From an uncultured Fibrobacter sp. (GTDB lineage Bacteria; Fibrobacterota; Fibrobacteria; Fibrobacterales; Fibrobacteraceae): a DNA stretch of 64,000 nt. Numbering within the stretch: position 1 is the stretch's first letter; each line of letters begins with the position of its first letter. The position numbers and the translations under genes were made by a program. This document shows, in pieces, positions 1-64,000 of this stretch. The notes beneath the pieces were generated by a model. It had not been told where the DNA came from, did not search any database, and saw nothing but the letters and a program-made list of their open reading frames with translations. Location of the stretch: assembly GCA_946413655.1 (NCBI GenBank), contig CAMKLO010000003.1, positions 1-64,000 on the forward strand, given 5' to 3'.

Positions 1-34
1 GGAAATGGTCGCACAAGCAAGCTTGGCGACCGCA

Positions 35-1282
35 TCACTCGGCTTGCAAGTCTTTCACGCAACGGACGGAATACGCGCTGCTCTTGTAAGAATATTCCAA
101 TGTAGCACTGTTTCCGTAGTACAAGTCCAAGTCGCACGCGTGGTAGCGATTGAGTTCAGCGGAACACCAGAAGTGCGCATACTTCCCCTCGTCGGAGAAA
201 TCGCCAGCCAAGTACCTGTCGCCAGCAGGTAGCGCGGAAAAGCCAAAAGCATCCATACCATTGCCATTTTTTCTCCCTTCAAGCTCATAATCTTTCCATC
301 CGCTAGTGGACTTGAGCATTTTGCCCGCAGCCGAATGGTAGTGCGCATCCGAATAGGAGCCCGCCACTATAGATCCCACCGCCGTGAAAAGGGTTTTCCA
401 CTCGGTTTCGTTTGGCAAGTGCCAACCCGTAGGGCAGATGCCTTGCACCTTCGCTGGCAAAGTACAGATTTTGCCGTCACCGCAGTCCTGCGGGTCTTTA
501 GCATCGTTCACTAACTTTACCGAGTCAATGGCTGCAGCCCACGTGTAAAGGCGACCATATTTGGCGCAATTAGCGGGGTCATCGTTATAGCACCAACTAG
601 AAGAATCGGAAGTAAACAGGCAAAATTCATCATCATGAAAACACCACCATCTAGTGGAATCAGACCGTGACTTGCAAGACGATTCATCATCGCCCAAGCA
701 CCAAGTAATGGAATCGGTGGTGACGCCTCCATAAATAAAGGGAACACCAGTGTAAGCATAGTTCAAGTTCTCCGCCATCCACACTTGGTCGCCGATTTTT
801 ACTGTCTTGTAAGTCTGCCCATCACGCTCATCAGTCAATGTTCCATACTCACAGGTATCCACACTATCCGTCCTGCATGGTTCCACATACGCAATGGATG
901 ATGATGATTTCGCCAAACTACTGCTTGATTTTACAGAAGAACAGCTGCTGGAAGCATCGGAGGAAGAGGACATCGCCGAACTACTACTTAAGCCATTGGA
1001 AGAACTACTGGACATCACCGAGCTACTGCTGGAGTCTACCGAGGAACTCGACGAAGACTTCGCGCTGCTAGATGTCATGCCGGACTCTGTTCCGGCATCA
1101 CCTTTTTTACGGCTACTCGACGACGACTTCGCCTTCGAACTGCTCGAACCGTCGCAATTCTTACAAACGGAAGACGAAGAAACCTCATCGGAATCAGTCA
1201 CGGAATTACTGCCGCTGTCGTCGCCACAAGCAACCAACAACGTCGCCACAACACCAATCATCAAAAACTTTTTCAAAGCCAT
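35..1282 (-). CDS. FISUMP-domain lipoprotein with poly-Ser linker
   Basis: Secreted lipoprotein of about 415 aa. The N-terminus MALKKFLMIG...LLVAC is a lipoprotein signal with the acceptor Cys at residue 19. A Ser-rich linker (about residues 45-135) follows, then a C-terminal FISUMP domain (TIGR02145, Fibrobacter major paralogous domain) with the motifs DERDGQTYKTVKIG, WMAENLNYAY, GRLYTWAAA, GICPTGWHLP, FSALPAG and SVRCVKD. I chose ATG 1282 over GTG 1291 because AGGAG lies 7 nt before it and would abut the GTG. The domain holds three successive Cys/Asp-rich WC..DD...C units where relatives have one. It is probably displayed on the outer membrane. Its function is unknown; FISUMP resembles Fib_succ_major/FGE-like folds only by inference. 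Confidence 0.9.
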   Translation of the reverse strand: MALKKFLMIGVVATLLVACGDDSGSNSVTDSDEVSSSSVCKNCDGSSSSKAKSSSSSRKKGDAGTESGMTSSSAKSSSSSSVDSSSSSVMSSSSSNGLSSSSAMSSSSDASSSCSSVKSSSSLAKSSSSIAYVEPCRTDSVDTCEYGTLTDERDGQTYKTVKIGDQVWMAENLNYAYTGVPFIYGGVTTDSITWCLGDDESSCKSRSDSTRWWCFHDDEFCLFTSDSSSWCYNDDPANCAKYGRLYTWAAAIDSVKLVNDAKDPQDCGDGKICTLPAKVQGICPTGWHLPNETEWKTLFTAVGSIVAGSYSDAHYHSAAGKMLKSTSGWKDYELEGRKNGNGMDAFGFSALPAGDRYLAGDFSDEGKYAHFWCSAELNRYHACDLDLYYGNSATLEYSYKSSAYSVRCVKDLQAE

Positions 1283-1373
1283 AAACTTCACTCCTACTAA
1301 TCATAATATAAAATTTGCTGAGGCGCTCCGAGGACAAACTCAATCACAACGCCTCAAGTTTTTCTTTTAGCAC

Positions 1374-1412
1374 TTGATTTATCATAATTATGATATTATA
1401 TTATCATGATAA
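1374..1412 (+). promoter_or_regulatory. Promoter and operator of the Phd/RelE-type pair
   Basis: TTGATT (1374-1379) and TATATT (1397-1402) are separated by 17 bp, a good sigma70-type spacing. The perfect palindrome TCATAATTATGA (1382-1393) fills the spacer and a related palindrome TTATCATGATAA (1401-1412) overlaps the -10 and start region. Such paired sites are typical of autoregulation by a toxin-antitoxin complex; that role is inferred. Confidence 0.65.
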
Positions 1413-1423
1413 AGGAGCCCTCC

Positions 1424-1681
1424 ATGCCGACCATTCGACCGATTTCCGATTTAAGAAACAACTTCACAAGCATCGCCGAGACCGTCCACAAATACGACGA
1501 ACCCATGTACCTCACCAAGAACGGCGTGGGAGACATGGTCGTGATGTCTATCGAATGCTACGAAAAGCAGATGGCACAGTTGGAACTCTATTCAAAACTT
1601 GCCGAAGCAATCTCTGAAGTAGAACGCGGCGCGGAATGCGCCGATGCGGAAAAATTCTTGAAGGGCCTGATGAATGGCTAA
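1424..1681 (+). CDS. Phd/YefM-family antitoxin
   Basis: An 85-aa protein with the Phd/YefM N-terminal DNA-binding fold: MPTIRPISDLRNNF, then EPMYLTKNG and the DMVVMSIECYEK strand typical of the family. It should repress its own operon and neutralise the toxin encoded next. The start at 1424 has AAAGGAG about 6 nt upstream; the in-frame ATG at 1406 lies inside the putative operator and lacks a ribosome site. The 3' end overlaps the toxin gene by 8 nt (ATGGCTAA), so translation is probably coupled. It sits between two FISUMP genes that read the other way. Confidence 0.88.
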   Translation: MPTIRPISDLRNNFTSIAETVHKYDEPMYLTKNGVGDMVVMSIECYEKQMAQLELYSKLAEAISEVERGAECADAEKFLKGLMNG

Positions 1682-1991
1682 AAAGTACGAAGTCGTCGTC
1701 ACGCCCTCAGCACAGAAAGACCTGACTGAAATCAAGACCTATTTTACGAATGTCCTGAAGACATCTTCAAACTCCATTTTCGATAAATTTCTTGAACAGG
1801 TAAAAATCCTAAAAGCTCACCCGTTCACATACAAAGTCCACCAGGACCCACTACTGAAACTTGTTGGCTACAGAATCATTCCTATCGATAACTACTTAAT
1901 GTTCTATGTCATCAAGAGCAATATAGTCCAAATTCACCGAGTCCTGTACGCCAAACGGAACTACCTACAATTGCTGAACATGGATGTTTAA
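1674..1991 (+). CDS. RelE/ParE-family toxin
   Basis: A 105-aa RelE/ParE-superfamily protein. It begins MAKKYEVVVTPSAQKDLTEI, followed by a helical stretch, LVGYRIIPIDNYLMFYVI and the terminal strand IVQIHRVLYAKRNY, the usual order in the family. RelE members cleave mRNA on ribosomes and ParE members poison gyrase; the sequence alone does not decide between them, though the C-terminal HRVLYAKRNY resembles Phd-linked RelE/ParE toxins. It overlaps the antitoxin by 8 nt and ends 9 nt from the convergent FISUMP gene. No terminator is visible between them. Confidence 0.87.
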   Translation: MAKKYEVVVTPSAQKDLTEIKTYFTNVLKTSSNSIFDKFLEQVKILKAHPFTYKVHQDPLLKLVGYRIIPIDNYLMFYVIKSNIVQIHRVLYAKRNYLQLLNMDV

Positions 1992-2000
1992 AGAACGAGT

Positions 2001-4385
2001 CTAGTCCTTGACGCAACGGACTGAGTACCCGTAGTTCTTGTAGCCGGAGTCATTCAGGTACGCATTTCTGTTGACGTAATGCAGGTATATATCGTACGCG
2101 TTTTCGTCATTATACTCTGTAGAACTCCAGAAAAATGCTTGGTAGCCCTTTGTGTCAAAATACCAATTCCCCTCGCAGTCCCTTTGGCCAGCAGGCAATG
2201 CCGAGAAGGAATAGGTATCCGTGCCTTTACTTATCCAGATGCTGGTGGACCTGAGGTTCTTGCCTGATCCCTCGCCAACTGCAGCAAATAACGTTTCCCA
2301 TTCCGTCGATTCCGGCAAATGCCAGCCCTGAGGGCAAATGCCACGCACCGGATAGGTCGGCGAGCAAGTCTTACCAGCGCCGCAACCCTTGCCATTTGCA
2401 CTCCATTCGCCCACGCTGTCCATCGCGGCAGCCCAAGTGTAATGGCGACCGTATTTGGCACAGTTGGCGGCATCATCGCCATAGCACCAGCTAGTGGAAT
2501 CGGAGGGGTACTCCCATTTGCCCCAATTATATTTAAAGGGAACGCCTGTGTATGCGTAGTTCAAGTTCTCCGCCATCCAAGTCTGCGTGCCGATGGTCAC
2601 AGTCTTGTAAGTTTTGCCGTCACGTTTGTCAGTCATAGTTCCCTTAACTACAGCCGATGGATCTACATACGCAACAGATGATGAAGAAGATTTCACCGAG
2701 CTGCTGCTGGATACACTCGTCTCGCTATCGCCTGACTTCGGCGTGACGCTAGAACGGACCTCGTCCTTTACGCAACGGACAGGCATACCCTCGTCCTTGA
2801 CATTGTGATAGACAAAGAACATATAGTCGCTGTCGTAATCCAATCTTATGTAGTTCACGTCGCTCCCTCGCTCAGTAGAACTCCAGAAAACCGCAACGTA
2901 GCCCTTTTGGGAAAAATTCACTATAGACGCTCCACTCCAGAAGCCAGCGGGCAATGCCGAGAAAGAGTAGTCGTCCGTTCCGTTCCAAGTGCCTGTTCTG
3001 TTCCACTTGGGGACAGCCTTGAGCTTCTTGCCCGCCCCCGCCGGATCGGAACCGGAAACCGCAATTTCAAGCGTTTCCCAATCCATCGTATCTGGCACAT
3101 GCCAGCCCTCGGGACAAATACCGCGCACTGGATATGTTGCCGAGCAAGTTGTCTTATAGCCGCACCCCTTGCCGTTCTCAGACCATGTGCCCACGCTGTC
3201 CATAGCGGCAGACCAAGTGTAAAGGCGACCGTATTTGGCACAGTAGGCTGGGTCATCGCGATAGCACCAGCTAGTGGAATCAGAGATGATGCCATGAGCT
3301 TTATAGGGTACACCAGTATATGCGTAGTTGAGATTCTCCGCCATCCAAGTCTGCGTACCGATTTTAACAGTCTTGTAGGTTTTGCCATCGCGTTCATCTG
3401 TCATAGTTCCCTTAACTACAGTCGACGGCTTCACATAGGCCACGGAAACACTGCTGCTAGACAACCTTGTCTCGCTATCGCTACTGCTCCGGATGACGTT
3501 CTTCGACGTGACGCTGGAAGACGACATTTGTTCAGAAACTTCGTCTTTGACGCAACGAACAGAAAAACCGGATTGTTTGAGGTCGTAGTTCAGATTCGCA
3601 TTGTTGTTACTGTGCAAGTCCATATACCATGCGTAGTCTCTATTGCGCTCTGTAGAACTCCAGAAGAACGCGTTGTCGCCCTCAAACTCGAAATTTCCAC
3701 CGTATTCCCTGAAGCCCGCGGGCAACGCCGAGAAGCCATAGACGTCCGTTTCGTTTCCGCCACCGTTCCAGGCACTATTCCAGTTATTAGTAGTGGACTT
3801 GAGTTTCCCGCCAGCCGTATTTGCCTTATTATACTCCCTAATAGAGCCGTCAACGGCCACAATCAGAGTCGCCCATTCATCATAATTAGGCAGGTGCCAG
3901 CCTTCAGGGCATATACCACGCACCGGATAGGTCGGTGAACATGTCTTGAGTAGCCCGCAATTCTTGCCGTTTGCAGTCCATCTTCCCATGCTGTCCATCG
4001 CGGCGGCCCACGTGTAAAGACGACCGTATTTGGCGCAGTAGACAGAGTCGTTGCCATAGCACCAGCTCGTAGGATTGAAGATGTGCACCCTATTTTTATG
4101 GAGAATGTCTCCGTAAGCATAGTTCAGATTTTCCGCCATCCAGGTTTGGGTGCCGATAGTGACCGTCTTATAGGTCCGACCATCACGTTCATCCGTCATA
4201 GTTCCCTTAACGACAGTAGATGGATCTACATAGGCCACGGGAACACTGTTGCTGGACACACTTATCTCGCTATCGCTCGACTGCGGAATGACGCTGGAAG
4301 GACTAGTTTCAGAATTGCGGTTGCCGACACAAGCCACCAGCACTGCCGCCATAATCCCCACCATCAACATTTTTTTCAAAGCCAT
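2001..4385 (-). CDS. Triple FISUMP-domain lipoprotein
   Basis: Lipoprotein of about 794 aa with a signal (MALKKMLMVG...VLVAC, acceptor Cys19) nearly identical to the gene at 35-1282. Three FISUMP domains follow in tandem (roughly residues 50-285, 315-545 and 575-794). Each starts near VKGTMTDERDG and ends SVRCVKD or PVRCVKD, and short Ser-rich linkers separate them. The start at 4385 has GGAGAGG 4 nt upstream; the longer start adds ten residues before the signal. The three copies share GRLYTW/GRHYTW, PVRGICP and FSALPAG, so it grew by internal duplication. Surface location is inferred and function is unknown. Confidence 0.9.
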   Translation of the reverse strand: MALKKMLMVGIMAAVLVACVGNRNSETSPSSVIPQSSDSEISVSSNSVPVAYVDPSTVVKGTMTDERDGRTYKTVTIGTQTWMAENLNYAYGDILHKNRVHIFNPTSWCYGNDSVYCAKYGRLYTWAAAMDSMGRWTANGKNCGLLKTCSPTYPVRGICPEGWHLPNYDEWATLIVAVDGSIREYNKANTAGGKLKSTTNNWNSAWNGGGNETDVYGFSALPAGFREYGGNFEFEGDNAFFWSSTERNRDYAWYMDLHSNNNANLNYDLKQSGFSVRCVKDEVSEQMSSSSVTSKNVIRSSSDSETRLSSSSVSVAYVKPSTVVKGTMTDERDGKTYKTVKIGTQTWMAENLNYAYTGVPYKAHGIISDSTSWCYRDDPAYCAKYGRLYTWSAAMDSVGTWSENGKGCGYKTTCSATYPVRGICPEGWHVPDTMDWETLEIAVSGSDPAGAGKKLKAVPKWNRTGTWNGTDDYSFSALPAGFWSGASIVNFSQKGYVAVFWSSTERGSDVNYIRLDYDSDYMFFVYHNVKDEGMPVRCVKDEVRSSVTPKSGDSETSVSSSSSVKSSSSSVAYVDPSAVVKGTMTDKRDGKTYKTVTIGTQTWMAENLNYAYTGVPFKYNWGKWEYPSDSTSWCYGDDAANCAKYGRHYTWAAAMDSVGEWSANGKGCGAGKTCSPTYPVRGICPQGWHLPESTEWETLFAAVGEGSGKNLRSTSIWISKGTDTYSFSALPAGQRDCEGNWYFDTKGYQAFFWSSTEYNDENAYDIYLHYVNRNAYLNDSGYKNYGYSVRCVKD

Positions 4386-4433
4386 AAAACCTCTCCAAGA
4401 GAAATATACATTCAAAACATGTAGGCTTTGGCT

Positions 4434-4464
4434 CTAAAAAAATCTCCCGGAGTATTTCCGGGAG
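4434..4464 (-). terminator. Rho-independent terminator of gltA
   Basis: Reading on the minus strand, CTCCCGGA and TCCGGGAG (4444-4464) form an 8-bp stem with a 5-nt loop, followed by seven T. It lies about 75 nt after the citrate synthase stop codon. Confidence 0.85.
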
Positions 4465-4476
4465 CCGTTAAAAAAG

Positions 4477-4528
4477 GCGACCCCGGCATACTTCGGCTCT
4501 GCTCAGCACAGGCTCAGGCCGGGGTGAC
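4477..4528. repeat. Dispersed palindromic repeat (GCCGGGGTGAC type)
   Basis: An imperfect palindrome with outer arms CCCCGGC and GCCGGGG followed by TGAC. It belongs to the same loose family as the elements near 23231, 62404 and 62577. It sits between gltA and its terminator, so it would be part of the gltA transcript. Confidence 0.55.
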
Positions 4529-4537
4529 AAAACAGCC

Positions 4538-5827
4538 TTATCGTTTATCGCGATCAATCCACGGGCGTTCCGTCTTGCCGATGTAAATCTGGCGCGGACG
4601 GTTGATTTTGCTCTGCGGATCGTCGTGCATTTCCTTCCAGTGGGCAATCCAACCCGGCAAGCGTCCGATAGCGAACATCACGGTAAGCATGTTCGTCGGG
4701 ATGCCCATAGCGCGGTAGAGAATGCCGGAGTAGAAATCGACATTCGGATAAAGCTTACGTTCGATAAAGTAATCGTCCTTGAGGGCGGCTTCTTCGAGCT
4801 TGATAGCCACATCCAAAAGCGGGTCGTGAACATGTTCGCGTTCAAAGACCTGGTACATGAGCTTTTTCAGCACCTTGGCGCGCGGGTCGTAGCTCTTATA
4901 GACGCGGTGACCGAAGCCGGAGAGACGGAACGGATCGTTCTTGTCCTTGGCCTTATCCATCACCTGTTCAATCGTCATGCCGCTCTGCTGAATGCGCAAG
5001 AGCGTTTCGAGCACAGCCTGGTTTGCACCGCCATGGAGCGGGCCCCACAAGGCGCAAATGCCGGCGCAAATGCTCGCGTAAAGGTTAGCCTGAGAGCTAC
5101 CCACCATACGAACGGTCGAAGTGGAGCAGTTCTGCTCGTGGTCTGCATGGACAATGAGGAGCGTATTGAGCGCCTTTTCCATAATCGGATCCGGATGATA
5201 CGGGCGGGCCTTACTGCTGAACATCATGTTCAAGAAGTTGCTGCAGTAGCTGCGTTCCGCTTCCGGGTACACGAACGGTTCACCGATACTTGCCTTGTAA
5301 GCAAATGCGGCAATCGTGCGAATTTTCGAAATGAGGCCAGCGGTCGTGAGTTCGAATGCACTTGCGATGTTTTCATCGTCATAGAAACGCGGCGTGAAAA
5401 GACCCACGGCGTTCACCACGGACGAGAGAATACCCATCGGGTGGGCTCCCGGCGGCATTTCGCGGAAGAAGTGCAAGAGGTTCTCGTGCAACAAGGCGTT
5501 TTCCGTTAAAAGCGTGCGGAAATGGCTCAACTGTTCCTGATTCGGGAGTTCACCGTAAATCAAGAGCCATGCGGTTTCCGGGAAAGTCGCCTTTTCGGCC
5601 AAATCTTCAATGGAGTATCCTCGGTAGCGCAACACACCATGTTCGCCATCGACGAACGTGATCGAGCTTTTGGTGCTACCGGTGTTCAAGTAACCGTAAT
5701 CCAGCGTGACAAGGCCAGAACTCTTACGCAGCGCGCTGATATCGAGACCGTGCTCGCCTTCAGTGCCATCAACGACGGGGAGTTCGTAGCTTTTTCCGTT
5801 GTAGTTTAAGGTCGCGTTATTGGACAT
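4538..5827 (-). CDS. gltA: Citrate synthase (type II)
   Basis: Condenses oxaloacetate and acetyl-CoA to citrate, the entry step of the oxidative TCA branch in the cytoplasm. The 429-aa product matches the length of the hexameric bacterial enzymes. The catalytic regions are visible: LWGPLHGGANQA (His), LSGFGHRVYKSYDPRA (His) and LYPNVDFYSG (Asp), plus HADHEQNCSTSTVR. The start is ATG 5827 (MSNNATLNY) with GGAG 6 nt upstream; a longer frame begins 16 codons earlier without a ribosome site. It is transcribed alone and has its own terminator. Confidence 0.96.
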   Translation of the reverse strand: MSNNATLNYNGKSYELPVVDGTEGEHGLDISALRKSSGLVTLDYGYLNTGSTKSSITFVDGEHGVLRYRGYSIEDLAEKATFPETAWLLIYGELPNQEQLSHFRTLLTENALLHENLLHFFREMPPGAHPMGILSSVVNAVGLFTPRFYDDENIASAFELTTAGLISKIRTIAAFAYKASIGEPFVYPEAERSYCSNFLNMMFSSKARPYHPDPIMEKALNTLLIVHADHEQNCSTSTVRMVGSSQANLYASICAGICALWGPLHGGANQAVLETLLRIQQSGMTIEQVMDKAKDKNDPFRLSGFGHRVYKSYDPRAKVLKKLMYQVFEREHVHDPLLDVAIKLEEAALKDDYFIERKLYPNVDFYSGILYRAMGIPTNMLTVMFAIGRLPGWIAHWKEMHDDPQSKINRPRQIYIGKTERPWIDRDKR

Positions 5828-5987
5828 GGAATCTCCAAGGGGGTATGAGGTATGGGGTTGTGAGGTCGCTCGCAATGCTCGCTTTGAGGCGCAACTCCGT
5901 TGCTTTGAGTTTTATAATCGCACCCTATGGGTGCCTTACTTTAGCCCAAAGTGCCGAAGGCACGACCTCATAGCTCATTGCCCATGC

Positions 5988-7280
5988 CTACTTCATCTTC
6001 ATGATGCAATTATAGATATTTTCAAAGAGCTTGCCGAGCTTTTCAGTCGGAACAGCGCTGAATGCAATGCGGATAAGGCCGGAGAGCATGATCGTGCCCG
6101 TGCTGTAATCCTTGATGAGCTTCTGGCGGAGTTCTTCGGCGTCAACGCCCTTCGGCTTGATGCACATAAAGTAACCGCTATTGCACGGCATCGGGTCAAA
6201 GGCTTCCTTGTATTCCGGATGCGTAGCGAACACCTGCTTGATGATGTCGAAGCGCTTCTTGAGAACGGCGTACTTTTCCTGCTTCTGCTGCTGGTATTCA
6301 GGACTCTGGAAAGCAGCGAGCAAAATCTTCTGGCTGATAGACGGCGCGTTAGAAATGTTGCCACGGACCGTACCAGCAGCCTTGTCTTCGAGAGCCTTGA
6401 GCTGAGCTTCAGTGGCACCCTTGAAACCGAAAGACATAAAGCCAACGCGGAAGCCCCAAACGTAGTCTTCCTTGGTCGGGCCGTCGAGCTTCACGGCGAG
6501 GAGGTTTTCGTGAGCGTCCACGAGCTTCACGAAGAGCGATTCCTTCGTCACGCCTTCTTCATACACGAGTCCGAAGTAAGCGTCATCGAGGAGAGCGACA
6601 ACCTTGTTGCCGGCGGCGGCACATTCCGTGAGAATCTTGGCAATTTCGACGGCTTCCTTTTCGGTAGCGGTATAGCCCGTCGGGTTGTTCGGGAAGTTGA
6701 GGAGAACGACTTTCTTGCTAGACTTGCTTTCGGCGAGGGCGGCCTTCAAGGCTTCCGTATCAAAACCACCGTTCTTGAAGGTGTTGAACGTCTTGATCTT
6801 TGCGCCACGAGCGTTTTCGAACACGAGTTCGTAGTTGTCCCAGTAAAGGTCCGGGATGATGACTTCGTCGCCAGCGTCGAGGAAAAGGTAGCCAGCGCAG
6901 CTAATGGCGTGCGTCAAAGCGCAGGTCACCACCGGGTTGCTGAAGTTCTTGGAGGCAAGCGTCGGGTTCTTCTTGATAACCTGAGCTTTCCATTCCTTGC
7001 GAAGGTCCGGATTACCGAAACTCGGCGCATAGAGGAAGGACTGTTTCGGGAGGTTCAGGGACTTGAGAACGCAATCCAGAACGAGCGGAGAGCCGTCATC
7101 TTCGAGGGCGGTGCCGATCGTCGCATTGATGTCGGAGCCCTTGGCTTCGGCACCTTGGCCGAGAATACCCTTACGCGGGAAGAAGATTGCCTTGCCCTGT
7201 TCAGAGAGCATATCAAGAACGCTGCAACCGTTGAGAGAAAGTTCAGCGTTCAAAGATTGAGCGAGAGGATTGTAGTTCAT
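5988..7280 (-). CDS. PLP-dependent aminotransferase class I/II
   Basis: A cytoplasmic pyridoxal-phosphate aminotransferase of 430 aa, fold type I. Visible landmarks are NPVVTCALTHAISCAGYL (cofactor loop), LNFPNNPTGYTAT (substrate/PLP Asn), ALLDDAYFGLVYEEG (PLP Asp and Tyr) and LDGPTKEDYVWGFRVGF with the likely Schiff-base Lys and a following Arg. The substrate cannot be fixed; it belongs to the aspartate/aromatic group. ATG 7280 has AGGA 8 nt upstream and is preferred to TTG 7286. It follows gltA's upstream spacer on the same strand, but the gap of about 160 nt suggests separate expression. Confidence 0.87.
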   Translation of the reverse strand: MNYNPLAQSLNAELSLNGCSVLDMLSEQGKAIFFPRKGILGQGAEAKGSDINATIGTALEDDGSPLVLDCVLKSLNLPKQSFLYAPSFGNPDLRKEWKAQVIKKNPTLASKNFSNPVVTCALTHAISCAGYLFLDAGDEVIIPDLYWDNYELVFENARGAKIKTFNTFKNGGFDTEALKAALAESKSSKKVVLLNFPNNPTGYTATEKEAVEIAKILTECAAAGNKVVALLDDAYFGLVYEEGVTKESLFVKLVDAHENLLAVKLDGPTKEDYVWGFRVGFMSFGFKGATEAQLKALEDKAAGTVRGNISNAPSISQKILLAAFQSPEYQQQKQEKYAVLKKRFDIIKQVFATHPEYKEAFDPMPCNSGYFMCIKPKGVDAEELRQKLIKDYSTGTIMLSGLIRIAFSAVPTEKLGKLFENIYNCIMKMK

Positions 7281-7404
7281 TCTCAATGTCCTGTTTTGAA
7301 ATTTCCGCGGGGCAATTTAGAAAATTTAGAGCCCACCCGCAAGATTAAAAGGGTATCTATTTTCGCCATACCCCATCAAAAACAGCTTAAAAAAACAAGT
7401 ATTA

Positions 7405-7445
7405 CAAAAAATGAAAATTTCAGTGACCGTCACCAGCCACTGAAA
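7405..7445 (-). terminator. Terminator after the 7475-8485 lipoprotein gene
   Basis: On the minus strand TTTCAGTG and CACTGAAA form an 8-bp stem with a 12-nt loop, followed by TTTTCATTTTTT. It lies 30 nt past the lipoprotein stop codon. Confidence 0.7.
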
Positions 7446-7474
7446 CTTTTCCTCCTCACAGTATTAAACGCTGT

Positions 7475-8485
7475 CTAGGGCTTTTTCACCTCCACACTAG
7501 GGAGATACTTTTCCCAAATTCCACCGATAGCAATTTGATAAGTTCCTTCAGGCAGGCCAAACAATACCACAAACCCATTCTTATAGTCTTCTTCGGTTAC
7601 CTTTTGACAAGGGTAATAATGCGAAGGAATTCCTCCTTCTTTTTCATCATAATCCATCGTAGAGGACAAAGCATGTTCATCTTGCAGCCACAAACAAATG
7701 CCATCCCCATCACCTCCAATATTTTCCTTTATTGATTTATTCCAGCGCTCATCGTATGGAATTTCACTTTCTGGAGTCGTTTCATCAACTGTCGCAAAAA
7801 GGGAATCCAAATACACTTTAGCGGTATATACAGGCTCTAAGACGATTTGTTTTAATTCGGCGTACAGTTTTCCATCAATTCCGACAACATGGGCGCTAGC
7901 AAAGCTTAAAAAGACATTGGCACCATAGTTCGAATCTGCAGAAAGCGCCCGCAATTGGATAGACTGAAATTCGGGGACATAACTATACTTTGGATTACTT
8001 TTGTTTAAGTTCTCCAAATAAGTAAGGAAGTTTACGCTATCCAAATAAATATAGCCTTCCTTGTCAGTAACATGCTGACAACTTTTATCATCAAAGGAAC
8101 AATCTTTTTCATAAACAGTCGCTCCCACTACCGGTTTTCCATCTACATCAACCACTTGAGCTCTCGCATTTATATACAGATAAATATCCTTATGGGAACC
8201 ACACGTACTTCGAGCAAAAAGAAAGATATCGCTCGTATCAGCAGCACTATCCTCTTCGGCAGCACTCTTGGCCAGCGAACCACAGCCCAACTCACCTTCG
8301 TTGACATACTTGCGAACTAACGATGTATCCAATTCGGCAAGAAGTCCCAGCTGTTCAACAGGCTTCCCCGTATTCGTTTCGCTAAACGAAGACGCCACAT
8401 TATCATCACTGCTGCAAGCTGCAAATAATCCCAAGCTGGGTACAGCCAACACAGCACAAATTTTTAATATTTTATTCAAAATCAT
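7475..8485 (-). CDS. Lipoprotein with carboxypeptidase-regulatory-like domain
   Basis: A 336-aa secreted lipoprotein: MILNKILKICAVL...LFAAC gives the acceptor Cys. About residues 105-155 (ARAQVVDVDGKPVVGATVYE ... TDKEGYIYLDS) look like a CarboxypepD_reg/Ig-like fold. The rest is unrecognised. ATG 8485 has AGGAGG 7 nt upstream; ATG 8491 almost touches it. It lies 17 nt after the TIGR02147 regulator gene and is almost certainly co-transcribed, an arrangement known for this regulator family in Fibrobacter. Its function is unknown; a cell-envelope role controlled by the partner is an inference. Confidence 0.8.
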   Translation of the reverse strand: MILNKILKICAVLAVPSLGLFAACSSDDNVASSFSETNTGKPVEQLGLLAELDTSLVRKYVNEGELGCGSLAKSAAEEDSAADTSDIFLFARSTCGSHKDIYLYINARAQVVDVDGKPVVGATVYEKDCSFDDKSCQHVTDKEGYIYLDSVNFLTYLENLNKSNPKYSYVPEFQSIQLRALSADSNYGANVFLSFASAHVVGIDGKLYAELKQIVLEPVYTAKVYLDSLFATVDETTPESEIPYDERWNKSIKENIGGDGDGICLWLQDEHALSSTMDYDEKEGGIPSHYYPCQKVTEEDYKNGFVVLFGLPEGTYQIAIGGIWEKYLPSVEVKKP

Positions 8486-8502
8486 AACCATTCCTCCTCG
8501 GA

Positions 8503-9330
8503 TTATTTTTTCAAGTTTGTAAACAAGTGAATATTCAACTGATGGACTCCAGTTGCCTCTTTCTTGTCTTGCGTAATAATTTTACGCACCTTGGCTTTCA
8601 AGTTCTGAATTTCCAAGGCTATCTCTTTATAGGCGTCGTCTGAAACGCTGAACGTGAACGTACCCATGTCCGAAGGGTTATCGTCATTCGCAAGCAATGC
8701 CTGCTTCGAAAGTTCAAAACACTGCAACTGGTACTGACGAACAAGATCGTTATTGCTGTAGGCTCCGCTACTCACTGACTCGCGGCAGCTTTTCCAGAAG
8801 CCGTCTTCGTTCTTGCGCACAAAGCCAATGCGTGCAAGCAATTCCAAGGAACGCTTCAACGTTCCCACGGAGACCTTCGGGAAAATCCGTTTTTGAATCG
8901 GCTCAAGGTCATCCGAGACATCCATCACATCCAGCGCCGTAAACAACACGCTATTATACCAGTGATTGTAATACTCGTACGCATCTTCGTCCAAGATGTT
9001 ATGCGGATCCGGATGTTGCTTGATGAGTTCGTCAAAAAAAGCATTGCGTTCCGTCGTCGTTTTCGCCTGGTCAAAGTTCACCATCGTCTCAAAGTACTTG
9101 GCCTCTTTCTTGTTGAGTCCAAGGACTTCCACGAACTTGGGAATCATGCGCCCGGAGAGCTTTTTTCCTTTGACGATATCGTTGAAGTAACTGCGGGTCT
9201 TGGGGAGTCCGAGCAACGCACACACTCCAGCCCTAGTAAATTCAGGGTCCGTCTGCACGCGTGCCGCCTGATACTCATCCAAGTACTTGCGGAAGTGTGT
9301 GAACTGAAATATGTCGATTGTTTTTTCCAT
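8503..9330 (-). CDS. TIGR02147/DUF4423-family regulator
   Basis: A 275-aa protein of the TIGR02147 family, first described as a Fibrobacter paralogous family. The N-terminus IFQFTHFRKYLDEYQAAR leads into an HTH-like segment (RAGVCALLGLPKTRSYFNDI ... KGKKLSGRMIPKFVEVLGL), followed by a helical DUF4423-type domain with KEAKYFETMVNFDQAKT and ALDVMDVSDDLEPIQKRI. It is the first gene of a two-gene operon with the lipoprotein 17 nt downstream. Four symmetric half-sites sit just upstream, suggesting autoregulation. The ribosome site before ATG 9330 is poor (AGGAC too close). Confidence 0.87.
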   Translation of the reverse strand: MEKTIDIFQFTHFRKYLDEYQAARVQTDPEFTRAGVCALLGLPKTRSYFNDIVKGKKLSGRMIPKFVEVLGLNKKEAKYFETMVNFDQAKTTTERNAFFDELIKQHPDPHNILDEDAYEYYNHWYNSVLFTALDVMDVSDDLEPIQKRIFPKVSVGTLKRSLELLARIGFVRKNEDGFWKSCRESVSSGAYSNNDLVRQYQLQCFELSKQALLANDDNPSDMGTFTFSVSDDAYKEIALEIQNLKAKVRKIITQDKKEATGVHQLNIHLFTNLKK

Positions 9331-9341
9331 GTCCTAAATGT

Positions 9342-9400
9342 ACTCAAATTTTGACTCAAAGTCAAGAGGTAAACACAAAATTTTGAGATTTTTTTTGAGT
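9342..9400 (-). promoter_or_regulatory. Symmetric four-half-site operator
   Basis: ACTCAAA occurs at 9342-9348 and 9354-9360. Its reverse complement occurs as TTTGAGA at 9382-9388 and TTTGAGT at 9394-9400. The members of each pair start 12 bp apart and all four share one dyad centre at 9371. A further palindrome TTGACTCAAAGTCAA spans 9351-9365. The array ends 11 nt from the regulator start codon, so a dimer-of-dimers repressor site is likely. Confidence 0.6.
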
Positions 9401-9404
9401 ACCA

Positions 9405-9658
9405 TTTTAAAACAAAGATTTTTGTTTCTTGAAATTTTTTATTAAATCAGAATGTACGTCATGCGGGCGGGGCCCCAGCTCGGAGTTGACGCCTACGGCG
9501 TCAGCGGCTTCACTCGGTTATGCCGGTCTGCGAGCAGCCCGTCGCAACACTCGTTTTGCACGCTACTGCGAAGAAGCAATCTTGGCCGACGCTTTATTCT
9601 CTCGACGATTAACAATAATTTCTTATACAGTTATTTTTTCACGCATTTATTAATAATA
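9405..9658. other. Gene-free spacer with GC-rich patch
   Basis: No credible gene is seen. The flanks are AT-rich, but about 9455-9600 is GC-rich and contains a hairpin TGACGCC-TAC-GGCGTCA (9487-9503) and several CG-rich inverted fragments. Short open frames here lack ribosome sites and recognisable sequence. It may be a decayed repeat or a remnant gene. Confidence 0.4.
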
Positions 9659-10861
9659 TTAACGGCCTTTGAATTGATCACCGAATTTGAGTTCGGTTTC
9701 CTTGGCGCCGTTGAGGTTCAAGAGGCGTTCCGGTTCAAAGACCATGTCGCGGGCAATACCTTCCTTGAGTTTCTGCACACAGTCGAGCATTTCTGCGGCC
9801 GACTGGCACGTCAGCAAAGCCTGCCGTACCGACATCGCGACATTATCGCACTCTTGAATCCTATCTAAACGCACTGGATCCTTCACTCCGTTCAGGATGA
9901 CGGAACAGTAGCCGCTCTCGCCTAATACAAATCCCTTGCACAGTCTCGCGGCGAGCTGTTTCATGCGACCCATCGCATTCATTTCGGTCGCCCCGTCTTC
10001 AATCTTGAACTTGTAATAGAGCGGGAACACGTCTAACGCTTCTTGCGCAGTAATCACATGCTTTTCGCGGCCTTCCCACGCATCCGCAATCTGCCCGAAA
10101 ATCCACGGGTTATGCATCGCCCCGCGCCCAATACTCACGCCCGAGACGCCATATGTATTGATGCGTTCGCGTGCGCATTCGACGCTATTCACGTCGCCAT
10201 TGCCAATCACGGGAATCTTCGCTGCAGCGGCCACTTTGCCAATCCAGTCCCAGTTGGCGAGGCCGTTATACCCCTGCAAACGCGTGCGACCATGGACCGT
10301 GAGCATTTCAACGCCCTCGCCCTCGGCAATCTTGAGCGTTTCCATCACGTTGATGCTTTCGTCATCCCAACCGATTCGGCACTTGAGCGTCAAGGGAATC
10401 TCCGGAGTCTTTGCGTCCAAAACCGCCTTCACGTCATGCAAAATCTCCTGCAAACGCGGCAAATCCCGCAAAAGCCCGGAACCGCTTCCCTTGCCCGCCA
10501 CCTTCGGCGCCGGACACCCCGCGTTCACTTCGATAAATTCCGGGTGATAACGTTCAGCAATCTTAGCCGCCGCAGCAGCCATGCGGTCTGGGAAACGTCC
10601 AAAAATCTGAATGCCGAACGGGCGCTCTTCCGGGAAAAACCTGAGTTGCTTGTGCCCATCCGGGTTAAAAACGGCATCGCCATCCGTCGGAACGAACTCC
10701 GAAACCAGAAGCCCCATGCGGTCGCCAGAAAGCACTCGGCAAAGACGCCGGAACGGAGCATCGGTCACACCGTCCATCGGACTCAAGATTGTGTTGGGAA
10801 AAATCTCCTTATTCCGGAGAGAAAAACGGACCCTTTGGGGCAGACTTTCAACTTTCAACAT
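9659..10861 (-). CDS. dusB: tRNA-dihydrouridine synthase (DusB-like)
   Basis: An FMN-dependent enzyme reducing uridines in the tRNA D-loop. The TIM-barrel landmarks are present: ILSPMDGVTDAPFRRLCR near the N-terminus, EVNAGCPAPKVAGKGSGSGL (catalytic Cys), LTLKCRIGWDD, LTVHGRTRLQGYNG, PVIGNGDVNS and GVSIGRGAMHNPWIF. The 400 aa are longer than the usual 320-350. Part of the excess is an insertion near residues 318-335 (SVILNGVKDPVRL) that coincides with a dispersed palindromic repeat at 9874-9903 yet keeps the frame. The short C-terminal helices continue after it. Confidence 0.9.
   Translation of the reverse strand: MLKVESLPQRVRFSLRNKEIFPNTILSPMDGVTDAPFRRLCRVLSGDRMGLLVSEFVPTDGDAVFNPDGHKQLRFFPEERPFGIQIFGRFPDRMAAAAAKIAERYHPEFIEVNAGCPAPKVAGKGSGSGLLRDLPRLQEILHDVKAVLDAKTPEIPLTLKCRIGWDDESINVMETLKIAEGEGVEMLTVHGRTRLQGYNGLANWDWIGKVAAAAKIPVIGNGDVNSVECARERINTYGVSGVSIGRGAMHNPWIFGQIADAWEGREKHVITAQEALDVFPLYYKFKIEDGATEMNAMGRMKQLAARLCKGFVLGESGYCSVILNGVKDPVRLDRIQECDNVAMSVRQALLTCQSAAEMLDCVQKLKEGIARDMVFEPERLLNLNGAKETELKFGDQFKGR
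9874..9903. repeat. Dispersed repeat inside dusB
   Basis: CTGGATCCTTC...TTCAGGATGACG matches the element at 62489-62533 at both ends, with a shorter centre. It is read in frame inside dusB on the opposite strand. Confidence 0.65.
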
Positions 10862-10966
10862 TTAAACAACAATTATCCACAAATTTTCCGCAATGTGAAC
10901 CCGAAAAAGATATTTAATTTCGAGCTTACCATTACCTTAAGTTCATGTTAAACTTATATTTAGTGC

Positions 10967-11341
10967 GTGGCTAATATAACTAAACAATCCCTCATTCAAG
11001 AAATCGCCAAATCCACCGGATTTGTGCGTAACGATATTAAAATTGTAGTCGAACAGTTCCTCGACCTCCTCGGCGAGAAGCTTATCGAAGGCAACACTAT
11101 TGAGATTCGCGGTTTCGGCACGTTCGCCTGCAAGCCCCGCAAGGCTCGCCCGGCACGCAACCCCCGCACCGGCGAAACGGTTCTCATCAACGAGCGCTTG
11201 GTCCCGACATTCAAGTTCAGCAACGACATCAAGGACAAGATCAATTCGCTCGAAGGAATCCTCGGCGAAGTTTCCGCACAACCGGAACTCGAAGTCGAAA
11301 ACGAAATCGTCCACGTCGGCGACGAATACGATTCCATCTAA
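10967..11341 (+). CDS. HU/IHF-family DNA-binding protein
   Basis: A 124-aa nucleoid protein. The HU/IHF fold covers residues 1-95: N-terminal helices (TKQSLIQEIAKSTGF), the IEIRGFGTFACKPRKARPARNPRTGE region with the DNA-intercalating arm (ARNPRTGE) and a C-terminal helix. HU proteins usually have about 90 aa; here an acidic tail of about 30 residues rich in Glu and Asp is added. The start is GTG 10967; no ATG is available in frame. It is divergent from dusB and ends in a clear terminator. Confidence 0.92.
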   Translation: MANITKQSLIQEIAKSTGFVRNDIKIVVEQFLDLLGEKLIEGNTIEIRGFGTFACKPRKARPARNPRTGETVLINERLVPTFKFSNDIKDKINSLEGILGEVSAQPELEVENEIVHVGDEYDSI

Positions 11342-11390
11342 ACGAACTTTGAACCTATTAACTCAGGCAGCACAAACGCCTGATACGAAA

Positions 11391-11421
11391 AAGCCGGCTT
11401 GAACGCCGGCTTTTCTTTTTT
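11391..11421 (+). terminator. Terminator after the HU/IHF-like gene
   Basis: AAGCCGGC and GCCGGCTT form an 8-bp stem with a 6-nt loop, followed by TTCTTTTTT. It lies about 50 nt past the stop codon. Confidence 0.88.
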
Positions 11422-11442
11422 CGTTGTCATGCCCATCGCAGA

Positions 11443-11477
11443 ATTGTCATGCCCCGCTCCGACGGGGCATCCCCCTT
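11443..11477. repeat. Dispersed palindromic repeat (GGGGCATGACA type)
   Basis: GCCCCGCTCCGACGGGGC with a flanking GTCAT resembles the units at 12951-12971 and 23231. It sits at the 3' end of the rsuA-like gene. Confidence 0.45.
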
Positions 11478-11478
11478 A

Positions 11479-12183
11479 TTACGACAGCGCAGCGACTTCT
11501 TCGTCGGTAAGGAACCGCCAACCGCCCTCGCCCAAAGAACGATCCAAGGCAACCGGTCCAATCGAAATCCGTTCCAAAGTTTCCACGTGATTCCCGACTG
11601 CGGCGAACATTCGGCGAACCTGATGGTACAGTCCTTCGCCAATCGCAACGACAACAGCATCGCCATCGATTTCAATTTCCCGAGCCAGCACCGGACGTCG
11701 CTCGTCCTTAAGCATCACACCAGCCAGGAGTTCCGCCTTCTGCGCCTCCGTAAACGGGCGGGCCAGCGTCACACGGTACTTTTTCAAAAGCCCCTTCTTC
11801 GGACTTTCGACTTTGTGAATAAAGTCACCTTGATTCGAAAGCAACAAGAGTCCCGAGGAATCCGCATCCAAGCGTCCGACAGACTGAATGCCCATCGCCG
11901 TAAAGCGCTCCGGCACAAGTTCGAACACAGACTTGTGGTCACGGGCATTATGGCTGCACTCGACATCGGTCGGCTTGTAGAGCATCACGTACAACTTATC
12001 AACCGTCGGGGCTTCTTCACCATTCACCGTGATGAACTCCGGACGTTCTTTAAATTCCATGAACGGGTCTTCAAGCACTTTGCCATCCAGCTCCACAAGA
12101 CCCATGCGGACAAGGCTCCGGGCCTCCTTGCGGCTGCCAAAGCCCATCGATGCAAGCAAGCGTTCCAAAGTCAAAGTAGCCAT
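11479..12183 (-). CDS. rsuA: Pseudouridine synthase, RsuA/RluB family
   Basis: Isomerises a uridine in ribosomal RNA (16S U516 in E. coli RsuA). The S4-like RNA-binding domain is at the N-terminus (LERLLASMGFGSRKEARSLV). The catalytic motif is VGRLDADSSGLLLLSNQGD with the active Asp, and the terminal motif is LYHQVRRMFAAVGNHVETLER. The 234-aa length is normal for RsuA. ATG 12183 overlaps the stop of the upstream DUF2953 gene (TGATG) and has GGAGG 4 nt before it. It is the last gene of a tolC-mlaC-DUF2953-rsuA operon. RluB or RluE specificity is not excluded. Confidence 0.85.
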   Translation of the reverse strand: MATLTLERLLASMGFGSRKEARSLVRMGLVELDGKVLEDPFMEFKERPEFITVNGEEAPTVDKLYVMLYKPTDVECSHNARDHKSVFELVPERFTAMGIQSVGRLDADSSGLLLLSNQGDFIHKVESPKKGLLKKYRVTLARPFTEAQKAELLAGVMLKDERRPVLAREIEIDGDAVVVAIGEGLYHQVRRMFAAVGNHVETLERISIGPVALDRSLGEGGWRFLTDEEVAALS

Positions 12184-13229
12184 CATTCCTCCACAATAAA
12201 ATCGACAATCTTACGGCGAATAAAACCAAGTTCCGGCAATTCGTTTGTCTTAATTACGCGGGACCGGCGACGCCAAAAGCTAATCGCAAGGATTCCCGCC
12301 AACACAAGCGTTTCCAAGACAAAGCATAAAATACGCAACAAGTTTACGCTCATTCGAACGCCCCCGGCCGCGCGGAGTTCCTTTTCGTGGCACCAGTCCA
12401 TTCTCAAGTCCCAATCGCCAACATATGGGTACGCCTTCAAGAATCCATTCACCGCCGCGATATAGCCCATGGTCTGGTAATCCGACTGGATTCCTTCTAC
12501 AAAGCAGTCGATAAACTTGACGCGGAACAACGAAAGAACAGCCACAAGAATCCTCTTCACATACTTAAACGCTCTTACATCAAAATCCGGTGTCAGAATA
12601 ATCGTCCAGAACTCGCGATCCGAGAGCTTGCGTTTTTCTTTCTTTGGCTTGCTTTTTTCCGTCTCTACTCTCTCGTCTTGCGCCCTACTCGTCTCTCGTC
12701 TTTCGTCTTTCGTCTTAACCTTTGCCTCTGGCTTTGTTTTTTCAGTTTTTGGTTTTTCAGCAACTTTTTCCGCAGGCTTTGCAGGAGCGGTCTTCTTTTC
12801 CGTTGTGCTCGGAGCCTTGGACTCTGCGGTTACAACACCATCTTTCTTTTCTTCAGACTTCTCTGGTTCCTTCGCTACGCGGCTTTCGACGGGAACTGCA
12901 CTGGCTCCTTCCCCACTTCGTGGCTCAGGATGACGCGATTCAACATCTTCGGTCATGCCCGACTCCGTCGGTCGCGACTCTCGTCTCTCGTCTAACTCCG
13001 CCCCGCTCTCGTCATTTCCAGTTTCATCCTTCCTACTTCCTACTTCCGACTTCCTACTTTCCATCCCCCACTTTTTCTCGTACTCGTAAATTTTCTTCTT
13101 GAAGAAAAAGAAAAGCGCCCGCGCACCGCGCTCCCCGGCTTCAAATTCTATCAGAACCGAAAACGGGAAAAGCAGTAGCACAAGCGCTACAACGAGAATC
13201 AAACAAAAAAGCCAGGAAAAAAAGCCCAT
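12183..13229 (-). CDS. DUF2953-like membrane protein
   Basis: A 348-aa protein with an N-terminal membrane helix (residues 3-27, FSWLFCLILVVALVLLLFPF), a long charged Lys/Glu/Thr/Pro-rich centre (about 60-200) and a C-terminal part with AVLSLFRVKFIDCFVEGIQS and a second hydrophobic helix (LRILCFVLETLVLAGILAIS). The helix-linker-domain order resembles DUF2953 proteins. The linker contains a dispersed palindromic repeat translated in frame (GMTEDVESRHPEPRSGEGAS). It overlaps mlaC upstream (TAATG) and rsuA downstream, so it is in the same operon. Its function is unknown. Confidence 0.72.
   Translation of the reverse strand: MGFFSWLFCLILVVALVLLLFPFSVLIEFEAGERGARALFFFFKKKIYEYEKKWGMESRKSEVGSRKDETGNDESGAELDERRESRPTESGMTEDVESRHPEPRSGEGASAVPVESRVAKEPEKSEEKKDGVVTAESKAPSTTEKKTAPAKPAEKVAEKPKTEKTKPEAKVKTKDERRETSRAQDERVETEKSKPKKEKRKLSDREFWTIILTPDFDVRAFKYVKRILVAVLSLFRVKFIDCFVEGIQSDYQTMGYIAAVNGFLKAYPYVGDWDLRMDWCHEKELRAAGGVRMSVNLLRILCFVLETLVLAGILAISFWRRRSRVIKTNELPELGFIRRKIVDFIVEE
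12901..12971. repeat. Two dispersed repeat units inside the DUF2953 gene
   Basis: 12901-12933 (CTGGCTCCTTCC...GGCTCAGGATGACG) matches the element at 62489. 12951-12971 (GGTCATGCCCGACTCCGTCGG) matches the type at 11443. Both keep the reading frame and lie in the variable linker. Confidence 0.6.
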
Positions 13230-13807
13230 TACTTTTCGGCTTCGTCAGCCTTCTTGCTGATAACATCAATCAGTTCGGCAAAGCTCTTGTCCTTGAGAAT
13301 CTTGCTGAACTGTTCCTTGTAGTTACGGGCCGTCGAAAGGTCATCGATGACCAAGTCCCAAGCCTTCCACTTGCCATTCACAATCGTCATCTTGTATTCA
13401 AGGATAGATTCCTTGCCGTTGTTCCACAAGTGAGCAATAACGCGGGCATCATCCGAACCCTTCATCTTCGCCGGTTCGTAAATCGTGGAGTCGGCGCGGT
13501 AGAGTTCCAAGCGGTTGGCACTGGAATTGCGGACCATGCGCTGGAATTCAGTCACGAACTTTTGCTGGGAGGCCTCGTCCTGCTCTTTCCAAACACTCGC
13601 AGCGAGGGACTTCTTAGCCAAAAGCGCAAAGTCAAAGGAATCATTCAACAAGTTCTTGACACGTTCCGTTTCTTTAGCGGTACGTTTCGACTTCTTGATG
13701 ATGTTCTGCAATTCGACATCCTTGCTCTTGACGACAGATACCGGATCATCGGCAGCGAACGACAAGAGCGAAGCGCAGGCAACGGCAATCATAATTTTCT
13801 TAAACAT
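13229..13807 (-). CDS. mlaC: MlaC/Ttg2D-family periplasmic protein
   Basis: A periplasmic phospholipid-shuttle-like protein of 192 aa. It has a signal peptide (MFKKIMIAVACASLLSFAA) followed by the MlaC helical core with LNDSFDFALLAKKSLAASVW and FVTEFQRMVRNSSANRLELY. The second half has the beta sheet that holds lipid in MlaC (ILEYKMTIVNGKWKAWDLVI). ATG 13807 has AAGGAG 7 nt upstream and is preferred to 13822. It lies between a TolC-like gene and a DUF2953 gene; no MlaFEDB permease genes are in the window. Whether it carries phospholipid is inferred from the family. Confidence 0.85.
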   Translation of the reverse strand: MFKKIMIAVACASLLSFAADDPVSVVKSKDVELQNIIKKSKRTAKETERVKNLLNDSFDFALLAKKSLAASVWKEQDEASQQKFVTEFQRMVRNSSANRLELYRADSTIYEPAKMKGSDDARVIAHLWNNGKESILEYKMTIVNGKWKAWDLVIDDLSTARNYKEQFSKILKDKSFAELIDVISKKADEAEK

Positions 13808-13818
13808 CTTGAACTCCT

Positions 13819-15186
13819 TCATTTTTTATTAAAATACGAATTATACTCGCTAAGAGACAAACCTATCTTTGCAATTAATCCGGCAAATTCGACATTATAT
13901 CGGCAAACTGCGAAATAATAGTCCTTTTTCATGCTTACATTTTGCGTATAGGCCGAAACCAGCTCTCCCGTCTGGGACTTGTCGAGGTCGTATTTCATGG
14001 CCGCCCCCTTCAACAGCGCTTCGGACGCACGCAAACTTTCACGCAACGCATCTAGCTTTTCCTTGGCAGCAACCACCTGGTAATACTGCTCGACAGCCTT
14101 CGAGACAAGACCATCCGAAGCATAGTTTTCCTTCAGCTGAAGGCTGCGGTATTCCGTTTTTGTCTGGCGGTAATCTTCCCAGTTTTTCCAGAAATTCAAA
14201 CGGTAACGGAGGCCCACACCGATAAGCCCAGAAATTTTGTTGACGGCATCCTGCGCAAAAGCGCTCTTCTGTAAAACGTTGCGGTTCCCCGCCCAACTTT
14301 TCACATACTGGAATTCACCCATGATAAAGAACTCCGGCGCCAGTTTCGCCTCGGCCAAATCCATTTGGTAACGCCGCGCACGAAGTCCAGCGCTCAACTG
14401 CTTCAATTCGGGATTGTACTTGATAGTCAAATCACGAACTTCTTCCTCGGTCGGCATGTGTTCCGTTCTCATCGTAAGTACAGAATCTTCAGCAACGAAG
14501 GTTTCGCCTTCCGGCAGCGCCAAAGCAAAACGGATAGCCAGCATCACGCGCTTCATCCCAAGGTCCGCCTCGATAACGCCGTCCTTGACCGTATGCATTT
14601 TCGCCTTCAAGTTCAACAAATCCGTTTGCGATACAGTCGGTTCGTCCTCGTCCAACGCTTCTTCAAGCTGGTCATACGCCTTATCGACTTGCTTTTGCGC
14701 ATCGGCGGCAAGGCGCTTCATTTCAAGCGCAAGCAAGTAGTTGTAATAATACGTCTGGAGTTCGACTTCTTTTTTGCGCGTTATATTTTCGATTTCGAAA
14801 GTTTTCTGTTGCAAGTCCGCTTCAAGAGCTTTTTTGCCCGTCTCGTACTGCCCCAGGTTCAACGGCTGGATAAACTTAGCCTCGATAGCCCAGAAAGGTC
14901 CCATTCGTGAAAAATCGTACGTATCAACGGTATCGCCCCAGTCATCCACGGTTTCCTTCAAACCGGGAGCGGGTCCCACCATCATGGACACGTTGAAAGT
15001 CGGCAAAATAACTTCGGACTTGAGCGCACGAATCTTGTTAGCCTTGCTTTCCGTACCGAACCGAGTTTCGGCCATCTGCGGATCGGTAGCAAGTCCCTGT
15101 TCCACAAAACGCAAACAATCGTAACGGACCTCGCCCGCAATGGCAAGCCCCGTCATCACAAACAATAAAAAGGTATTTCTAATCAC
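13819..15186 (-). CDS. TolC-family outer membrane channel protein
   Basis: A 455-aa outer-membrane efflux protein. It has a signal peptide (residues 1-17, ending AIAG) and two long helical repeats of the OEP type. These are visible as EIENITRKKEVELQTYYYNY...LALEMKRLAADAQKQVDKAYDQLEEAL and, in the second half, KENYASDGLVSKAVEQYYQV...AKEKLDALRESLRASEALLKG. LRYRLNFWKNWEDYRQTK marks the second beta hairpin. The start is GTG 15186 with a weak ribosome site. It heads the operon with mlaC, the DUF2953 gene and rsuA. A link to lipid or small-molecule export is inferred. Confidence 0.83.
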   Translation of the reverse strand: MIRNTFLLFVMTGLAIAGEVRYDCLRFVEQGLATDPQMAETRFGTESKANKIRALKSEVILPTFNVSMMVGPAPGLKETVDDWGDTVDTYDFSRMGPFWAIEAKFIQPLNLGQYETGKKALEADLQQKTFEIENITRKKEVELQTYYYNYLLALEMKRLAADAQKQVDKAYDQLEEALDEDEPTVSQTDLLNLKAKMHTVKDGVIEADLGMKRVMLAIRFALALPEGETFVAEDSVLTMRTEHMPTEEEVRDLTIKYNPELKQLSAGLRARRYQMDLAEAKLAPEFFIMGEFQYVKSWAGNRNVLQKSAFAQDAVNKISGLIGVGLRYRLNFWKNWEDYRQTKTEYRSLQLKENYASDGLVSKAVEQYYQVVAAKEKLDALRESLRASEALLKGAAMKYDLDKSQTGELVSAYTQNVSMKKDYYFAVCRYNVEFAGLIAKIGLSLSEYNSYFNKK

Positions 15187-15475
15187 AGCTAGAATTTAGA
15201 AAAAAGATATTGGTCATTGGTCAATAGTCTTTGGAAAGGAGGGAGTAAACCGTGATTCGTTAGCAGGATTATAGTTCTCAGTTAAGAGTTCTAAGTTACT
15301 GAGGTCGCTTCGCGACAGTTTAAAGTTTGAAGTTACTAGGGTGCCTTCGGCACAGTTTCGAGTTCTGAGTTACTAGGGTGCCTTCGGCACAGTTTCGAGT
15401 TCTGAGTTACTAGTTACTAGAAATGTTCTTATTGCAATCTCTAGTAACTATTAACTACTAACTAGTAACTAGTAA
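15187..15475. other. Low-complexity spacer
   Basis: No gene is seen. The spacer is built from short recurring words such as TAGTTACTAG, AGTTCTGAGTTACTAG and TTGGTCATTGGTCAATAG and includes an exact tandem duplication of 37 bp. Similar spacers occur at 25027-25070 and 34758-34880. Confidence 0.55.
15334..15407. repeat. Exact 37-bp tandem duplication
   Basis: The 37-bp unit at 15334-15370 is repeated without change at 15371-15407. Each contains the hairpin GTGCCTTCGGCAC. A diverged third version (GTCGCTTCGCGAC) precedes them near 15303. Confidence 0.85.
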
Positions 15476-16174
15476 CTAAAAACCTTCTCTAAACGAACAG
15501 TGCGCCACCAAATCTTTGTATTTAGCGACAACACCCTCGTAATAGGAGGTTGGGAGCGGAGCGCTTTTTTCAAGCAATTTATCAACCGCCGAATGTCCCA
15601 AATTATACGCCACAAGAGCCTCTCTCAAATTTCCATATTTTCCAATAAGACGAATCAAGTAAGCAGCCCCCACAACCACGTTAACTTCCGGGCGCATCAG
15701 GTCCTCTTCACTTTCGACAATGACGCCGAACCTGCGTCCCATCTTTGTCGCCGTTTCCAACTTTATCTGCATCAAGCCCAAGGCGCCCGAAAAACGCCCC
15801 GACTGGAACCGCCCTCGAGCTAGCGGATTTCCGCGGCTTTCTTGAGCAACGACAGCAAGGATAATCAGAGGGTCCAGCGAATACGATTGCGAAATCTGCC
15901 AAAGTTGTTCCGTCAAGATGCGGGAACTCACCTCGGAAAGACGGTCGCCCAGCAAGTACGTCAACGCCTTTTCGATTTTCACATAATCGAGCGTCCACTT
16001 GCCCACCACTTCCAAATGTTCCATGTCGTTGTGAAGGATACGTTCCCGATAAGCTAATTTTTCAAGTTCAACCCTGTTGGAATACCATTCACTTGCAAAA
16101 GTGAACAAGACGGCAAAACCAATGATAAGCAGAACGCTCACGCTCATCGAAGAAAGTCGAACGCTACTTTTCAC
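15476..16174 (-). CDS. Membrane-anchored lytic transglycosylase (SLT domain)
   Basis: Cleaves peptidoglycan glycan strands, probably at the periplasmic side of the inner membrane. The 232-aa product has an N-terminal membrane helix (SVSVLLIIGFAVLFTFA) and an SLT goose-lysozyme-like domain: ILAVVAQESRGNP with the catalytic Glu, GALGLMQIKLETA, NVVVGAAYLIRLIGKYGN and VAYNLGHSAV. I set the start at GTG 16174, which overlaps the upstream stop and has GGAG about 10 nt before it. It is the last gene of the GH57-like/STAS-like/SLT operon. Confidence 0.86.
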   Translation of the reverse strand: MKSSVRLSSMSVSVLLIIGFAVLFTFASEWYSNRVELEKLAYRERILHNDMEHLEVVGKWTLDYVKIEKALTYLLGDRLSEVSSRILTEQLWQISQSYSLDPLIILAVVAQESRGNPLARGRFQSGRFSGALGLMQIKLETATKMGRRFGVIVESEEDLMRPEVNVVVGAAYLIRLIGKYGNLREALVAYNLGHSAVDKLLEKSAPLPTSYYEGVVAKYKDLVAHCSFREGF

Positions 16175-16850
16175 GCCGGTTTTTCTCCAAGTACTCGAGA
16201 TACGAGACCCAATCCTGAATGGCGCCAAAAGAACTCAACAACGTCGTATCCTGCACGACACCGAGCTTGCGCATCGGTCCGATAGCAGACTCTAGGCGGT
16301 CTATTTCGCGGATGTAGCGGGCCTTCTGGCTTTCGAGCGCCGTAATTTGCGCCTGCTTGTCCGAGATTTCACGACCTTGACCCACGACGATAACAAACAA
16401 CGTAATAGCCCAACCGATTAAGAACAGCGCCACAAAAACAGCAAACCCGGGCGAAAGGCTAATCGATCGCTTTTCGTAATGGAGTCCAACAAGATGAACC
16501 TGCTTTGAAAGACCCGACTTGCGGTATTCCTCGCGACTCCTGTAAATTTCAAAAATGTTCTTGTAGCGTTCAAAATACGTGTGCAGCTCATCGCTCTCGA
16601 AAATCAAGATGAGCATCGCCTTCTGTTGCTTGACCATATTCAGAATTTCAAGGAACAGACTACGATAAGCATCCGATGTGAACCGAGCATTCTGGAGATT
16701 CACAAAGAAAAAGACACCTGGCCCGCGAACAAGCATTTCGAGTTTTTCACGAACCGACGAAAGCTGGTATTCACCAAGAATACCGTACAGCGAGATTTCA
16801 ACTTCCTCGCCGCGGTCTTCTACCTGAATGTCAATCAAGTCGGCTCGCAT
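16164..16850 (-). CDS. STAS-like domain membrane protein
   Basis: A 228-aa protein. Residues 5-110 look like a STAS/anti-sigma-antagonist fold (VEISLYGILGEYQLSSVREK ... VFFFVNLQNARFTSDAYRSL ... KAMLILIFESDELHTYFE). A membrane helix follows (residues 134-157, FAVFVALFLIGWAITLFVIVV) and then a coiled coil (EISDKQAQITALESQKARYI). The usual phosphorylatable Ser of SpoIIAA proteins is not obvious. It starts 3 nt after the GH57-like gene and overlaps the transglycosylase gene. A scaffold or regulator for envelope synthesis is an inference. Confidence 0.66.
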   Translation of the reverse strand: MRADLIDIQVEDRGEEVEISLYGILGEYQLSSVREKLEMLVRGPGVFFFVNLQNARFTSDAYRSLFLEILNMVKQQKAMLILIFESDELHTYFERYKNIFEIYRSREEYRKSGLSKQVHLVGLHYEKRSISLSPGFAVFVALFLIGWAITLFVIVVGQGREISDKQAQITALESQKARYIREIDRLESAIGPMRKLGVVQDTTLLSSFGAIQDWVSYLEYLEKNRREK

Positions 16851-16853
16851 GCA

Positions 16854-18710
16854 CTACCTCTTAGTCACCGACACCGATATCTTGAAAGCCTTGCGGTCTA
16901 GCATGTTGAACGGCGCATTCCAGAACGGGAACACGCGAATACCTTGGAACGCCTGAGGTGCAGCCGACGACGTCGCTCCAAAGATGGAACCAACAAAGAT
17001 GGATGTCGGGCGGTCGAACGCCATACGGAACACACAACCCGCTTTTTCATCACGAATTTCAAGCGACTGACCGTCAGGATACAAAAGCGGTTCTATCATA
17101 TTCCACTTGACATTTTCGCCATCGATGAGAACCTTGTTGACATCGCCACGAGACAAAAGCCCAAGTTCAAGAATCGTTCCGAAGAAACCCTTTGTATTCA
17201 CGTAAGCGAGATTGTCGATTGCATAAGAAAGAGTAAACTTGGCGGCATCGCCCTGGAACGTGAAGACTTTCTTTATCCTGAACAACGCCTTGCGCTCTTC
17301 GCTTGCAAATCCCTGTTCCTCGTCGAGCAAAATTTCTGTACCCACGTCCGTGCGAAGCATGCGATAATCATACGGGTCTGCCAGCAAATGTTTGCGGTCA
17401 TACAGCATCTGTTCCAGCTTGACCGGCGTAAAATCCACATTCGGCAAAAGACAATCCAAAAATGCGAAAGAAGGTTCGCCATCGTCTCGCCAGGAGTTCA
17501 CCAAATTAATCTTTGCACCCTTGTAGTTCCAGGCGCGCAGCGCACCGCCTATGCGGCAATCCAACAGATAAGAAGACTCCGGATTTTCGCAGAACAAGAT
17601 TTTCTTGCCCCTAAGCAAATAATCACACACATCGACGCGGAGTCCGGAAAAGTCCGTGAGATTGTCCAAGATCTGCGACGCTTTAATCAGCAAGTGGTTA
17701 GAACGCTTGCGGACCATCATGGAACGCATACCCGAACGATTGAACAAATCCCTAAAAAACAGCGGAGCCATGGCCGGCAAAAGCGCGTGGCAGAACTCAA
17801 GCCACTTTTTGCCCGAAAGCACACTGCGACCTCTCCTGTACAAATTCAGGAAAGTCTTGTGGTGCAAATTGATTTCAGGACGTCGAATCAAAAGTTCACG
17901 ACAAGTACGCGCCGTCGAAGGGAGTCCGAGATTGCGGCCTGCAGAAACAAGGAAACTGATAGAACCAGACGTTTCCAACTGATCTACAGCAAAACCTACT
18001 GTTCTAGTCTGAACTTCGTTCGTCTCCACGAAGTCCACAAGGCGTCCAAAGAAATTGACTATTTCCGCAGGATCCGACGGGATATCGAAAAACGCAACCG
18101 CAGACTTTCCACCTCGGCAGTACGATTCCGCAATGTTACGCCATGCAAGGTTATCTTCGGCAATCGCCTTGGAAAGGACTTCGGACACAGGAACAATGCG
18201 AATAAACGCACCACGGTCTTCAAGCGTAAACCAACCCGAAACAGGAGTCGATCGGCCAAGAGCATCCTGTACTGCGGATTCCGTCACAAGAGCATAGTCG
18301 AAATGGGAATGTTCCAGAACATCGGCCATGCCGGGTTCCCATACCAGCGAAGAGTTAAAATACCCCTGCGGTTCCACGCCAAGCACTTTTTTCAAGTAGT
18401 CGCGATGCAATTCCAACTGCATCGTCTGCAAGTCTTCCGGGAAAAGCGGAAGCATCGGATCGTAATAGCCGCCACCCAAGAATTCTAGAGCGCCACTGCG
18501 AATGGCATTCTGAATTTTGCCAAACATCAAAGGCTTTGCCACATTGTAAAGCGCCTCGATCATCGGGCCGTCAAGATAAATGGAACATTTCAGTTGTTCC
18601 GAATTCAGGAGAACGTTCAACCCTTCCAGCAAATTGCGCGCAATCGCCTCTAGATTCTCGTATGAGGTCGATGGCGACATCTGTAGCACAAAGGATATTC
18701 TCGGGTTCAT
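16854..18710 (-). CDS. GH57-like glycoside hydrolase, possibly inactive
   Basis: About 618 aa with GH57 architecture: an N-terminal beta/alpha barrel (LGGGYYDPMLPLFPEDLQ, GYFNSSLVWEPGMADVLEHS), then the C-terminal beta-sandwich region seen in amylase/4-alpha-glucanotransferase relatives (DUF1926-like; FTLSYAIDNLAYVNTKGFFG). GH57 enzymes carry the nucleophile Glu in an ER-VW-P motif. Here the matching stretch is SSLVWEP, so the Glu appears replaced by Ser. ATG 18710 (MNPRISFVLQ) starts at the domain border, though no ribosome site is clear. Start of an operon with the STAS-like and transglycosylase genes. Confidence 0.75.
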   Translation of the reverse strand: MNPRISFVLQMSPSTSYENLEAIARNLLEGLNVLLNSEQLKCSIYLDGPMIEALYNVAKPLMFGKIQNAIRSGALEFLGGGYYDPMLPLFPEDLQTMQLELHRDYLKKVLGVEPQGYFNSSLVWEPGMADVLEHSHFDYALVTESAVQDALGRSTPVSGWFTLEDRGAFIRIVPVSEVLSKAIAEDNLAWRNIAESYCRGGKSAVAFFDIPSDPAEIVNFFGRLVDFVETNEVQTRTVGFAVDQLETSGSISFLVSAGRNLGLPSTARTCRELLIRRPEINLHHKTFLNLYRRGRSVLSGKKWLEFCHALLPAMAPLFFRDLFNRSGMRSMMVRKRSNHLLIKASQILDNLTDFSGLRVDVCDYLLRGKKILFCENPESSYLLDCRIGGALRAWNYKGAKINLVNSWRDDGEPSFAFLDCLLPNVDFTPVKLEQMLYDRKHLLADPYDYRMLRTDVGTEILLDEEQGFASEERKALFRIKKVFTFQGDAAKFTLSYAIDNLAYVNTKGFFGTILELGLLSRGDVNKVLIDGENVKWNMIEPLLYPDGQSLEIRDEKAGCVFRMAFDRPTSIFVGSIFGATSSAAPQAFQGIRVFPFWNAPFNMLDRKAFKISVSVTKR

Positions 18711-18766
18711 GAGACAAAGAATAGAAAAAATATTGCACTTTTCCAAAGCATTTTCTAAATTTGAAA

Positions 18767-19136
18767 CGGGTAGCGGATGGCCGCCGGCTTCACGGCTGGA
18801 GGAAAGTCCGGGCACCGCAGGGCATGATGCTGGATAACGTCCAGGCGCGGTAACGCGACAGAAAGTGCAACAGAAAGCAAACCGCCTCGCTTGAATTTCG
18901 GTTCAGCGAGGTAAGGGTGAAACGGCGAGGTAAGAGCTCACCGCATTCCTGGTGACAGGGATGGCATGGTAAACCTCATCCGGTGCAAGACCAAGCAGGA
19001 TTCCGTTCGCAAGAACCTGGTGCGGCCCGTGCCAGCTGGATATCCGGGTAGGTCGCTTGAGGCGGTCGGTAACGATTCGTCCAGAGAGATGGTCATCGCT
19101 CCGTAAGGAGTACAGAACCCGGCTTATAACTACCCT
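18767..19136 (+). ncRNA. rnpB: RNase P RNA, bacterial type A
   Basis: The catalytic RNA that trims tRNA 5' leaders. Signature segments are GGAGGAAAGTCCGGGC near 18815, the ACAGAAA stretches, AAGGGTGAAACGGCGAGGTAAG, GGTAAACCTC, and the 3' conserved block TACAGAACCCGGCTTA at 19111-19126. The ends pair: GGGTAG at 18768-18773 with CTACCC at 19130-19135 (helix P1), giving about 370 nt, a normal size. It is divergent from the GH57-like gene. Confidence 0.96.
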
Positions 19137-19140
19137 ATTT

Positions 19141-19169
19141 GAATGCCTCCGCTAAGAGCGGAGGCATTC
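19141..19169 (+). terminator. Hairpin downstream of rnpB
   Basis: A perfect 12-bp stem (GAATGCCTCCGC / GCGGAGGCATTC) with a 5-nt loop follows the RNA end by 5 nt. No T-run follows, so termination is only likely. Confidence 0.5.
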
Positions 19170-19216
19170 TCCTTACTAGGGAAGGCTCCGCCCTCCCTAA
19201 AACCCTCCTTTTCCAA

Positions 19217-19246
19217 ATGCAAAAAGCTTCCTCTAAAAGAGGAAGC
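19217..19246 (-). terminator. Terminator of the 19261-19815 lipoprotein gene
   Basis: On the minus strand GCTTCCTCT and AGAGGAAGC form a 9-bp stem with a 3-nt loop, followed by TTTTT. It is 15 nt past the stop codon. Confidence 0.8.
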
Positions 19247-19260
19247 CTTCTCCTTATAAA

Positions 19261-19815
19261 TTATCTCCAAGTCCTTTTTTCTATGAATTCGTCGTAATCG
19301 CCATCTTTCCACTTCCGCTCATAATCCTTGCAATCATCTTCGTAATCGTCCACCTGCGAATGAAGCGTTTCCAAGCTTAAGTTCTGGAAGCTAATAACAA
19401 AATAATAGAATCCGTTTCCACAATAAGTTTCGGTATAATTTCTCTTGTGTGAGTTTTCTTTTATCCCATCTTCGAACTCCAAGCACATGGCCGTTTTTTC
19501 ATAAGACGTTGTATAAAAAAAGGAGTCTTCGTAATACTGAGTCCCAGTGCCGTTTTGGTCAAACGTAAATTTTTCCACATGGCCTTTGTATTTCGGAATA
19601 TTCACCTTAATCTGCTTCCAGTACGAGCCATCTGCATTTGTGCCATCCGTAACATCGCAATAGAAGCCTTCGTCCCCATTCGGCGGGAAACTTCCTGTCG
19701 TTTTGCTCGTTGTATTTGAACCGGAACCATTACTATCGCCACTCGATGCGGAATCATCGCAGGCGGTAACAGCAAACATTGCAAGCATTCCAAGTGCAAA
19801 CAAAATTTTTTTCAT
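19261..19815 (-). CDS. Hypothetical lipoprotein
   Basis: A 184-aa secreted lipoprotein. The signal is MKKILFALGMLAMFAVTAC, acceptor Cys19, followed by a Ser/Gly/Thr-rich linker to about residue 45. The C-terminal part is acidic with scattered Cys (FYCDV, MCLEF, TYCGNG, DDCKD), which suggests disulfides in a secreted beta domain; no family is recognised. ATG 19815 has AAGGAG 7 nt upstream. It is transcribed alone, 35 nt after the ABC permease gene. Confidence 0.82.
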   Translation of the reverse strand: MKKILFALGMLAMFAVTACDDSASSGDSNGSGSNTTSKTTGSFPPNGDEGFYCDVTDGTNADGSYWKQIKVNIPKYKGHVEKFTFDQNGTGTQYYEDSFFYTTSYEKTAMCLEFEDGIKENSHKRNYTETYCGNGFYYFVISFQNLSLETLHSQVDDYEDDCKDYERKWKDGDYDEFIEKRTWR

Positions 19816-19850
19816 TCCATTTCTCCTTTTTTAAAACTTTTTGGCGACAT

Positions 19851-20495
19851 TTATAAACTTACAAATTTTCGCATTCCCATAAAAGTCACAGCGATGCTAA
19901 TCGCAATAGATAAAGCGAGTATCACAACCGGTATGAACAAGCCCTGTAAAAACACCTCATGTCCCATTTGCACTAACAAAAGAAGGGGAATAATAAAGAA
20001 TAAAGTAATATGAGTTGCCGCACGGACAGTTTTTACACGAAGCGACACCATCAACGAAAATGCGGTCGTGAGGAGCACCGCCGAAAGAGCACCGAGCATC
20101 GACGCGACCGCCGCCGACACTGTAATTTCGGAATGCGAGAACCAGTAGCCAAGCTGTGCCAAAAGCGCAAATACCAGCGGAAACGGAAGAACGGCAAGGA
20201 GCTTGCCCCAGAAAAGTTTCGCAGGCGCAATCGGCGAAAGTTGCAAAAGCTCCAGCGAATTGCGTTCGCGCTCGCCCGCAAAACTGTCACCCGCCAAAGG
20301 AGCGCCCATCGGAGCCATCAAACAACCGAGCATGAGCATCATGTAACTTTCCATGCCCTGCATAATCTCGCCACCGTAATGCGATACCGCAATCGCCTGG
20401 CTCGCCGCGAGGATTACCGGCGGGATGATGAACGGAATCCAGAATCGCGGATCCCGGAAAATCAGGCGAAGTTCGTGTTTAAAAACGTGAAGCAT
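19851..20495 (-). CDS. ABC-2 type transporter permease
   Basis: A 214-aa inner-membrane permease with about six membrane helices: FWIPFIIPPVILAASQAIAV, ESYMMLMLGCLMAPMGAPLA, LAVLPFPLVFALLAQLGYWF, AVASMLGALSAVLLTTAFSL, THITLFFIIPLLLLVQM and FIPVVILALSIAISIAVTFM. The conserved ABC-2 loop SFAGERERNSLELLQLSPI, which contacts the ATPase, is intact. At 214 aa it is shorter than many NatB-like permeases. No ATPase gene is adjacent, so its partner must lie elsewhere. The substrate is unknown. Confidence 0.8.
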   Translation of the reverse strand: MLHVFKHELRLIFRDPRFWIPFIIPPVILAASQAIAVSHYGGEIMQGMESYMMLMLGCLMAPMGAPLAGDSFAGERERNSLELLQLSPIAPAKLFWGKLLAVLPFPLVFALLAQLGYWFSHSEITVSAAVASMLGALSAVLLTTAFSLMVSLRVKTVRAATHITLFFIIPLLLLVQMGHEVFLQGLFIPVVILALSIAISIAVTFMGMRKFVSL

Positions 20496-20621
20496 GGGTT
20501 AGACGAGAGACGAAAGATTATATGTTCAATGGAAAGATAGTAAACAGTAGGAAGTGGCTGGTGGTTAGGGAGTCGCTTTTAAGGTTGGTGTGATAGCATA
20601 ATTAGAAAAACAAAAAAATTG

Positions 20622-20649
20622 TTGTACAAGGCTCTCTTTTTTGTATAAT
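20622..20649 (+). promoter_or_regulatory. Promoter of the radical SAM operon
   Basis: TTGTAC (20622-20627) and TATAAT (20644-20649) are 16 bp apart, 50 nt upstream of the first radical SAM start codon. A good sigma70-like match. Confidence 0.65.
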
Positions 20650-20699
20650 ATATTTACCGGATTCGTGACAAAGAAGTTTTTGTCGAAGGAATACATATA

Positions 20700-21602
20700 A
20701 TGAAAGTATCATCGTTCTTTTATTTTGCAAATTTCTGGCTCAAGACTGTCCTATTCAAGAAGAAAGACCCGATTTTGGGAACCGTCATTGTAACCGACCG
20801 ATGCAACCTGAAATGCAAGCACTGTTCCGTCAACAACATCACATCGATAATGCATCCCTACACCCAAATCAAAAAAGAGATGCAGACCTTGTACGACATG
20901 GGCACCCGCATCCTCTTTTTCTGTGGCGGCGAGACGTTTTTGTGGAGAGACGGCGATTTGACTGTCAGGGATTTAGTCATCGAAGCGAAAAGAATGGGCT
21001 TCATGATTGTGAACGTAGTCACGAACGGAACACAGCCCATCGACTTGCCCGAAGCGGACTTGATTCTCTTAAGCCTTGACGGCGACAGAGAACGCCACAA
21101 TGCCATCAGAGGCAACACGTTCGATACCATCATGGAGAACGTCAAGAACGCCACTGCGGACAACATCTGCTTCTACATGGCCATCAACCAAATCAACAAG
21201 GATGCCGTACAAGATGTTTGCCAAATCGCAAAGGACACGAAAAACGTGAGGGCGGTCTCGTTCAATTTCCACACGCCTTATCCCGACACGAGAAACCTTT
21301 TCCTGTCCAAAGAGGAAAAACAGAAGATTGCAGACACCATCTTGCAGATGATGGACAAAGGCTACCCGATATTCAATCTCAAAGCGTCGCTCCCGTACCT
21401 TGTCAACAACAGCTTCCCCACCCCGTGCTATCAATGTTTGGTCATCGAAGACGGCAAGATTTCGGTATGCGGAAGGTGCATCGACGTTCCGGGACTTTGC
21501 GAAGAATGCGGTTACTTCTTCGTCGCGGAATACACCCTGCTTTTCAGGGGCAATTTGAAAATTGCCTTCGAAGCAGTAAGGACATACCTCAAGTACGTAT
21601 AG
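20700..21602 (+). CDS. Radical SAM protein with C-terminal Cys cluster
   Basis: A 300-aa radical SAM enzyme. The 4Fe-4S motif CNLKCKHC is near residue 38, followed by the GGE-type SAM motif (FFCGGETF) and the strands VVTNGT and LLSLDG. The C-terminus has seven Cys between about 240 and 275 (CYQCL, CGRC, CEECGYFF), suggesting an auxiliary cluster. The N-terminal FYFANFWLKTVLFKKK is hydrophobic and basic and may be membrane-associated. It is co-transcribed with the HemN-like gene 19 nt downstream. The substrate is unknown; peptide or cofactor modification is possible. Confidence 0.82.
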   Translation: MKVSSFFYFANFWLKTVLFKKKDPILGTVIVTDRCNLKCKHCSVNNITSIMHPYTQIKKEMQTLYDMGTRILFFCGGETFLWRDGDLTVRDLVIEAKRMGFMIVNVVTNGTQPIDLPEADLILLSLDGDRERHNAIRGNTFDTIMENVKNATADNICFYMAINQINKDAVQDVCQIAKDTKNVRAVSFNFHTPYPDTRNLFLSKEEKQKIADTILQMMDKGYPIFNLKASLPYLVNNSFPTPCYQCLVIEDGKISVCGRCIDVPGLCEECGYFFVAEYTLLFRGNLKIAFEAVRTYLKYV

Positions 21603-21621
21603 GCTAACGAGAGTTTTTTGA

Positions 21622-22875
21622 ATGAGTTTGAGAACGACTTTAACTAGAGCGTGGCTGACCCGGTCCATCAAGCCTTTTTTATTCAAAAACGAATACGACG
21701 ATTTTCTCCCCTTCGAGGAATGTGAGAATCTCGGGCTCTACGTCCACATTCCTTTCTGCAAAAGCATCTGCACATTCTGTCCCTATTGCAAGACCGTCTA
21801 TAACAAGGAACTGTGCGACCGCTACATAGACGCGCTGATAAGGGAAATCCACAAAGTCGGCAGTCAATACAAAAACAAAAAAGAGACGACCAGCCTGTAT
21901 TTTGGCGGCGGCACGCCCGCACTAATTGCGGATAGAATCAGCGAAATCATCGAAGTGATTCAGGAACATTTCATCGTGACAGAGGGCATCGGCGTCGAAC
22001 TGCACCCCGACAACGTAAATATCGAGACACTCCAAAGGCTGAAAGATGCTGGCGTTACAAAGCTCAGCATTGGCATCCAATCGTTCCAGGAGAAATACCA
22101 GAACATTCTTGGGCGAAAGAAGGTTGACGCAAACAAATTAAAAGAAGCCCTAAGCGCCGTGGAATTCGAAACGGTTTCCATGGACTTCATCTTCGCGCTC
22201 CCCGACCAGACTTACGAAGACATCAAGGCGGACGTGGATACCGCATTCGAAAGCGGTGCAAACCACGTGGCGATTTACCCGTTTATCGATTTCTCTTTTA
22301 CTAAAAGCAAAGTGAAAACGATGCCGAAAAAGCAGAAGAAGGAGCTATTGGACCGAATCACCGCCTACTTCAACGAGAAGGGATACCACCGCAGTTCTAT
22401 TTGGACGTTCTCGAACAAGAAGGATGCCAAATACTCCTCCATGACTCGCGACAGCTTCCTCGGATTCGGATGTTCCGCCACGACGCTCCTTCAAAAGCAA
22501 TTCAAAATAAACACTTTCTCCGTAGAGGAATACTGCAAGAGGATTAACAGCGACAAGCTGCCGACATCGTTGACCATCCGCTTCACGCCAAGGCAGAGGA
22601 TGGTATATTACCTGTTCTGGACACTTTATAGCATGCAACTGGACGAAAAGAAATTCGAGCGGTTCTTCGGCGTGCCGCTCAAGAAAATGTACGGATTCGA
22701 TTTTTGGTTAGCGCAAAAGCTCGGATTCCTGACAAAAGAAAACGGCGTCTATTCCACGACTATGAAGGGCGCTTTTTACTACCACTACTACGAGCAATTC
22801 TACACACTCTCGTACATCGACAAGATGTGGGGAATCATGCGGAAAGAGGCATTCCCGGAGAGAATTGAGTTTTAG
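21622..22875 (+). CDS. HemN/HemW-like radical SAM protein
   Basis: A 417-aa protein of the coproporphyrinogen dehydrogenase-like (HemN/HemW) group. LYVHIPFCKSICTFCPYCKT carries CxxxCxxC plus a fourth Cys as in HemN. TSLYFGGGTPALI, VELHPDN, KLSIGIQSFQEKYQNILGR and DFIFALPDQTYEDIKADV are the family motifs. The C-terminal region (RFTPRQRMVYYLFWTLYSM) replaces the usual HemN cap. True HemN oxidises coproporphyrinogen III anaerobically; many relatives carry haem or methylate other substrates, so function stays open. Second gene of the radical SAM operon. Confidence 0.82.
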   Translation: MSLRTTLTRAWLTRSIKPFLFKNEYDDFLPFEECENLGLYVHIPFCKSICTFCPYCKTVYNKELCDRYIDALIREIHKVGSQYKNKKETTSLYFGGGTPALIADRISEIIEVIQEHFIVTEGIGVELHPDNVNIETLQRLKDAGVTKLSIGIQSFQEKYQNILGRKKVDANKLKEALSAVEFETVSMDFIFALPDQTYEDIKADVDTAFESGANHVAIYPFIDFSFTKSKVKTMPKKQKKELLDRITAYFNEKGYHRSSIWTFSNKKDAKYSSMTRDSFLGFGCSATTLLQKQFKINTFSVEEYCKRINSDKLPTSLTIRFTPRQRMVYYLFWTLYSMQLDEKKFERFFGVPLKKMYGFDFWLAQKLGFLTKENGVYSTTMKGAFYYHYYEQFYTLSYIDKMWGIMRKEAFPERIEF

Positions 22876-22893
22876 AGAATACAGTAGGAATAC

Positions 22894-23226
22894 ATGAAAT
22901 TTTTGGCAGTATTTATTTTAAGTTTCTCGCTGATGGCAACAAGTTCTTTTGCGGTTTCACTTAATCCACCGCTTGTTCTAAAGATGCAAGAAGATCGAAG
23001 CATGGCAGCCTCGGACTTTACAACAGAAGAAACTCCAGAGCACGATTGGGGCCCAATAAAGTTCTTAGTTGGCGTATATTCCTGGTGTTCTCTCATTTTT
23101 GGAATTTCGTGGGCAGGGGTTGGATTAAGCAAAATTCACGATGAAGACTTTAATGCTGGAGCGATGATTGGTGGAGGCCTAGGCATGGCGGCTTTGGGAG
23201 GACTCGGCATTTGGTGGACGTTTTAA
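22894..23226 (+). CDS. Small exported membrane protein
   Basis: A 110-aa protein with a signal peptide (MKFLAVFILSFSLMATSSFA) and two hydrophobic stretches in the mature part (FLVGVYSWCSLIFGISWAGV and a Gly-rich AMIGGGLGMAALGGLGIWW). It starts 18 nt after the HemN-like gene with GTAGGA 6 nt before the ATG, so it may share the operon. No family is recognised. Confidence 0.6.
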   Translation: MKFLAVFILSFSLMATSSFAVSLNPPLVLKMQEDRSMAASDFTTEETPEHDWGPIKFLVGVYSWCSLIFGISWAGVGLSKIHDEDFNAGAMIGGGLGMAALGGLGIWWTF

Positions 23227-23230
23227 AAAA

Positions 23231-23258
23231 GGAGATCCCCGGTCAAGCCGGGGATGAC
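23231..23258. repeat. Dispersed palindromic repeat
   Basis: GGAGATCCCCGGTCAAGCCGGGGATGAC: arms ATCCCCGG and CCGGGGAT. Nearly identical to 62404-62431 apart from two compensating changes in the stem. Confidence 0.7.
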
Positions 23259-23297
23259 AACGAAAGAAAAGGCGCCCTTGGCTTATCATTCTAAAAA

Positions 23298-23338
23298 ACA
23301 GTAATGGCGGCTCGATGGCCGCCTTTTTTAATTACTGT
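23298..23338. terminator. Bidirectional terminator between the small membrane gene and ettA
   Basis: GGCGGC (23306-23311) and GCCGCC (23318-23323) form a stem followed by TTTTTT on the plus strand. The outer sequence ACAGTAAT / ATTACTGT extends the palindrome. It overlaps the ettA stop codon. Confidence 0.75.
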
Positions 23339-25026
23339 CTCGTGAGAGTCTTGTATCGAATGGGCTTCGGATTGTCGGCATCTTCGCCGAGACGCTTGCG
23401 ACGATCGGCTTCGTATTCGCTCCAGTTGCCTTCGAACCACACGACCTTCGAATCACCTTCGTAAGCGAGGATGTGCGTTGCAATACGGTCGAGGAACCAA
23501 CGGTCATGCGAGATGATCACAGCGCAGCCTGCGAACTTAAGGATAGCCTGTTCGAGAGCCTGCAACGTTTCGATGTCCAAGTCGTTCGTCGGTTCGTCGA
23601 GGAACAAGAGGTTGCCCGGCTTCTGCAAGTTCTTTGCCATAAGCACGCGGTTGCGTTCACCACCAGAGAGCTGCGAGAGCTTCTTCTGCTGAGCAGCACC
23701 CGTGAAGTTGAAGAGACCGCAGTAAGCACGGCCATTCATCTTGCGGTCGCCCACCAAGATTTCATCATTGCCACCCGTGATGGATTCCCAAACCGTCTTG
23801 GAATCGTCCAAACTTTCGCGGCCCTGTTCCATGCTGATGATTTCGACAGTTTCGCCAATCTTGAGCGTACCGCCATCCGGCTTTTCCTGGCCCATAATCA
23901 TCTTGAACAAAGTCGTCTTACCGGCACCGTTCGGACCGATAATGCCCACGATGCCCGAGCGCGGCAAGCTGAAGTTCAAATCGTCGAACAGCACCTTTTC
24001 GCCAAAGGCCTTCTGCAAGTGTTCCGCCTGAATAACGATATCGCCCAAGCGCTTGCCGTTTGCAATGTGGATCTGCGCCACCTTGATCTGCTCGCGCGAA
24101 TCTTCGGCGAGCAATTCCTCGTAGGCCTTGAGACGGGCCTTGCTCTTGGCCTGGCGCGCCTTCGGGCTCTGCTTGACCCATTCCTGTTCGCGGGCCAAAC
24201 GCTTCTGCCTGTCGGATTCGCCCTTCTCTTCGCCACGGAGGCGTTCGAGCTTCTGGTCGAGCCATTGGGCGTAATTGCCTTCCCAAGGAATGCCGCGGCC
24301 GCGGTCGATTTCCAGAATCCAGTTCGTTACGTTGTCAAGGAAGTAACGGTCATGCGTCACGAGAATCACGGAGCCCTTGTATTCACGGAGGTGGCGTTCA
24401 AGCCAGGCAACCGTTTCGGCATCCAAGTGGTTCGTCGGTTCGTCGAGCAAGAGCAAATCCGGTTCTTCGAGGAGCAGGCGGCAGAGAGCCACACGGCGTT
24501 TTTCACCGCCGGAAAGGTTCGTCACCGGCCAGTCGCCCGGCGGACAGCGGAGAGCGTCCATTGCAATTTCAATGTTGCGGTCGAGGCTCCACAAGTCCTG
24601 AGCGTCGATGATGTCCTGGAGCTTTGCCTGTTCGTCGAGGAGCTTGTTCATCTCGTCGTCTTCCATGGGTTCGGCGAACTTCATGGAAATTTCGTTGAAG
24701 CGGTCGAGCACGGCCTGCTTCTTGGCCACGGCCTGCATCACGTTTTCCTTGACGGTCAAGTTCGGGTCCAGCTGCGGTTCCTGCGGCAGGTAGCCTGCGG
24801 TGCGGCCCGGTTCAATCCAAGCTTCGCCCTGGAATTCCTTGTCAATGCCTGCCATGATGCGGAGGAGCGTTGACTTACCGGCACCGTTCTGGCCGATGAT
24901 GCCAATCTTTGCGCCATAGTAGAAGCTCAAGGAAATGTCCTTCAGCACCTCTTTGTTAGGCGGATAGGACTTGGTCATCTTGTACATGTAGAAAACGAAT
25001 TTTTCTGCTTTGTTTTGTTCGGCCAT
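23332..25026 (-). CDS. ettA: Energy-dependent translational throttle protein EttA (ABC-F)
   Basis: A ribosome-binding ABC-F ATPase that gates the first elongation step according to ATP level. The 564-aa product has two ABC domains: Walker A GQNGAGKST and GPNGAGKTT, signatures LSGGEKRRVALCR and LSGGERNRVLMAK, and Walker B LLLLDEPTNHLD and LLFLDEPTNDLD. The inter-domain linker (PtIM, RQKRLAREQEWVKQSPKARQ) and the EttA arm region after the first Walker A (about residues 95-140) are present. The start MAEQNKAEKFVFYMYKMTK is typical. It is transcribed alone. Confidence 0.95.
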   Translation of the reverse strand: MAEQNKAEKFVFYMYKMTKSYPPNKEVLKDISLSFYYGAKIGIIGQNGAGKSTLLRIMAGIDKEFQGEAWIEPGRTAGYLPQEPQLDPNLTVKENVMQAVAKKQAVLDRFNEISMKFAEPMEDDEMNKLLDEQAKLQDIIDAQDLWSLDRNIEIAMDALRCPPGDWPVTNLSGGEKRRVALCRLLLEEPDLLLLDEPTNHLDAETVAWLERHLREYKGSVILVTHDRYFLDNVTNWILEIDRGRGIPWEGNYAQWLDQKLERLRGEEKGESDRQKRLAREQEWVKQSPKARQAKSKARLKAYEELLAEDSREQIKVAQIHIANGKRLGDIVIQAEHLQKAFGEKVLFDDLNFSLPRSGIVGIIGPNGAGKTTLFKMIMGQEKPDGGTLKIGETVEIISMEQGRESLDDSKTVWESITGGNDEILVGDRKMNGRAYCGLFNFTGAAQQKKLSQLSGGERNRVLMAKNLQKPGNLLFLDEPTNDLDIETLQALEQAILKFAGCAVIISHDRWFLDRIATHILAYEGDSKVVWFEGNWSEYEADRRKRLGEDADNPKPIRYKTLTRQ

Positions 25027-25069
25027 ATTTTAGTGATTAATGGTTAGTGGTTGGTGGTTTGGCATTCGT

Positions 25070-25144
25070 TTCGGCAAGCTCAACGAACTTGCTCAGGTCC
25101 CTGAGCCTGTCGAAGGGATGCTTGAACGAACGTGAAGGATCCAG
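25070..25144. repeat. Dispersed repeat, CTTGCTCAGG / GAAGGATCC type
   Basis: Imperfect inverted repeats (CAAGCTCAACGAACTTGCTC; GAGCCTGTCGAAGGGATGC...GTGAAGGATCCAG). The last part, read on the minus strand, gives CTGGATCCTTC as in the repeats at 9874 and 62489. It is intergenic, upstream of ettA. Confidence 0.5.
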
Positions 25145-25231
25145 TTATTTTCATCCTTGTTTCGTCGATTTGAATATAGAAATAATTTTTAAGGCACAAA
25201 TCGCAATCCGTGACAACAAAAGCCTTACGCA

Positions 25232-25876
25232 TCAAGCTTTCGCAAGGAATTCCTTGATTTTCGCCTTGACAAAAGCCAAATCCGGATTCGTAAGAATCGG
25301 AATCAGCGCATTGATTTCTTCAATGGACTTGTCCCACCATTTCCACTGAAGCAAAAGCGCCGTCAATTCCTCGTCAAAGCGATTGCGAATAAACTGTGCC
25401 GGGTTCCCCACCACAACCGTGTAAGGCTCCACGTCACACCCCACGACCGCATTCGCACCGATAATCGCCCCATCGCCAATATGCACTCCCGGCAAAATCA
25501 CCGCATTCTGTCCGATCCACACGTCGTTCCCGATAACGGTATCGCCCTTGAGCGGCAAATTTTCTTTCGCAGGAGGCGCCATATTCCAGCCTTGCAATGT
25601 GTAGAACGGAAACGTCGAAACCGCATTCATCTGGTGGTTCGCCCCGTTCATCACGAACTCCACCCCTGCCGCAATCTGGCAGAATTTCCCAATAATTAAC
25701 TTATCATCATTCCACGGATACAAATGCGTCACATGACTCTCGAAATCGCTATCGGCAATGTAAGTGAAATCGCCCACAACAATCTGCGGATTCTTGAGCG
25801 TCGGCTTCACGTAAATTTCCTTCTCGTAACCCGCAATCGGGAGAACAGTCATCGGATCAGGGAGTGTGTTTGGCAT
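25232..25876 (-). CDS. Vat/CatB-type xenobiotic O-acetyltransferase
   Basis: A 214-aa left-handed beta-helix acetyltransferase. NGANHQMNAVSTFPF carries the catalytic His typical of Vat (streptogramin) and CatB (chloramphenicol) acetyltransferases. The hexapeptide repeats GDTVIGNDVWIGQNAVILPG and GDGAIIGANAVVGCDVEPY follow, then the conserved VVVGNPAQFIRNRF. The C-terminal helices KWWDKSIEEINALIPIL match the family. It could acetylate an antibiotic, but chromosomal relatives often have unknown natural substrates, so resistance is not proven. It is a single-gene unit. Confidence 0.85.
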   Translation of the reverse strand: MPNTLPDPMTVLPIAGYEKEIYVKPTLKNPQIVVGDFTYIADSDFESHVTHLYPWNDDKLIIGKFCQIAAGVEFVMNGANHQMNAVSTFPFYTLQGWNMAPPAKENLPLKGDTVIGNDVWIGQNAVILPGVHIGDGAIIGANAVVGCDVEPYTVVVGNPAQFIRNRFDEELTALLLQWKWWDKSIEEINALIPILTNPDLAFVKAKIKEFLAKA

Positions 25877-25998
25877 AGGGACCTCCGTGGGTGGGATACA
25901 TGGGGAAAGGTAATAAAACGCAAATAGGCCTGTCAGCCCCGCCTAGCACTGTCATACCCCACTTGATTGGAAGATTTTTTTGCGTCATACATCAAAAA

Positions 25999-26011
25999 GT
26001 CATTTTATGAC
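25999..26011. promoter_or_regulatory. Palindromic site GTCATTTTATGAC upstream of the SIMPL gene
   Basis: A 13-nt palindrome, five bp each arm, ending 47 nt before the SIMPL start codon. The identical sequence lies in the same relative place upstream of the HIRAN-like gene (36548-36560). Probable binding site of a shared regulator. Confidence 0.5.
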
Positions 26012-26058
26012 ACTAAAGAAATATACATTACAAAAAAAACAACCCTATGGAGGTCTTT

Positions 26059-26712
26059 ATGAACCAGGAACAGAAAACCATCCGCGTCATGGGCACAGGA
26101 TTCGTCAAAACCGCCCCCGACACCACGAGACTCTCTTTCGAGGTGGATTCCCTGCATGATACGTACGAAAAGGCATACGCCGAAGCTGCCATCGGGAACA
26201 AAAACCTGCGGGATACGCTCGAAAAGTTGGATATTCCGAAAGACTCACTCAAAACCACGAATTTTTCTATAACCAAAGAAACGGAGTGGAAGCGAAAAGA
26301 AGACAAATACGTTTTTGTCGGCTTCAAACTGCGTCAAAAACTCGCTATCGAATTGCCACTGGACAGCATCATCACCTCCAAAGTCATGTCCGCGCTAGGC
26401 AATGCGTGGTCCGAACTCGAAGTGAACATCGCATTCATCAAAAAAGACACCCACGATGTAAAACTGCAAATTTTGGAATCCGCCGTCAAAGACGCTCGCG
26501 AAAAAGCCGAAGTCATCGCAACAACATTGGGGCATAAGCTCGGCGGCATTATCAGCGCAGATTACTCAAAGCGAAGCATCGATATCAACTACCACGAAGA
26601 ACGACTGGCCATATGCGATGGCGGTTTTGGCGACAAAAACAGCTCCATTGACTACACACCCGACGATATCGAAGCCGACGACACGATCGAAACCGTGTGG
26701 TATTTGGAGTAA
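26059..26712 (+). CDS. SIMPL-domain (DUF541) protein
   Basis: A 217-aa protein of the SIMPL/DUF541 family. TIRVMGTGFVKTAPDTTRLSF is the characteristic N-terminal beta strand, followed by LEKLDIPKDSLKTTNFSI, YVFVGFKLRQKLAIEL and DAREKAEVIATTLGHKLGGI. There is no signal peptide, so unlike many relatives it appears cytoplasmic. ATG 26059 has GGAGG 5 nt upstream; the ATG at 26047 is part of that ribosome site. The role is unknown; relatives include stress and kinase-interacting proteins. Confidence 0.82.
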   Translation: MNQEQKTIRVMGTGFVKTAPDTTRLSFEVDSLHDTYEKAYAEAAIGNKNLRDTLEKLDIPKDSLKTTNFSITKETEWKRKEDKYVFVGFKLRQKLAIELPLDSIITSKVMSALGNAWSELEVNIAFIKKDTHDVKLQILESAVKDAREKAEVIATTLGHKLGGIISADYSKRSIDINYHEERLAICDGGFGDKNSSIDYTPDDIEADDTIETVWYLE

Positions 26713-26723
26713 ATTCGGCATCT

Positions 26724-26803
26724 AAATCTGCAATATCTTGCAGATTTCTATTGACAAATCGGGCGATATTATATATTTTAATACAAAAACAGCAATATAT
26801 TGC
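26724..26803 (+). promoter_or_regulatory. Promoter with two operators for the hip-like operon
   Basis: TTGACA (26751-26756) and TATATT (26772-26777) make a promoter (spacing 15; TATTTT two bases later gives 17). Upstream lies a perfect inverted repeat AAATCTGCAA / TTGCAGATTT (26724-26747), downstream the palindrome GCAATATATTGC (26792-26803). Both contain TGCAA-like cores and flank the promoter, as expected for HipB-type autorepression. Confidence 0.68.
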
Positions 26804-26847
26804 CGATTTAAACAACAATGATAGACGTTTCTTATTGGGGCTACTGT

Positions 26848-27054
26848 ATGGAAAATCTCGGAAAACAGATTTCAGAAAGGAGAAAGAAATTGGGACTGTC
26901 CCAAGAAGACCTGGCCGAGATTTCCGGGGTTTCGCCCAGAACAATCAACTCCGTCGAACTCGGGAAAGCGAACCCGTCCATCAACGTTTTGAACAAGATG
27001 GTGAAGCCCCTCGGTTTTGTGATCACATTAAGCGAGAGGGTAACGCATGAATAA
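26848..27054 (+). CDS. hipB: XRE-family HTH regulator, HipB-like
   Basis: A 68-aa DNA-binding antitoxin-like protein with a complete Cro/C1 HTH: ISERRKKLGLSQEDLAEISG, SPRTINSVELGKANPSINVL and LNKMVKPLGFVITL. It likely represses the operon through the flanking operators. The start at 26848 (MENLGKQ) fits the family; an ATG at 26818 would add ten residues but has no ribosome site either. It overlaps the next gene by 8 nt. In HipBST systems HipB augments neutralisation of HipT together with HipS. Confidence 0.85.
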   Translation: MENLGKQISERRKKLGLSQEDLAEISGVSPRTINSVELGKANPSINVLNKMVKPLGFVITLSERVTHE

Positions 27055-27379
27055 CAAAATCCGCAGCGCATGCGTTTATTACAACGACATTCTTGCAGGC
27101 TACCTCTTGCAAAACAGCAGAGGCTACACATTTTTTTACGACTCTGATTATGCGGCCTCCCGAAACCCGTCCATCGCATTGAATATGCCGAAAAAGAAAC
27201 GTCTATTCCGCTTGCCTTATTTGTTTCCGTTTTTTCAAGGACTACTGCCAGAGGGGGCTAACAAAGCTTTTTACTGTGAGCGTCTTGGCATCAAAAGCAC
27301 AGATAAATTCGCAATGCTCCTAAGCCTCGCCAATCATGAAACTATCGGCGCAGTCACCGTACGCGAAAGGAGCCGTTAA
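27047..27379 (+). CDS. HipA N-terminal-domain protein, HipS-like antitoxin
   Basis: A 110-aa protein equal to the free N-terminal subdomain of HipA (TIGR03071-type couple_hipA). RSACVYYNDILAGYLLQN, NPSIALNMP, LFPFFQGLLPEGANKAFYCE and FAMLLSLANHETIGAVTV are the conserved parts. In the E. coli HipBST system a separate protein of this kind (HipS) is the antitoxin of the short kinase HipT. Here it sits between the HTH gene and a short kinase and overlaps both (8 nt and TAATG), exactly the hipB-hipS-hipT order. The antitoxin role is inferred from this. Confidence 0.83.
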   Translation: MNNKIRSACVYYNDILAGYLLQNSRGYTFFYDSDYAASRNPSIALNMPKKKRLFRLPYLFPFFQGLLPEGANKAFYCERLGIKSTDKFAMLLSLANHETIGAVTVRERSR

Positions 27380-28380
27380 TGGGAATTTGTCACTGTTGTT
27401 TAAAAGAAACAGAGCATGATTTCTGTCGAGCCTGTTCGAAGGCTTTGTTTGGCATTTCTAGATTTAGCGCGACTTTGGATTTTGACGTTCCGCAACTCGC
27501 ATTTGCAAAGGATGGTGCGTTCAAGAAAATTTCCATTTCTGGGGCACAGACAAAGTTCTCCGTGAAAATAGAAAACAAGAAACTGGTCAACACAGATCGC
27601 GGTGGAACACACATTCTAAAACCGACCTTGTTACCGTACTACGAGAACTATCAAGATGCTCCAGCCAACGAGCATGTGACTATGCTAATGGCACGTGTAC
27701 TTTTCAAGATTCCAACGGCGTTATCCGCTCTTCTTTACTTCAAAAACGGCGCCCCAGTTTATATTACTAAGCGATTTGACGTCATTGAATCTGACGAACA
27801 CGCAGGGGAGCGACTGAGCCAAAGCGACTTTGCTCAAATTGCGGGCCTTGTTCCTGAATTAAACGGAAGCGACTACAAATACAAAGGGATTTCATACGAA
27901 GGAATTGCCACACTGATTCGCGAAAACGTAAGTGCCGCCGATGTCGCCGTTGAAGTGTTTTTCAGGACGGTCTTATTCAACTATCTTGTATGCAACGGCG
28001 ATGCTCATGCAAAGAATTTTTCACTCCGCAATTCCGTCGAAAATCTTGATGTCTATGATTTAACCCCCGCATACGACTTGCTGAACACTTCGCTCCACAT
28101 CCCCCACGAACAATCGCGTACCGCACTTGATTTATTCAAGGACGAAGACGATTTCAAGACACCTTTTTACGAAGCAAACGGTTTTTATGGCACTCCGGAT
28201 TTTATGGAATTCGCCAAAAGAATCGGAGTTGTCGAGAAAAGAGCAATGCGCTTCATAAAGCAAGCCATCGATGCCGTGCCCGCAATGGAAGAAATGCTAG
28301 ACAAATCTTTCTTAAGCGAACAAGGCAAAGCAAAATACAAAGAATCTATCCGAGACAGAGCCAAAGCGCTTGGGCTGTAG
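27379..28380 (+). CDS. HipT-like Ser/Thr kinase toxin
   Basis: A 333-aa HipA-superfamily kinase without the N-terminal subdomain. Residues 4-19 form a zinc-ribbon-like CHCC...CRAC. Residues 51-58 are ISISGAQT, with the Ser-Ile-Ser pair that is autophosphorylated in E. coli HipT. The catalytic loop is CNGDAHAKNFSLRN and the metal motif LTPAYDLLNT. HipT phosphorylates a tRNA synthetase (TrpS in E. coli); the target here is unknown. It is translated from a TAATG overlap with the HipS-like gene. Confidence 0.86.
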   Translation: MGICHCCLKETEHDFCRACSKALFGISRFSATLDFDVPQLAFAKDGAFKKISISGAQTKFSVKIENKKLVNTDRGGTHILKPTLLPYYENYQDAPANEHVTMLMARVLFKIPTALSALLYFKNGAPVYITKRFDVIESDEHAGERLSQSDFAQIAGLVPELNGSDYKYKGISYEGIATLIRENVSAADVAVEVFFRTVLFNYLVCNGDAHAKNFSLRNSVENLDVYDLTPAYDLLNTSLHIPHEQSRTALDLFKDEDDFKTPFYEANGFYGTPDFMEFAKRIGVVEKRAMRFIKQAIDAVPAMEEMLDKSFLSEQGKAKYKESIRDRAKALGL

Positions 28381-28421
28381 AGAAATCGACTTCAATAATT
28401 TTATAGAATATAAGGTGAAAT

Positions 28422-28847
28422 TTGGAAATTGTGCAGACACCGTCTGCACAATTAAGCTCGTTTCCAAAAGTTGTTTCGCTTACATCATTTTCAAACCACG
28501 TAGAAATTCTTTGTCATTGCAAAACAAAAGAGCAACGTCTTTTCTATATGCTCTACGCAAATAAAGAGCGTCTTAATTTCAGGGAATTGAAACGTTGTAT
28601 TAAGAACGATACTTTCACGACCCTTTTACGTTCAAAGAAGAATCTTTCGAAGGGAATGCTGAAGAATTACCCACGAGCAGGTATAGCCTTTAAAGACGAA
28701 CTCTTCCTAGATTTTTTAAACTTGCCACAAAAGCATTCGAAAAACAAACTGAAAAAATCCATTGTAGAGAAAATGAAGAACTTCATTTTGGAACTTGGCA
28801 GCAAGAGATTACTTCATCAGTTATCAAGGATACAGCGGACGGAATAG
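28422..28847 (+). pseudogene. Truncated YhcG/DUF1016-family remnant
   Basis: The frame holds the middle of a YhcG-like protein (PDDEXK nuclease family): VQTPSAQLSS, TSFSNHVEIL, KTKEQRLFYMLYANKERLNF, RELKRCI and VEKMKNFILELG. The usual N-terminal domain (about 100 aa) is absent and the C-terminal nuclease stops just after FILELG, replaced by unrelated residues that run into the next gene's 3' end. The start is at best a TTG. A perfect inverted repeat (28427-28453) lies at its beginning. Probably a dead fragment left by recombination. Confidence 0.65.
28427..28453. repeat. Perfect 12-bp inverted repeat
   Basis: AATTGTGCAGAC, 3-nt spacer, GTCTGCACAATT. It lies 46 nt after hipT, at the broken edge of the YhcG remnant. 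It could be a terminator without T-run or a recombination scar. Confidence 0.65.
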
Positions 28848-29632
28848 GCGTAAGTTTTTTCCCACCAATAGAACGATACTGCAAAAGATCTGTATTCAAC
28901 GTCCATCGCATATTTGGTTCCATCATTTTCAGGGCCGTCCGTAGTACACCAGAAATAGGATTCCTTTCCAGCTCTACTAAAACCTCGACCGTTCCAATAG
29001 CCTGCAGGCAAGGCGGAAAAACCTGTTGAATTTGTCGCTTCGAGCATTCCGGTTGTTTCGCCATCGTCCCCCACATAGTCCCAAGGGCTTTCTTCCCAAC
29101 CTGTTACAGACTTTATTGCAAATACGGCATCGTCATATTTTTTATCCAGGCGCTCTTCATAAACGGCTGTTGACAAGGGTCTCAGCAATATTGCGAAATC
29201 TTCCTGCGACGGAAGGCGGAACCCTTTAGGGCAGACTGTATCGGCATCATAATACGTGTAAAGTCGTCCGTATTTTTCGCAATAGTCCGCACTGTTTTGA
29301 TAGCAGTAACTGGTATTTATAGCGTAATTGAGGTTTTCGGCCATCCAAGTCTGTTCGCCAATCTCAATGGTTTTGTATTGTTGTCCATCGCGTTCGTCAA
29401 CGAGGGTTCCGTAGCTCAATTCAGAAACAATGGCGGGTTTTGATGAACTAGACGATTTTTTTGAGGCTGTCGAGCTGCTGGACTTTTTAATAACAGAACT
29501 ACTGGAATACTCTATTTTAGCACTGCTTGATTCAGCAGAGATTTCCGGAGCCGACGCTTTACCATCACTGCCGCAGGCGGTAAAATTTGCGGCAACAAAT
29601 AAAAGAGACACAACAGCATAAAGGGACTTCAT
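28817..29632 (-). CDS. FISUMP-domain lipoprotein, single domain
   Basis: A 271-aa lipoprotein with signal MKSLYAVVSLLFVAANFTAC (Cys20), a Ser/Lys linker (about residues 35-70) and one FISUMP domain with LVDERDGQQYKTIEIG, TWMAENLNYAI, KYGRLYTYYDADTVCPKGFR, TGFSALPAGYW and SVRCILDN. It is shorter than the domains in the first 4.4 kb because the segment between GRLYTY and CPKGFRLPS is reduced. ATG 29632 fits the signal; no strong ribosome site is visible. Secreted, function unknown. Confidence 0.88.
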   Translation of the reverse strand: MKSLYAVVSLLFVAANFTACGSDGKASAPEISAESSSAKIEYSSSSVIKKSSSSTASKKSSSSSKPAIVSELSYGTLVDERDGQQYKTIEIGEQTWMAENLNYAINTSYCYQNSADYCEKYGRLYTYYDADTVCPKGFRLPSQEDFAILLRPLSTAVYEERLDKKYDDAVFAIKSVTGWEESPWDYVGDDGETTGMLEATNSTGFSALPAGYWNGRGFSRAGKESYFWCTTDGPENDGTKYAMDVEYRSFAVSFYWWEKTYAYSVRCILDN

Positions 29633-29764
29633 ATTTTTTAACAAGGAAACGAAAGCGACACTAGACTCTTCGCCCCACCAGCGATAAACAAAGTTTAAAG
29701 TTTCAAATTAAATTGCCGTGTCACTTCATCCTGGGCGACACGGCAAACAACTCATGACCAGCAA

Positions 29765-30280
29765 CTATCTGTTATTCAAATAATCCAAGACTTTATTCGT
29801 AAGGTCGTTTTCTTTTTTCCAGAAGAGCACGGCACCCGTTGCGCGGTCAACGACCATGTCGTAGCCTTCCTGGAGTGCGATTTCGTTCACGGCCTTGCGG
29901 ATAAGCTGGATAATCGGGGCGCTCACCTTTTCGTTTTCAGTGATGAGTTCGCCGTTGCGGCCATAGACGCGGTCGATGAACGACTTGAGTTCCGTATCCT
30001 TCTTGTTGTACTCGGCCTCAAGTTCGCGCTTCTTTTCATCAGAAAGCATGAGCACTTGTTTGTCAAGTTTCTCCTTGATGGCGGCAAGTTCCTTCTGCAA
30101 AAGGTTCGCCTGCTGTTCCCATTTCGCCACCTGGCGGTCGTATTCTTCCTGGGCTTTCTTGGTGCCCTTGAATCCGTCAAAGATAATCTTTGAATCGACA
30201 TGGGCAATGCGGAGACCGTCTTCGGCAAAGCTTGCGCAGGCAAAGACAATCGAGATTAAAACTATCAACTTGCGAATCAT
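29765..30280 (-). CDS. skp: OmpH/Skp-family periplasmic chaperone
   Basis: A periplasmic holdase for unfolded outer-membrane proteins, 171 aa. It has a signal peptide (MIRKLIVLISIVFACASFAE) and begins with the family strand LRIAHVDSKIIFDGFKGTKK. A long coiled coil follows (residues 42-110, EYDRQVAKWEQQANLLQKEL ... AEYNKKDTELKSF), forming the tentacles, and then INEIALQEGYDMVVDRATGA. GGAGG is 6 nt before the ATG. It lies 18 nt downstream of bamA, the classic bamA-skp order. Confidence 0.92.
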   Translation of the reverse strand: MIRKLIVLISIVFACASFAEDGLRIAHVDSKIIFDGFKGTKKAQEEYDRQVAKWEQQANLLQKELAAIKEKLDKQVLMLSDEKKRELEAEYNKKDTELKSFIDRVYGRNGELITENEKVSAPIIQLIRKAVNEIALQEGYDMVVDRATGAVLFWKKENDLTNKVLDYLNNR

Positions 30281-30298
30281 AGCGCACCTCCAGTCAGG

Positions 30299-33079
30299 TT
30301 AGAAAGCCTGACCAATGACAAAGTTGAATTCCATATCGCCCACCTTGGAGAACGTCGTACCGTTGTAGGCTTCGCCCGGATCAAGCGGCCATGCAAAGTC
30401 GAATCCGATAATGCCAAGCATCGGCACTACGACGCGGAACCCAAAGCCGATATCCTTCTTGAGGGTGGTAGGATCCCATTCGCTGAGTGGGTTCTTCTTG
30501 GGCTTGTCAATTCGTTTGCCCGTATCGATGCGTTCACCGAACACGTTACCGGCATCGAAGAAGAACGGCAAGAGGTAGAACGTCTGCGGCACAAGTCCGA
30601 GCTGGAGTTCGGCGCCGATGTACTGGTAGCTGCGGCCAAGGCGGCTACGACCGACGGAACCGGCACCATAGCCACGGAGCATACCATCGTAACCGAGCAC
30701 GCCACCCATGGTGTAGAGAGTGCGGTGCTGCAACTTGTCGCCAAAGATAACGCCATATTCGTTTGTCAGAGCAATCGACAGACGGTCGCGGAATAGCGGG
30801 AACCACCACTTGATGGAGAGATCGGCCTTGATAAATTCAAAGTCGCTACCAAAGTACTTATTAGCCCACTGCACGTCGAGCACGTAGCGGGAACCTTCGG
30901 TCGGGAACTGCGGCAGGTTCTTGTCGTCACGCTGGATGCGGAAGTTGAATGCCGATTCGATACCGGTATAGACCACATAGCTATTATCGATATTCGGGCC
31001 TTGGTCATTCATGAGCCATCCATATCCCACTTGTCCGTAGAAGTAGTCGTCCGGCCACTTGAGGCGCTTACCCACGAAGATGTTTCCACCGTAACGGGTA
31101 ATGTCGTGGTCATCGTACTTTTCCATGTTCCACCAGCTGTAGCTGAGGCTTGCACCAAGCGTAATCGGCTTGTCGAGGAACCACGGTTCGGTAAAGCTAA
31201 TCGTCGCGCTCTTCTTGTCGGAACCGTATTCGAGGCTGAGAGCTGCCTGCTGACCATCGCCCATACAGCAGTTCGGAATAGACACGCTCGCCGTTCCGAC
31301 AAAGCCATCGCTTTCGCTATAGGAGACGCCAAGGCTGAACTGGCCCGTACCGGCCTGCTTTTCTTGCACGGTGAAATCCAGGTCCACTTCCTGTTCGCCC
31401 ACGACCTTGATATCGGGCACGACCATATCGAAGTAGTTGAGTTGCATAATGTCGCGGAAGCTGCGTTCCAGTGCGGACTGGCGGTACGTATCGCCCGGAT
31501 AGAGGCGGACTTCGCGACGAATCACCTTTTCGTTCGTTTTGGTATTACCATGGATATGCACTTTATGAATCTGCGCCGGCAAGCCTTCGTTCATCTTGTA
31601 GGTGAGATTCACAACGGAATCGTTTTCAAAAGTTCTTTCTTCGTCGAACTGGGCAAAGAGGTAACCGTCTTCGCGGTAGGAATCGATCAAGGCCTTTCTC
31701 GAAGCATCGTACAGATACTGGTCAAACACAGCACCGCTATCCAGGCGGAACACGTATTCCAGCATCTTGTCGCTCTGGACTTCGTTACCGGTGAAGTGGA
31801 GCCCGCCCATGTAGTAGCGACGTCCTTCGGTCACGTCGATGTGCACGAGAATGTCGCTCGAAGTTTTGATGTTGTCGTACTTGTAGAGTGCAGGAATCAG
31901 GTCTTCAATCATGTAACGCACGAGGAGTTTGCTTTCGTAGGCGTTACGTTTCTTTATTTTCAAAAGAGAATCGATTTTCGGGTTGTTCCACTTTTGGCCT
32001 GCAACCAAATCAATCCATTTTTTGCGGGCGTTTTCATAGCGGATAATGTCGTTCAAGAGTTTCCAGGCGCTTTCTTCGTCCTTGACTTGCGGCATGCGTC
32101 TTGTCACAGGATTCTTGTCGCCGGCTTTGCGCATGTTCCTGTAGAAGTGAGTCACTTCCATCGTCGGCATGCCTCCCATCTTGTAAAGCGGGTTCGACGT
32201 ATCGGCGATAGCCTCGTTCAACTGCGTATAAAGCGGAGCCAGACGCTCCCCAACCGGCACCATGCGTCCAAGGTAGAACAGGCATGTAGAATCCGGGAGA
32301 TATTCCGCATGGAAATCGTTGAGCTCGGCATCCAAAAAGCCGAAATGGCGGAACACGTTCAGCACTGTATCGCGGTCAGCCTCAAAGACGTTTTCCTTGA
32401 ATTCGCCGCCACCCCACCACTGGTTTTCTTTGGAGAGCATGTGTTCCGTGATTTCTTCGACAGGCACATGGTCATTGCCCTTCACGTCAACGCCACGGAC
32501 TCGCACCTTGGAACCTTCGCGAATCACGAACGTCACCTTGTTCTGGTATTCATCTACAGGTTCTTCGCGGTAACCAATTTCAGCGAGAAGGAAGCCTTCG
32601 GAGCGGTAATGGTCGAGCATGGCCTGACGGGTGCGTTCGAGCTGGCTCTTGCTATAGACCTGACCCGGAATCATGTGGATTTTGAGGCGAAGGTCATCTT
32701 CGGAAACTTCGTCACAGCCATCCAGAATGGTCGTATCCAAAGCAGGGAGTTCCTTGACCTTGAACACCAAATCCACATCGGAACCTTCACCGATGTAATC
32801 AACCCAGGCTGTCACATCATCAAACAGGCCCGACGCGTAAAGCGAACTCACCGAGTTCTGCACCTTTTCAGAAAGCGTTGTCGGGGAATAACTCTGACCG
32901 GCACGGATACCGACACGTCCAAGAACAGAGCGTTCGTCCATGTGATGGGTACCTTCGACACGAATCTTGTTGATCTTATTCTCAACCATATACTTGTCGG
33001 AAATCTGCGACATGTCCAAAAGCTGGGCATTCGACATACCGACTAAAGCAAGAACAAATAAAAGCGAACGGGAACGCAG
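30299..33079 (-). CDS. bamA: Outer-membrane assembly protein BamA
   Basis: Inserts beta-barrel proteins into the outer membrane. About 926 aa: five POTRA domains (the first from KINKIRVEGTHHMDERSVLG; the last near AQIHKVHIHGNTKTNEKVIR), then a 16-strand barrel with FSLGVSYSESDGFVGTASVS, GSVGRSRLGRSYQYIGAEL and the last strand MEFNFVIGQAF ending in Phe. About residues 250-370 add an insertion without POTRA character. The first ATG (33037) would leave no signal peptide. A frame open upstream gives RSRSLLFVLALVGMSNA, a good signal, starting at CTG 33079 (GGTAGG 6 nt upstream) or ATT 33082. I therefore place the start there. Confidence 0.88.
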   Translation of the reverse strand: MRSRSLLFVLALVGMSNAQLLDMSQISDKYMVENKINKIRVEGTHHMDERSVLGRVGIRAGQSYSPTTLSEKVQNSVSSLYASGLFDDVTAWVDYIGEGSDVDLVFKVKELPALDTTILDGCDEVSEDDLRLKIHMIPGQVYSKSQLERTRQAMLDHYRSEGFLLAEIGYREEPVDEYQNKVTFVIREGSKVRVRGVDVKGNDHVPVEEITEHMLSKENQWWGGGEFKENVFEADRDTVLNVFRHFGFLDAELNDFHAEYLPDSTCLFYLGRMVPVGERLAPLYTQLNEAIADTSNPLYKMGGMPTMEVTHFYRNMRKAGDKNPVTRRMPQVKDEESAWKLLNDIIRYENARKKWIDLVAGQKWNNPKIDSLLKIKKRNAYESKLLVRYMIEDLIPALYKYDNIKTSSDILVHIDVTEGRRYYMGGLHFTGNEVQSDKMLEYVFRLDSGAVFDQYLYDASRKALIDSYREDGYLFAQFDEERTFENDSVVNLTYKMNEGLPAQIHKVHIHGNTKTNEKVIRREVRLYPGDTYRQSALERSFRDIMQLNYFDMVVPDIKVVGEQEVDLDFTVQEKQAGTGQFSLGVSYSESDGFVGTASVSIPNCCMGDGQQAALSLEYGSDKKSATISFTEPWFLDKPITLGASLSYSWWNMEKYDDHDITRYGGNIFVGKRLKWPDDYFYGQVGYGWLMNDQGPNIDNSYVVYTGIESAFNFRIQRDDKNLPQFPTEGSRYVLDVQWANKYFGSDFEFIKADLSIKWWFPLFRDRLSIALTNEYGVIFGDKLQHRTLYTMGGVLGYDGMLRGYGAGSVGRSRLGRSYQYIGAELQLGLVPQTFYLLPFFFDAGNVFGERIDTGKRIDKPKKNPLSEWDPTTLKKDIGFGFRVVVPMLGIIGFDFAWPLDPGEAYNGTTFSKVGDMEFNFVIGQAF

Positions 33080-33419
33080 AATAGACCTACCTATAAAAGC
33101 AGTTTATTTAAATTTCTGCCCAAAAATACAAAAATTACTCTACCCCGCCCACCCGCGTTTTCAAAAAACACCCTAACGAACGACGAATAAACAGTTATGA
33201 GGACATAAGGGTTACATCGTCTCGTTTTTTACACTTTTTGAAATCGTTACGTAATATTCACAGTAATTTGCCGCGTCAAGAACCAAACCCATATATATAG
33301 AACAGGTTTGCGTTGTTTTTTCGCAAAGAAAAAGAAACAGAAGTTATTCAATCGATACGAAACCACATTATTTATATTTAGAATCGCAAAATTTAACACT
33401 CCCTATAGAAAAGGTTACT
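33080..33419. other. Divergent spacer between bamA and paaK
   Basis: No gene is visible. AT-rich, with stop codons in all frames. It must hold the promoters of bamA and of the ligase gene. AAGG lies 7 nt before the ligase ATG. I see no riboswitch-like structure. Confidence 0.4.
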
Positions 33420-34757
33420 ATGCGATCTACAGCCTGGAACGACGAAGAAAACAAAATCTTGCCCGAAATGGCACTTGATTTTATGCCCGAAGAAAAATTA
33501 CGCGAACTGCAGTTGCAGCGTCTGCGTGCAACCGTGAAGCTCGCCTACGAGAAGGTCCCGCTGTTCCACGACCGCATGGTCGAAAAGGGCGTCACCCCCG
33601 ACGACATCAAGTCGTTGAAGGACATCGTGAAGATTCCGTTCTCCATGAAGAAGGACTTGCGCGACACTTATCCGTACGGTCTCTTTGCTGTCGATATGAG
33701 CGAAGTCGTGCGTCTGCATGCAAGCTCCGGCACTACCGGTAAGCCGATTGTGGTCGGTTACACCAAGGAAGACATGGACGTGTGGGCGCAGGTCGTGAAG
33801 CGCGGCCTCCTCGCCTGCGGATTCCGCAGCACGGACATTGTGCAGAACTTCTACGGCTACGGCCTGTTCACTGGCGGCCTTGGCATCCATGGCGGTTTCG
33901 AAGCCCTCGGCGCCACAGTCGTGCCGATTAGCGGCGGCAATACCGAACGCCAGGTGATGCTCATGAAGGACTTTGGCGTGACCGCCGTCGGTGGCACACC
34001 GAGCTACTTTGTCCGCATTATCGACGTGGCCGAAAAGATGGGCGTCGATATTTCTAAGCTCAAGGTCAAGCGCGGTATCTTCGGTGCAGAACCGTGGAGC
34101 GACGGCATGCGCGACTACATCGAAGAAAAGACGGGCATCAAGGCTTACGACATTTACGGTCTTTCTGAAATCGTGGGCCCGGGCGTGGGCTGCGAATGCG
34201 AATGCCGCGACGGCATCCACATTTTCGAAGACCACTTCTACCCTGAAATTGTTGACCCGGAAACGCTGGAACCGCTCCCGGACGGACAAGAAGGCGAACT
34301 CGTCATCAGCACGCTCAGCAAGCGCGCCATGCCGATTTTGCGCTACCGCACCCGCGACATCACCGCCATCGAAAACACGAAGTGCAAGTGCGGCCGTACC
34401 ATCCGCCGTATCCGCCGCATTGGCCGCCGCAGCGACGACATGATCATCATGCGTGGCGTGAACGTTTTCCCGAGCCAAATCGAAACGGCTCTTCTCCGCG
34501 CCGAAAAGGCTTTGCCGCACTACCAGATCGTTCTCGACACCAAGAACAACATGGACACGCTGGAAGTCAAGGTGGAAGTTTCTCGCGACATGGTGAGCGA
34601 CTCCATGAGCGATATGGAACAGCTGAACAAGAAGTTCAAGCACTCCATCGAACAGATTCTCGGCATTTCCGTCATCGTTACGTTGTGCGAACCGGATTCG
34701 CTGCCGCGTAGCGAAGGCAAGGCAAAGCGCGTCATCGACAACAGGAAGAAGATTTAA
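33420..34757 (+). CDS. paaK: Phenylacetate-CoA ligase
   Basis: Activates phenylacetate (or a related aryl acid) to its CoA thioester with ATP. The 445-aa protein has the acyl-adenylate-forming motifs LHASSGTTGKPIVVGYT (P-loop), YDIYGLSEIVGPGVGCE, ILRYRTRDITAI and GRRSDDMIIMRGVNVFPSQI, plus CKCGRTIRRI, a Cys pair typical of PaaK. In rumen bacteria such ligases can feed phenylacetate into phenylalanine synthesis with an oxidoreductase. The ACT protein 146 nt downstream is a common partner. Other aryl acids cannot be excluded. Confidence 0.92.
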   Translation: MRSTAWNDEENKILPEMALDFMPEEKLRELQLQRLRATVKLAYEKVPLFHDRMVEKGVTPDDIKSLKDIVKIPFSMKKDLRDTYPYGLFAVDMSEVVRLHASSGTTGKPIVVGYTKEDMDVWAQVVKRGLLACGFRSTDIVQNFYGYGLFTGGLGIHGGFEALGATVVPISGGNTERQVMLMKDFGVTAVGGTPSYFVRIIDVAEKMGVDISKLKVKRGIFGAEPWSDGMRDYIEEKTGIKAYDIYGLSEIVGPGVGCECECRDGIHIFEDHFYPEIVDPETLEPLPDGQEGELVISTLSKRAMPILRYRTRDITAIENTKCKCGRTIRRIRRIGRRSDDMIIMRGVNVFPSQIETALLRAEKALPHYQIVLDTKNNMDTLEVKVEVSRDMVSDSMSDMEQLNKKFKHSIEQILGISVIVTLCEPDSLPRSEGKAKRVIDNRKKI

Positions 34758-34903
34758 TTTAGGTTATAGGTTGTAGGCTGTAGGTATTAGGAATAAGAAT
34801 CATGCATTTCGTGCATCTGTATTGGGCGGCTCCGCCGCGATTATTCACCTAAAGCCTAATCCCTAACACCTATCACCTTGCACCTTTAATAAGGAGAAAT
34901 TTT
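34758..34903. other. Low-complexity spacer between paaK and the ACT gene
   Basis: Composed of recurring words (TAGGTTATAGGTTGTAGG, CCTAATCCCTAACACC, which are partly inverted) around a small GC-rich hairpin (GGCGGCTCCGCCGC). No gene. Its two halves can pair, giving a long weak stem. Confidence 0.45.
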
Positions 34904-35329
34904 ATGAAAATCCCACAGGTTTCAGTTTTCGTTTCCAACAGACCGGGTCGCCTCCAGGCCGTCTGCCGCGCCCTTGCCGATGCAGGGATTAACCTCTTGT
35001 CGCTCACGCTCGCCGATTCCGGCGAATTCGGCCTTATCCGCCTTATCGTGAACGATGCCGAAAAGGCTGTCAACGTTCTCGAAAAGTCGGGCCTCAGTGC
35101 TACCGTCACCGACGTCGTTGCATGCCCCGTCGCCGACAAGGTGGGCGGTCTCGCAGACCTTCTCGACGTTCTCGGCGACTTGCAGATTGACTACATGTAC
35201 GCCTATCCGTCCGAATACAAGGTCGGCACTAACGTGATGATTCTGCGTTTCAGCGACACAGAAAAGGCTCTCGCCGTCTTGAACGAAAAGAACTTCAAGA
35301 CGCTCAGCACCAAAGAAATGCTCGGATAG
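34904..35329 (+). CDS. Tandem ACT-domain protein
   Basis: A 141-aa protein with two ACT domains (residues 1-68 and 69-141). The first shows QVSVFVSNRPGRLQAVCRAL and GINLLSLTLADSGEFGLIRL, the second GGLADLLDVLGDLQIDYMYA and NVMILRFSDTEKALAVL. ACT folds bind amino acids; this family often sits beside phenylacetate-CoA ligase genes and may sense aromatic amino acids. AAGGAG is 8 nt before the ATG. A terminator follows the gene, so it ends the paaK transcription unit. Confidence 0.9.
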   Translation: MKIPQVSVFVSNRPGRLQAVCRALADAGINLLSLTLADSGEFGLIRLIVNDAEKAVNVLEKSGLSATVTDVVACPVADKVGGLADLLDVLGDLQIDYMYAYPSEYKVGTNVMILRFSDTEKALAVLNEKNFKTLSTKEMLG

Positions 35330-35384
35330 ACACGAGACACTCCTATACTCCGGAAACGTCGCAACGCTGTACGGAATATGAAAA

Positions 35385-35414
35385 AGCTAAACGGAATAAC
35401 CGTTTGGCTTTTTT
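35385..35414 (+). terminator. Terminator of the paaK-ACT unit
   Basis: AAGCTAAACGG and CCGTTTGGCTT form a stem with one mismatch and a short loop, followed by TTTT. Confidence 0.85.
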
Positions 35415-35487
35415 GTATCAACGATTAAATAAATTACGGAACAACGTCACTCTTGCCGTTGCGAGGTGTTCGGCTTGACGCGAGACT

Positions 35488-36498
35488 CTAAAATCTTATC
35501 CGCACAATAATGGCGTTTTCGAAATAATCCGGATTGCCGCCAATGCGCCAAAGCGAAGCTTCGTAGCGGAAAAGGTTCGGGCGCGCCTTGCGAAGGATTG
35601 CCGCCCCAGTCGCCCGCAAATACCCCGCCTTACTCTTACAGGGAATCCCCTTGAGCGAAGCATCCAAATCATCGATACTAACGCTGATGGCGTTGTGATC
35701 GTGAGAGTTGTAAGGTTCCGCCTGGACCGAGGCCTTGAGAGTCGAGAATATCTCCTGATGTTTTTTCCCGGCTGCATAGGGATCGTCCCCAAAATGGAAA
35801 CTTATTGCGGCATCGGAAAGAATCTCGAACTTTTTGACCCCATCCACCCACGGATGATTCGATGCACCGACAATCCCCATGGTAAAATCAAAGCGGCAAT
35901 CCTTGCCAAAATAACGGATGAACATTTCTTGCGCAGATTCCTTGAGAGGATCCGGTTGCAGAACATCGCGAGCAGCAGCATAAAGTATAGCCGCCGTATC
36001 CGTTTCGCCAACAGAAATCGGCTTGTCACTTGCGTACACTCCCTGAAAACCGCTTTCGCTATGGAAACCACCGTAAACCCAAGCGAACAGCGCCTCAGCG
36101 GCGACGGGCTTCAAAAGATGCAACAGGATCGGCGTAAAGTTTGCAAAGACCATGGAACGCCTATGCAAAAGCTCTGCCACCAAAAGAGAATCACGTTCCT
36201 GCACCGCAAGCAAAATTGCACCGATATGCAGCAAGAACGAATACTGGTTCGCATCCAAATTCTGGACATCCGCAGGAATAAAAACAGTAATTTCGGCATG
36301 CAGAGCACTAGGCAGGTAAGTGTACCACGAAGGCGTAAAGTAAGCGCTTCCGTCGACACATTGCATTTGCGAAAGTTCATCGACAGAAGGCGTTGCCGTA
36401 CCCACGTAGTCCAAAATGCCGGTTTCACTCCGAACGAAAGCGAAAGTGCTTGCCATCTTGACCGTTTCGACTTTAACATAGAATGTTTCGGTAGCCAT
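35488..36498 (-). CDS. HIRAN-like domain protein
   Basis: A 336-aa protein of mixed recognition. The N-terminal 230 residues, with MATETFYVKVETVKMASTFA and a helical middle (AILLAVQERDSLLVAELLHR), match no family I know. The C-terminus (about 245-325) resembles a HIRAN domain: ASVQAEPYNSHDHNAISVSI followed by AGYLRATGAAILRKARPNLF. HIRAN domains bind DNA ends or damaged DNA; none of the usual helicase or nuclease partners is fused or adjacent. AAGGAGG is about 8 nt before the ATG. The shared palindrome (36548-36560) lies upstream. Confidence 0.65.
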   Translation of the reverse strand: MATETFYVKVETVKMASTFAFVRSETGILDYVGTATPSVDELSQMQCVDGSAYFTPSWYTYLPSALHAEITVFIPADVQNLDANQYSFLLHIGAILLAVQERDSLLVAELLHRRSMVFANFTPILLHLLKPVAAEALFAWVYGGFHSESGFQGVYASDKPISVGETDTAAILYAAARDVLQPDPLKESAQEMFIRYFGKDCRFDFTMGIVGASNHPWVDGVKKFEILSDAAISFHFGDDPYAAGKKHQEIFSTLKASVQAEPYNSHDHNAISVSIDDLDASLKGIPCKSKAGYLRATGAAILRKARPNLFRYEASLWRIGGNPDYFENAIIVRIRF

Positions 36499-36547
36499 TG
36501 CAGGCCTCCTTGTTGAAGGTTACAATAAGAATATAGAGTTTTTGCAT

Positions 36548-36560
36548 GTCATAAAATGAC
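36548..36560. promoter_or_regulatory. Palindromic site GTCATAAAATGAC upstream of the HIRAN gene
   Basis: Reverse complement of, and therefore the same palindrome as, 25999-26011. It is 49 nt from the start codon of the HIRAN-like gene. TATATT lies between site and gene. Confidence 0.5.
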
Positions 36561-36576
36561 ATTTCACAAAATCACC

Positions 36577-36626
36577 AAAAAAAAAGACACAAAAGGCTAA
36601 ACGGAAAACCGTTTAGCCTTTTGTGT
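36577..36626 (-). terminator. Terminator of the CotH lipoprotein gene
   Basis: On the minus strand ACACAAAAGGCTAAACGG and CCGTTTAGCCTTTTGTGT form a perfect 18-bp stem with a 4-nt loop, followed by a run of nine T. The stem core is nearly the same as in the terminator at 35385. Confidence 0.88.
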
Positions 36627-36659
36627 TCTATGGATGAAAAATAAATCGGATAAAGAAGA

Positions 36660-39600
36660 TTACTTGAACACCGCAGTAACCGAGTTCACTTCGCCCGGAT
36701 TCACCTTGCGGGTTACATCGGTCACACCGTCGCTCCAGCCCGTGAACGTGGCACCGGTGCTAGCCCTTGCCGTGAGCGTTACCGGGACGCCCGTGTAGAA
36801 CGTCACCTTCATCGTCGATTGATCCAGCGGGAGGCCATCCACGAGAATTTGGCCCGAGCCCTGCGCTGTTAGCGTCATTTCAACAGGAGAACTTAACGAG
36901 AAGAAAGACACCATCTGCTCACGAATTGTAGCCTGACGCGATTGGGCAAAGTTCTTGATAGTCTCCAAGTTGTTGCTCATCGAAGATGCGTTATAGTTCC
37001 AGAATTGCTGATCACGAGCCATTTCGGATTCCACCTGCGACTGCAAATCGTTAATGCGCTTCAGGAGCCTTTCTGCAGAGAAGTTCATCGAAAGGAGCAC
37101 GCTAAAGCGGTTGATGAAAGCATTCTTGAAGCCCTCGTTCTCGAGCAAGCGAATCATGAGAATCGTATGCACGGAGGTAGAAGCACCTACAGCCATCTGC
37201 GGTTGCTGACCGCCCATATTGCCGCCCCAGTTGCCGCCCATGCCACCACCGAAGTCTCCACCCATGCCGCCACCGAAGTCGCCAAAGTTGAAGCCACCCA
37301 TACCGTTTGTACCGTTTTCGTTAGTCACGTAGCTGAACACGTTGCCGTTCTGCGTATTGTAAGACACGCCAAAACCAAAGTCCGTATCGTACAGGAACCA
37401 TTTCCACTTGGTTTTCTGGCTTGCAACACGCCACTTCTTTATGTTGTTATGCGGCCAGTCGCTGTTATTCAGGAACATTTCTGCCTGCATGTAGTTGATA
37501 TAGTTGTCGATATCAATCTGGTCCGCAACCTTCTTGTAGTTGGCATCAGACGAGAGACTGTTGCTACGCAGCCATTCAATCATAGCCTTGTAATCTGCAG
37601 AAGAACCTGTGCTCGCCTCGTCTGTACCGCTGGCAGACGTTTCGAGAAGGTCGATATCATTCGGGTCGTAACCGTACTTGGTTTCGTAATAGTATTCGTT
37701 GTTGCGTTCACGCAGGTCATGGATGCCGTAATACTTGCCATTGTAATATACGACAACATAACGGCCACGCTGGTAATCCACACCAAGACCTTCTGTCATC
37801 GAGGTTCCCAAGCGATCGCGCAAATAGTCGTCACCGCTATTGTTACCGAAGTTTCTCAGCGAGAACGCCTTGAACTTTTTGAGTTCCGGGTAATCCGGGA
37901 ACAGCGAGTATTTTAAGCGCTTGTCACCGTATTCTTCGCGCAACGTAATTGCAAACGACTTCTTTTCTTTTGCACGGCTGTACTGCCCCGTAATCTTGTA
38001 ATCGCCCATGATGCCAAACGCAGGAGTCTTGGGCTTGCCGGGTTCGAACATTTCCACATATACCGGGAGTTCGCGGTTGCTCCAGAAGTTTGCACCCTTT
38101 TTGGGGTCCATCATCGAAGCGCCATTACCCGTCATGTAGAGGCCGGAATCGGGGCTGAACATCGAAAGCGGATCGGTCGTCACGAATATCGCGGCAAGCG
38201 AAGGCTGCTGTTCGAAAACGTAGGTACGGTTAATTTCTTCACTCGGATAAGAACCACCGACATAAGCACGGCAACGCAGAACCGTCGTAGCGCTGACATT
38301 CATCGTCTGTACTGCCGGAGAATTTGCATTCGGTTCTTTACCGCCTTGTTCGCAACGGGTTCCTGCCGGGAACGTCGCCGTCACCGCAGAAGAATAGAAA
38401 CCGGAAGGAGGAATGTTGACTTCAGCTACCTTAACTTGTTCCACAAAGACCTCGCCCGAAGTATTGCCATAAGGCGACGGAGCCGAGATGCCCCACTTAC
38501 CAGCACCGTCACGTGACCAGGAAGCACCCGTCGGAACAGACCCGAAACGCACGGAATCAAGCATAGCGCCTTCGGCGTTCATAAAGTACAATGCACCGCC
38601 ATCCTTATCGACCTTGAACGAAGCGTGAGGTTCGTGTCCACGATTGCGGGCGATATACGACGTAATCTGGATAGTCGTCGATTCGCTGCCCTGAGTTTCA
38701 GTCGCAAAAGTCGATGCCGTTACTTTGTTACGATTGAGGTCCTTAGCATTGTCATCTAGACGAACATAGAACACCGACGCGACATCACCTGTACCACGGA
38801 GATTCTTGCCAGTCCAATTGCTGAGCGAATCGCCTTCTTTAAAGTTCACGCGGATTTTGTGGTTCTTGGTGATAAAGCCTCGGACCACAAGTTGATTGAC
38901 CTTGCCGAGGTTAGTTCCATTGGCCTTGATTACCACTCGCGAATAGTTGCCACCCTGGGCAACCTTCATCACAGCGCCCATCTGAGCAGATCCGCCTTCG
39001 TTAAAGCACAGCGAAGACTTGCCCGGCAAATTCTCGACATTATTCCCGGAAGTGTTTCCGCCAGCGCCACCAGGATTGCCGCCCCAGTTGCCCATGCCAG
39101 GGAAATTCATGCCACCCGCAGCAGATTCCGAACTGCAATCAGAGCCCATCAAGTTAAGCGAATCCGAAGGCAAAATGTAGTCTGCATAGCTCTTGCCCGA
39201 AAGGAACACAATCATGTAGCTCTTAGCAGGAACCGTGGCGTTGCCAAATACCCAGCGACGCGGATCCGTCAAATCGTTCGTAAGCGCAAAGCCTTTCAAG
39301 CTCACAGGAGCATCGGACGAGTTGTAAAATTCAACCCACCCCGGATCGTTACCGTCGTTGTCCTTGAAGTTTGCATTCGAAGGAGAAACTTCCGAGAAAA
39401 ACACCGGACTATTGCCTTCGAAACGCGGAATAACAGTAGCGGCACTCGATGCCGGAGGTACAGCAGCGCTAGACCCAGGCACAGCAGCACCCGCAGAAGA
39501 TGTCGGCTGCACCGGAGAAGATACACCCGGAATAGTCGCTGACGAACCACCAACTATTGCAGAAGAAGCGCCCGGCACGGCAGTACCCGCGCTAGACAAA

Positions 39601-39752
39601 CCTACATTTGGACCGACACCGGAATCGGAGCTCAGTTCCCCAATGACTGGACCAGCCGGAGAAAAGCCATCATCGTTCGAGGAATCTCCGCATGCAGACA
39701 GAACCAAACTTAAACCCATTCCACATAGCGTCACTTTCGCTATAGACTTCAT
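36660..39752 (-). CDS. CotH-kinase/lamin-tail lipoprotein
   Basis: About 1030 aa, secreted lipoprotein (acceptor Cys near residue 21, LVLSAC). After a Ser/Pro/Ala-rich linker there is a lamin-tail-like domain (about 110-190, FFSEVSPSNANFKDN ... WVEFYNSSDAPVSLKGFAL). A chitobiase-C-like segment is near 450 (PPSGFYSSAVTATFPAGTRC). A CotH kinase domain follows (about 530-900, KAFSLRNFGNNSGDDYLRDR, YNGKYYGIHDLRERNNEYYY, WKWFLYDTDFGFG) with a Gly/Met-rich insert. An InlB-repeat-like tail closes it (TGATFTGWSDGVTD). CotH proteins phosphorylate surface proteins; a role in substrate attachment is speculative. Confidence 0.85.
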   Translation of the reverse strand: MKSIAKVTLCGMGLSLVLSACGDSSNDDGFSPAGPVIGELSSDSGVGPNVGLSSAGTAVPGASSAIVGGSSATIPGVSSPVQPTSSAGAAVPGSSAAVPPASSAATVIPRFEGNSPVFFSEVSPSNANFKDNDGNDPGWVEFYNSSDAPVSLKGFALTNDLTDPRRWVFGNATVPAKSYMIVFLSGKSYADYILPSDSLNLMGSDCSSESAAGGMNFPGMGNWGGNPGGAGGNTSGNNVENLPGKSSLCFNEGGSAQMGAVMKVAQGGNYSRVVIKANGTNLGKVNQLVVRGFITKNHKIRVNFKEGDSLSNWTGKNLRGTGDVASVFYVRLDDNAKDLNRNKVTASTFATETQGSESTTIQITSYIARNRGHEPHASFKVDKDGGALYFMNAEGAMLDSVRFGSVPTGASWSRDGAGKWGISAPSPYGNTSGEVFVEQVKVAEVNIPPSGFYSSAVTATFPAGTRCEQGGKEPNANSPAVQTMNVSATTVLRCRAYVGGSYPSEEINRTYVFEQQPSLAAIFVTTDPLSMFSPDSGLYMTGNGASMMDPKKGANFWSNRELPVYVEMFEPGKPKTPAFGIMGDYKITGQYSRAKEKKSFAITLREEYGDKRLKYSLFPDYPELKKFKAFSLRNFGNNSGDDYLRDRLGTSMTEGLGVDYQRGRYVVVYYNGKYYGIHDLRERNNEYYYETKYGYDPNDIDLLETSASGTDEASTGSSADYKAMIEWLRSNSLSSDANYKKVADQIDIDNYINYMQAEMFLNNSDWPHNNIKKWRVASQKTKWKWFLYDTDFGFGVSYNTQNGNVFSYVTNENGTNGMGGFNFGDFGGGMGGDFGGGMGGNWGGNMGGQQPQMAVGASTSVHTILMIRLLENEGFKNAFINRFSVLLSMNFSAERLLKRINDLQSQVESEMARDQQFWNYNASSMSNNLETIKNFAQSRQATIREQMVSFFSLSSPVEMTLTAQGSGQILVDGLPLDQSTMKVTFYTGVPVTLTARASTGATFTGWSDGVTDVTRKVNPGEVNSVTAVFK

Positions 39753-39957
39753 CAATACACCTTTAAATTAGAGTTGTTTATTCCAAGTGACACTCCAATC
39801 CATTCCCGCCACTAATTATACATCGAGAATGTCCGCAAACGCCTTATTTTTTATGGTTTCGTTGTAAAAGGATTGAGTATTTGACAACAGGAAAATTATC
39901 GGAACGATGAGTTCCGTTTTAACTATCTTTGTGAAAAAATTTTTAAGGAAACATGTG

Positions 39958-41343
39958 ATGTTCAGCAAATTTAGCAAGGCCAGTCAGCAATTCAACTCGT
40001 TCAGCCCCGAAATGAAGGAGCAGATGATGAAGATGGCGAAGGCTCGCGTCAGAGAAAAAATGCTCAAGTGGCTCGCCACGCCGACATTTGTGGTGATTGG
40101 AGTCATACTCGGAGCAGTCATCGGCGCGCTCACCGCCTGCTTCGGCGACATCAGCGACAGGCTTTCTGTGATCCGCGACACAAATCCGCTGTACTTTATC
40201 CCCGCTTTGGCACTCGGTGGAGCAGCAATCGCATTCGCCTACAAGAAATGGGGACGCTGGACAGAACGCGGCATGGACCAAGTTTTTGCCGTCGGACTCA
40301 ACAAAGAAACAGATTTTCCGCTCGTCTCTATCCCGATGGCCGCCGTAAGCACCTGGATTACGCAGCTCTTCGGTGGAAGTGCAGGCCGTGAAGGCGCCGC
40401 CATGCAAATCGGCTCCGCACTTTCGTACAACATAAGTAAAAAATTACCATTTGAAAACTCAGCGCACATCATGCTCGTCACAGGCTTGGCCGCAGGCTTC
40501 GCCGGAATTTTCCAAGCCCCCATGGCTGCGACCGCTTTCGCGTTGGAAGTTTTGCTCGTCGGGCATTTTGAACTCGCCGCATTGATGCCTGCCGCAGCAG
40601 CAGCATTCACCGCCTGCAAAGTTTCGAGCATGCTCGGATTCCACAAGTTCAGCGTAGATTTGAATTCGCTCCTTGATGCAAGCGGATTCTCGGCAAGCAT
40701 TTTCACGAACGAAGGCTCGCTTGACGGCTCGATGCTTTTGAAACTCGCGCTGATGGGCGTGCTCTTCGGAATTGTCGGTGGCGGATTTGCAAAGTTGCTT
40801 GGACTCTCGCAAGATTTCTTCGCAAAAAAATTCCCGAACAGCATTAAGAGAATTGCAATTATGGGAGTGGGAATAAGTGTACTTTTGCTCGTGTTTTTCC
40901 AGGGACGCTACGCAGGACTCGGAACAAACTTGTTAGATATGTGTTTTGGAATTGCCGGGAATGCTGCGGGGAGTGCCGCCGGAACCGCCGACTTGATTGG
41001 GAACGTCGCCGGGTATGATTGGCTTATAAAATTCGCGCTCACGATACTCACACTCTCCGCCGGCTTCGTAGGCGGTGTCGTTACCCCGCTTTTCGCCATC
41101 GGCGCTACGTTTGGCGTATTCGTTGCAGGAATGTTCGGGATGCCCGTTACCCTCGCCGCAGCCCTCGGCTTTGCCGCCGTTTTCGCAAGCGCAAGCAACA
41201 CACTCTGGGCGCCCATCCTCATCGCCGGTGAAATCTTCGGATTCAATTGCCTCCCCGCATTCTTCATCGTCTGCACCGTCGCCTACATTTGCAACGGCGG
41301 GCAATCTATTTACAAACAAAAGAAAATTAGGATAAAGATTTAG
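39958..41343 (+). CDS. ClC-family chloride channel/antiporter
   Basis: A 461-aa inner-membrane ClC protein with about ten to twelve hydrophobic helices. GSAGREGAAMQIGSALS carries the gating Glu of the GREGP motif (Pro replaced by Ala), GIFQAPMAATAFALEV is the next conserved stretch, and GGVVTPLFAIGATFGVF corresponds to the GxFxP Cl-binding motif. ATG 39958 has AAGGA 8 nt upstream; ATG 39907 lacks one. No CBS domains follow. Whether it is a channel or a H+/Cl- antiporter cannot be told from sequence. Confidence 0.9.
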   Translation: MFSKFSKASQQFNSFSPEMKEQMMKMAKARVREKMLKWLATPTFVVIGVILGAVIGALTACFGDISDRLSVIRDTNPLYFIPALALGGAAIAFAYKKWGRWTERGMDQVFAVGLNKETDFPLVSIPMAAVSTWITQLFGGSAGREGAAMQIGSALSYNISKKLPFENSAHIMLVTGLAAGFAGIFQAPMAATAFALEVLLVGHFELAALMPAAAAAFTACKVSSMLGFHKFSVDLNSLLDASGFSASIFTNEGSLDGSMLLKLALMGVLFGIVGGGFAKLLGLSQDFFAKKFPNSIKRIAIMGVGISVLLLVFFQGRYAGLGTNLLDMCFGIAGNAAGSAAGTADLIGNVAGYDWLIKFALTILTLSAGFVGGVVTPLFAIGATFGVFVAGMFGMPVTLAAALGFAAVFASASNTLWAPILIAGEIFGFNCLPAFFIVCTVAYICNGGQSIYKQKKIRIKI

Positions 41344-41361
41344 TAAAGACTAATGCTAAAG

Positions 41362-41388
41362 TGCCCCGCCATTGAGCGGGGCATTTTT
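41362..41388 (+). terminator. Terminator of the ClC gene
   Basis: TGCCCCGC and GCGGGGCA, 8-bp stem with 6-nt loop, followed by TTTTT. Confidence 0.88.
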
Positions 41389-41415
41389 GAATTCGGTTTT
41401 TAAAAGCGTAAGGCG

Positions 41416-41487
41416 TTAGTTGTTGGTGGTTATTGCCGGCGGGAAGATGAGGATTTCAACTTCTTGTTCTGTAAATGTATAGTTCAT
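41416..41487 (-). CDS. Possible 23-aa peptide ORF
   Basis: ATG AAC TAT... encodes a 23-residue peptide (begins MNYTFTEQEVEILIFPPAI, ends in two Asn). A good ribosome site GAGGA is 5 nt upstream. It lies between the ClC terminator and the AlbA/ATPase-like gene, in a stretch with no other gene. It may be a leader or a real microprotein; nothing supports it beyond the ribosome site. Confidence 0.3.
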   Translation of the reverse strand: MNYTFTEQEVEILIFPPAITTNN

Positions 41488-41632
41488 TTTTTCCTCGTTA
41501 TTATGATTAAGTTTACAGTTTTTGGATGCGTCCAAAACATTATGATGTTGCTTTTTTTAAGTCCTATTCTAAAACTAAATCCACGGCTATGCCGCGTCAA
41601 GAGCTTGAACTGTTACTCAATTTTAGAGTGAT

Positions 41633-42670
41633 TTATTCGACTATTTCCCAGTATCCGGTTTTATCGCTACCAACACGTTTTAAAGCGCCTAATTTCTGTA
41701 ACTTTGATGTGTTATCAGCAATTGTAGCACGATGCAATCCTAATAGTTCGGATAGCTCCGTAAGCGTAACCCTAGGATTATCGGCAATTTTCGCCAAAAT
41801 ATCCTTTTGATTTTTTGACAATTTTACAGTCGGATTTATAGTCGCCATTACAGTCGGGTTTACAGTCGGTTGTCCTTCATTCAATTCAAACGGAGTCACA
41901 TTAATCCTGTTGAACGGGATTGTCACCACAATGAAATTTTTCTGGATTTTTATGGAATCACGACCATACGCCTCGACAATCTTCGGCACACCGCGACCCG
42001 ACCGTTCGCTCAACCGCAGCTGCAAGAAAATTGAAGCAAGAATCTCGTTGACAGGGATGCTCACGCCCTTGTAAAAGCCCTCCAAATCCTGTTCAAGCCC
42101 AAGCCCGCCATGCGAAAGAATCTCGATGCGGTCCGTAAAGACACTAATCATAGGCGCGTTCATTCCCAGCCACTTGTTGTGAATAAACGCGTTCAAGATC
42201 GCTTCGTGGAAAGCCTCGTAATCAAAAAGAGGAACATCCTTCCGTTCAGAAATTCGGCCGCGTTCATCCGCCTGGATGATGTTGATGGCATCGCCGTATT
42301 CCAGAATTTTATCCATTGCATACAGAATACAGGAATTTCCGTATTCCTTGACCGAGAAAAGCGTATCAGCCTTGCTCTTACCGCTAAAAACGGAAACACG
42401 AATCGGGATATCGTTTGCATCCGAAAGCAGCAACGCCATAATGTTGTAACGCCCGTCAGCAGTCAAGAGCCTGAGCGATTTCTTGAAAGTTTCTTTGCGA
42501 AGAGCAACACCTTTTGCACCGTAATACATGAACAGTTTTTCAAAAGTCAGTTCCTGCGCATAATCAGGAGCCGCCATGCTAACAATCGTCGGAATGCCGT
42601 TAGCCCCCACCCACTCGTATTCATGCGGAAGGGCCACCAAATTCTTTATAAGGTTCCCTGATTTTGCCAT
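41633..42670 (-). CDS. ATP-binding protein with HATPase_c_4-like and winged-helix domains
   Basis: A 345-aa protein of the group often annotated as RecG-like/Schlafen-AlbA ATP-binding protein. The histidine-kinase-like ATPase fold is seen as FHEAILNAFIHNKW, VFTDRIEILSHGGL and LSERSGRGVPKIVEAYG. The C-terminus is a MarR-type winged helix (ILAKIADNPRVTLTELSELL, LHRATIADNTSKLQKLGALK). Most relatives have an AlbA_2 DNA-binding domain first; here the protein begins after it (NLVALPHEYEWVGANG). AAAGGAG is 7 nt before ATG 42670, so this short form is probably genuine. A possible regulator; it borders the defence island. Confidence 0.72.
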   Translation of the reverse strand: MAKSGNLIKNLVALPHEYEWVGANGIPTIVSMAAPDYAQELTFEKLFMYYGAKGVALRKETFKKSLRLLTADGRYNIMALLLSDANDIPIRVSVFSGKSKADTLFSVKEYGNSCILYAMDKILEYGDAINIIQADERGRISERKDVPLFDYEAFHEAILNAFIHNKWLGMNAPMISVFTDRIEILSHGGLGLEQDLEGFYKGVSIPVNEILASIFLQLRLSERSGRGVPKIVEAYGRDSIKIQKNFIVVTIPFNRINVTPFELNEGQPTVNPTVMATINPTVKLSKNQKDILAKIADNPRVTLTELSELLGLHRATIADNTSKLQKLGALKRVGSDKTGYWEIVE

Positions 42671-42696
42671 AGCAGCTCCTTTGAAAAAAAGAAAAA

Positions 42697-42716
42697 CATT
42701 TGATAATCATCAAATG
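42697..42716. promoter_or_regulatory. Operator-like palindrome CATTTGAT / ATCAAATG
   Basis: 8-bp arms with a 4-nt centre, 26 nt upstream of the ATP-binding/winged-helix gene. A likely site of self-control. Confidence 0.5.
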
Positions 42717-42851
42717 CCTTTCGGAGCCTGCTCTATTAGGAACCGCAGCTGAAATGTAGTATATGTACCAAAGTTGGCAAGGGGAGTAAGGAAATTTTAC
42801 AAAGCAGACCATATTGCCGACATTGGCAAAATGGTTCTTAGCAACAATTGC

Positions 42852-43478
42852 TTATTCCTGATTACTCGTGAGGTGGAATCCACAGCCGTTTGGGCATGGA
42901 TAAACATGCAACGGAATCCCTATTTCTTTAGAACGGTGCTCCGCGACAATAAGCGCCTCGCCCTCCGTTGAATACAGCATCTTTCTTTTGCCGTCTTTTC
43001 CGCAACAAGTGCACACGTCAATTGCAGGAATTAATTCGTCCGCGTTCACCGTCAACTTCGCTACTTTCCGACCCAAATCCTTCGATTTTGACGCTTTAAT
43101 CTTTTGCGATTTTTGTTCCGAAGCCCACAGATTCACTTTCTTTGAGACATACTCGGCATCTAAACGCTTTTGCCGCTCTTCTGCAATAAAAGCCTTGATC
43201 TTATTTGGCGCCTGCGTATAGAATTCATCAAAAACTTTTCTTTGCTGTTTTAATTGTTTGTAGCAAGACGCCCTTTTAAATTCACTGATATCACTCAGTT
43301 CAACAAGTAACTTACTTTTATCGTCAATCCATTTTTGAAGTGATTCCTTCGTTTTGCTCGCATCAATATAATCTGACAACGCCCAAGAAACCTGTTGCAG
43401 CAAATCGTTACATAAGCGATTACGTTCAGCAGCACGGGCCTTGCGGCGTTCAAAGAATTTCTTGATGAAGGAGAACAT
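42852..43478 (-). CDS. Zinc-finger coiled-coil protein of unknown function
   Basis: A 208-aa protein. The N-terminal 150 residues are basic and helical (KKFFERRKARAAERNRLCND, RQKRLDAEYVSKKVNLWASE). The C-terminus has a probable zinc site with CTCCGK near 157 and CPNGCGFHLT near 195, around a helix ALIVAEHRSKE. The tail resembles short phage and plasmid zinc-ribbon proteins. AGGTAG is 6 nt before the ATG. It lies 61 nt after hsdR on the same strand and may be co-transcribed with it. Confidence 0.6.
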   Translation of the reverse strand: MFSFIKKFFERRKARAAERNRLCNDLLQQVSWALSDYIDASKTKESLQKWIDDKSKLLVELSDISEFKRASCYKQLKQQRKVFDEFYTQAPNKIKAFIAEERQKRLDAEYVSKKVNLWASEQKSQKIKASKSKDLGRKVAKLTVNADELIPAIDVCTCCGKDGKRKMLYSTEGEALIVAEHRSKEIGIPLHVYPCPNGCGFHLTSNQE

Positions 43479-43539
43479 GCGACTACCTAATTTAATAGGG
43501 AAAGTTATATTGTCATCAAGGGCAAATAAACGATATCAC

Positions 43540-46500
43540 TTACGCCTTGTAATCAGCCTGCTTATCTGCAACATTTCTGTATTGCATTTCAGGCGCAAAA
43601 TACAGCTGGTTATTCGCCGCGATATTTTCGGCAGTCATTTCGAAATCATCCATATTGTCCGTCCACATTTCGCATTGGCTAATGACAGTTTTTAGTGCGT
43701 CTTCTTGGCCTTCGGGCGGATACTTGTATTTCTTGAGCAGACGTTTGATGAGCCTACGCATGTTGGCGCGGGCGCTTTCTTTGCGTTGCCAGTCGATCGT
43801 CCTGTTTTTGCGGAGGAGCTCCGTTAGTTCGCGGGTCATGGCGACCAACTGATCGTTGCTATAGAAATCTTTTGCGGCTTCGGGTTTGGTAAGCGCATCG
43901 TAAAACGCGACTTCTTCTTTTGTCAAGCCTAGCTTTTCGCCAGAGAATGCGGCTTCCTTAATTTGCTGTGCCAAATTGAGCATTTCTTGAATGACTTGTT
44001 CGTTGGTCAGCATTCCGTTCAAGTAACGGTTCATCGCTCCTTGGAAAAGTTCAGAGAATTTCTGCGCGTTTACCACATTCGTACGCGAATAAACCTTGAC
44101 CTGCTCTGCAATCAACTTTTTCAGGATTTCAACCGCGATGTTCTTCTGCTTCATCTTGGCGATGTCTTCAAGGAATTTCGGGTCAAACAGCGAAAACTTT
44201 TCACCGACATCGCTAAACAGGTTCAATACGCCATCTGATTTAACGCTCTGTTTCAAGAGTTCGTTAATGCGCTCGTTGACTTCCTTTAGACTGAACTTTT
44301 TGTCGCCGCGACCGTAGAGAAAACGCATAATTTGCACGCGGACCGCTTCGAAAAAGTTCGCCTCGGCCTGCATGTTCTTCGGCACAATCGAAGAGCACAG
44401 CGAAAGCGATTGATGCAACATCAACCCTTCCTTGATAAACGATTTTTTCTGCTCTTCGCGGCTCGGGTCCAGAATAAAGTTCAGCGCATCGGTAATGCAC
44501 ATGCCAATTTGCAATGCAGAACCCGTAAAGAATTTGGAGTTATCGAATCCGTGGAACAGGCTGCGGCAAATTTCCAGTTTTTCTTGGAACTTGGGGAACG
44601 CTTCCTTAGCAATATCCATATCACCGTAGCGTTTCCTGTCGCGAACGGTGTAATCGTTCATCGCGCGCTTGAGCGCACTTGCAATTCCAATGTAATCAAC
44701 AACGAGGCCGCCTTCCTTGTCCTGATAAACGCGGTTCACACGAGCAATGGCCTGCATCAAGTTGTGGCTTTCCATCGGCTTGAAAACGTACATCGTGGCA
44801 AGCGATGGAACGTCGAATCCAGTAAGCCACATATCAACGACAATGACTATCTTCAAGGGGTTTTCATTATCCTTGAAACGAACAGCAAGTTCTTGGCGGT
44901 GAGTCTTGTTGCCTACAATCGGTCGCCATTCTTCCGGATCCTTGTTGCTTTCCGTCATGACCACGGCAACCTTTGCGTCGTCACCGGGGACTGTAACCAC
45001 CTTTGAGCCGATTGTCACTTGCGATGTTGTCCCCGCCCATTCGGGGCGAAGTTCCAAAATTCGCTCGTAAATTTTCATTGCGATGTTGCGAGAGTATGCA
45101 ACAATCATCGCCTTGCCCGTATAAAGATGTTCGCGATGTTCTTCGTAATGTTCAAGAATATCATCCACCAGCGAAGCAATCGTCTTGTCGTTCCCGAGGA
45201 CACTTTCTAGCTGGCCCAATTCTCGCTTACTCTTTTCGATGACTTCCGGGTCCGCATTACCGGCGAGCAAATCGTATTCATCGTCAATTTGCTTGAGGAC
45301 CTTGTCATCCAACTTGAGCTTGACAACGCGGCTTTCGTAATAGACAGGGCGAGTCGCACCATCTTCAACCGCCTGCGTCATATCGTAAATGTCGATATAG
45401 TTGCCGAACACTTCGGTGGTGTTGCGGTCGTCGCGGCTGATGGGCGTCCCCGTGAATCCGATAAAACTAGCGTGCGGAAGGCTATCGCGGATAATGCGAG
45501 CAGTACCCTTGACCCTATGCGCAATCAAATTGCCCTGGTCATCCTTCGTTGTCTTGATTTTTTCAGTCAAGCCGTATTGACCACGGTGCGCTTCGTCCGC
45601 AATCACGATGATATTGCGGCGGTCAGAAAGCGGCTCGTTCGATTCTTCAAACTTTTGCATCGTTGTAAAGATGATGCCGTTCGCCTTGCGTCCGTTCAGC
45701 AGCGATTTCAGATGTTCGCGCGATTCCGCCTGCTGCGGAACCTGTCGCAGAAAATCCTTGCAGTTGGCAAATTGCGTATAAAGTTGATTATCAAGGTCGT
45801 TGCGGTCGGTAATCACCACAATCGTCGGGCTTTCAATCGTCGATTGTAGCAAGTGCGCATAAAACACCATGCTGAGAGACTTGCCCGAACCTTGCGTGTG
45901 CCAGAAGACTCCAATTTTACCATCGCCCTGCACGGCCTGTTCCGTGCGGACAATCGCCTTGCGGACCGCAAAATACTGATGGTACCCTGCCAGAATCTTG
46001 TAACTTTTCAGCCCTTCGTTGTTGAAGCAGATGAAGTTCTTGATGATGTCCAGCAGCCGTTCTTTCTGGAAAATCCCTTCGAAGAAAGTCGTGAAATCGG
46101 CAAGTGCCGTCGTTTCTTTGTTGCCGTCCTTTGTCTTCCATTCCATAAAGCGGTCGTCACCGCTCGTAATCGTACCCGCCTTAGAAACAAGCTGATCCGA
46201 CATCACGCAAATGCAGTTGTATATGAACAGGCTCGGGACTTCTTGCATGTAATTACGAATCTGCAAGTAGGCTTCGCTTGCATCAGTCTCTTCGCGACTT
46301 GGAGACTTGAGCTCAAACAGGCAAATCGGCAACCCGTTCAAAAACAACAGAACATCGGGTCGCTTGTTGGACTTCTCGATAACCGTCCACTGGTTTGCCA
46401 AAATAAAGGAATTATTCTCAACGTTCTTGTAATCGACCAGATAAATAATATCGGCTTTCGTTTCGCCGTTCTTTGAATAAGTGACCTCGACACCGTTCTG

Positions 46501-46758
46501 GATATAATCCATGAACAAGGCGTTCTGTTTTACAAGGTCGTTATTTTCAAAATGGCGAATCTTGTTCAACGCTTCTGCGATGGCGTGCGAATCCGCCTTC
46601 GGATTGATACGGAGAATCGCTTCTTCAAGAACCGGCTCGTAAAGCGGGTCTCGAAAATCCCTTTCTACATCGGGCCCATAGCAATAATCCCAGCCCAGGG
46701 AATCCCTGAACAGTTCAATGAGACATTGCTCATAGGCGTTCTCGTTGTAGAAAGACAT
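43540..46758 (-). CDS. hsdR: Type I restriction enzyme, R subunit
   Basis: The ATP-dependent translocase and nuclease of a type I system, 1072 aa. The N-terminal PD-(D/E)xK nuclease is at about residues 90-155 (DVLLFLNGLPICLFELKSP gives D..ExK). A superfamily 2 motor follows: HTQGSGKSLSMVF (motif I), VIADEAHRGQYG (DEAH, motif II), FIGFTGTPI (motif III) and MWLTGFDVPSL and MQAIARVNRVY (motifs V and VI). The C-terminal helical part (YEKA-like, KEEVAFYDALTKPE) binds the methyltransferase. It is separated from hsdS and hsdM by about 8 kb of cargo genes. Confidence 0.94.
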   Translation of the reverse strand: MSFYNENAYEQCLIELFRDSLGWDYCYGPDVERDFRDPLYEPVLEEAILRINPKADSHAIAEALNKIRHFENNDLVKQNALFMDYIQNGVEVTYSKNGETKADIIYLVDYKNVENNSFILANQWTVIEKSNKRPDVLLFLNGLPICLFELKSPSREETDASEAYLQIRNYMQEVPSLFIYNCICVMSDQLVSKAGTITSGDDRFMEWKTKDGNKETTALADFTTFFEGIFQKERLLDIIKNFICFNNEGLKSYKILAGYHQYFAVRKAIVRTEQAVQGDGKIGVFWHTQGSGKSLSMVFYAHLLQSTIESPTIVVITDRNDLDNQLYTQFANCKDFLRQVPQQAESREHLKSLLNGRKANGIIFTTMQKFEESNEPLSDRRNIIVIADEAHRGQYGLTEKIKTTKDDQGNLIAHRVKGTARIIRDSLPHASFIGFTGTPISRDDRNTTEVFGNYIDIYDMTQAVEDGATRPVYYESRVVKLKLDDKVLKQIDDEYDLLAGNADPEVIEKSKRELGQLESVLGNDKTIASLVDDILEHYEEHREHLYTGKAMIVAYSRNIAMKIYERILELRPEWAGTTSQVTIGSKVVTVPGDDAKVAVVMTESNKDPEEWRPIVGNKTHRQELAVRFKDNENPLKIVIVVDMWLTGFDVPSLATMYVFKPMESHNLMQAIARVNRVYQDKEGGLVVDYIGIASALKRAMNDYTVRDRKRYGDMDIAKEAFPKFQEKLEICRSLFHGFDNSKFFTGSALQIGMCITDALNFILDPSREEQKKSFIKEGLMLHQSLSLCSSIVPKNMQAEANFFEAVRVQIMRFLYGRGDKKFSLKEVNERINELLKQSVKSDGVLNLFSDVGEKFSLFDPKFLEDIAKMKQKNIAVEILKKLIAEQVKVYSRTNVVNAQKFSELFQGAMNRYLNGMLTNEQVIQEMLNLAQQIKEAAFSGEKLGLTKEEVAFYDALTKPEAAKDFYSNDQLVAMTRELTELLRKNRTIDWQRKESARANMRRLIKRLLKKYKYPPEGQEDALKTVISQCEMWTDNMDDFEMTAENIAANNQLYFAPEMQYRNVADKQADYKA

Positions 46759-46854
46759 TGACTAAATTCCTTTGTGAGAAATTTAACCAAAAAATGCGAC
46801 CGAACACCCCAAAATTGCGATTTTTTCCCGAAAAACGACATTCTGCGCACATAT

Positions 46855-46871
46855 CCGTAAAAATTTTACGG
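46855..46871. promoter_or_regulatory. Palindrome CCGTAAAAATTTTACGG
   Basis: 8-bp arms around one central base in the divergent spacer between hsdR and the RloA-like ATPase, 62 nt from the latter's start. Possible control site for both. Confidence 0.45.
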
Positions 46872-46933
46872 CAAGTATTGTTTTTATCTAAATATTTAGG
46901 TATATTTACAGCGATTTAAGGTAGGTTTTACGA

Positions 46934-48064
46934 ATGCTAGCGAAATTCTCCGTAAAAAATTTTAAGAACTTCGAGAAAAAGTTCACGATTGACCTGTCTC
47001 AAACCAAGCAATACGCCTTTTCGGAAGCTTGCGTAAAAGACGGCATTGTCAAAACCGGTTTGATTTATGGCCCGAACAGCATTGGAAAATCTAATCTTGG
47101 TAAGGCGATTTTTGATATAGTGCAGAACCTGACGGACAAGCAGCGAAATCCGATGCTGTACATGTCCTATACAAATGCAATGCATTTAGAGAATAATGCC
47201 GAATTTGTATATGAGTTTGTTTTTGGTTCATCTCGTGTTCGATACGAATATAGCAAGCCTTCTTATGAAGATATTTTGGAAGAAAAATTCTTTGTAGATG
47301 ATGTCCAGGTTGTATCTCGTAGTTGGAATGATTTTCATACAGATTTACAAGGGGCTAAAACCCTTAATGGAAACAAGCTTGACATAAAGATTTCTGCAAT
47401 GCGCTTTATTAGGGCAAATGCAGTTCTTGCTGACAACGCGACGAATAAAGTCGTCAAGGAATTTTTTGATTTTGTTGATCGTATGCTTATGTTTTCACAC
47501 CTTCGACAAAATTATTATCAAGGTTTTGCCGTTGGCAGCACGCAAGTTGATGTTGAGATTATGCGGAAAGGGAAGCTCAAGGAACTTGAAGATTTCCTCA
47601 ATTCTGTTGATGTTGACTGCAAGTTGAAAAGCCTAAAAATATATGGGCAGGAAAAATTGTTCTTCGATTTTGGCGGTAACCACATTATAGATTTCTGGGA
47701 GAATGCTTCTACAGGAACTCAAGCGCTCGTATTCTTCTTTTTCTGGTACATGCAAATGCAAGGGAATGCATCGACCACGCCCAGCTTTGTTTACCTTGAT
47801 GAATTCAACGCTTTCTATCATGAGAAAACGGCTGCGAAAGTCGTGGAAATGTTGCGGAACGTCCAAAGCCAGGTTCTGTTGACTACGCATGATTCTACTT
47901 TGCTGACAAACGATTTGATTCGCCCAGACTGTGCGTTCAAAATGTTGCCTGAATACAAGGATTCTGATTCCTACGTGATGGGCCCGCTTTCGTCTAGGAC
48001 GCAGAAGGAATTGCGCCAGGCTCTCAACATTCCCAAAATGTTCCGTGCAGGAGCTTTCGATTGA
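46934..48064 (+). CDS. RloA/OLD-like AAA ATPase
   Basis: A 376-aa ABC-type ATPase of the kind found in defence loci (AAA_15/RloA, AbiL/OLD-like). It starts LAKFSVKNFKNFEKKFTIDL, with Walker A GPNSIGKSN at residues 46-54. The signature-like NASTGTQALVFFFF, Walker B FVYLDEFNAF with catalytic Glu, and the switch His LLTTHDSTLL follow. No RloB or nuclease partner is next to it and no TOPRIM domain is fused. It is on the opposite strand to the RM genes, between hsdR and the HD-domain gene, suggesting separate insertion. It may act alone or with the HD protein. Confidence 0.75.
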   Translation: MLAKFSVKNFKNFEKKFTIDLSQTKQYAFSEACVKDGIVKTGLIYGPNSIGKSNLGKAIFDIVQNLTDKQRNPMLYMSYTNAMHLENNAEFVYEFVFGSSRVRYEYSKPSYEDILEEKFFVDDVQVVSRSWNDFHTDLQGAKTLNGNKLDIKISAMRFIRANAVLADNATNKVVKEFFDFVDRMLMFSHLRQNYYQGFAVGSTQVDVEIMRKGKLKELEDFLNSVDVDCKLKSLKIYGQEKLFFDFGGNHIIDFWENASTGTQALVFFFFWYMQMQGNASTTPSFVYLDEFNAFYHEKTAAKVVEMLRNVQSQVLLTTHDSTLLTNDLIRPDCAFKMLPEYKDSDSYVMGPLSSRTQKELRQALNIPKMFRAGAFD

Positions 48065-48074
48065 GTTCTATCAC

Positions 48075-49667
48075 TTAGTTTTCTGTACCAACAAATTCAC
48101 GTAATACTTTTACAAATCCAGCTGTCTTGAACTTTAAGTGATCTTCTGGATTTACATAAAAATAAAAGAAATTTTCTTTAGGTTTCTCTTGTTCAAAGAG
48201 GTTGATGACTTCTTTAAGATCAATAGTTTTATTTCCATCAAAAAATATTTTCGCCTCTTTCAGCGCATCTTTGTTAAAACTGGAGTTGAACTGTTTGCAG
48301 GTTCTCAGACAATAATCAAATTTGTAATTGTTAATTCTAGAAAAATCTTTTATTTTTTTGACAAGATCTAAAATTTTTTCTTTTGTGCGTGTGTTTTTTC
48401 TAAGAGAAGTGTTAATTGATTTACTTTTTTGAATTTCTTCTTCAAGGTGTTTTAAAAAATTATCATCAATTAAAGGCAACTCTTCACATTTTTCGCGATA
48501 GGTGTCAATTTCTTTTTGGAGAGAATCTATAACTGAGCTAAGATTTTCGTTTTCTTTTTTATTTAATTCGTTTTCAACAAAGAATCGATACTCAGCTTCC
48601 GTTTTCCAAAGAGACCTTTTGCGTTTATCCCTATTGAAATACTCTTGTACAGCATTTGAATCATACAACTCATTTTTAGCTGTAAAAAGGATGTCAGCAT
48701 CCGAAAGCAAACGAATAACTTTTCCATTCCCATAAGATAAGCCCTTTTCTGTTAGAGCCTCTAGAGAAAAAAGTTCAACGCCTTGTTCTTTGAATCTCTT
48801 TACTATTTTATATATAATTGAATCCAGTAAAAAACATTCATATTGTATAACGGGATGCCCTTGAATCCACTTACGCTCCATGTCATGAGCAAGAATCACG
48901 CTTTCAAGAGTGCTAAGTCCTGTTTTTGTGAAGCCTAATATGTATTCGTCGTCATCGTTTTTTACAATGCAAACAGAACCTAAAAGTCGCTCATAATCTA
49001 TTGATACTGATTTGAAACCAGTGAAATAACGATCTCTGATTAAATAATCAAGTTTATCGACATCAATTGTCGAGGAATTCAGCAACTCTATAAAACAGTT
49101 TCTAATATCTGTTTTGTTTTTGTATTTAAGCCCAATAATACAGCGAACGAAGAAATCCCGCTGATCTTCTTGTATATAGTGTTTAAAGTATATTATTGAC
49201 TCTAATGCGCTCATTCTTTCGTGGGCCGCACCTGGAATAACAGCACCATCATTATTAAAATTAGGATCAGCAAGTTCTTTCTTTAAACGATTCCATGGAG
49301 TTTGAGTCTCTTTAACATTGTCGTAATACACTTCACCAGTGTGAGAAAATGGAGAATGACCTAAGTCATGTAATAAACATGCTAATTTGAAGGTGCTTTC
49401 GTATTTATGTAACTCATCCTTTATTTCTTCATTACAATTCTTTTTAATCCCTTCAATAGCAAGAGAACCTAAATAATAAACACCTATAGAATGAATAAAA
49501 CGATTGTGAACGCTTGATGGATATACAGCCGTATAACTTGTTTGTATAATATTTTCTAATCGATGAAATAACGCAGAATTGATGATAGATTTTACGACAT
49601 TGTCTTCATCAATTTCGATATACCCATATATCGGGTCTTTAATTTTTACGAAATTGCTAGGCAGCAT
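48075..49667 (-). CDS. HD-domain phosphohydrolase, dNTPase-like
   Basis: A 530-aa protein of the HD superfamily (COG1078/SAMHD1-like). H-NRFIHSIGVYYLGSLAI and LACLLHDLGHSPFSHTGEVY carry the metal-binding His and His-Asp pair, and INSSTIDVDKLDYLIRDRYF holds the third Asp. From about residue 330 the protein is a charged helical extension. dNTP hydrolases of this type deplete nucleotides during phage infection; the activity here is inferred. It overlaps the small upstream gene by 11 nt. Confidence 0.78.
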   Translation of the reverse strand: MLPSNFVKIKDPIYGYIEIDEDNVVKSIINSALFHRLENIIQTSYTAVYPSSVHNRFIHSIGVYYLGSLAIEGIKKNCNEEIKDELHKYESTFKLACLLHDLGHSPFSHTGEVYYDNVKETQTPWNRLKKELADPNFNNDGAVIPGAAHERMSALESIIYFKHYIQEDQRDFFVRCIIGLKYKNKTDIRNCFIELLNSSTIDVDKLDYLIRDRYFTGFKSVSIDYERLLGSVCIVKNDDDEYILGFTKTGLSTLESVILAHDMERKWIQGHPVIQYECFLLDSIIYKIVKRFKEQGVELFSLEALTEKGLSYGNGKVIRLLSDADILFTAKNELYDSNAVQEYFNRDKRKRSLWKTEAEYRFFVENELNKKENENLSSVIDSLQKEIDTYREKCEELPLIDDNFLKHLEEEIQKSKSINTSLRKNTRTKEKILDLVKKIKDFSRINNYKFDYCLRTCKQFNSSFNKDALKEAKIFFDGNKTIDLKEVINLFEQEKPKENFFYFYVNPEDHLKFKTAGFVKVLREFVGTEN

Positions 49668-49992
49668 TCGCGTCCTTTATTGCTTGAGCGGCTAGCAAAA
49701 CGTCTGTAGATAAATAATCTAAGAACTTGGATATCAGGTCGTCATTGGTGACGTTTGCCTTTCTACGCAACACGGATTCTTCTTCTTTCCACTCAAAACA
49801 GTCAGAATAGTTTCGAACCATGTCAATGGCATATTTACTTGAAAACAGGAATACAGCATTTATTTTACGATCCTTAATGACTTTGGTTATTTTTACACCA
49901 TATTCATTAAGTTCAGCAAGAGAAATCTCTTCCTTGTTATTAATTATTAAAGCAAGTGCGACTAAATATTCAATACCAATAAAATTGCACAT
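49657..49992 (-). CDS. Small partner protein of the HD-domain gene
   Basis: A 111-aa protein starting MCNFIGIEYLVALALIINN at ATG 49992 (the longer frame has no ribosome site). Predicted helix/sheet mix with ISLAELNEYGVKITKVIKDR and NAVFLFSSKYAIDMVRNYSD. No family recognised. It overlaps the HD gene by 11 nt, so the two products are probably made in equal amounts and may bind each other. A small antitoxin or sensor is possible; no evidence decides. Confidence 0.55.
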   Translation of the reverse strand: MCNFIGIEYLVALALIINNKEEISLAELNEYGVKITKVIKDRKINAVFLFSSKYAIDMVRNYSDCFEWKEEESVLRRKANVTNDDLISKFLDYLSTDVLLAAQAIKDANAA

Positions 49993-50115
49993 GTTTGATT
50001 CCCTGTTGAAAGTGACATTAAAGTAGCAAAATGATGTCGACTGAACCACTGGTGGTAGTCAAAAACATCCGTTACAAGATGATGTTGGCATCACTTATGA
50101 CAATGCGTTCTTCAA

Positions 50116-50481
50116 TCATACCAGTGCCAAATCAGAGCGGACTTGTTCAATATCTTGATGCAGGAGGCTTGCGGCCTTCGAGATGGTGATGAGTTCCTTG
50201 CTTAATGCTTTGTACACTAAACTTACAAAGCGGGTGGATTCTTCGGGGTGGTATAGAGTCCTTTCGATAAGGGCTTTGAAACGGGCAACCTTGTTCGTCT
50301 GTATGCAGAAGGTGCGGTATCGCTGACAACTGCTATTCGGCGTCAACTGACCATTTTCGTATTTGGAAATGGTCATCTTGGAAGCAATGTTTCCCATGGA
50401 CGCACAGAGGTCATCTATAGAGAATCCCATCATGATGCAGGCACTTTTTAACCTAGCCGAAAAAATCGAAAGATCTGCCAT
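50116..50481 (-). CDS. XRE-type regulator with a lost middle segment
   Basis: A 121-aa protein. Residues 7-45 are an HTH of the XRE type (RLKSACIMMGFSIDDLCASM, MTISKYENGQLTPNSS). After residue 50 the sequence turns unusual (CQRYRTFCIQTNKVARFKAL), then returns to a helix pattern found at the C-terminus of XRE/ImmA-linked proteins (LVYKALSKELITISKAASLL). It looks as if the central domain of a longer regulator was deleted or frameshifted. The frame is still open and has a weak GGAGG site. It may be partly functional. Confidence 0.6.
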   Translation of the reverse strand: MADLSIFSARLKSACIMMGFSIDDLCASMGNIASKMTISKYENGQLTPNSSCQRYRTFCIQTNKVARFKALIERTLYHPEESTRFVSLVYKALSKELITISKAASLLHQDIEQVRSDLALV

Positions 50482-50624
50482 ACGAACCTCCGTTGTTTAC
50501 AAATATATATAAAGTTATAGTTTGTAAACTACAGAGGTATATGGAAGGCTAAAAAAAGAGAAACTCATCTTCAAACAAGTTCCTCTAAAAAAAACAGATT
50601 CTTTCTTTCCGCTTTTGAGTCTAT

Positions 50625-52109
50625 TTACGCCTCTTTTGACGGCTCGATGTGGCTTAATTCGCTATCTAAGAAATCCTTTATGTTCTTATAAGTATTTTGT
50701 TGGAAATCGTTTATCATTTGTTTTATGACATTTATAAGATCCGTTGGACTACATTTTGTTCCTTTCCATGTGGTTAAAATGGGTCCTATTTCTTCTATTC
50801 CTATATATTTATAATCAATTTGAGCAAATACCAAATAAACAGTAGTATTGTTATAGAATGGTATTAATATTAATTCTTTATTTGTAATGCTTTTGCATCC
50901 AGATTGAATTTTGAATGATATATAATCATAAGATAAATCGTTCCTAATATAGAAACTTTGGGGAATGCTTACGGGTTCTTCTACCCATTCATAAGAAGAA
51001 TCGTCTTTTCCATATATACCCAATAAAGAAGAAAAGTCAAATCCAAAAGTTTTTTTCTTTCTCTTTACAGTGCGCATTTCGCGATTGTAAGTCACCTCTA
51101 TAAAATAATCCGTACAATTGCTGGCTACAAATGAACATAAATTACTGAAACAAGGGAGTTTGTTGTTTATTTTGTCAGCTGTTATTTGTGCATTGAATTG
51201 AATTTCCTTAAGCTCATCAATCAAATCAATTGAACTTACTTCTTTAAAAATATTATTGGAAAGGTCGCTTATTTCTTTTTTTCCCAAAAATAAGGAGTCC
51301 ATTTGACCTATAATATCAAGATAATTTGTTGCGCTTGTTTTTTCTTCTATGGCCTCATCGTGATTTGTTTCGGCAACAACGGGGTTGAAAAATTCTTCAA
51401 TCACATCTCTTAATTTATCCGATACTTCGCAAAATACATCAGTATTTTTTCCTTGACAGCAAAAATATGGTTTTTGCCCTTTAGAGTCTTCCGTTTCTGA
51501 AATAAATTCATCTGCTATATAATTCTGTATATCTCTATAACGAATTTGTTTATTTGTCAAACATTTTTTTATAGACTCAACAATAGCTAGCGTAAAATAG
51601 CTATTGTTTTTATCGCAACCTGAAGACTGATTCCTTCGACAAGAAAAACAAAAGAAACAATCTTGAAAAGTAGGCTTTACTATATCTTTAATGTATGGAA
51701 GGCCTGATTGACAAGCGTCTATAAACTTTACCGTTAATTTCGCTTTCAGTCGTCTTAATAAATCATCAAATTGACTATTGATCAAGGAGGTTGTATTTAG
51801 TTTACCGCTAGCATAATCATTCCAGGCATAATAAAACTCGTTTTCAGAAAAACCACCATGACCAGAGTAATACACGAATACTTCGTCTACTGAAGTTGAT
51901 TTTTTTTCAATATTATCTACGAATTCTGTAATTTTTTCCATTGCTGCATATGCAGTAGAATAATTATCATTTAATACAAGTTTTTCATCATAAAGACTTG
52001 TTGCGTCAATTATTTTTTCAACAATATCTAAATCATTTTTGCATGCCGGCAACGGATCTAAAATAGAATTATTTTGGTACGTTATACCCATTAATATTGC
52101 GATACGCAT
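50625..52109 (-). CDS. Caspase-like (peptidase C14) protease
   Basis: A 494-aa protein with an N-terminal caspase/metacaspase domain. MRIAILMGITYQNN begins it, the catalytic His84 is in VYYSGHGGF and the catalytic Cys133 in KFIDACQSG. Residues 1-250 cover the domain; the remaining 245 have an unrecognised beta-rich part (SYEWVEEPVSIPQSFYIRND, NTTVYLVFAQIDYKYIGIEE). Bacterial caspases act in antiphage and cell-death systems (craspase, gasdermin pairs). It is the last gene of a block with a membrane protein and a SMEK-domain protein, embedded in a type I RM locus. Effector function is inferred. Confidence 0.82.
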   Translation of the reverse strand: MRIAILMGITYQNNSILDPLPACKNDLDIVEKIIDATSLYDEKLVLNDNYSTAYAAMEKITEFVDNIEKKSTSVDEVFVYYSGHGGFSENEFYYAWNDYASGKLNTTSLINSQFDDLLRRLKAKLTVKFIDACQSGLPYIKDIVKPTFQDCFFCFSCRRNQSSGCDKNNSYFTLAIVESIKKCLTNKQIRYRDIQNYIADEFISETEDSKGQKPYFCCQGKNTDVFCEVSDKLRDVIEEFFNPVVAETNHDEAIEEKTSATNYLDIIGQMDSLFLGKKEISDLSNNIFKEVSSIDLIDELKEIQFNAQITADKINNKLPCFSNLCSFVASNCTDYFIEVTYNREMRTVKRKKKTFGFDFSSLLGIYGKDDSSYEWVEEPVSIPQSFYIRNDLSYDYISFKIQSGCKSITNKELILIPFYNNTTVYLVFAQIDYKYIGIEEIGPILTTWKGTKCSPTDLINVIKQMINDFQQNTYKNIKDFLDSELSHIEPSKEA

Positions 52110-52195
52110 AGAATGCCTCCTATAGGTACAATTTAATAAATGAAACTCATAATTGGCAATGCAAAAAAATCAAGAATCTCAAATAAAAATAAAGG

Positions 52196-53815
52196 TTAAA
52201 GTAAATTAAGAACTTGAGTCTTATTCCCGATAATTTTTCTTAGTTCTTTGTTTTGAACATCTATACTCATGCTAGAGGGGATGTTTTGATCGATAAAGGT
52301 CTTATGGGCATTATATGCTGTAAGTAATTTGGCTTTTGCGTAATTCAATAGCCAAGCGTGTAAAATGTATTCCAACTTAAAAAAATCTCGTATGCTAGGG
52401 TCTAAAACCAAACCGCGAATGTTTAAAATTCTCAACAATAGAATAACAATGCCGTAATCCTGCTCTATTCTTTTCTTAGTCATTTTGATTACTCGGTACA
52501 GTAATAATCCCGCAGATTTTTCTGTATACGATGAATGGAATATAATATCCCAACAGTTTGTGTATTGAATGTGAAATGTATTCTTCCCCTTTATGGAAAG
52601 TGCCCAATCTAAAATTTCAACCATAGAACGTGCTAATAAATCAAAAATATCATCTGTCCCCCATGAATCAGAATATGTTTTTTTGTGAAAATTTGCGGGA
52701 ATGTTGACGCTTGCTAAGATTCTATATAAATCATTATAAAACCACATGATTTCTTTAAAAATTTGATACTCTTTAATATTTCCCAAATCCTTATCATCAC
52801 AGTCAATATTGCAAATGCCCCTCGCAGAGGAAACTAATGTTTCCAAAGGTTCATGGAAAACGTAAGCATCTGTAGGATCCTTTAAATGAGCTTTTATAGA
52901 TTCCAAAAGGATTGATGAATACGCTTTAACCTGCGTGGCATTCCATGATCTAGTCAAAGAATAGTGTGGAGTCAATAAAGATGGAATATTTTTGATTAAA
53001 TCATAGTCTGAATAAATGGATGAAATAATTGGTTTAACATCACCAATTACGCCATTTGATAGTTTTGATTCGTCAAATAAAAATGAGTCTTCGTTCAACA
53101 ATGCTTGTGTGATGAAGTTTTCGGCAAAGGCATTAAACCCAATATTATATTTTTTTTGTTGAATAACTTTTTCAAAAAACGTTTGAGCTATAGCAACATT
53201 ATTATTTACAACAACCTTTGCAAATTTTTCATTTCCCATTAATTCAATTATTCTAATGGCATCTTTTACTTTTTCAGGCATTGAAACAACATCGCCATCA
53301 TAGCGATTTTGAGCCCAGTAAACAACATTTTGAACAGAAAGACTGAAATCCTCTGCGATCGACGCCATTTCTCTGCCGCGTCCTAAAACAATTACTTTTT
53401 GAAAGGCTTCACGATATTTTTTGTGATTGAATCTGTGAAATTTTGAAGGTCTGATAAAACAGGCGAAAACCCAATAAAAAATGATAGATAACAAACAAGA
53501 TGCTAAAATGATCTGACGCTGAGGGTAACTTATAAATGAAGCTTGTGCAAAATAATCGTTCAATAAGGTTGCAAAACCGATGAAGACAACGATGGAAAAT
53601 AAAATGATAGGAGGAACAAAAGCTGTTTTGAAGCGGAACAGGTATTTGTAATCGGTATTTGTCCATGCAAGAATTAACACCGCCATCGCTGTTGCGAATG
53701 TTGTGAAATTGTAAAAGACCGCTTCATCAATATTATTGCAATTTGTTGTTATGTTAAAAAAATTAATAGTGTCCAATTCTGCACCAAAATTTAGATTAAA
53801 AGAATTCTCTTGCAT
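52196..53815 (-). CDS. Multi-pass membrane protein of the SMEK/caspase block
   Basis: A 539-aa protein with three predicted membrane helices in its N-terminal quarter: residues 33-51 (VFYNFTTFATAMAVLILAW), 65-85 (AFVPPIILFSIVVFIGFATL) and 101-121 (QIILASCLLSIIFYWVFACF). The rest is a large, mostly helical cytoplasmic part without known motifs; a short HTH-like stretch (EMASIAEDFSLSVQNVVYWA) follows the helices. It lies 15 nt after the SMEK gene and 86 nt before the caspase gene. It may be a membrane-damaging effector or a membrane receptor. Confidence 0.65.
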   Translation of the reverse strand: MQENSFNLNFGAELDTINFFNITTNCNNIDEAVFYNFTTFATAMAVLILAWTNTDYKYLFRFKTAFVPPIILFSIVVFIGFATLLNDYFAQASFISYPQRQIILASCLLSIIFYWVFACFIRPSKFHRFNHKKYREAFQKVIVLGRGREMASIAEDFSLSVQNVVYWAQNRYDGDVVSMPEKVKDAIRIIELMGNEKFAKVVVNNNVAIAQTFFEKVIQQKKYNIGFNAFAENFITQALLNEDSFLFDESKLSNGVIGDVKPIISSIYSDYDLIKNIPSLLTPHYSLTRSWNATQVKAYSSILLESIKAHLKDPTDAYVFHEPLETLVSSARGICNIDCDDKDLGNIKEYQIFKEIMWFYNDLYRILASVNIPANFHKKTYSDSWGTDDIFDLLARSMVEILDWALSIKGKNTFHIQYTNCWDIIFHSSYTEKSAGLLLYRVIKMTKKRIEQDYGIVILLLRILNIRGLVLDPSIRDFFKLEYILHAWLLNYAKAKLLTAYNAHKTFIDQNIPSSMSIDVQNKELRKIIGNKTQVLNLL

Positions 53816-53830
53816 ATAATAGGCAATTCC

Positions 53831-54868
53831 TTATTCATCTGAGTTTAGCCAGTTTTCATCAAATGCAGACTTTAATTTTGTTCTGTCTATTGATAAACCT
53901 GTTTCATCCAAGACGCTAAAATCGCCATCAACAATAATACGTTGCCATAAATTAGAATCAATACAATAAATCACCTTCAAAGCATCTGAGTAATACTTAC
54001 TTTCCACTGTTTCTCCGTCAACCTTAAATATGGAATCATTAGATACAAATCTGACAGTCTCTGGATTGACATAAAAGTCACCTTTGAAAACATTTTCATA
54101 AGTATTATAGTCTGCTAAAAATGTTTTGGAGCGTCCTTTTTTTATGTAGGCAACTTTTAAGAAGCCGAAAATAACTTTTCTTTGTTCTTTTCTAAGCTTG
54201 GTTATTTGTTTAAAAAAATCTGATAAATTTTCTTTAAAGCTTTCAATATCTTTTAAATATGGCTTCAACCCATTTAATGAAGAAAATGGAGTTTGTTGAA
54301 ATTCAGCATTATTGATTAATAAGGAACTAGAATCTTTAAGATATTGTCTAAAAACACCAATTTCCTTTTGTGTACATTGACATAAAAGTTCTAATTTATC
54401 TATATCATCTAGAGAATCAACTTGTTCAATTAAATCATCAACTCCAATAATTTTTAAATAGCTCCCAATATTTCTTTGAGTTGTTTCGCCTCTTACTTTC
54501 ACATCAATTCTTTTTTTTCCTTCATAAATTGATTTAATGTATAACATATATATTGTTTCATAAGTTTTATTAAATCCTTTTTCAATTATTTTTTCAATCG
54601 TTTTTGACACCTTCTTTTCGGAGGTGTTGCTTGTCACTTGAATCGCAATTTTTTTTTCATCATCAGCCAAATCAATTGCAGGATAATTTCTTATTCCGGT
54701 ATTTGTATTTTTGAAATTACAATCCCATAAAATGTTTAAAAAATTAGCATAAAACGTTTCGCAGTCATGATTCACATTGTAGCGAGAAGCTTTACAGCTA
54801 GAATATACGATATATCGAAGAATGCTTATTTCTGCTATAATTTGATTAATGTAATTAGCTCTATTCAT
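53831..54868 (-). CDS. SMEK-domain protein
   Basis: A 345-aa protein. Residues 1-110 resemble the SMEK domain found in bacterial conflict proteins: NYINQIIAEISILRYIVYSS, ETFYANFLNILWDCNF, and AIDLADDEKKIAIQVTSNTS followed by a Lys-rich helix. The D...IQVT layout recalls a PD-(D/E)xK-type core, but the Lys is not clear, so nuclease activity is unproven. The C-terminal part (about 180-345) is unrecognised. It starts 26 nt after hsdS on the same strand and leads the SMEK-membrane-caspase block. Confidence 0.7.
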   Translation of the reverse strand: MNRANYINQIIAEISILRYIVYSSCKASRYNVNHDCETFYANFLNILWDCNFKNTNTGIRNYPAIDLADDEKKIAIQVTSNTSEKKVSKTIEKIIEKGFNKTYETIYMLYIKSIYEGKKRIDVKVRGETTQRNIGSYLKIIGVDDLIEQVDSLDDIDKLELLCQCTQKEIGVFRQYLKDSSSLLINNAEFQQTPFSSLNGLKPYLKDIESFKENLSDFFKQITKLRKEQRKVIFGFLKVAYIKKGRSKTFLADYNTYENVFKGDFYVNPETVRFVSNDSIFKVDGETVESKYYSDALKVIYCIDSNLWQRIIVDGDFSVLDETGLSIDRTKLKSAFDENWLNSDE

Positions 54869-54893
54869 TTCTCTTATCCTTTTTAATAATATT

Positions 54894-56093
54894 TTACGCC
54901 TTAGTTTCGGTAGACATCAGTTTTGGCAATAAAGAATCGCGAATGAGTGCTAGACGTTGATTTTCCTGATTATTTTGTGATATTTTCTTGAATACTGCAG
55001 ATAACTGATTATTTAAAATTTCTGCATCTTTTTTTTCAAAAACATTTATCAAACAATCGCCAATATCGGACGGTTTAATAGCTGGGAATGTTGAAACACT
55101 CTGTTCTGCAATCTGCTGTAGTTTTTCAATGGTATCTCTTTTTGTAAGATTGAGATAAATATATTCGTTTGATACAAGTAGATTTTTGCTGCGTATGACG
55201 GCAAATCCTGTGGAAACAAGCATATTGGGTTTTACTTCATTTATAAATCCAAAATGAAGCTGATTTGGACGAACTGTTGAGTAAACAATATCGTTTTCAA
55301 GGACCTTTCTTTTGGCTCTACTTGGAAGTTTTTCTTCGTTTAGATTGATATATTGTAGCTCAGAAATCACATTCTGTGTAATGCTACTTGTATCCAAGTA
55401 ATTCACGAATGACCAACTGTCCTTTAAACCGAAGGAATCTGGATTGATGTCTGCCACATCTGCAATTTTCATTACTTCAAAAGGTTTATTCTCTTCATAG
55501 TTTTTAAAGAGGATTTGGGCTTGTTCCTCTAAATTCCTGTTTATCGCATTGTTGAGTTCGATTTTGTCATCAAGGGATGATAGGATTTTAACTATTTCTT
55601 TTTGCTTTGCGACAGGCGGTATGCTGATAGTCAATTTTTGAAAAGTTGAAGTCGGTCTTGCTAAAGATGGAACGCCGACTTGAGAGGCGTTAGACAATAA
55701 TTTGTGCTGACCTAATCTTGAATGAAAATAGTAAACCAGGTATTCAGGAATTACTTTTTCATTGCATCGCACTCTAAACTGACTTTGCGAAATGACATAT
55801 CGACTGTATTTGGAATTCTGCGGAATATAAACAATTTGCCCCAATGTGCCACGATGTGTAATCACAATATCGCCACGATAGGCGTTCGCTTTTCCTAAAG
55901 ATGTAGCTTTCTCTTCTGTAACATAGTTGAAGGAATCTTCATTTAATCGAAAGCCAACAAGATTACTTCCGTTGAGAACAGGCACTCCGGAATCCGTAAA
56001 GCATTCAACTTTAATATTCGATCCGAACGGACCCATAGAAATTTCTTCTATGAGTTCAGACATCTCGTATTCTTTCCATTCCATTTTGCTCAT
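54894..56093 (-). CDS. hsdS: Type I restriction enzyme, specificity subunit
   Basis: The 399-aa DNA-recognition subunit. Two target-recognition domains (about 1-155 and 200-350) alternate with two conserved coiled coils: LTISIPPVAKQKEIVKILSS ... LDDKIELNNAINRNLEEQAQ, and a C-terminal FEKKDAEILNNQLSAVFKKI. TRD1 has the motif GVPVLNGSNLVGFRLNED and TRD2 AKRKVLENDIVYSTVRPNQL. The length is normal for a two-TRD HsdS. It pairs with HsdM at 57591, separated by a DUF4143 ATPase gene. The recognition sequence cannot be read from the sequence. Confidence 0.9.
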   Translation of the reverse strand: MSKMEWKEYEMSELIEEISMGPFGSNIKVECFTDSGVPVLNGSNLVGFRLNEDSFNYVTEEKATSLGKANAYRGDIVITHRGTLGQIVYIPQNSKYSRYVISQSQFRVRCNEKVIPEYLVYYFHSRLGQHKLLSNASQVGVPSLARPTSTFQKLTISIPPVAKQKEIVKILSSLDDKIELNNAINRNLEEQAQILFKNYEENKPFEVMKIADVADINPDSFGLKDSWSFVNYLDTSSITQNVISELQYINLNEEKLPSRAKRKVLENDIVYSTVRPNQLHFGFINEVKPNMLVSTGFAVIRSKNLLVSNEYIYLNLTKRDTIEKLQQIAEQSVSTFPAIKPSDIGDCLINVFEKKDAEILNNQLSAVFKKISQNNQENQRLALIRDSLLPKLMSTETKA

Positions 56094-56158
56094 TCTCTGT
56101 TCTCTTCAATTCTTTTAAGGTTTAAGATTCCCGTGGTGTTACTCCGTTTTTCAATCTA

Positions 56159-57496
56159 TCACAAGAACATCGCCATGTAAATGGGTAAATGGACTACTCC
56201 ATCCTTTATCATGACGTCTTTGGGGTACAGCACGTATCTTTCTCCAAGTTTGTTCTTGAACCGCGAGTAAAACTTGTCTAACGAAGAGTGCTTTCTATAA
56301 GCAGAAGACTTTACTTCTACGGGCGATATTTTCTTGTTGTCCGATATCAGGAAATCAATTTCCATGTTGTTCGAACGGTTGGCCGAATCAATTCGTGAAT
56401 AGAAAAACAGGTGGTGTCCGTTGCACCGCAGCATTTGAGCCACGATGTTTTCCATTAGCATTCCTTCGTTTACGTTTAACTTATCCAATAGAACAGATTT
56501 ATAGAGTAAGTTGTCTGTATATTCGTTATCGCGGAAGGTCTGGGTTACCAATAATCCTGTATCACCCATGTAGCACTTTTGCGTTGTGTTGTCGCGGCTC
56601 ATTGAAAGGCCGATGTTTGGGTCGGTTGCGTTTACGCAGCGGTTGATCATCATGGACTTGTCTAACCAAACAAAGGCGTCTTCGTATGTTCGCATTCGTG
56701 CATTTTGGTCAATGTCGGCAAGTTTGAACTTCTTCTCTTTTTTAGAAAGTTGACCGGGAATATCTCCCAAAAGCGAATAAACTTTTAATTCGTCTTTCCC
56801 GGCGTACTTTCCTATATCGGCCAGGTAAAGCGAGAGGATCTGTTTTTTTATGGTGTCTGCTTTTGCAAAATCACCGGAGTTGCGGAACGCTTCGACCGCT
56901 TGCGGCATTCCGCCAACAAGCATGTACTTGCGAAATTCGTTCAGTGTCTTCCGGTGCAGCGCCTGCCCTAACGGAATCCTTTTTTCAAAACAGTTTTTTA
57001 GAAAGGGAACTGTTGCGTTGTCTCCAAGCGCCCATAGAAATTCCTCAAAATCCATCGGAAACATTTCCAGGTGTTCTTCTTCGGAGGGAATCAGAATATC
57101 CTTCACATTTTTGTGGAGCGAAATCAGAGAGCCTGTTTCGATGTAGTCGAAACGTCCGTCCTTTACCAATTGTTTTATAAGTTGCCTTGCAAATGGAAAT
57201 AGCTGGACCTCGTCAAAGATGATGACGCTTTTCCGGGGAAATAATTGCACCCCGTATATGGCGGATAACTTCGCGAAAAAAAGGTCCAGGTCGTAACAGT
57301 CTTCTTTAAAGCATTCCAGAGTTCCCGGGCGTGGGTACGAAAAATCAATCAATAGGTAACTTTTGTAGTTGGTTCTGGCAAAAGTCTCAACGGCATAGCT
57401 TTTGCCTATGCGCCTGGCCCCATCAACAAGCAGGGCTGTCCTGCCGTCGGATTTTCTCTTCCATTCAAGGAATTTCTGAATTATTTTGCGTTCCAT
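56159..57496 (-). CDS. AAA_14/DUF4143 ATPase
   Basis: A 445-aa P-loop ATPase of the DUF4143 family. Walker A is LVDGARRIGKSYAVETFA and Walker B is VIIFDEVQLFPFARQLI. The sensor-like YIETGSLISL follows, then an HTH-like centre (LADIGKYAGKDELKVYSLLG) and a C-terminal DUF4143 nuclease-like part (NNMEIDFLISDNKKISPVEV). Function is unknown; the family is abundant in gut bacteria and often mobile. It lies between hsdM and hsdS, 65-95 nt from each. A paralogue stands at 59818. Confidence 0.83.
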   Translation of the reverse strand: MERKIIQKFLEWKRKSDGRTALLVDGARRIGKSYAVETFARTNYKSYLLIDFSYPRPGTLECFKEDCYDLDLFFAKLSAIYGVQLFPRKSVIIFDEVQLFPFARQLIKQLVKDGRFDYIETGSLISLHKNVKDILIPSEEEHLEMFPMDFEEFLWALGDNATVPFLKNCFEKRIPLGQALHRKTLNEFRKYMLVGGMPQAVEAFRNSGDFAKADTIKKQILSLYLADIGKYAGKDELKVYSLLGDIPGQLSKKEKKFKLADIDQNARMRTYEDAFVWLDKSMMINRCVNATDPNIGLSMSRDNTTQKCYMGDTGLLVTQTFRDNEYTDNLLYKSVLLDKLNVNEGMLMENIVAQMLRCNGHHLFFYSRIDSANRSNNMEIDFLISDNKKISPVEVKSSAYRKHSSLDKFYSRFKNKLGERYVLYPKDVMIKDGVVHLPIYMAMFL

Positions 57497-57590
57497 TGCC
57501 AGCCTTCCACAAAAGTGCAGAAACTAATATACATAATTATGCACGAAAGTGCAAGTTTTTACTTGTGTAAATCAGCACGAAAATGCGGAT

Positions 57591-59120
57591 TTACATCTTG
57601 AATCCGAGGCCCTCCAGGTTCTTCTTGATTTGTTTTTCGAGGTCGTGGCTTTTCGCGAACATTTCGGAGAGTTCGCCGGTGAGGCGGGTCATTTTCTGCT
57701 CGAAGGGTTCGTCGTCTTGCACGGTGTCTTCGATGCCGACGTAGCGGCCTGGGGTGAGGATGTAGTCCTGCTTGGCGATGTCTGCGGTTTCGACTACGGC
57801 GCAGAAGCCTTTCTCGTCTTGGAGTTTGCCTTTCTGGAATTTCCCGAAGGTGCTCGCGAGGCGTTCAACGTCCTGTTCGCTGAGGTCGCGGTGCTTGCGG
57901 TCCACCATGTGGCCCATGTTGCGGGCGTCAATGAAGAGCGTCTTGCCTTTCTGCTTTTTGCCGCGGCTTATAAACCAGAGCGTGACGGGGATGGTGACGC
58001 TGTAGAAGAGCTGGGTGGGCATGGCAACTATGCCTTCGACGAGGTCCGCTTCGATGATGCGTTTGCGGATTTCGCCTTCGCCGCCGGTTTGCGTGCTGAG
58101 TGCGCCGTTCGCAAGGACGAGCCCGATTTTTCCGCCGGGTGCGAGGTGGTAAATCATGTGTTCGATCCATGCGAAGTTCGCGTTGCCTGCAGGCGGGAGG
58201 CCGTATTGCCAGCGCGGGTCTTCTTGCAGTTGTTCCTGGCCCCAGTTCTTGAGGTTGAAGGGCGGGTTCGCCATGATGAAGTCGAAGCGTTCGTTGGCGT
58301 GCAAGTCGTGGAAGAATGTGTCTTCGTGGTGTTCGCCGAAGTTCGCATCGATGCCGCGGATGGCCATGTTCATTTTCGCCATTTTCCAGGTGTCGGCGTT
58401 GGCCTCTTGTCCGTAAACGCTTACGTTGTTGCGGTTGCCGCTATGGTCCTGGATAAACTTGATGCTCTGCACGAACATGCCGCCGGAACCGCAGCAGGGG
58501 TCATAGACGCGTTTGCCTTCGCTCGGCTTGAGAATTTCGACGATGGTTTTCACGACACTTGCAGGGGTGTAGAATTCGCCGCCCTTCACGCCTTCGTAGC
58601 TTGCGAATTGCGCGATGCAGTATTCGTAGGTGCGACCGAGCAAATCCTTACTCGCTTCGGTGTCGCTCATGTCCATGTTGCTGAACACATCGACCACATT
58701 GCCGAGTACACGCTTGTCGAGGTCGGGGGCCGCGTAGTTCTTGGGAAGCACGCCTTTGAGCGCCTTGTTGTTCTTCTCGACTTCGATCATCGCCTGGTCA
58801 AGAATCTTGCCGATTTCGGGAGTGTGGGCGGCTTTCGCGATTTCGGACCAGCGGGCGTTTTGCGGTACAAAGAAGATGTTTTCGCTCACGTATTCGTCAA
58901 GATCTTCTTCGAAACCTTCACCTTCGGCGACGAGCTCGTTGTAGCGTTTTTCGAATGCGGCCGAAATATAGCGCAAGAAAATGAGCCCGGTGAAAATTTT
59001 GCGGTAGTCCGCCGCAGGGATGTGTCCCCAGAGTTCGCAGGCGGCGTTCCAGATTTGCTGTTCAAAGCCGAGAGTTGCCGAGGATTGCGACGATTTTGCC
59101 GATTTCGAGATGCGTGCCAT
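57591..59120 (-). CDS. hsdM: Type I restriction enzyme, methyltransferase subunit
   Basis: The 509-aa N6-adenine methyltransferase of the type I system. The N-terminal helical domain (FEQQIWNAACELWGHIPAAD ... LIFLRYISAAFEKRYNELV) precedes the SAM fold: VYDPCCGSGGMFVQSIKFI (motif I) and FIMANPPFNLKNWGQEQ (motif IV, catalytic NPPF). The C-terminal part contacts HsdS (VERLASTFGKFQKGKLQDEK). It modifies host DNA and completes the HsdRMS set. It heads the strand-wise series of genes, probably driven from the 59121-59396 spacer. Confidence 0.94.
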   Translation of the reverse strand: MARISKSAKSSQSSATLGFEQQIWNAACELWGHIPAADYRKIFTGLIFLRYISAAFEKRYNELVAEGEGFEEDLDEYVSENIFFVPQNARWSEIAKAAHTPEIGKILDQAMIEVEKNNKALKGVLPKNYAAPDLDKRVLGNVVDVFSNMDMSDTEASKDLLGRTYEYCIAQFASYEGVKGGEFYTPASVVKTIVEILKPSEGKRVYDPCCGSGGMFVQSIKFIQDHSGNRNNVSVYGQEANADTWKMAKMNMAIRGIDANFGEHHEDTFFHDLHANERFDFIMANPPFNLKNWGQEQLQEDPRWQYGLPPAGNANFAWIEHMIYHLAPGGKIGLVLANGALSTQTGGEGEIRKRIIEADLVEGIVAMPTQLFYSVTIPVTLWFISRGKKQKGKTLFIDARNMGHMVDRKHRDLSEQDVERLASTFGKFQKGKLQDEKGFCAVVETADIAKQDYILTPGRYVGIEDTVQDDEPFEQKMTRLTGELSEMFAKSHDLEKQIKKNLEGLGFKM

Positions 59121-59396
59121 GAATTAAAGCCTTTTCTTTTAGATGTAATATAAAAAAGACCGATTGAATTCATTTTATGGTTATCGCAAAATTTGCGACA
59201 ACCACCATTTTTCTCCCCACCAAACCAATTTTCGATATTTTTTATATCGATTTTGCGTTTGGCCGCAGCCTTTTCAGCTAATCAAGCCATTTCGAGCGTA
59301 AAAACGCCGAAAATAGCGCATTTTATCAACAAATCTATTGATAAATAAACAAATATATTGTATTTTTGCCATGTAGCTCAAGCAGGGGCATCAACT
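59121..59396. promoter_or_regulatory. Divergent control region of hsdM and the HicB-like gene
   Basis: No gene. AT-rich, with an inverted repeat TTTATCAA / TTGATAAA (59322-59345, 8-nt centre) 52 nt before the HicB-like start. Such sites fit HicB-type autorepression. No HicA-sized frame is present here or after the gene. Confidence 0.5.
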
Positions 59397-59816
59397 ATGA
59401 ATTACGCAGCGAAAATAGAGAAAGACAAGGACATGGGTTTCGTGGTTTCGTTCCCCGACCTGCCCAACGTGAACGCGTTCGGCGACACGCAGGAGGAAGC
59501 TCTCAAGCAGGCGAAGGACGCGCTGGACGGTGCGATGGAATGCGACCTGGATCTTGGCAATACGATGATTCTCCCTAAGACAATGCCCGACACCGACAAG
59601 GGCCTCTACCCGGTCGAACTTTCCCCACGGATTGAAATTGCGTATAAACTATTCGAAGCCCGCAGGGGCCAAAAGAAATGTGATGTAGCACGCCGAGCAA
59701 ACATCACCCCGCAGGCTTACCAACGTTTTGAGACTCCAAAGGGCTCGCCATCCATCGAGACGCTCTACAAACTGGCACATGCCCTCGGCAAGCAGCTCGT
59801 AATCGAGTTCGTGTAG
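59397..59816 (+). CDS. hicB: HicB-like antitoxin without adjacent HicA
   Basis: A 139-aa protein. The partial RNase H-like HicB fold is at residues 1-70 (MNYAAKIEKDKDMGFVVSFP, then DLPNVNAFGDTQEEALKQAK, ALDGAM), followed by a Cro/C1-type HTH (SPRIEIAYKLFEARRGQKKC, ARRANITPQAYQRFE). ATG 59397 has AGGGG 8 nt upstream. HicB neutralises HicA and represses its operon; no hicA frame is visible on either side, so the gene is orphan or its toxin was lost. Its 3' end abuts the convergent ATPase gene by 1 nt. Confidence 0.82.
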   Translation: MNYAAKIEKDKDMGFVVSFPDLPNVNAFGDTQEEALKQAKDALDGAMECDLDLGNTMILPKTMPDTDKGLYPVELSPRIEIAYKLFEARRGQKKCDVARRANITPQAYQRFETPKGSPSIETLYKLAHALGKQLVIEFV

Positions 59817-59817
59817 T

Positions 59818-61143
59818 TCATATTCCGCCCTTTTTTTCCGCTTTTTCCAGATTTTTTATCGTAGCGATTCCGTACAGCGGTATATTCAGCATCTTTTCGT
59901 TGTCACGGAAGGGGAGCATCGATGTTTTTAACGCCAAATCGGGCTTGAACTTGTCACAGAACAGGGTAAAACTGCGAGATCCTAGATTCTCTCCAGACTT
60001 GACTTCAATGGGGATAATCAATCCATCCTTTTGCAAAATGAAATCCACTTCGGAGGTGCTACGTTCGTTTGTCCAATATCCAAGGTAGTCGGGCTCTAGG
60101 GTAGAGAGTTCCTGCATCACGAACTGTTCGGCCATAGCGCCCTTGAACTCCGTGAAAATTTTGTTCCCGTCAATCAGCGTTTTGGCGTCTAAACCAGCGG
60201 ATGCACCAAGCAGGCCCACATCCAACATAAAAAGCTTGAACACGCGAGTATCCTGGTAGGCCTTCAGCGGCATACGGGGTTCCTTGACCCGGTGGGATTC
60301 CAGCACCAGCCCGCAATCGCGGAGCCATTCTATAGCAATTTCAAAATCCTTGGCGCGTGCGCCCTCGCGGATAATCCCGTACACGAATTTCTTGTTTTCT
60401 TTGCTGAGCTGGGCGGGAAGGCTGTCCCATACCATGTTCAGGCGCGGAATCTGCTCGCCAGATGCATGCTTCGAAAAATCCGCCGCATACGAGCGCAGTA
60501 TTTCGCGCTGGATTTCGCGAGCCTCGAAGTAGTCGCCGGTATCAACCCATTTCTGCACCACTTCGGGCATTCCACCCACAAACAAGTAGCTCCTCAGCAA
60601 CCCGAGCAGTTCGTCGTGAAATGGTTCCAACGCGTTCCATTGCCCGCCCTGGATAGCGTCGCAAAGCATTTCTTTTTTTGCGGCATGCAAGAATTCAAAA
60701 AACGAAAGCGGACCAAGGTCCAAGAAAGATACCTTGCCCACCGGGAACGAAAGCCCGGAGTGCAGCGCAATGCCAAGCAGCGAGCCGGCTGCGACTACGG
60801 CGTATTGAGGCGCGTCTTCGCAAAAATACTTGAGCGAGGTCAGGCCGCCCTCTGCCGCCTGGATTTCGTCAAAGATAATCAGGGTGTTTTCGGGGTCGAT
60901 CTTTTTCCCGTAATTGAGCTCAATCGTGGAAACAATTCTCTTGATGTCGAAATTTTCAGAGAACAGGTCACGGAGGCGGCGCTCATTTTCGAAGTTGATA
61001 TAGACGGTCTCGGCAAAGGAGGTCTTGCCGAACTCCTTCAAAAGCCAGGTCTTTCCAGTCTGTCGAGCTCCACGGACGATCAGCGGCTTACGGTCTTTAC
61101 GCACTTTCCACTGAGCCAGCTGCTGCATCGCAAATCTTTCCAT
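59818..61143 (-). CDS. AAA_14/DUF4143 ATPase
   Basis: A 441-aa relative of the gene at 56159. Walker A PLIVRGARQTGKTWLLKEFG, Walker B TLIIFDEIQAAEGGLTSLKY, sensor VVAAGSLLGIALHS, then helices with LLRSYLFVGGMPEVVQKWVD and the C-terminal SEVDFILQKDGLIIPIEVKS, the nuclease-like DUF4143 core. The two paralogues differ widely in sequence, so they are not a recent duplication. Function unknown. Confidence 0.85.
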   Translation of the reverse strand: MERFAMQQLAQWKVRKDRKPLIVRGARQTGKTWLLKEFGKTSFAETVYINFENERRLRDLFSENFDIKRIVSTIELNYGKKIDPENTLIIFDEIQAAEGGLTSLKYFCEDAPQYAVVAAGSLLGIALHSGLSFPVGKVSFLDLGPLSFFEFLHAAKKEMLCDAIQGGQWNALEPFHDELLGLLRSYLFVGGMPEVVQKWVDTGDYFEAREIQREILRSYAADFSKHASGEQIPRLNMVWDSLPAQLSKENKKFVYGIIREGARAKDFEIAIEWLRDCGLVLESHRVKEPRMPLKAYQDTRVFKLFMLDVGLLGASAGLDAKTLIDGNKIFTEFKGAMAEQFVMQELSTLEPDYLGYWTNERSTSEVDFILQKDGLIIPIEVKSGENLGSRSFTLFCDKFKPDLALKTSMLPFRDNEKMLNIPLYGIATIKNLEKAEKKGGI

Positions 61144-61201
61144 AACGCCTCTTTTATGCCGTTTTACAGTAAATATATATAAAAATGAGACAAAATCGCA
61201 A

Positions 61202-61250
61202 AAATATCTTGATAAAAGTGTAGTTTTAACACATTTTTATCAAGATATTT
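61202..61250. promoter_or_regulatory. Long inverted repeat upstream of the broken DinJ gene
   Basis: AAATATCTTGATAAAA (61202-61217) and TTTTATCAAGATATTT (61235-61250) are perfect 16-bp arms with 17 nt between. Typical of toxin-antitoxin operators; retained although the genes behind it are damaged. Confidence 0.65.
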
Positions 61251-61254
61251 AAGT

Positions 61255-61534
61255 TTGGCTAAGGAAAACCGTAGCAAAAAATTTTCGCATCGATTCTGAA
61301 CTGAGCGATCAGGCAAGCAAACTCCTTGAAGGGCTTGGGCTTTCCATGTCTCAGGCGGTTTCGATGTTCCTGCGACAGGTGGTACTACAGCAAGGCCACC
61401 CTTTCGAAGTGAAGTATCCTAAACGTTCCGGCGAGCTCCTTGACGCAATCGAAGAAGCTAAGCGTCTTGAAGCCGATCCCAGAACGAAACGCTATACGGA
61501 TATGAACGAAATGTGGACGGATCTTGACAAATGA
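61255..61534 (+). pseudogene. DinJ/RelB-type antitoxin, frameshifted
   Basis: Starting at TTG 61255 the frame encodes MAKENRSK and then stops. One nucleotide fewer in the A6 run (61276-61281) would give NFRIDSELSDQASKLLEGLG, continuing straight into MSQAVSMFLRQVVLQQG, the standard DinJ ribbon-helix-helix N-terminus. The open frame at 61346-61534 therefore lacks the DNA-binding strand. The 3' end overlaps the YafQ remnant (ATGA). It could be a real mutation, a slippery site or a sequencing error. Confidence 0.65.
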
Positions 61535-61705
61535 TTTACGAAGTTATCTGGACCAACAGTTTTAAGAAGGGCTACAAGCGTTGCCAAAAGCGCGGGCTCC
61601 CGTTAGAGGAACTCAAGTCCGTCGTCGAAATACTTCGGACAGATCAAGTTCTTGACGCTCACCCTCGTGGGCACGGGAACGCATTCTGATTTATTCGGGA
61701 AATAG
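61531..61705 (+). pseudogene. YafQ-type toxin remnant
   Basis: The frame starts MIYEVIWTNSFKKGYKRCQK and RGLPLEELKSVVEILRT as in YafQ (about 90 aa), then shifts and ends at residue 52. The other frame right after shows LVGTGTHSDLFGK, the YafQ C-terminal motif (RTGTHSDLF). The middle, which carries the catalytic His-Asp residues, is missing. The toxin is therefore inactive. It forms a unit with the damaged DinJ gene. Confidence 0.75.
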
Positions 61706-61762
61706 ATACTTCCCTACATTTTTTATAGATTTAAATTTATCACCCCATTTTCCGGAGACTTT

Positions 61763-62293
61763 ATGAATGAAACAATCAAGACTTTGCTCAACCGCAGGAG
61801 CATCCGCAAATTCAAATCTGACGCCGTGAGCAAGGAGCTCATCGCACAAGTCGCCGAAGCGGGCATCTACGCTGCAAGCGGCATGGGCAAGCAGGCCGCC
61901 ACCGTGGTCGCCATTACGAACAAAGAATTGCGCGACCGCATCTCCGAAATGAACCGCAAGATTGGCGGTTGGGACGAGGGTTTCGACCCGTTCTACGGCG
62001 CACCCGTAATTCTTCTCGTTCTCGCGAAAAAGGAAATTCCGACCTACCTGTACGATGGTTCACTTGCCATGGGCAACTTGATGAATGCCGCGTACAGCCT
62101 CGGGCTCGGCAGCATCTGGATTCACCGCGCCAAGGAAGAAGTCGAAAGCGACGAGGGCAAGGAAATCCTCAAGTCGCTCGGCCTCAACGCAGACGAATGG
62201 GTGGGCATCGCTCACTGTGCTTTGGGTTACGCAGACTGCGAGCAGCCCGCAGCCCACCCCCGAAAGGAAGGCCGCGTCATCTGGGCGGAGTAA
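61763..62293 (+). CDS. Nitroreductase-family oxidoreductase
   Basis: A 176-aa flavoprotein (FMN-dependent). LLNRRSIRKFKSDAV is the typical N-terminal FMN-phosphate loop, AGIYAASGMGKQ the second, GAPVILLVLAKK and GSLAMGNLMNAAYSLGLGSI the core helices and WIHRAKEE the closing segment. It reduces nitro compounds or quinones with NAD(P)H. It belongs to the short nitroreductase branch common in anaerobes. Spaced well from its neighbours; no operon. Confidence 0.9.
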   Translation: MNETIKTLLNRRSIRKFKSDAVSKELIAQVAEAGIYAASGMGKQAATVVAITNKELRDRISEMNRKIGGWDEGFDPFYGAPVILLVLAKKEIPTYLYDGSLAMGNLMNAAYSLGLGSIWIHRAKEEVESDEGKEILKSLGLNADEWVGIAHCALGYADCEQPAAHPRKEGRVIWAE

Positions 62294-62403
62294 TTCAAGC
62301 AAATTAACTTTTAGAGCGGTTGCATTTTTGCAGCAGCTTTTTTAGCCGGGGCGTTGCGGGCCGGCGACTGAGGGCCCGCTCGAAGGGGTAGCGGAAGCCG
62401 AAA

Positions 62404-62431
62404 GGAGATTCCCGGTCAAGCCGGGAATGAC
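62404..62431. repeat. Dispersed palindromic repeat
   Basis: GGAGATTCCCGGTCAAGCCGGGAATGAC, arms ATTCCCGG and CCGGGAAT. It differs from the element at 23231 by a compensated base pair. Confidence 0.7.
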
Positions 62432-62488
62432 ATTCGGCTGAAGCGAGGGGAAGGCTTTCCCCTTCCTACCCTATTTTCCAAGACTTCA

Positions 62489-62533
62489 CTGGATCCTTCG
62501 ACTTCGGCGCATTGCGCCTTCGCTCAGGATGAC
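62489..62533. repeat. Dispersed repeat, GGATCCTTCG...CAGGATGACG type
   Basis: CTGGATCCTTCGACTTCGGC, then an inner hairpin (GGCGCATTGCGCC), then GCTCAGGATGACG. Same ends as the repeats inside dusB (9874) and the DUF2953 gene (12901). Confidence 0.7.
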
Positions 62534-62576
62534 GCAATCGGCATATTTCATCCAGCATTTTCACAAATCACGAACA

Positions 62577-62625
62577 GGAGATTCCCGGTCATCCCCGTCA
62601 AGCGAGGACAGGCGCCGGGAATGAC
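62577..62625. repeat. Dispersed palindromic repeat with central insertion
   Basis: Same ends as 62404 (GGAGATTCCCGG ... CCGGGAATGAC), but the centre is longer and holds another CCCCGTCAAGCGAGG unit. It may be a nested copy. Confidence 0.6.
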
Positions 62626-62695
62626 AACTCTTGAACGGCAATTCATGCAAGCAAAGATTGTCGCCTTGCACACTATTTTCTAAATTTGGCGCATT

Positions 62696-64000
62696 ATGGA
62701 AATGGAAACTCGTTATAATCCGAAAATTGTAGAAGACCGTTGGCACGACCAATGGAACAAGAATAATGATTTTGCCCCGAGCGGAAAGGGCGAACCGTTC
62801 TCCGTCGTCATTCCGCCTCCGAACGTTACGGGTGCTTTGCACCTCGGCCACGCTCTGAACGACACGTTGCAGGACATTCTCGTCCGCTATCGCCGCAAGA
62901 CTGGCCGCGACACGCTCTGGATTCCGGGCACGGACCACGCCGGCATTGCCACGCAGGCTGTCGTCGAAAAGAGACTTTTCCAGGACGAACACAAGACACG
63001 CCACGACATTGGCCGCGACGCCCTCGTGGAACGCATTTGGAAGTGGAAGGACGAATACGAAGCCCGCATCACGAAGCAGCTCAAGAGCCTCGGCGTTAGC
63101 TGCGACTGGAGCCGTCAGCGCTTCACGCTGGACCCGGTTTGTGCAAAGGCTGTCCGCCACGCATTCTTCAACCTTTTCAAGAAAGGTCTTATCTACCGCG
63201 GCAAGCGTCTCGTGAACTGGGACACCAAGCTCCAGACAGCTGTGGCAGACGATGAAATTTATTACGAAACTGTGAAGGGTCACTTCTGGACGTTCAAGTA
63301 TCCGTTGGCCGATGGCTCGGGATTCATCCCGGTTTCGACGACTCGTCCGGAAACGATCATGGGCGATACGGCTCTCGCAGTGCACCCGAACGACGAACGC
63401 TACAAGCAGTTCATCGGCAAGATGCTCAAGGTTCCGTTCGTGAACCGCGAAATTCCGGTGATTGCAGATGCCATTCTCGTGGATATGGAATTCGGTACGG
63501 GTTCCGTGAAGGTGACTCCGGCTCATGACCCGAACGACTACGCTACGGGCCTCCGCCACAAGCTCCCGATGATCAACATCATGAACGACGACGGCAGCTT
63601 CAACGAGAACGCCGGTCCGTTCCAGGGCATGAAGGGTCAGGCCGCACGCGACGCCGTGGTGAAGGGTCTCGAAGACCTCGGCCTCCTCATCAAGGTCGAA
63701 GACCACGAAATGCAGGTGGGCCATTCCGACCGTAGCAAGACTGTAATTGAACCGTACTTGAGCGACCAGTGGTTCGTGAAGATGGACGTCCTCGCCGACA
63801 ACGCCATGAAGGCTGTCACGAGCGGCGAAATCAAGATTATTCCGGAACGTTATGCCAACAAGTACCTCGACTGGCTCAAGGAAAAGCGCGACTGGTGCAT
63901 TAGCCGTCAGCTTTGGTGGGGCCACCGCATTCCTATTTGGCACGCCGACGAATCGACGACCGAAGAGGACTTGAGCAAGGCTTTCGCAGGCCGTAACGAC
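62696..64000 (+). CDS. valS: Valyl-tRNA synthetase, 5' part
   Basis: Charges tRNA-Val. The gene runs off the window: 435 codons are present of the roughly 880 usual. METRYNPKIVEDRWHDQW opens the class I fold, PPPNVTGALHLGHALNDTLQ holds the HIGH-type motif (HLGH) and IPGTDHAGIATQAVVEKRL is the valine-specific stretch. The editing domain is visible (TTRPETIMGDTALAVHPND, DMEFGTGSVKVTPAHDPNDY). ATG 62696 or 62702 is the start; neither has a strong ribosome site. A long antisense frame here is only a shadow. Confidence 0.95.
   Translation, partial: MEMETRYNPKIVEDRWHDQWNKNNDFAPSGKGEPFSVVIPPPNVTGALHLGHALNDTLQDILVRYRRKTGRDTLWIPGTDHAGIATQAVVEKRLFQDEHKTRHDIGRDALVERIWKWKDEYEARITKQLKSLGVSCDWSRQRFTLDPVCAKAVRHAFFNLFKKGLIYRGKRLVNWDTKLQTAVADDEIYYETVKGHFWTFKYPLADGSGFIPVSTTRPETIMGDTALAVHPNDERYKQFIGKMLKVPFVNREIPVIADAILVDMEFGTGSVKVTPAHDPNDYATGLRHKLPMINIMNDDGSFNENAGPFQGMKGQAARDAVVKGLEDLGLLIKVEDHEMQVGHSDRSKTVIEPYLSDQWFVKMDVLADNAMKAVTSGEIKIIPERYANKYLDWLKEKRDWCISRQLWWGHRIPIWHADESTTEEDLSKAFAGRND

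Follow-up and report, generated by a model that had tools for sequence, protein, structure and literature searches.

The window analysed here, a stretch of 64,000 nucleotides, carries on its minus strand a gene for a 275-residue regulator (8503-9330) and, 11 nt downstream of it, a gene for a 338-residue lipoprotein (7475-8491) with an AGGAGG before its ATG; we infer that the two genes share one operon. A tRNA dihydrouridine synthase-like gene lies upstream, likewise on the minus strand; DusB is its best model, with a score below the DusB cut-off. The original prediction had placed the regulator in the TIGR02147 family, which is borne out by a match of 348.8 bits to TIGR02147 (Fsuc_second) over residues 5-274 (curated cut-off 50), together with one of 80.4 bits to Pfam DUF4423 (PF14394) over residues 110-270 (gathering cut-off 30). 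It had also stated that these proteins are not known to have an assigned DNA site, and none was found for TIGR02147 or DUF4423 in the searched literature, whose coverage mostly leaves out subscription journals. In the excerpted Bdellovibrio proteome table of PMC12546842, DUF4423 is named in one row.

In front of the regulator, ACTCAAA occurs exactly at 9342-9348 and 9354-9360 on the plus strand and TTTGAGT at 9394-9400, and the fourth box, TTTGAGA at 9382-9388, has a single mismatch (TCTCAAA on the other strand); three of the four ACTCAAA half-sites originally described are therefore exact and the fourth is not. The two direct and two reverse copies, the 12-bp spacing of both pairs and their common centre at 9371 were confirmed from the sequence. 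These boxes form two tandem half-site pairs (GTACTCAA...CTCAA, 12 bp apart) that face each other: a predicted proximal operator unit, GTACTCAAATTTTGACTCAAA (9340-9360, plus strand), and a predicted distal, inverted unit, GTACTCAAAAAAAATCTCAAA as read on the minus strand (9382-9402). The 7-mer ACTCAAA by itself shows no enrichment across the window (12 observed, 12.6 expected). A search for the arrangement with any word and up to one mismatch gave no case in 400 dinucleotide shuffles of the region (122 nt) and a single one in 1065 tiles of the window, the tile being the present site.

Both the consensus scan and conservation point to a sigma-70-type promoter at 9337-9365 on the minus strand, made up of TTGACT (9365-9360), a 17-nt spacer and TACATT (9342-9337), the latter stopping 6 nt before the regulator ATG. 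Among the 35 orthologous loci described below, TACATT is present at -12 in all and TTGA[CT] at -35 in 34. The proximal boxes take up the -35/-10 spacer and reach into the initial bases of the -10, an overlap that is identical in 35/35 loci, and the distal boxes stop 16 nt upstream of the -35; the site is thus located, as is to be expected of an autoregulatory operator, on the regulator's own promoter. The -10 hexamer ends 6-7 nt before the start codon (9331-9342 in the window) in most TIGR02147 genes of the window's clade and in about half of those of the large MKPITEY clade of paralogues, and this short distance in many family genes suggests leaderless transcripts.

The search for orthologues in 80 Fibrobacter genomes yielded 35 loci at at least 84% identity, distributed in 34 genomes, and all 35 upstream regions were read (39 rows, four of them being the same locus retrieved twice). 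Absence of the motif before orthologous operons, named in the original prediction as the observation that would speak against it, did not occur: GTACTCA...TGAGTAC is retained in 35/35 loci and the mismatched box stays TCTCAAA in 34/35, while flanks and between-pair spacer diverge and the site is kept also where the upstream flank differs greatly. Thirty loci have an outer span of 63 bp, two of 64 bp, two of 52 bp and one of 41 bp, so that the distance of the distal pair shifts only by +1, -11 or -22 bp; these spacer changes are few (three), and L045/L049 and L056/L064 may each represent one event. The locus with the 41-bp span (L065) has a single good distal half-site left. Because the spacer varies and L065 retains one good distal box only, a reading of the four boxes as two tandem-pair units fits better than one as a single rigid dyad; of the dyad symmetry first proposed, the shared centre stands, but the arms are longer than had been noted (GTACTCAAA, 9340-9348, vs TTTGAGTAC, 9394-9402). 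Such complementary arms, and the overlap of promoter elements with the proximal pair, could also be expected of an RNA hairpin, of a terminator belonging to the dus gene upstream or of a mere by-product of promoter conservation. We regard these readings as extremely improbable, since the distal pair lies outside any promoter element and is yet kept in 34/35 loci, the boxes precede the inferred transcription start and persist next to a very different upstream flank, and a terminator scan finds none at the site. One genome (G072; contigs C21 and C56, loci L064 and L043) has two orthologue copies of 87% and 95% identity, each with an operator, its assembly having a listed contamination of 8%.

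Exact matches to GTACTCAAWWWWNNMCTCAA number 35 across the 80 genomes, every one of them before the orthologue; the pattern is present in 34/34 genomes with the orthologue vs 0/46 genomes without it, and the exact matches therefore show the co-occurrence expected of an autoregulatory operator. Allowing one mismatch retrieved the distal unit in 34/35 loci and 12 other matches (three with the reversed-pattern control), and of the seven of these 12 that were examined six are inside open frames and one, judged by eye, is at a frame end. A wider regulon was also sought and rejected in the own genome, which at up to two mismatches gives the two units and four chance-level matches, the reversed control giving four as well. 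The neighbourhood alone cannot prove self-binding, and the boxes might in principle serve another, wider regulator of which the TIGR02147 gene is merely a target. This is very unlikely, given that exact matches are missing wherever the orthologue is missing, that a second promoter with the pattern was found neither in the genome nor in the genus (7/12 one-mismatch matches examined) and that the word varies with the paralogue and its recognition helix, as detailed below.

The explanation that we favour, with a probability of about 0.85, is that the four boxes are a private operator of the downstream TIGR02147 regulator, used for self-control, probably repression, together with the lipoprotein operon. 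Since the site lies across the regulator's own promoter, it is very probable that the protein switches both its own gene and that of the partner surface lipoprotein. The original proposal that the regulator controls itself and the linked lipoprotein is thereby supported, the site being on the own promoter in 35/35 loci with the lipoprotein gene just downstream of the regulator. Binding by the regulator, its cooperativity and its repressive effect are what we infer from this layout. The regulator would occupy both pairs, the proximal one in the -35/-10 spacer and the distal one some four helical turns upstream, and the molecules at the two pairs would probably touch across the short intervening stretch. 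Regulator bound in this way would exclude RNA polymerase, which would hold down the production of both the regulator and the co-transcribed lipoprotein. The signal for release from this control may concern the lipoprotein or a ligand of the lipoprotein.

An AlphaFold2 model of the regulator (mean pLDDT 79.5, pTM 0.48) places helices at residues 13-27, 33-39, 47-53, 60-70 and 74-87. The protein likely has an N-terminal helix-turn-helix with helix 47-53 as recognition helix, so assigned because of the positions of the helices in the model; this predicted helix (SYFNDIV) is encoded at 9172-9192 on the minus strand and contains residues 50-51, which are linked to the word. Structural neighbours of the model include the DNA-binding antitoxins GraA and HigA as well as PA4674, with Z of 6.8-7.6, and in the comparison with the Cro/CI-type (XRE-like) helix-turn-helix fold, a bundle of four or five helices with the motif at helices 2-3, the best VIA Z was 8.1 (3pxp_A), matches being middling at Z of about 8 or less. 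The C-terminal part has MecI/MarR/ArsR-like winged-helix matches at Z of 6-7.4 only. Foldseek with the model returned nothing at E of 0.001 or below, and the sequence search of solved structures found no relative of the regulator (best E 0.11).

The own genome contains 33 TIGR02147 matches above the cut-off (a short fragment included), and five other genomes have 28 to 39 each. The original suggestion that ACTCAAA pairs be sought before other TIGR02147 genes was followed with a divided outcome: the pairs are found at 35/35 orthologous loci, but the upstream regions of paralogues repeat other words, namely GTTCTCA, GTACTAC, GTATCAT and GTTTCAT, each conserved among its own orthologues. ACTCAAA as a family-wide motif was consequently rejected; in the upstream sequences compared, ACTCAAA is the word of the window's orthologue group, not of the TIGR02147 family, and the related regulators of one genome seem to go with distinct words. 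In a test without a prior word, in which the best repeated 7-mer per orthogroup was compared with 60 shuffles, ACTCAAA was the top 7-mer of the window's group (A; score 59 vs a shuffle maximum of 5), GTTCTCA that of group B (34 vs 10) and TGTACTA that of group C (17 vs 4). GTATTCC, GTTTCAT, GTGTCAT, GTATCAT, GTTCTA and GTATAAT types beat the shuffles in some orthogroups of the smaller groups; in many orthogroups the top 7-mer of this test was not above its own shuffle maximum. Word calling, with thresholds set by hand, covered 67 orthogroups and assigned a word in 37; L179 and L199, two loci whose frame was wrong or missing, were left out before clustering, and in other groups a few start codons are in doubt. 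No site was evident at two distant deltaproteobacterial loci (L350 and L352).

Groups B and C, the nearest paralogue groups, have the same type of site with other words (GTTCTCA and GTACTAC, respectively); relatives of both types occur in the cultured F. intestinalis ATCC 43854. The 12-bp tandem core is found in 35/35 loci of A, 31/52 of B and 12/12 of C, the exact 12-bp spacing being missing in 21/52 loci of group B, where a spacing of 13 occurs in 12/52. In group B the pair is often at the -35 position, which fits both activation and repression. Activation by the same protein on the same operator, with the distal pair recruiting polymerase, or a sign that switches with the signal, is the main rival to our interpretation, and one that we hold to be rather unlikely. 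The distal pair does lie at a turn-phased distance on the upstream side of the -35, and in group B the pair at the -35 position often goes without a good TTGACA, the best -35 match being at most 4/6 in 50/52 loci. In the window's group, however, the proximal pair extends over the spacer into the first -10 bases and the -35 matches at 5-6/6 positions in 32/35 loci. An operator that covers the promoter spacer and -10 next to a near-consensus -35 is a layout typical of repression. Activation is more likely in group B, where the pair often replaces the -35, than in the window's group, for which repression remains the preferred reading.

In the large MKPITEY clade, direct copies of the word are 69-75 bp apart in 53/70 members and in 21/24 tested orthogroups, the next intervals of equal width being 90-96 bp (14) and 20-26 bp (11) and the rest having at most 4. 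Recurrence of a word in the same upstream region is built in by the choice of the word but its spacing is not, and the 24 orthogroups of this test are those left after A, B, C and ten doubtful or out-of-clade groups were set aside. The distances of 69-75 bp are near whole DNA turns. In paralogues of this clade (e.g. L011, L014 and L026) half-sites are 70-73 bp apart with AT-rich sequence between them; the distal copy is often within a dyad of 12-bp offset, with an inverted copy 7-14 bp away in 35/70.

Across paralogues the words partly follow residues of the recognition helix. Most group A members have SYYND in the helix. Groups A and C, whose words have A as third base, carry N50 (35/35 and 12/12), and group B, whose word has T there, carries A50 (52/52); residues 50 and 54 are the only full separators of A and C vs B in the recognition-helix region. 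In an unbiased scan of 269 columns in 37 orthogroups, uncorrected for kinship, residue 51 was the best predictor of word position 4 (z 6.7), and residue 57 that of position 6 (z 5.2) and position 7 (z 8.7), both residues being in or just past the recognition helix; for positions 3 and 5 the top columns were off the helix (residues 72 and 127, respectively). A proline in the helix goes with A at position 3 in 10/11 orthogroups vs 2/11 without proline (Fisher p 0.002, likewise uncorrected for kinship), a word being called with confidence in 22 of the 45 orthogroups. Among 11 disjoint nearest pairs, those with the same helix also had the same word (3/3) and a change in proline came with a change at position 3 in 3/3, two further changes at position 3 occurring without a proline change. 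Orthogroups 45 and 47 constitute a counterexample, since both have SSAVFLKYV with the words GTATTCC vs GTTCTAA; orthogroup 47 is below the confidence threshold and so outside the proline and pair counts. A code that resides in the helix only is not established. Taken as sequence comparisons uncorrected for kinship, these data are good evidence that TIGR02147 proteins read these words, a finished code not being claimed.

The predicted operator resembles those of lambda Cro/CI, HigA and GraA, in which a helix-turn-helix protein acts on an operator over the -35/-10 of its own operon through paired sites with turn-phased spacing. Unlike these, the units in the window hold tandem 12-bp half-site repeats and the regulator, as modelled, would add a second, winged-helix-like C-terminal part; unlike the HigA and GraA antitoxin systems, its partner is a lipoprotein and not a toxin. 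As in LacI/GalR, specificity appears to follow recognition-helix residues, with an own site per paralogue, but here a single genome has some 30 paralogues, almost all of which adjoin a lipoprotein gene of their own.

The partner survey comprised 279 family loci (ten retrieved twice), 70 of which had too little downstream sequence. In the remaining 209, a lipoprotein-like frame lies directly downstream in 172 by a strict pattern, a frame missing the pattern in 34 and none in three; with a looser pattern the downstream frame is lipoprotein-like in 62/67 orthogroups. The partner lipoproteins, including that of the window, are otherwise unlike and have in common a stretch after the lipobox cysteine, e.g. 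CSxxxxTAGxTEExNxIA, 57/62 orthogroups matching a loose pattern that was drawn up after seeing them. This stretch was clear, by eye, in none of the six other lipoprotein-like frames that a simple scan gives in the window. The window also encodes a lipoprotein-like protein with three FISUMP (TIGR02145) domains (2001-4415, minus strand); TIGR02145 is treated in the excerpted part of PMC4704652.

Different conserved words belong to different paralogues; one genome thus contains about 30 cassettes of regulator and lipoprotein, many of which have a predicted operator to themselves. It is tempting to speculate further, although we consider this picture tentative and somewhat more doubtful than not, that Fibrobacter maintains some 28-39 insulated, self-regulating cassettes of a TIGR02147 protein and a surface lipoprotein with private operators, whose word is partly readable from the helix, and that turn-phased double operators could give switches by which the set of surface lipoproteins is chosen. 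The site described here is a first likely DNA site for a large regulator family of unknown function, private to the window's paralogue, and the related regulators with their matched words offer a natural series from which a code of DNA recognition might be derived. How a gut genus of fibre degraders controls a large set of its surface lipoproteins could thereby be tested directly.
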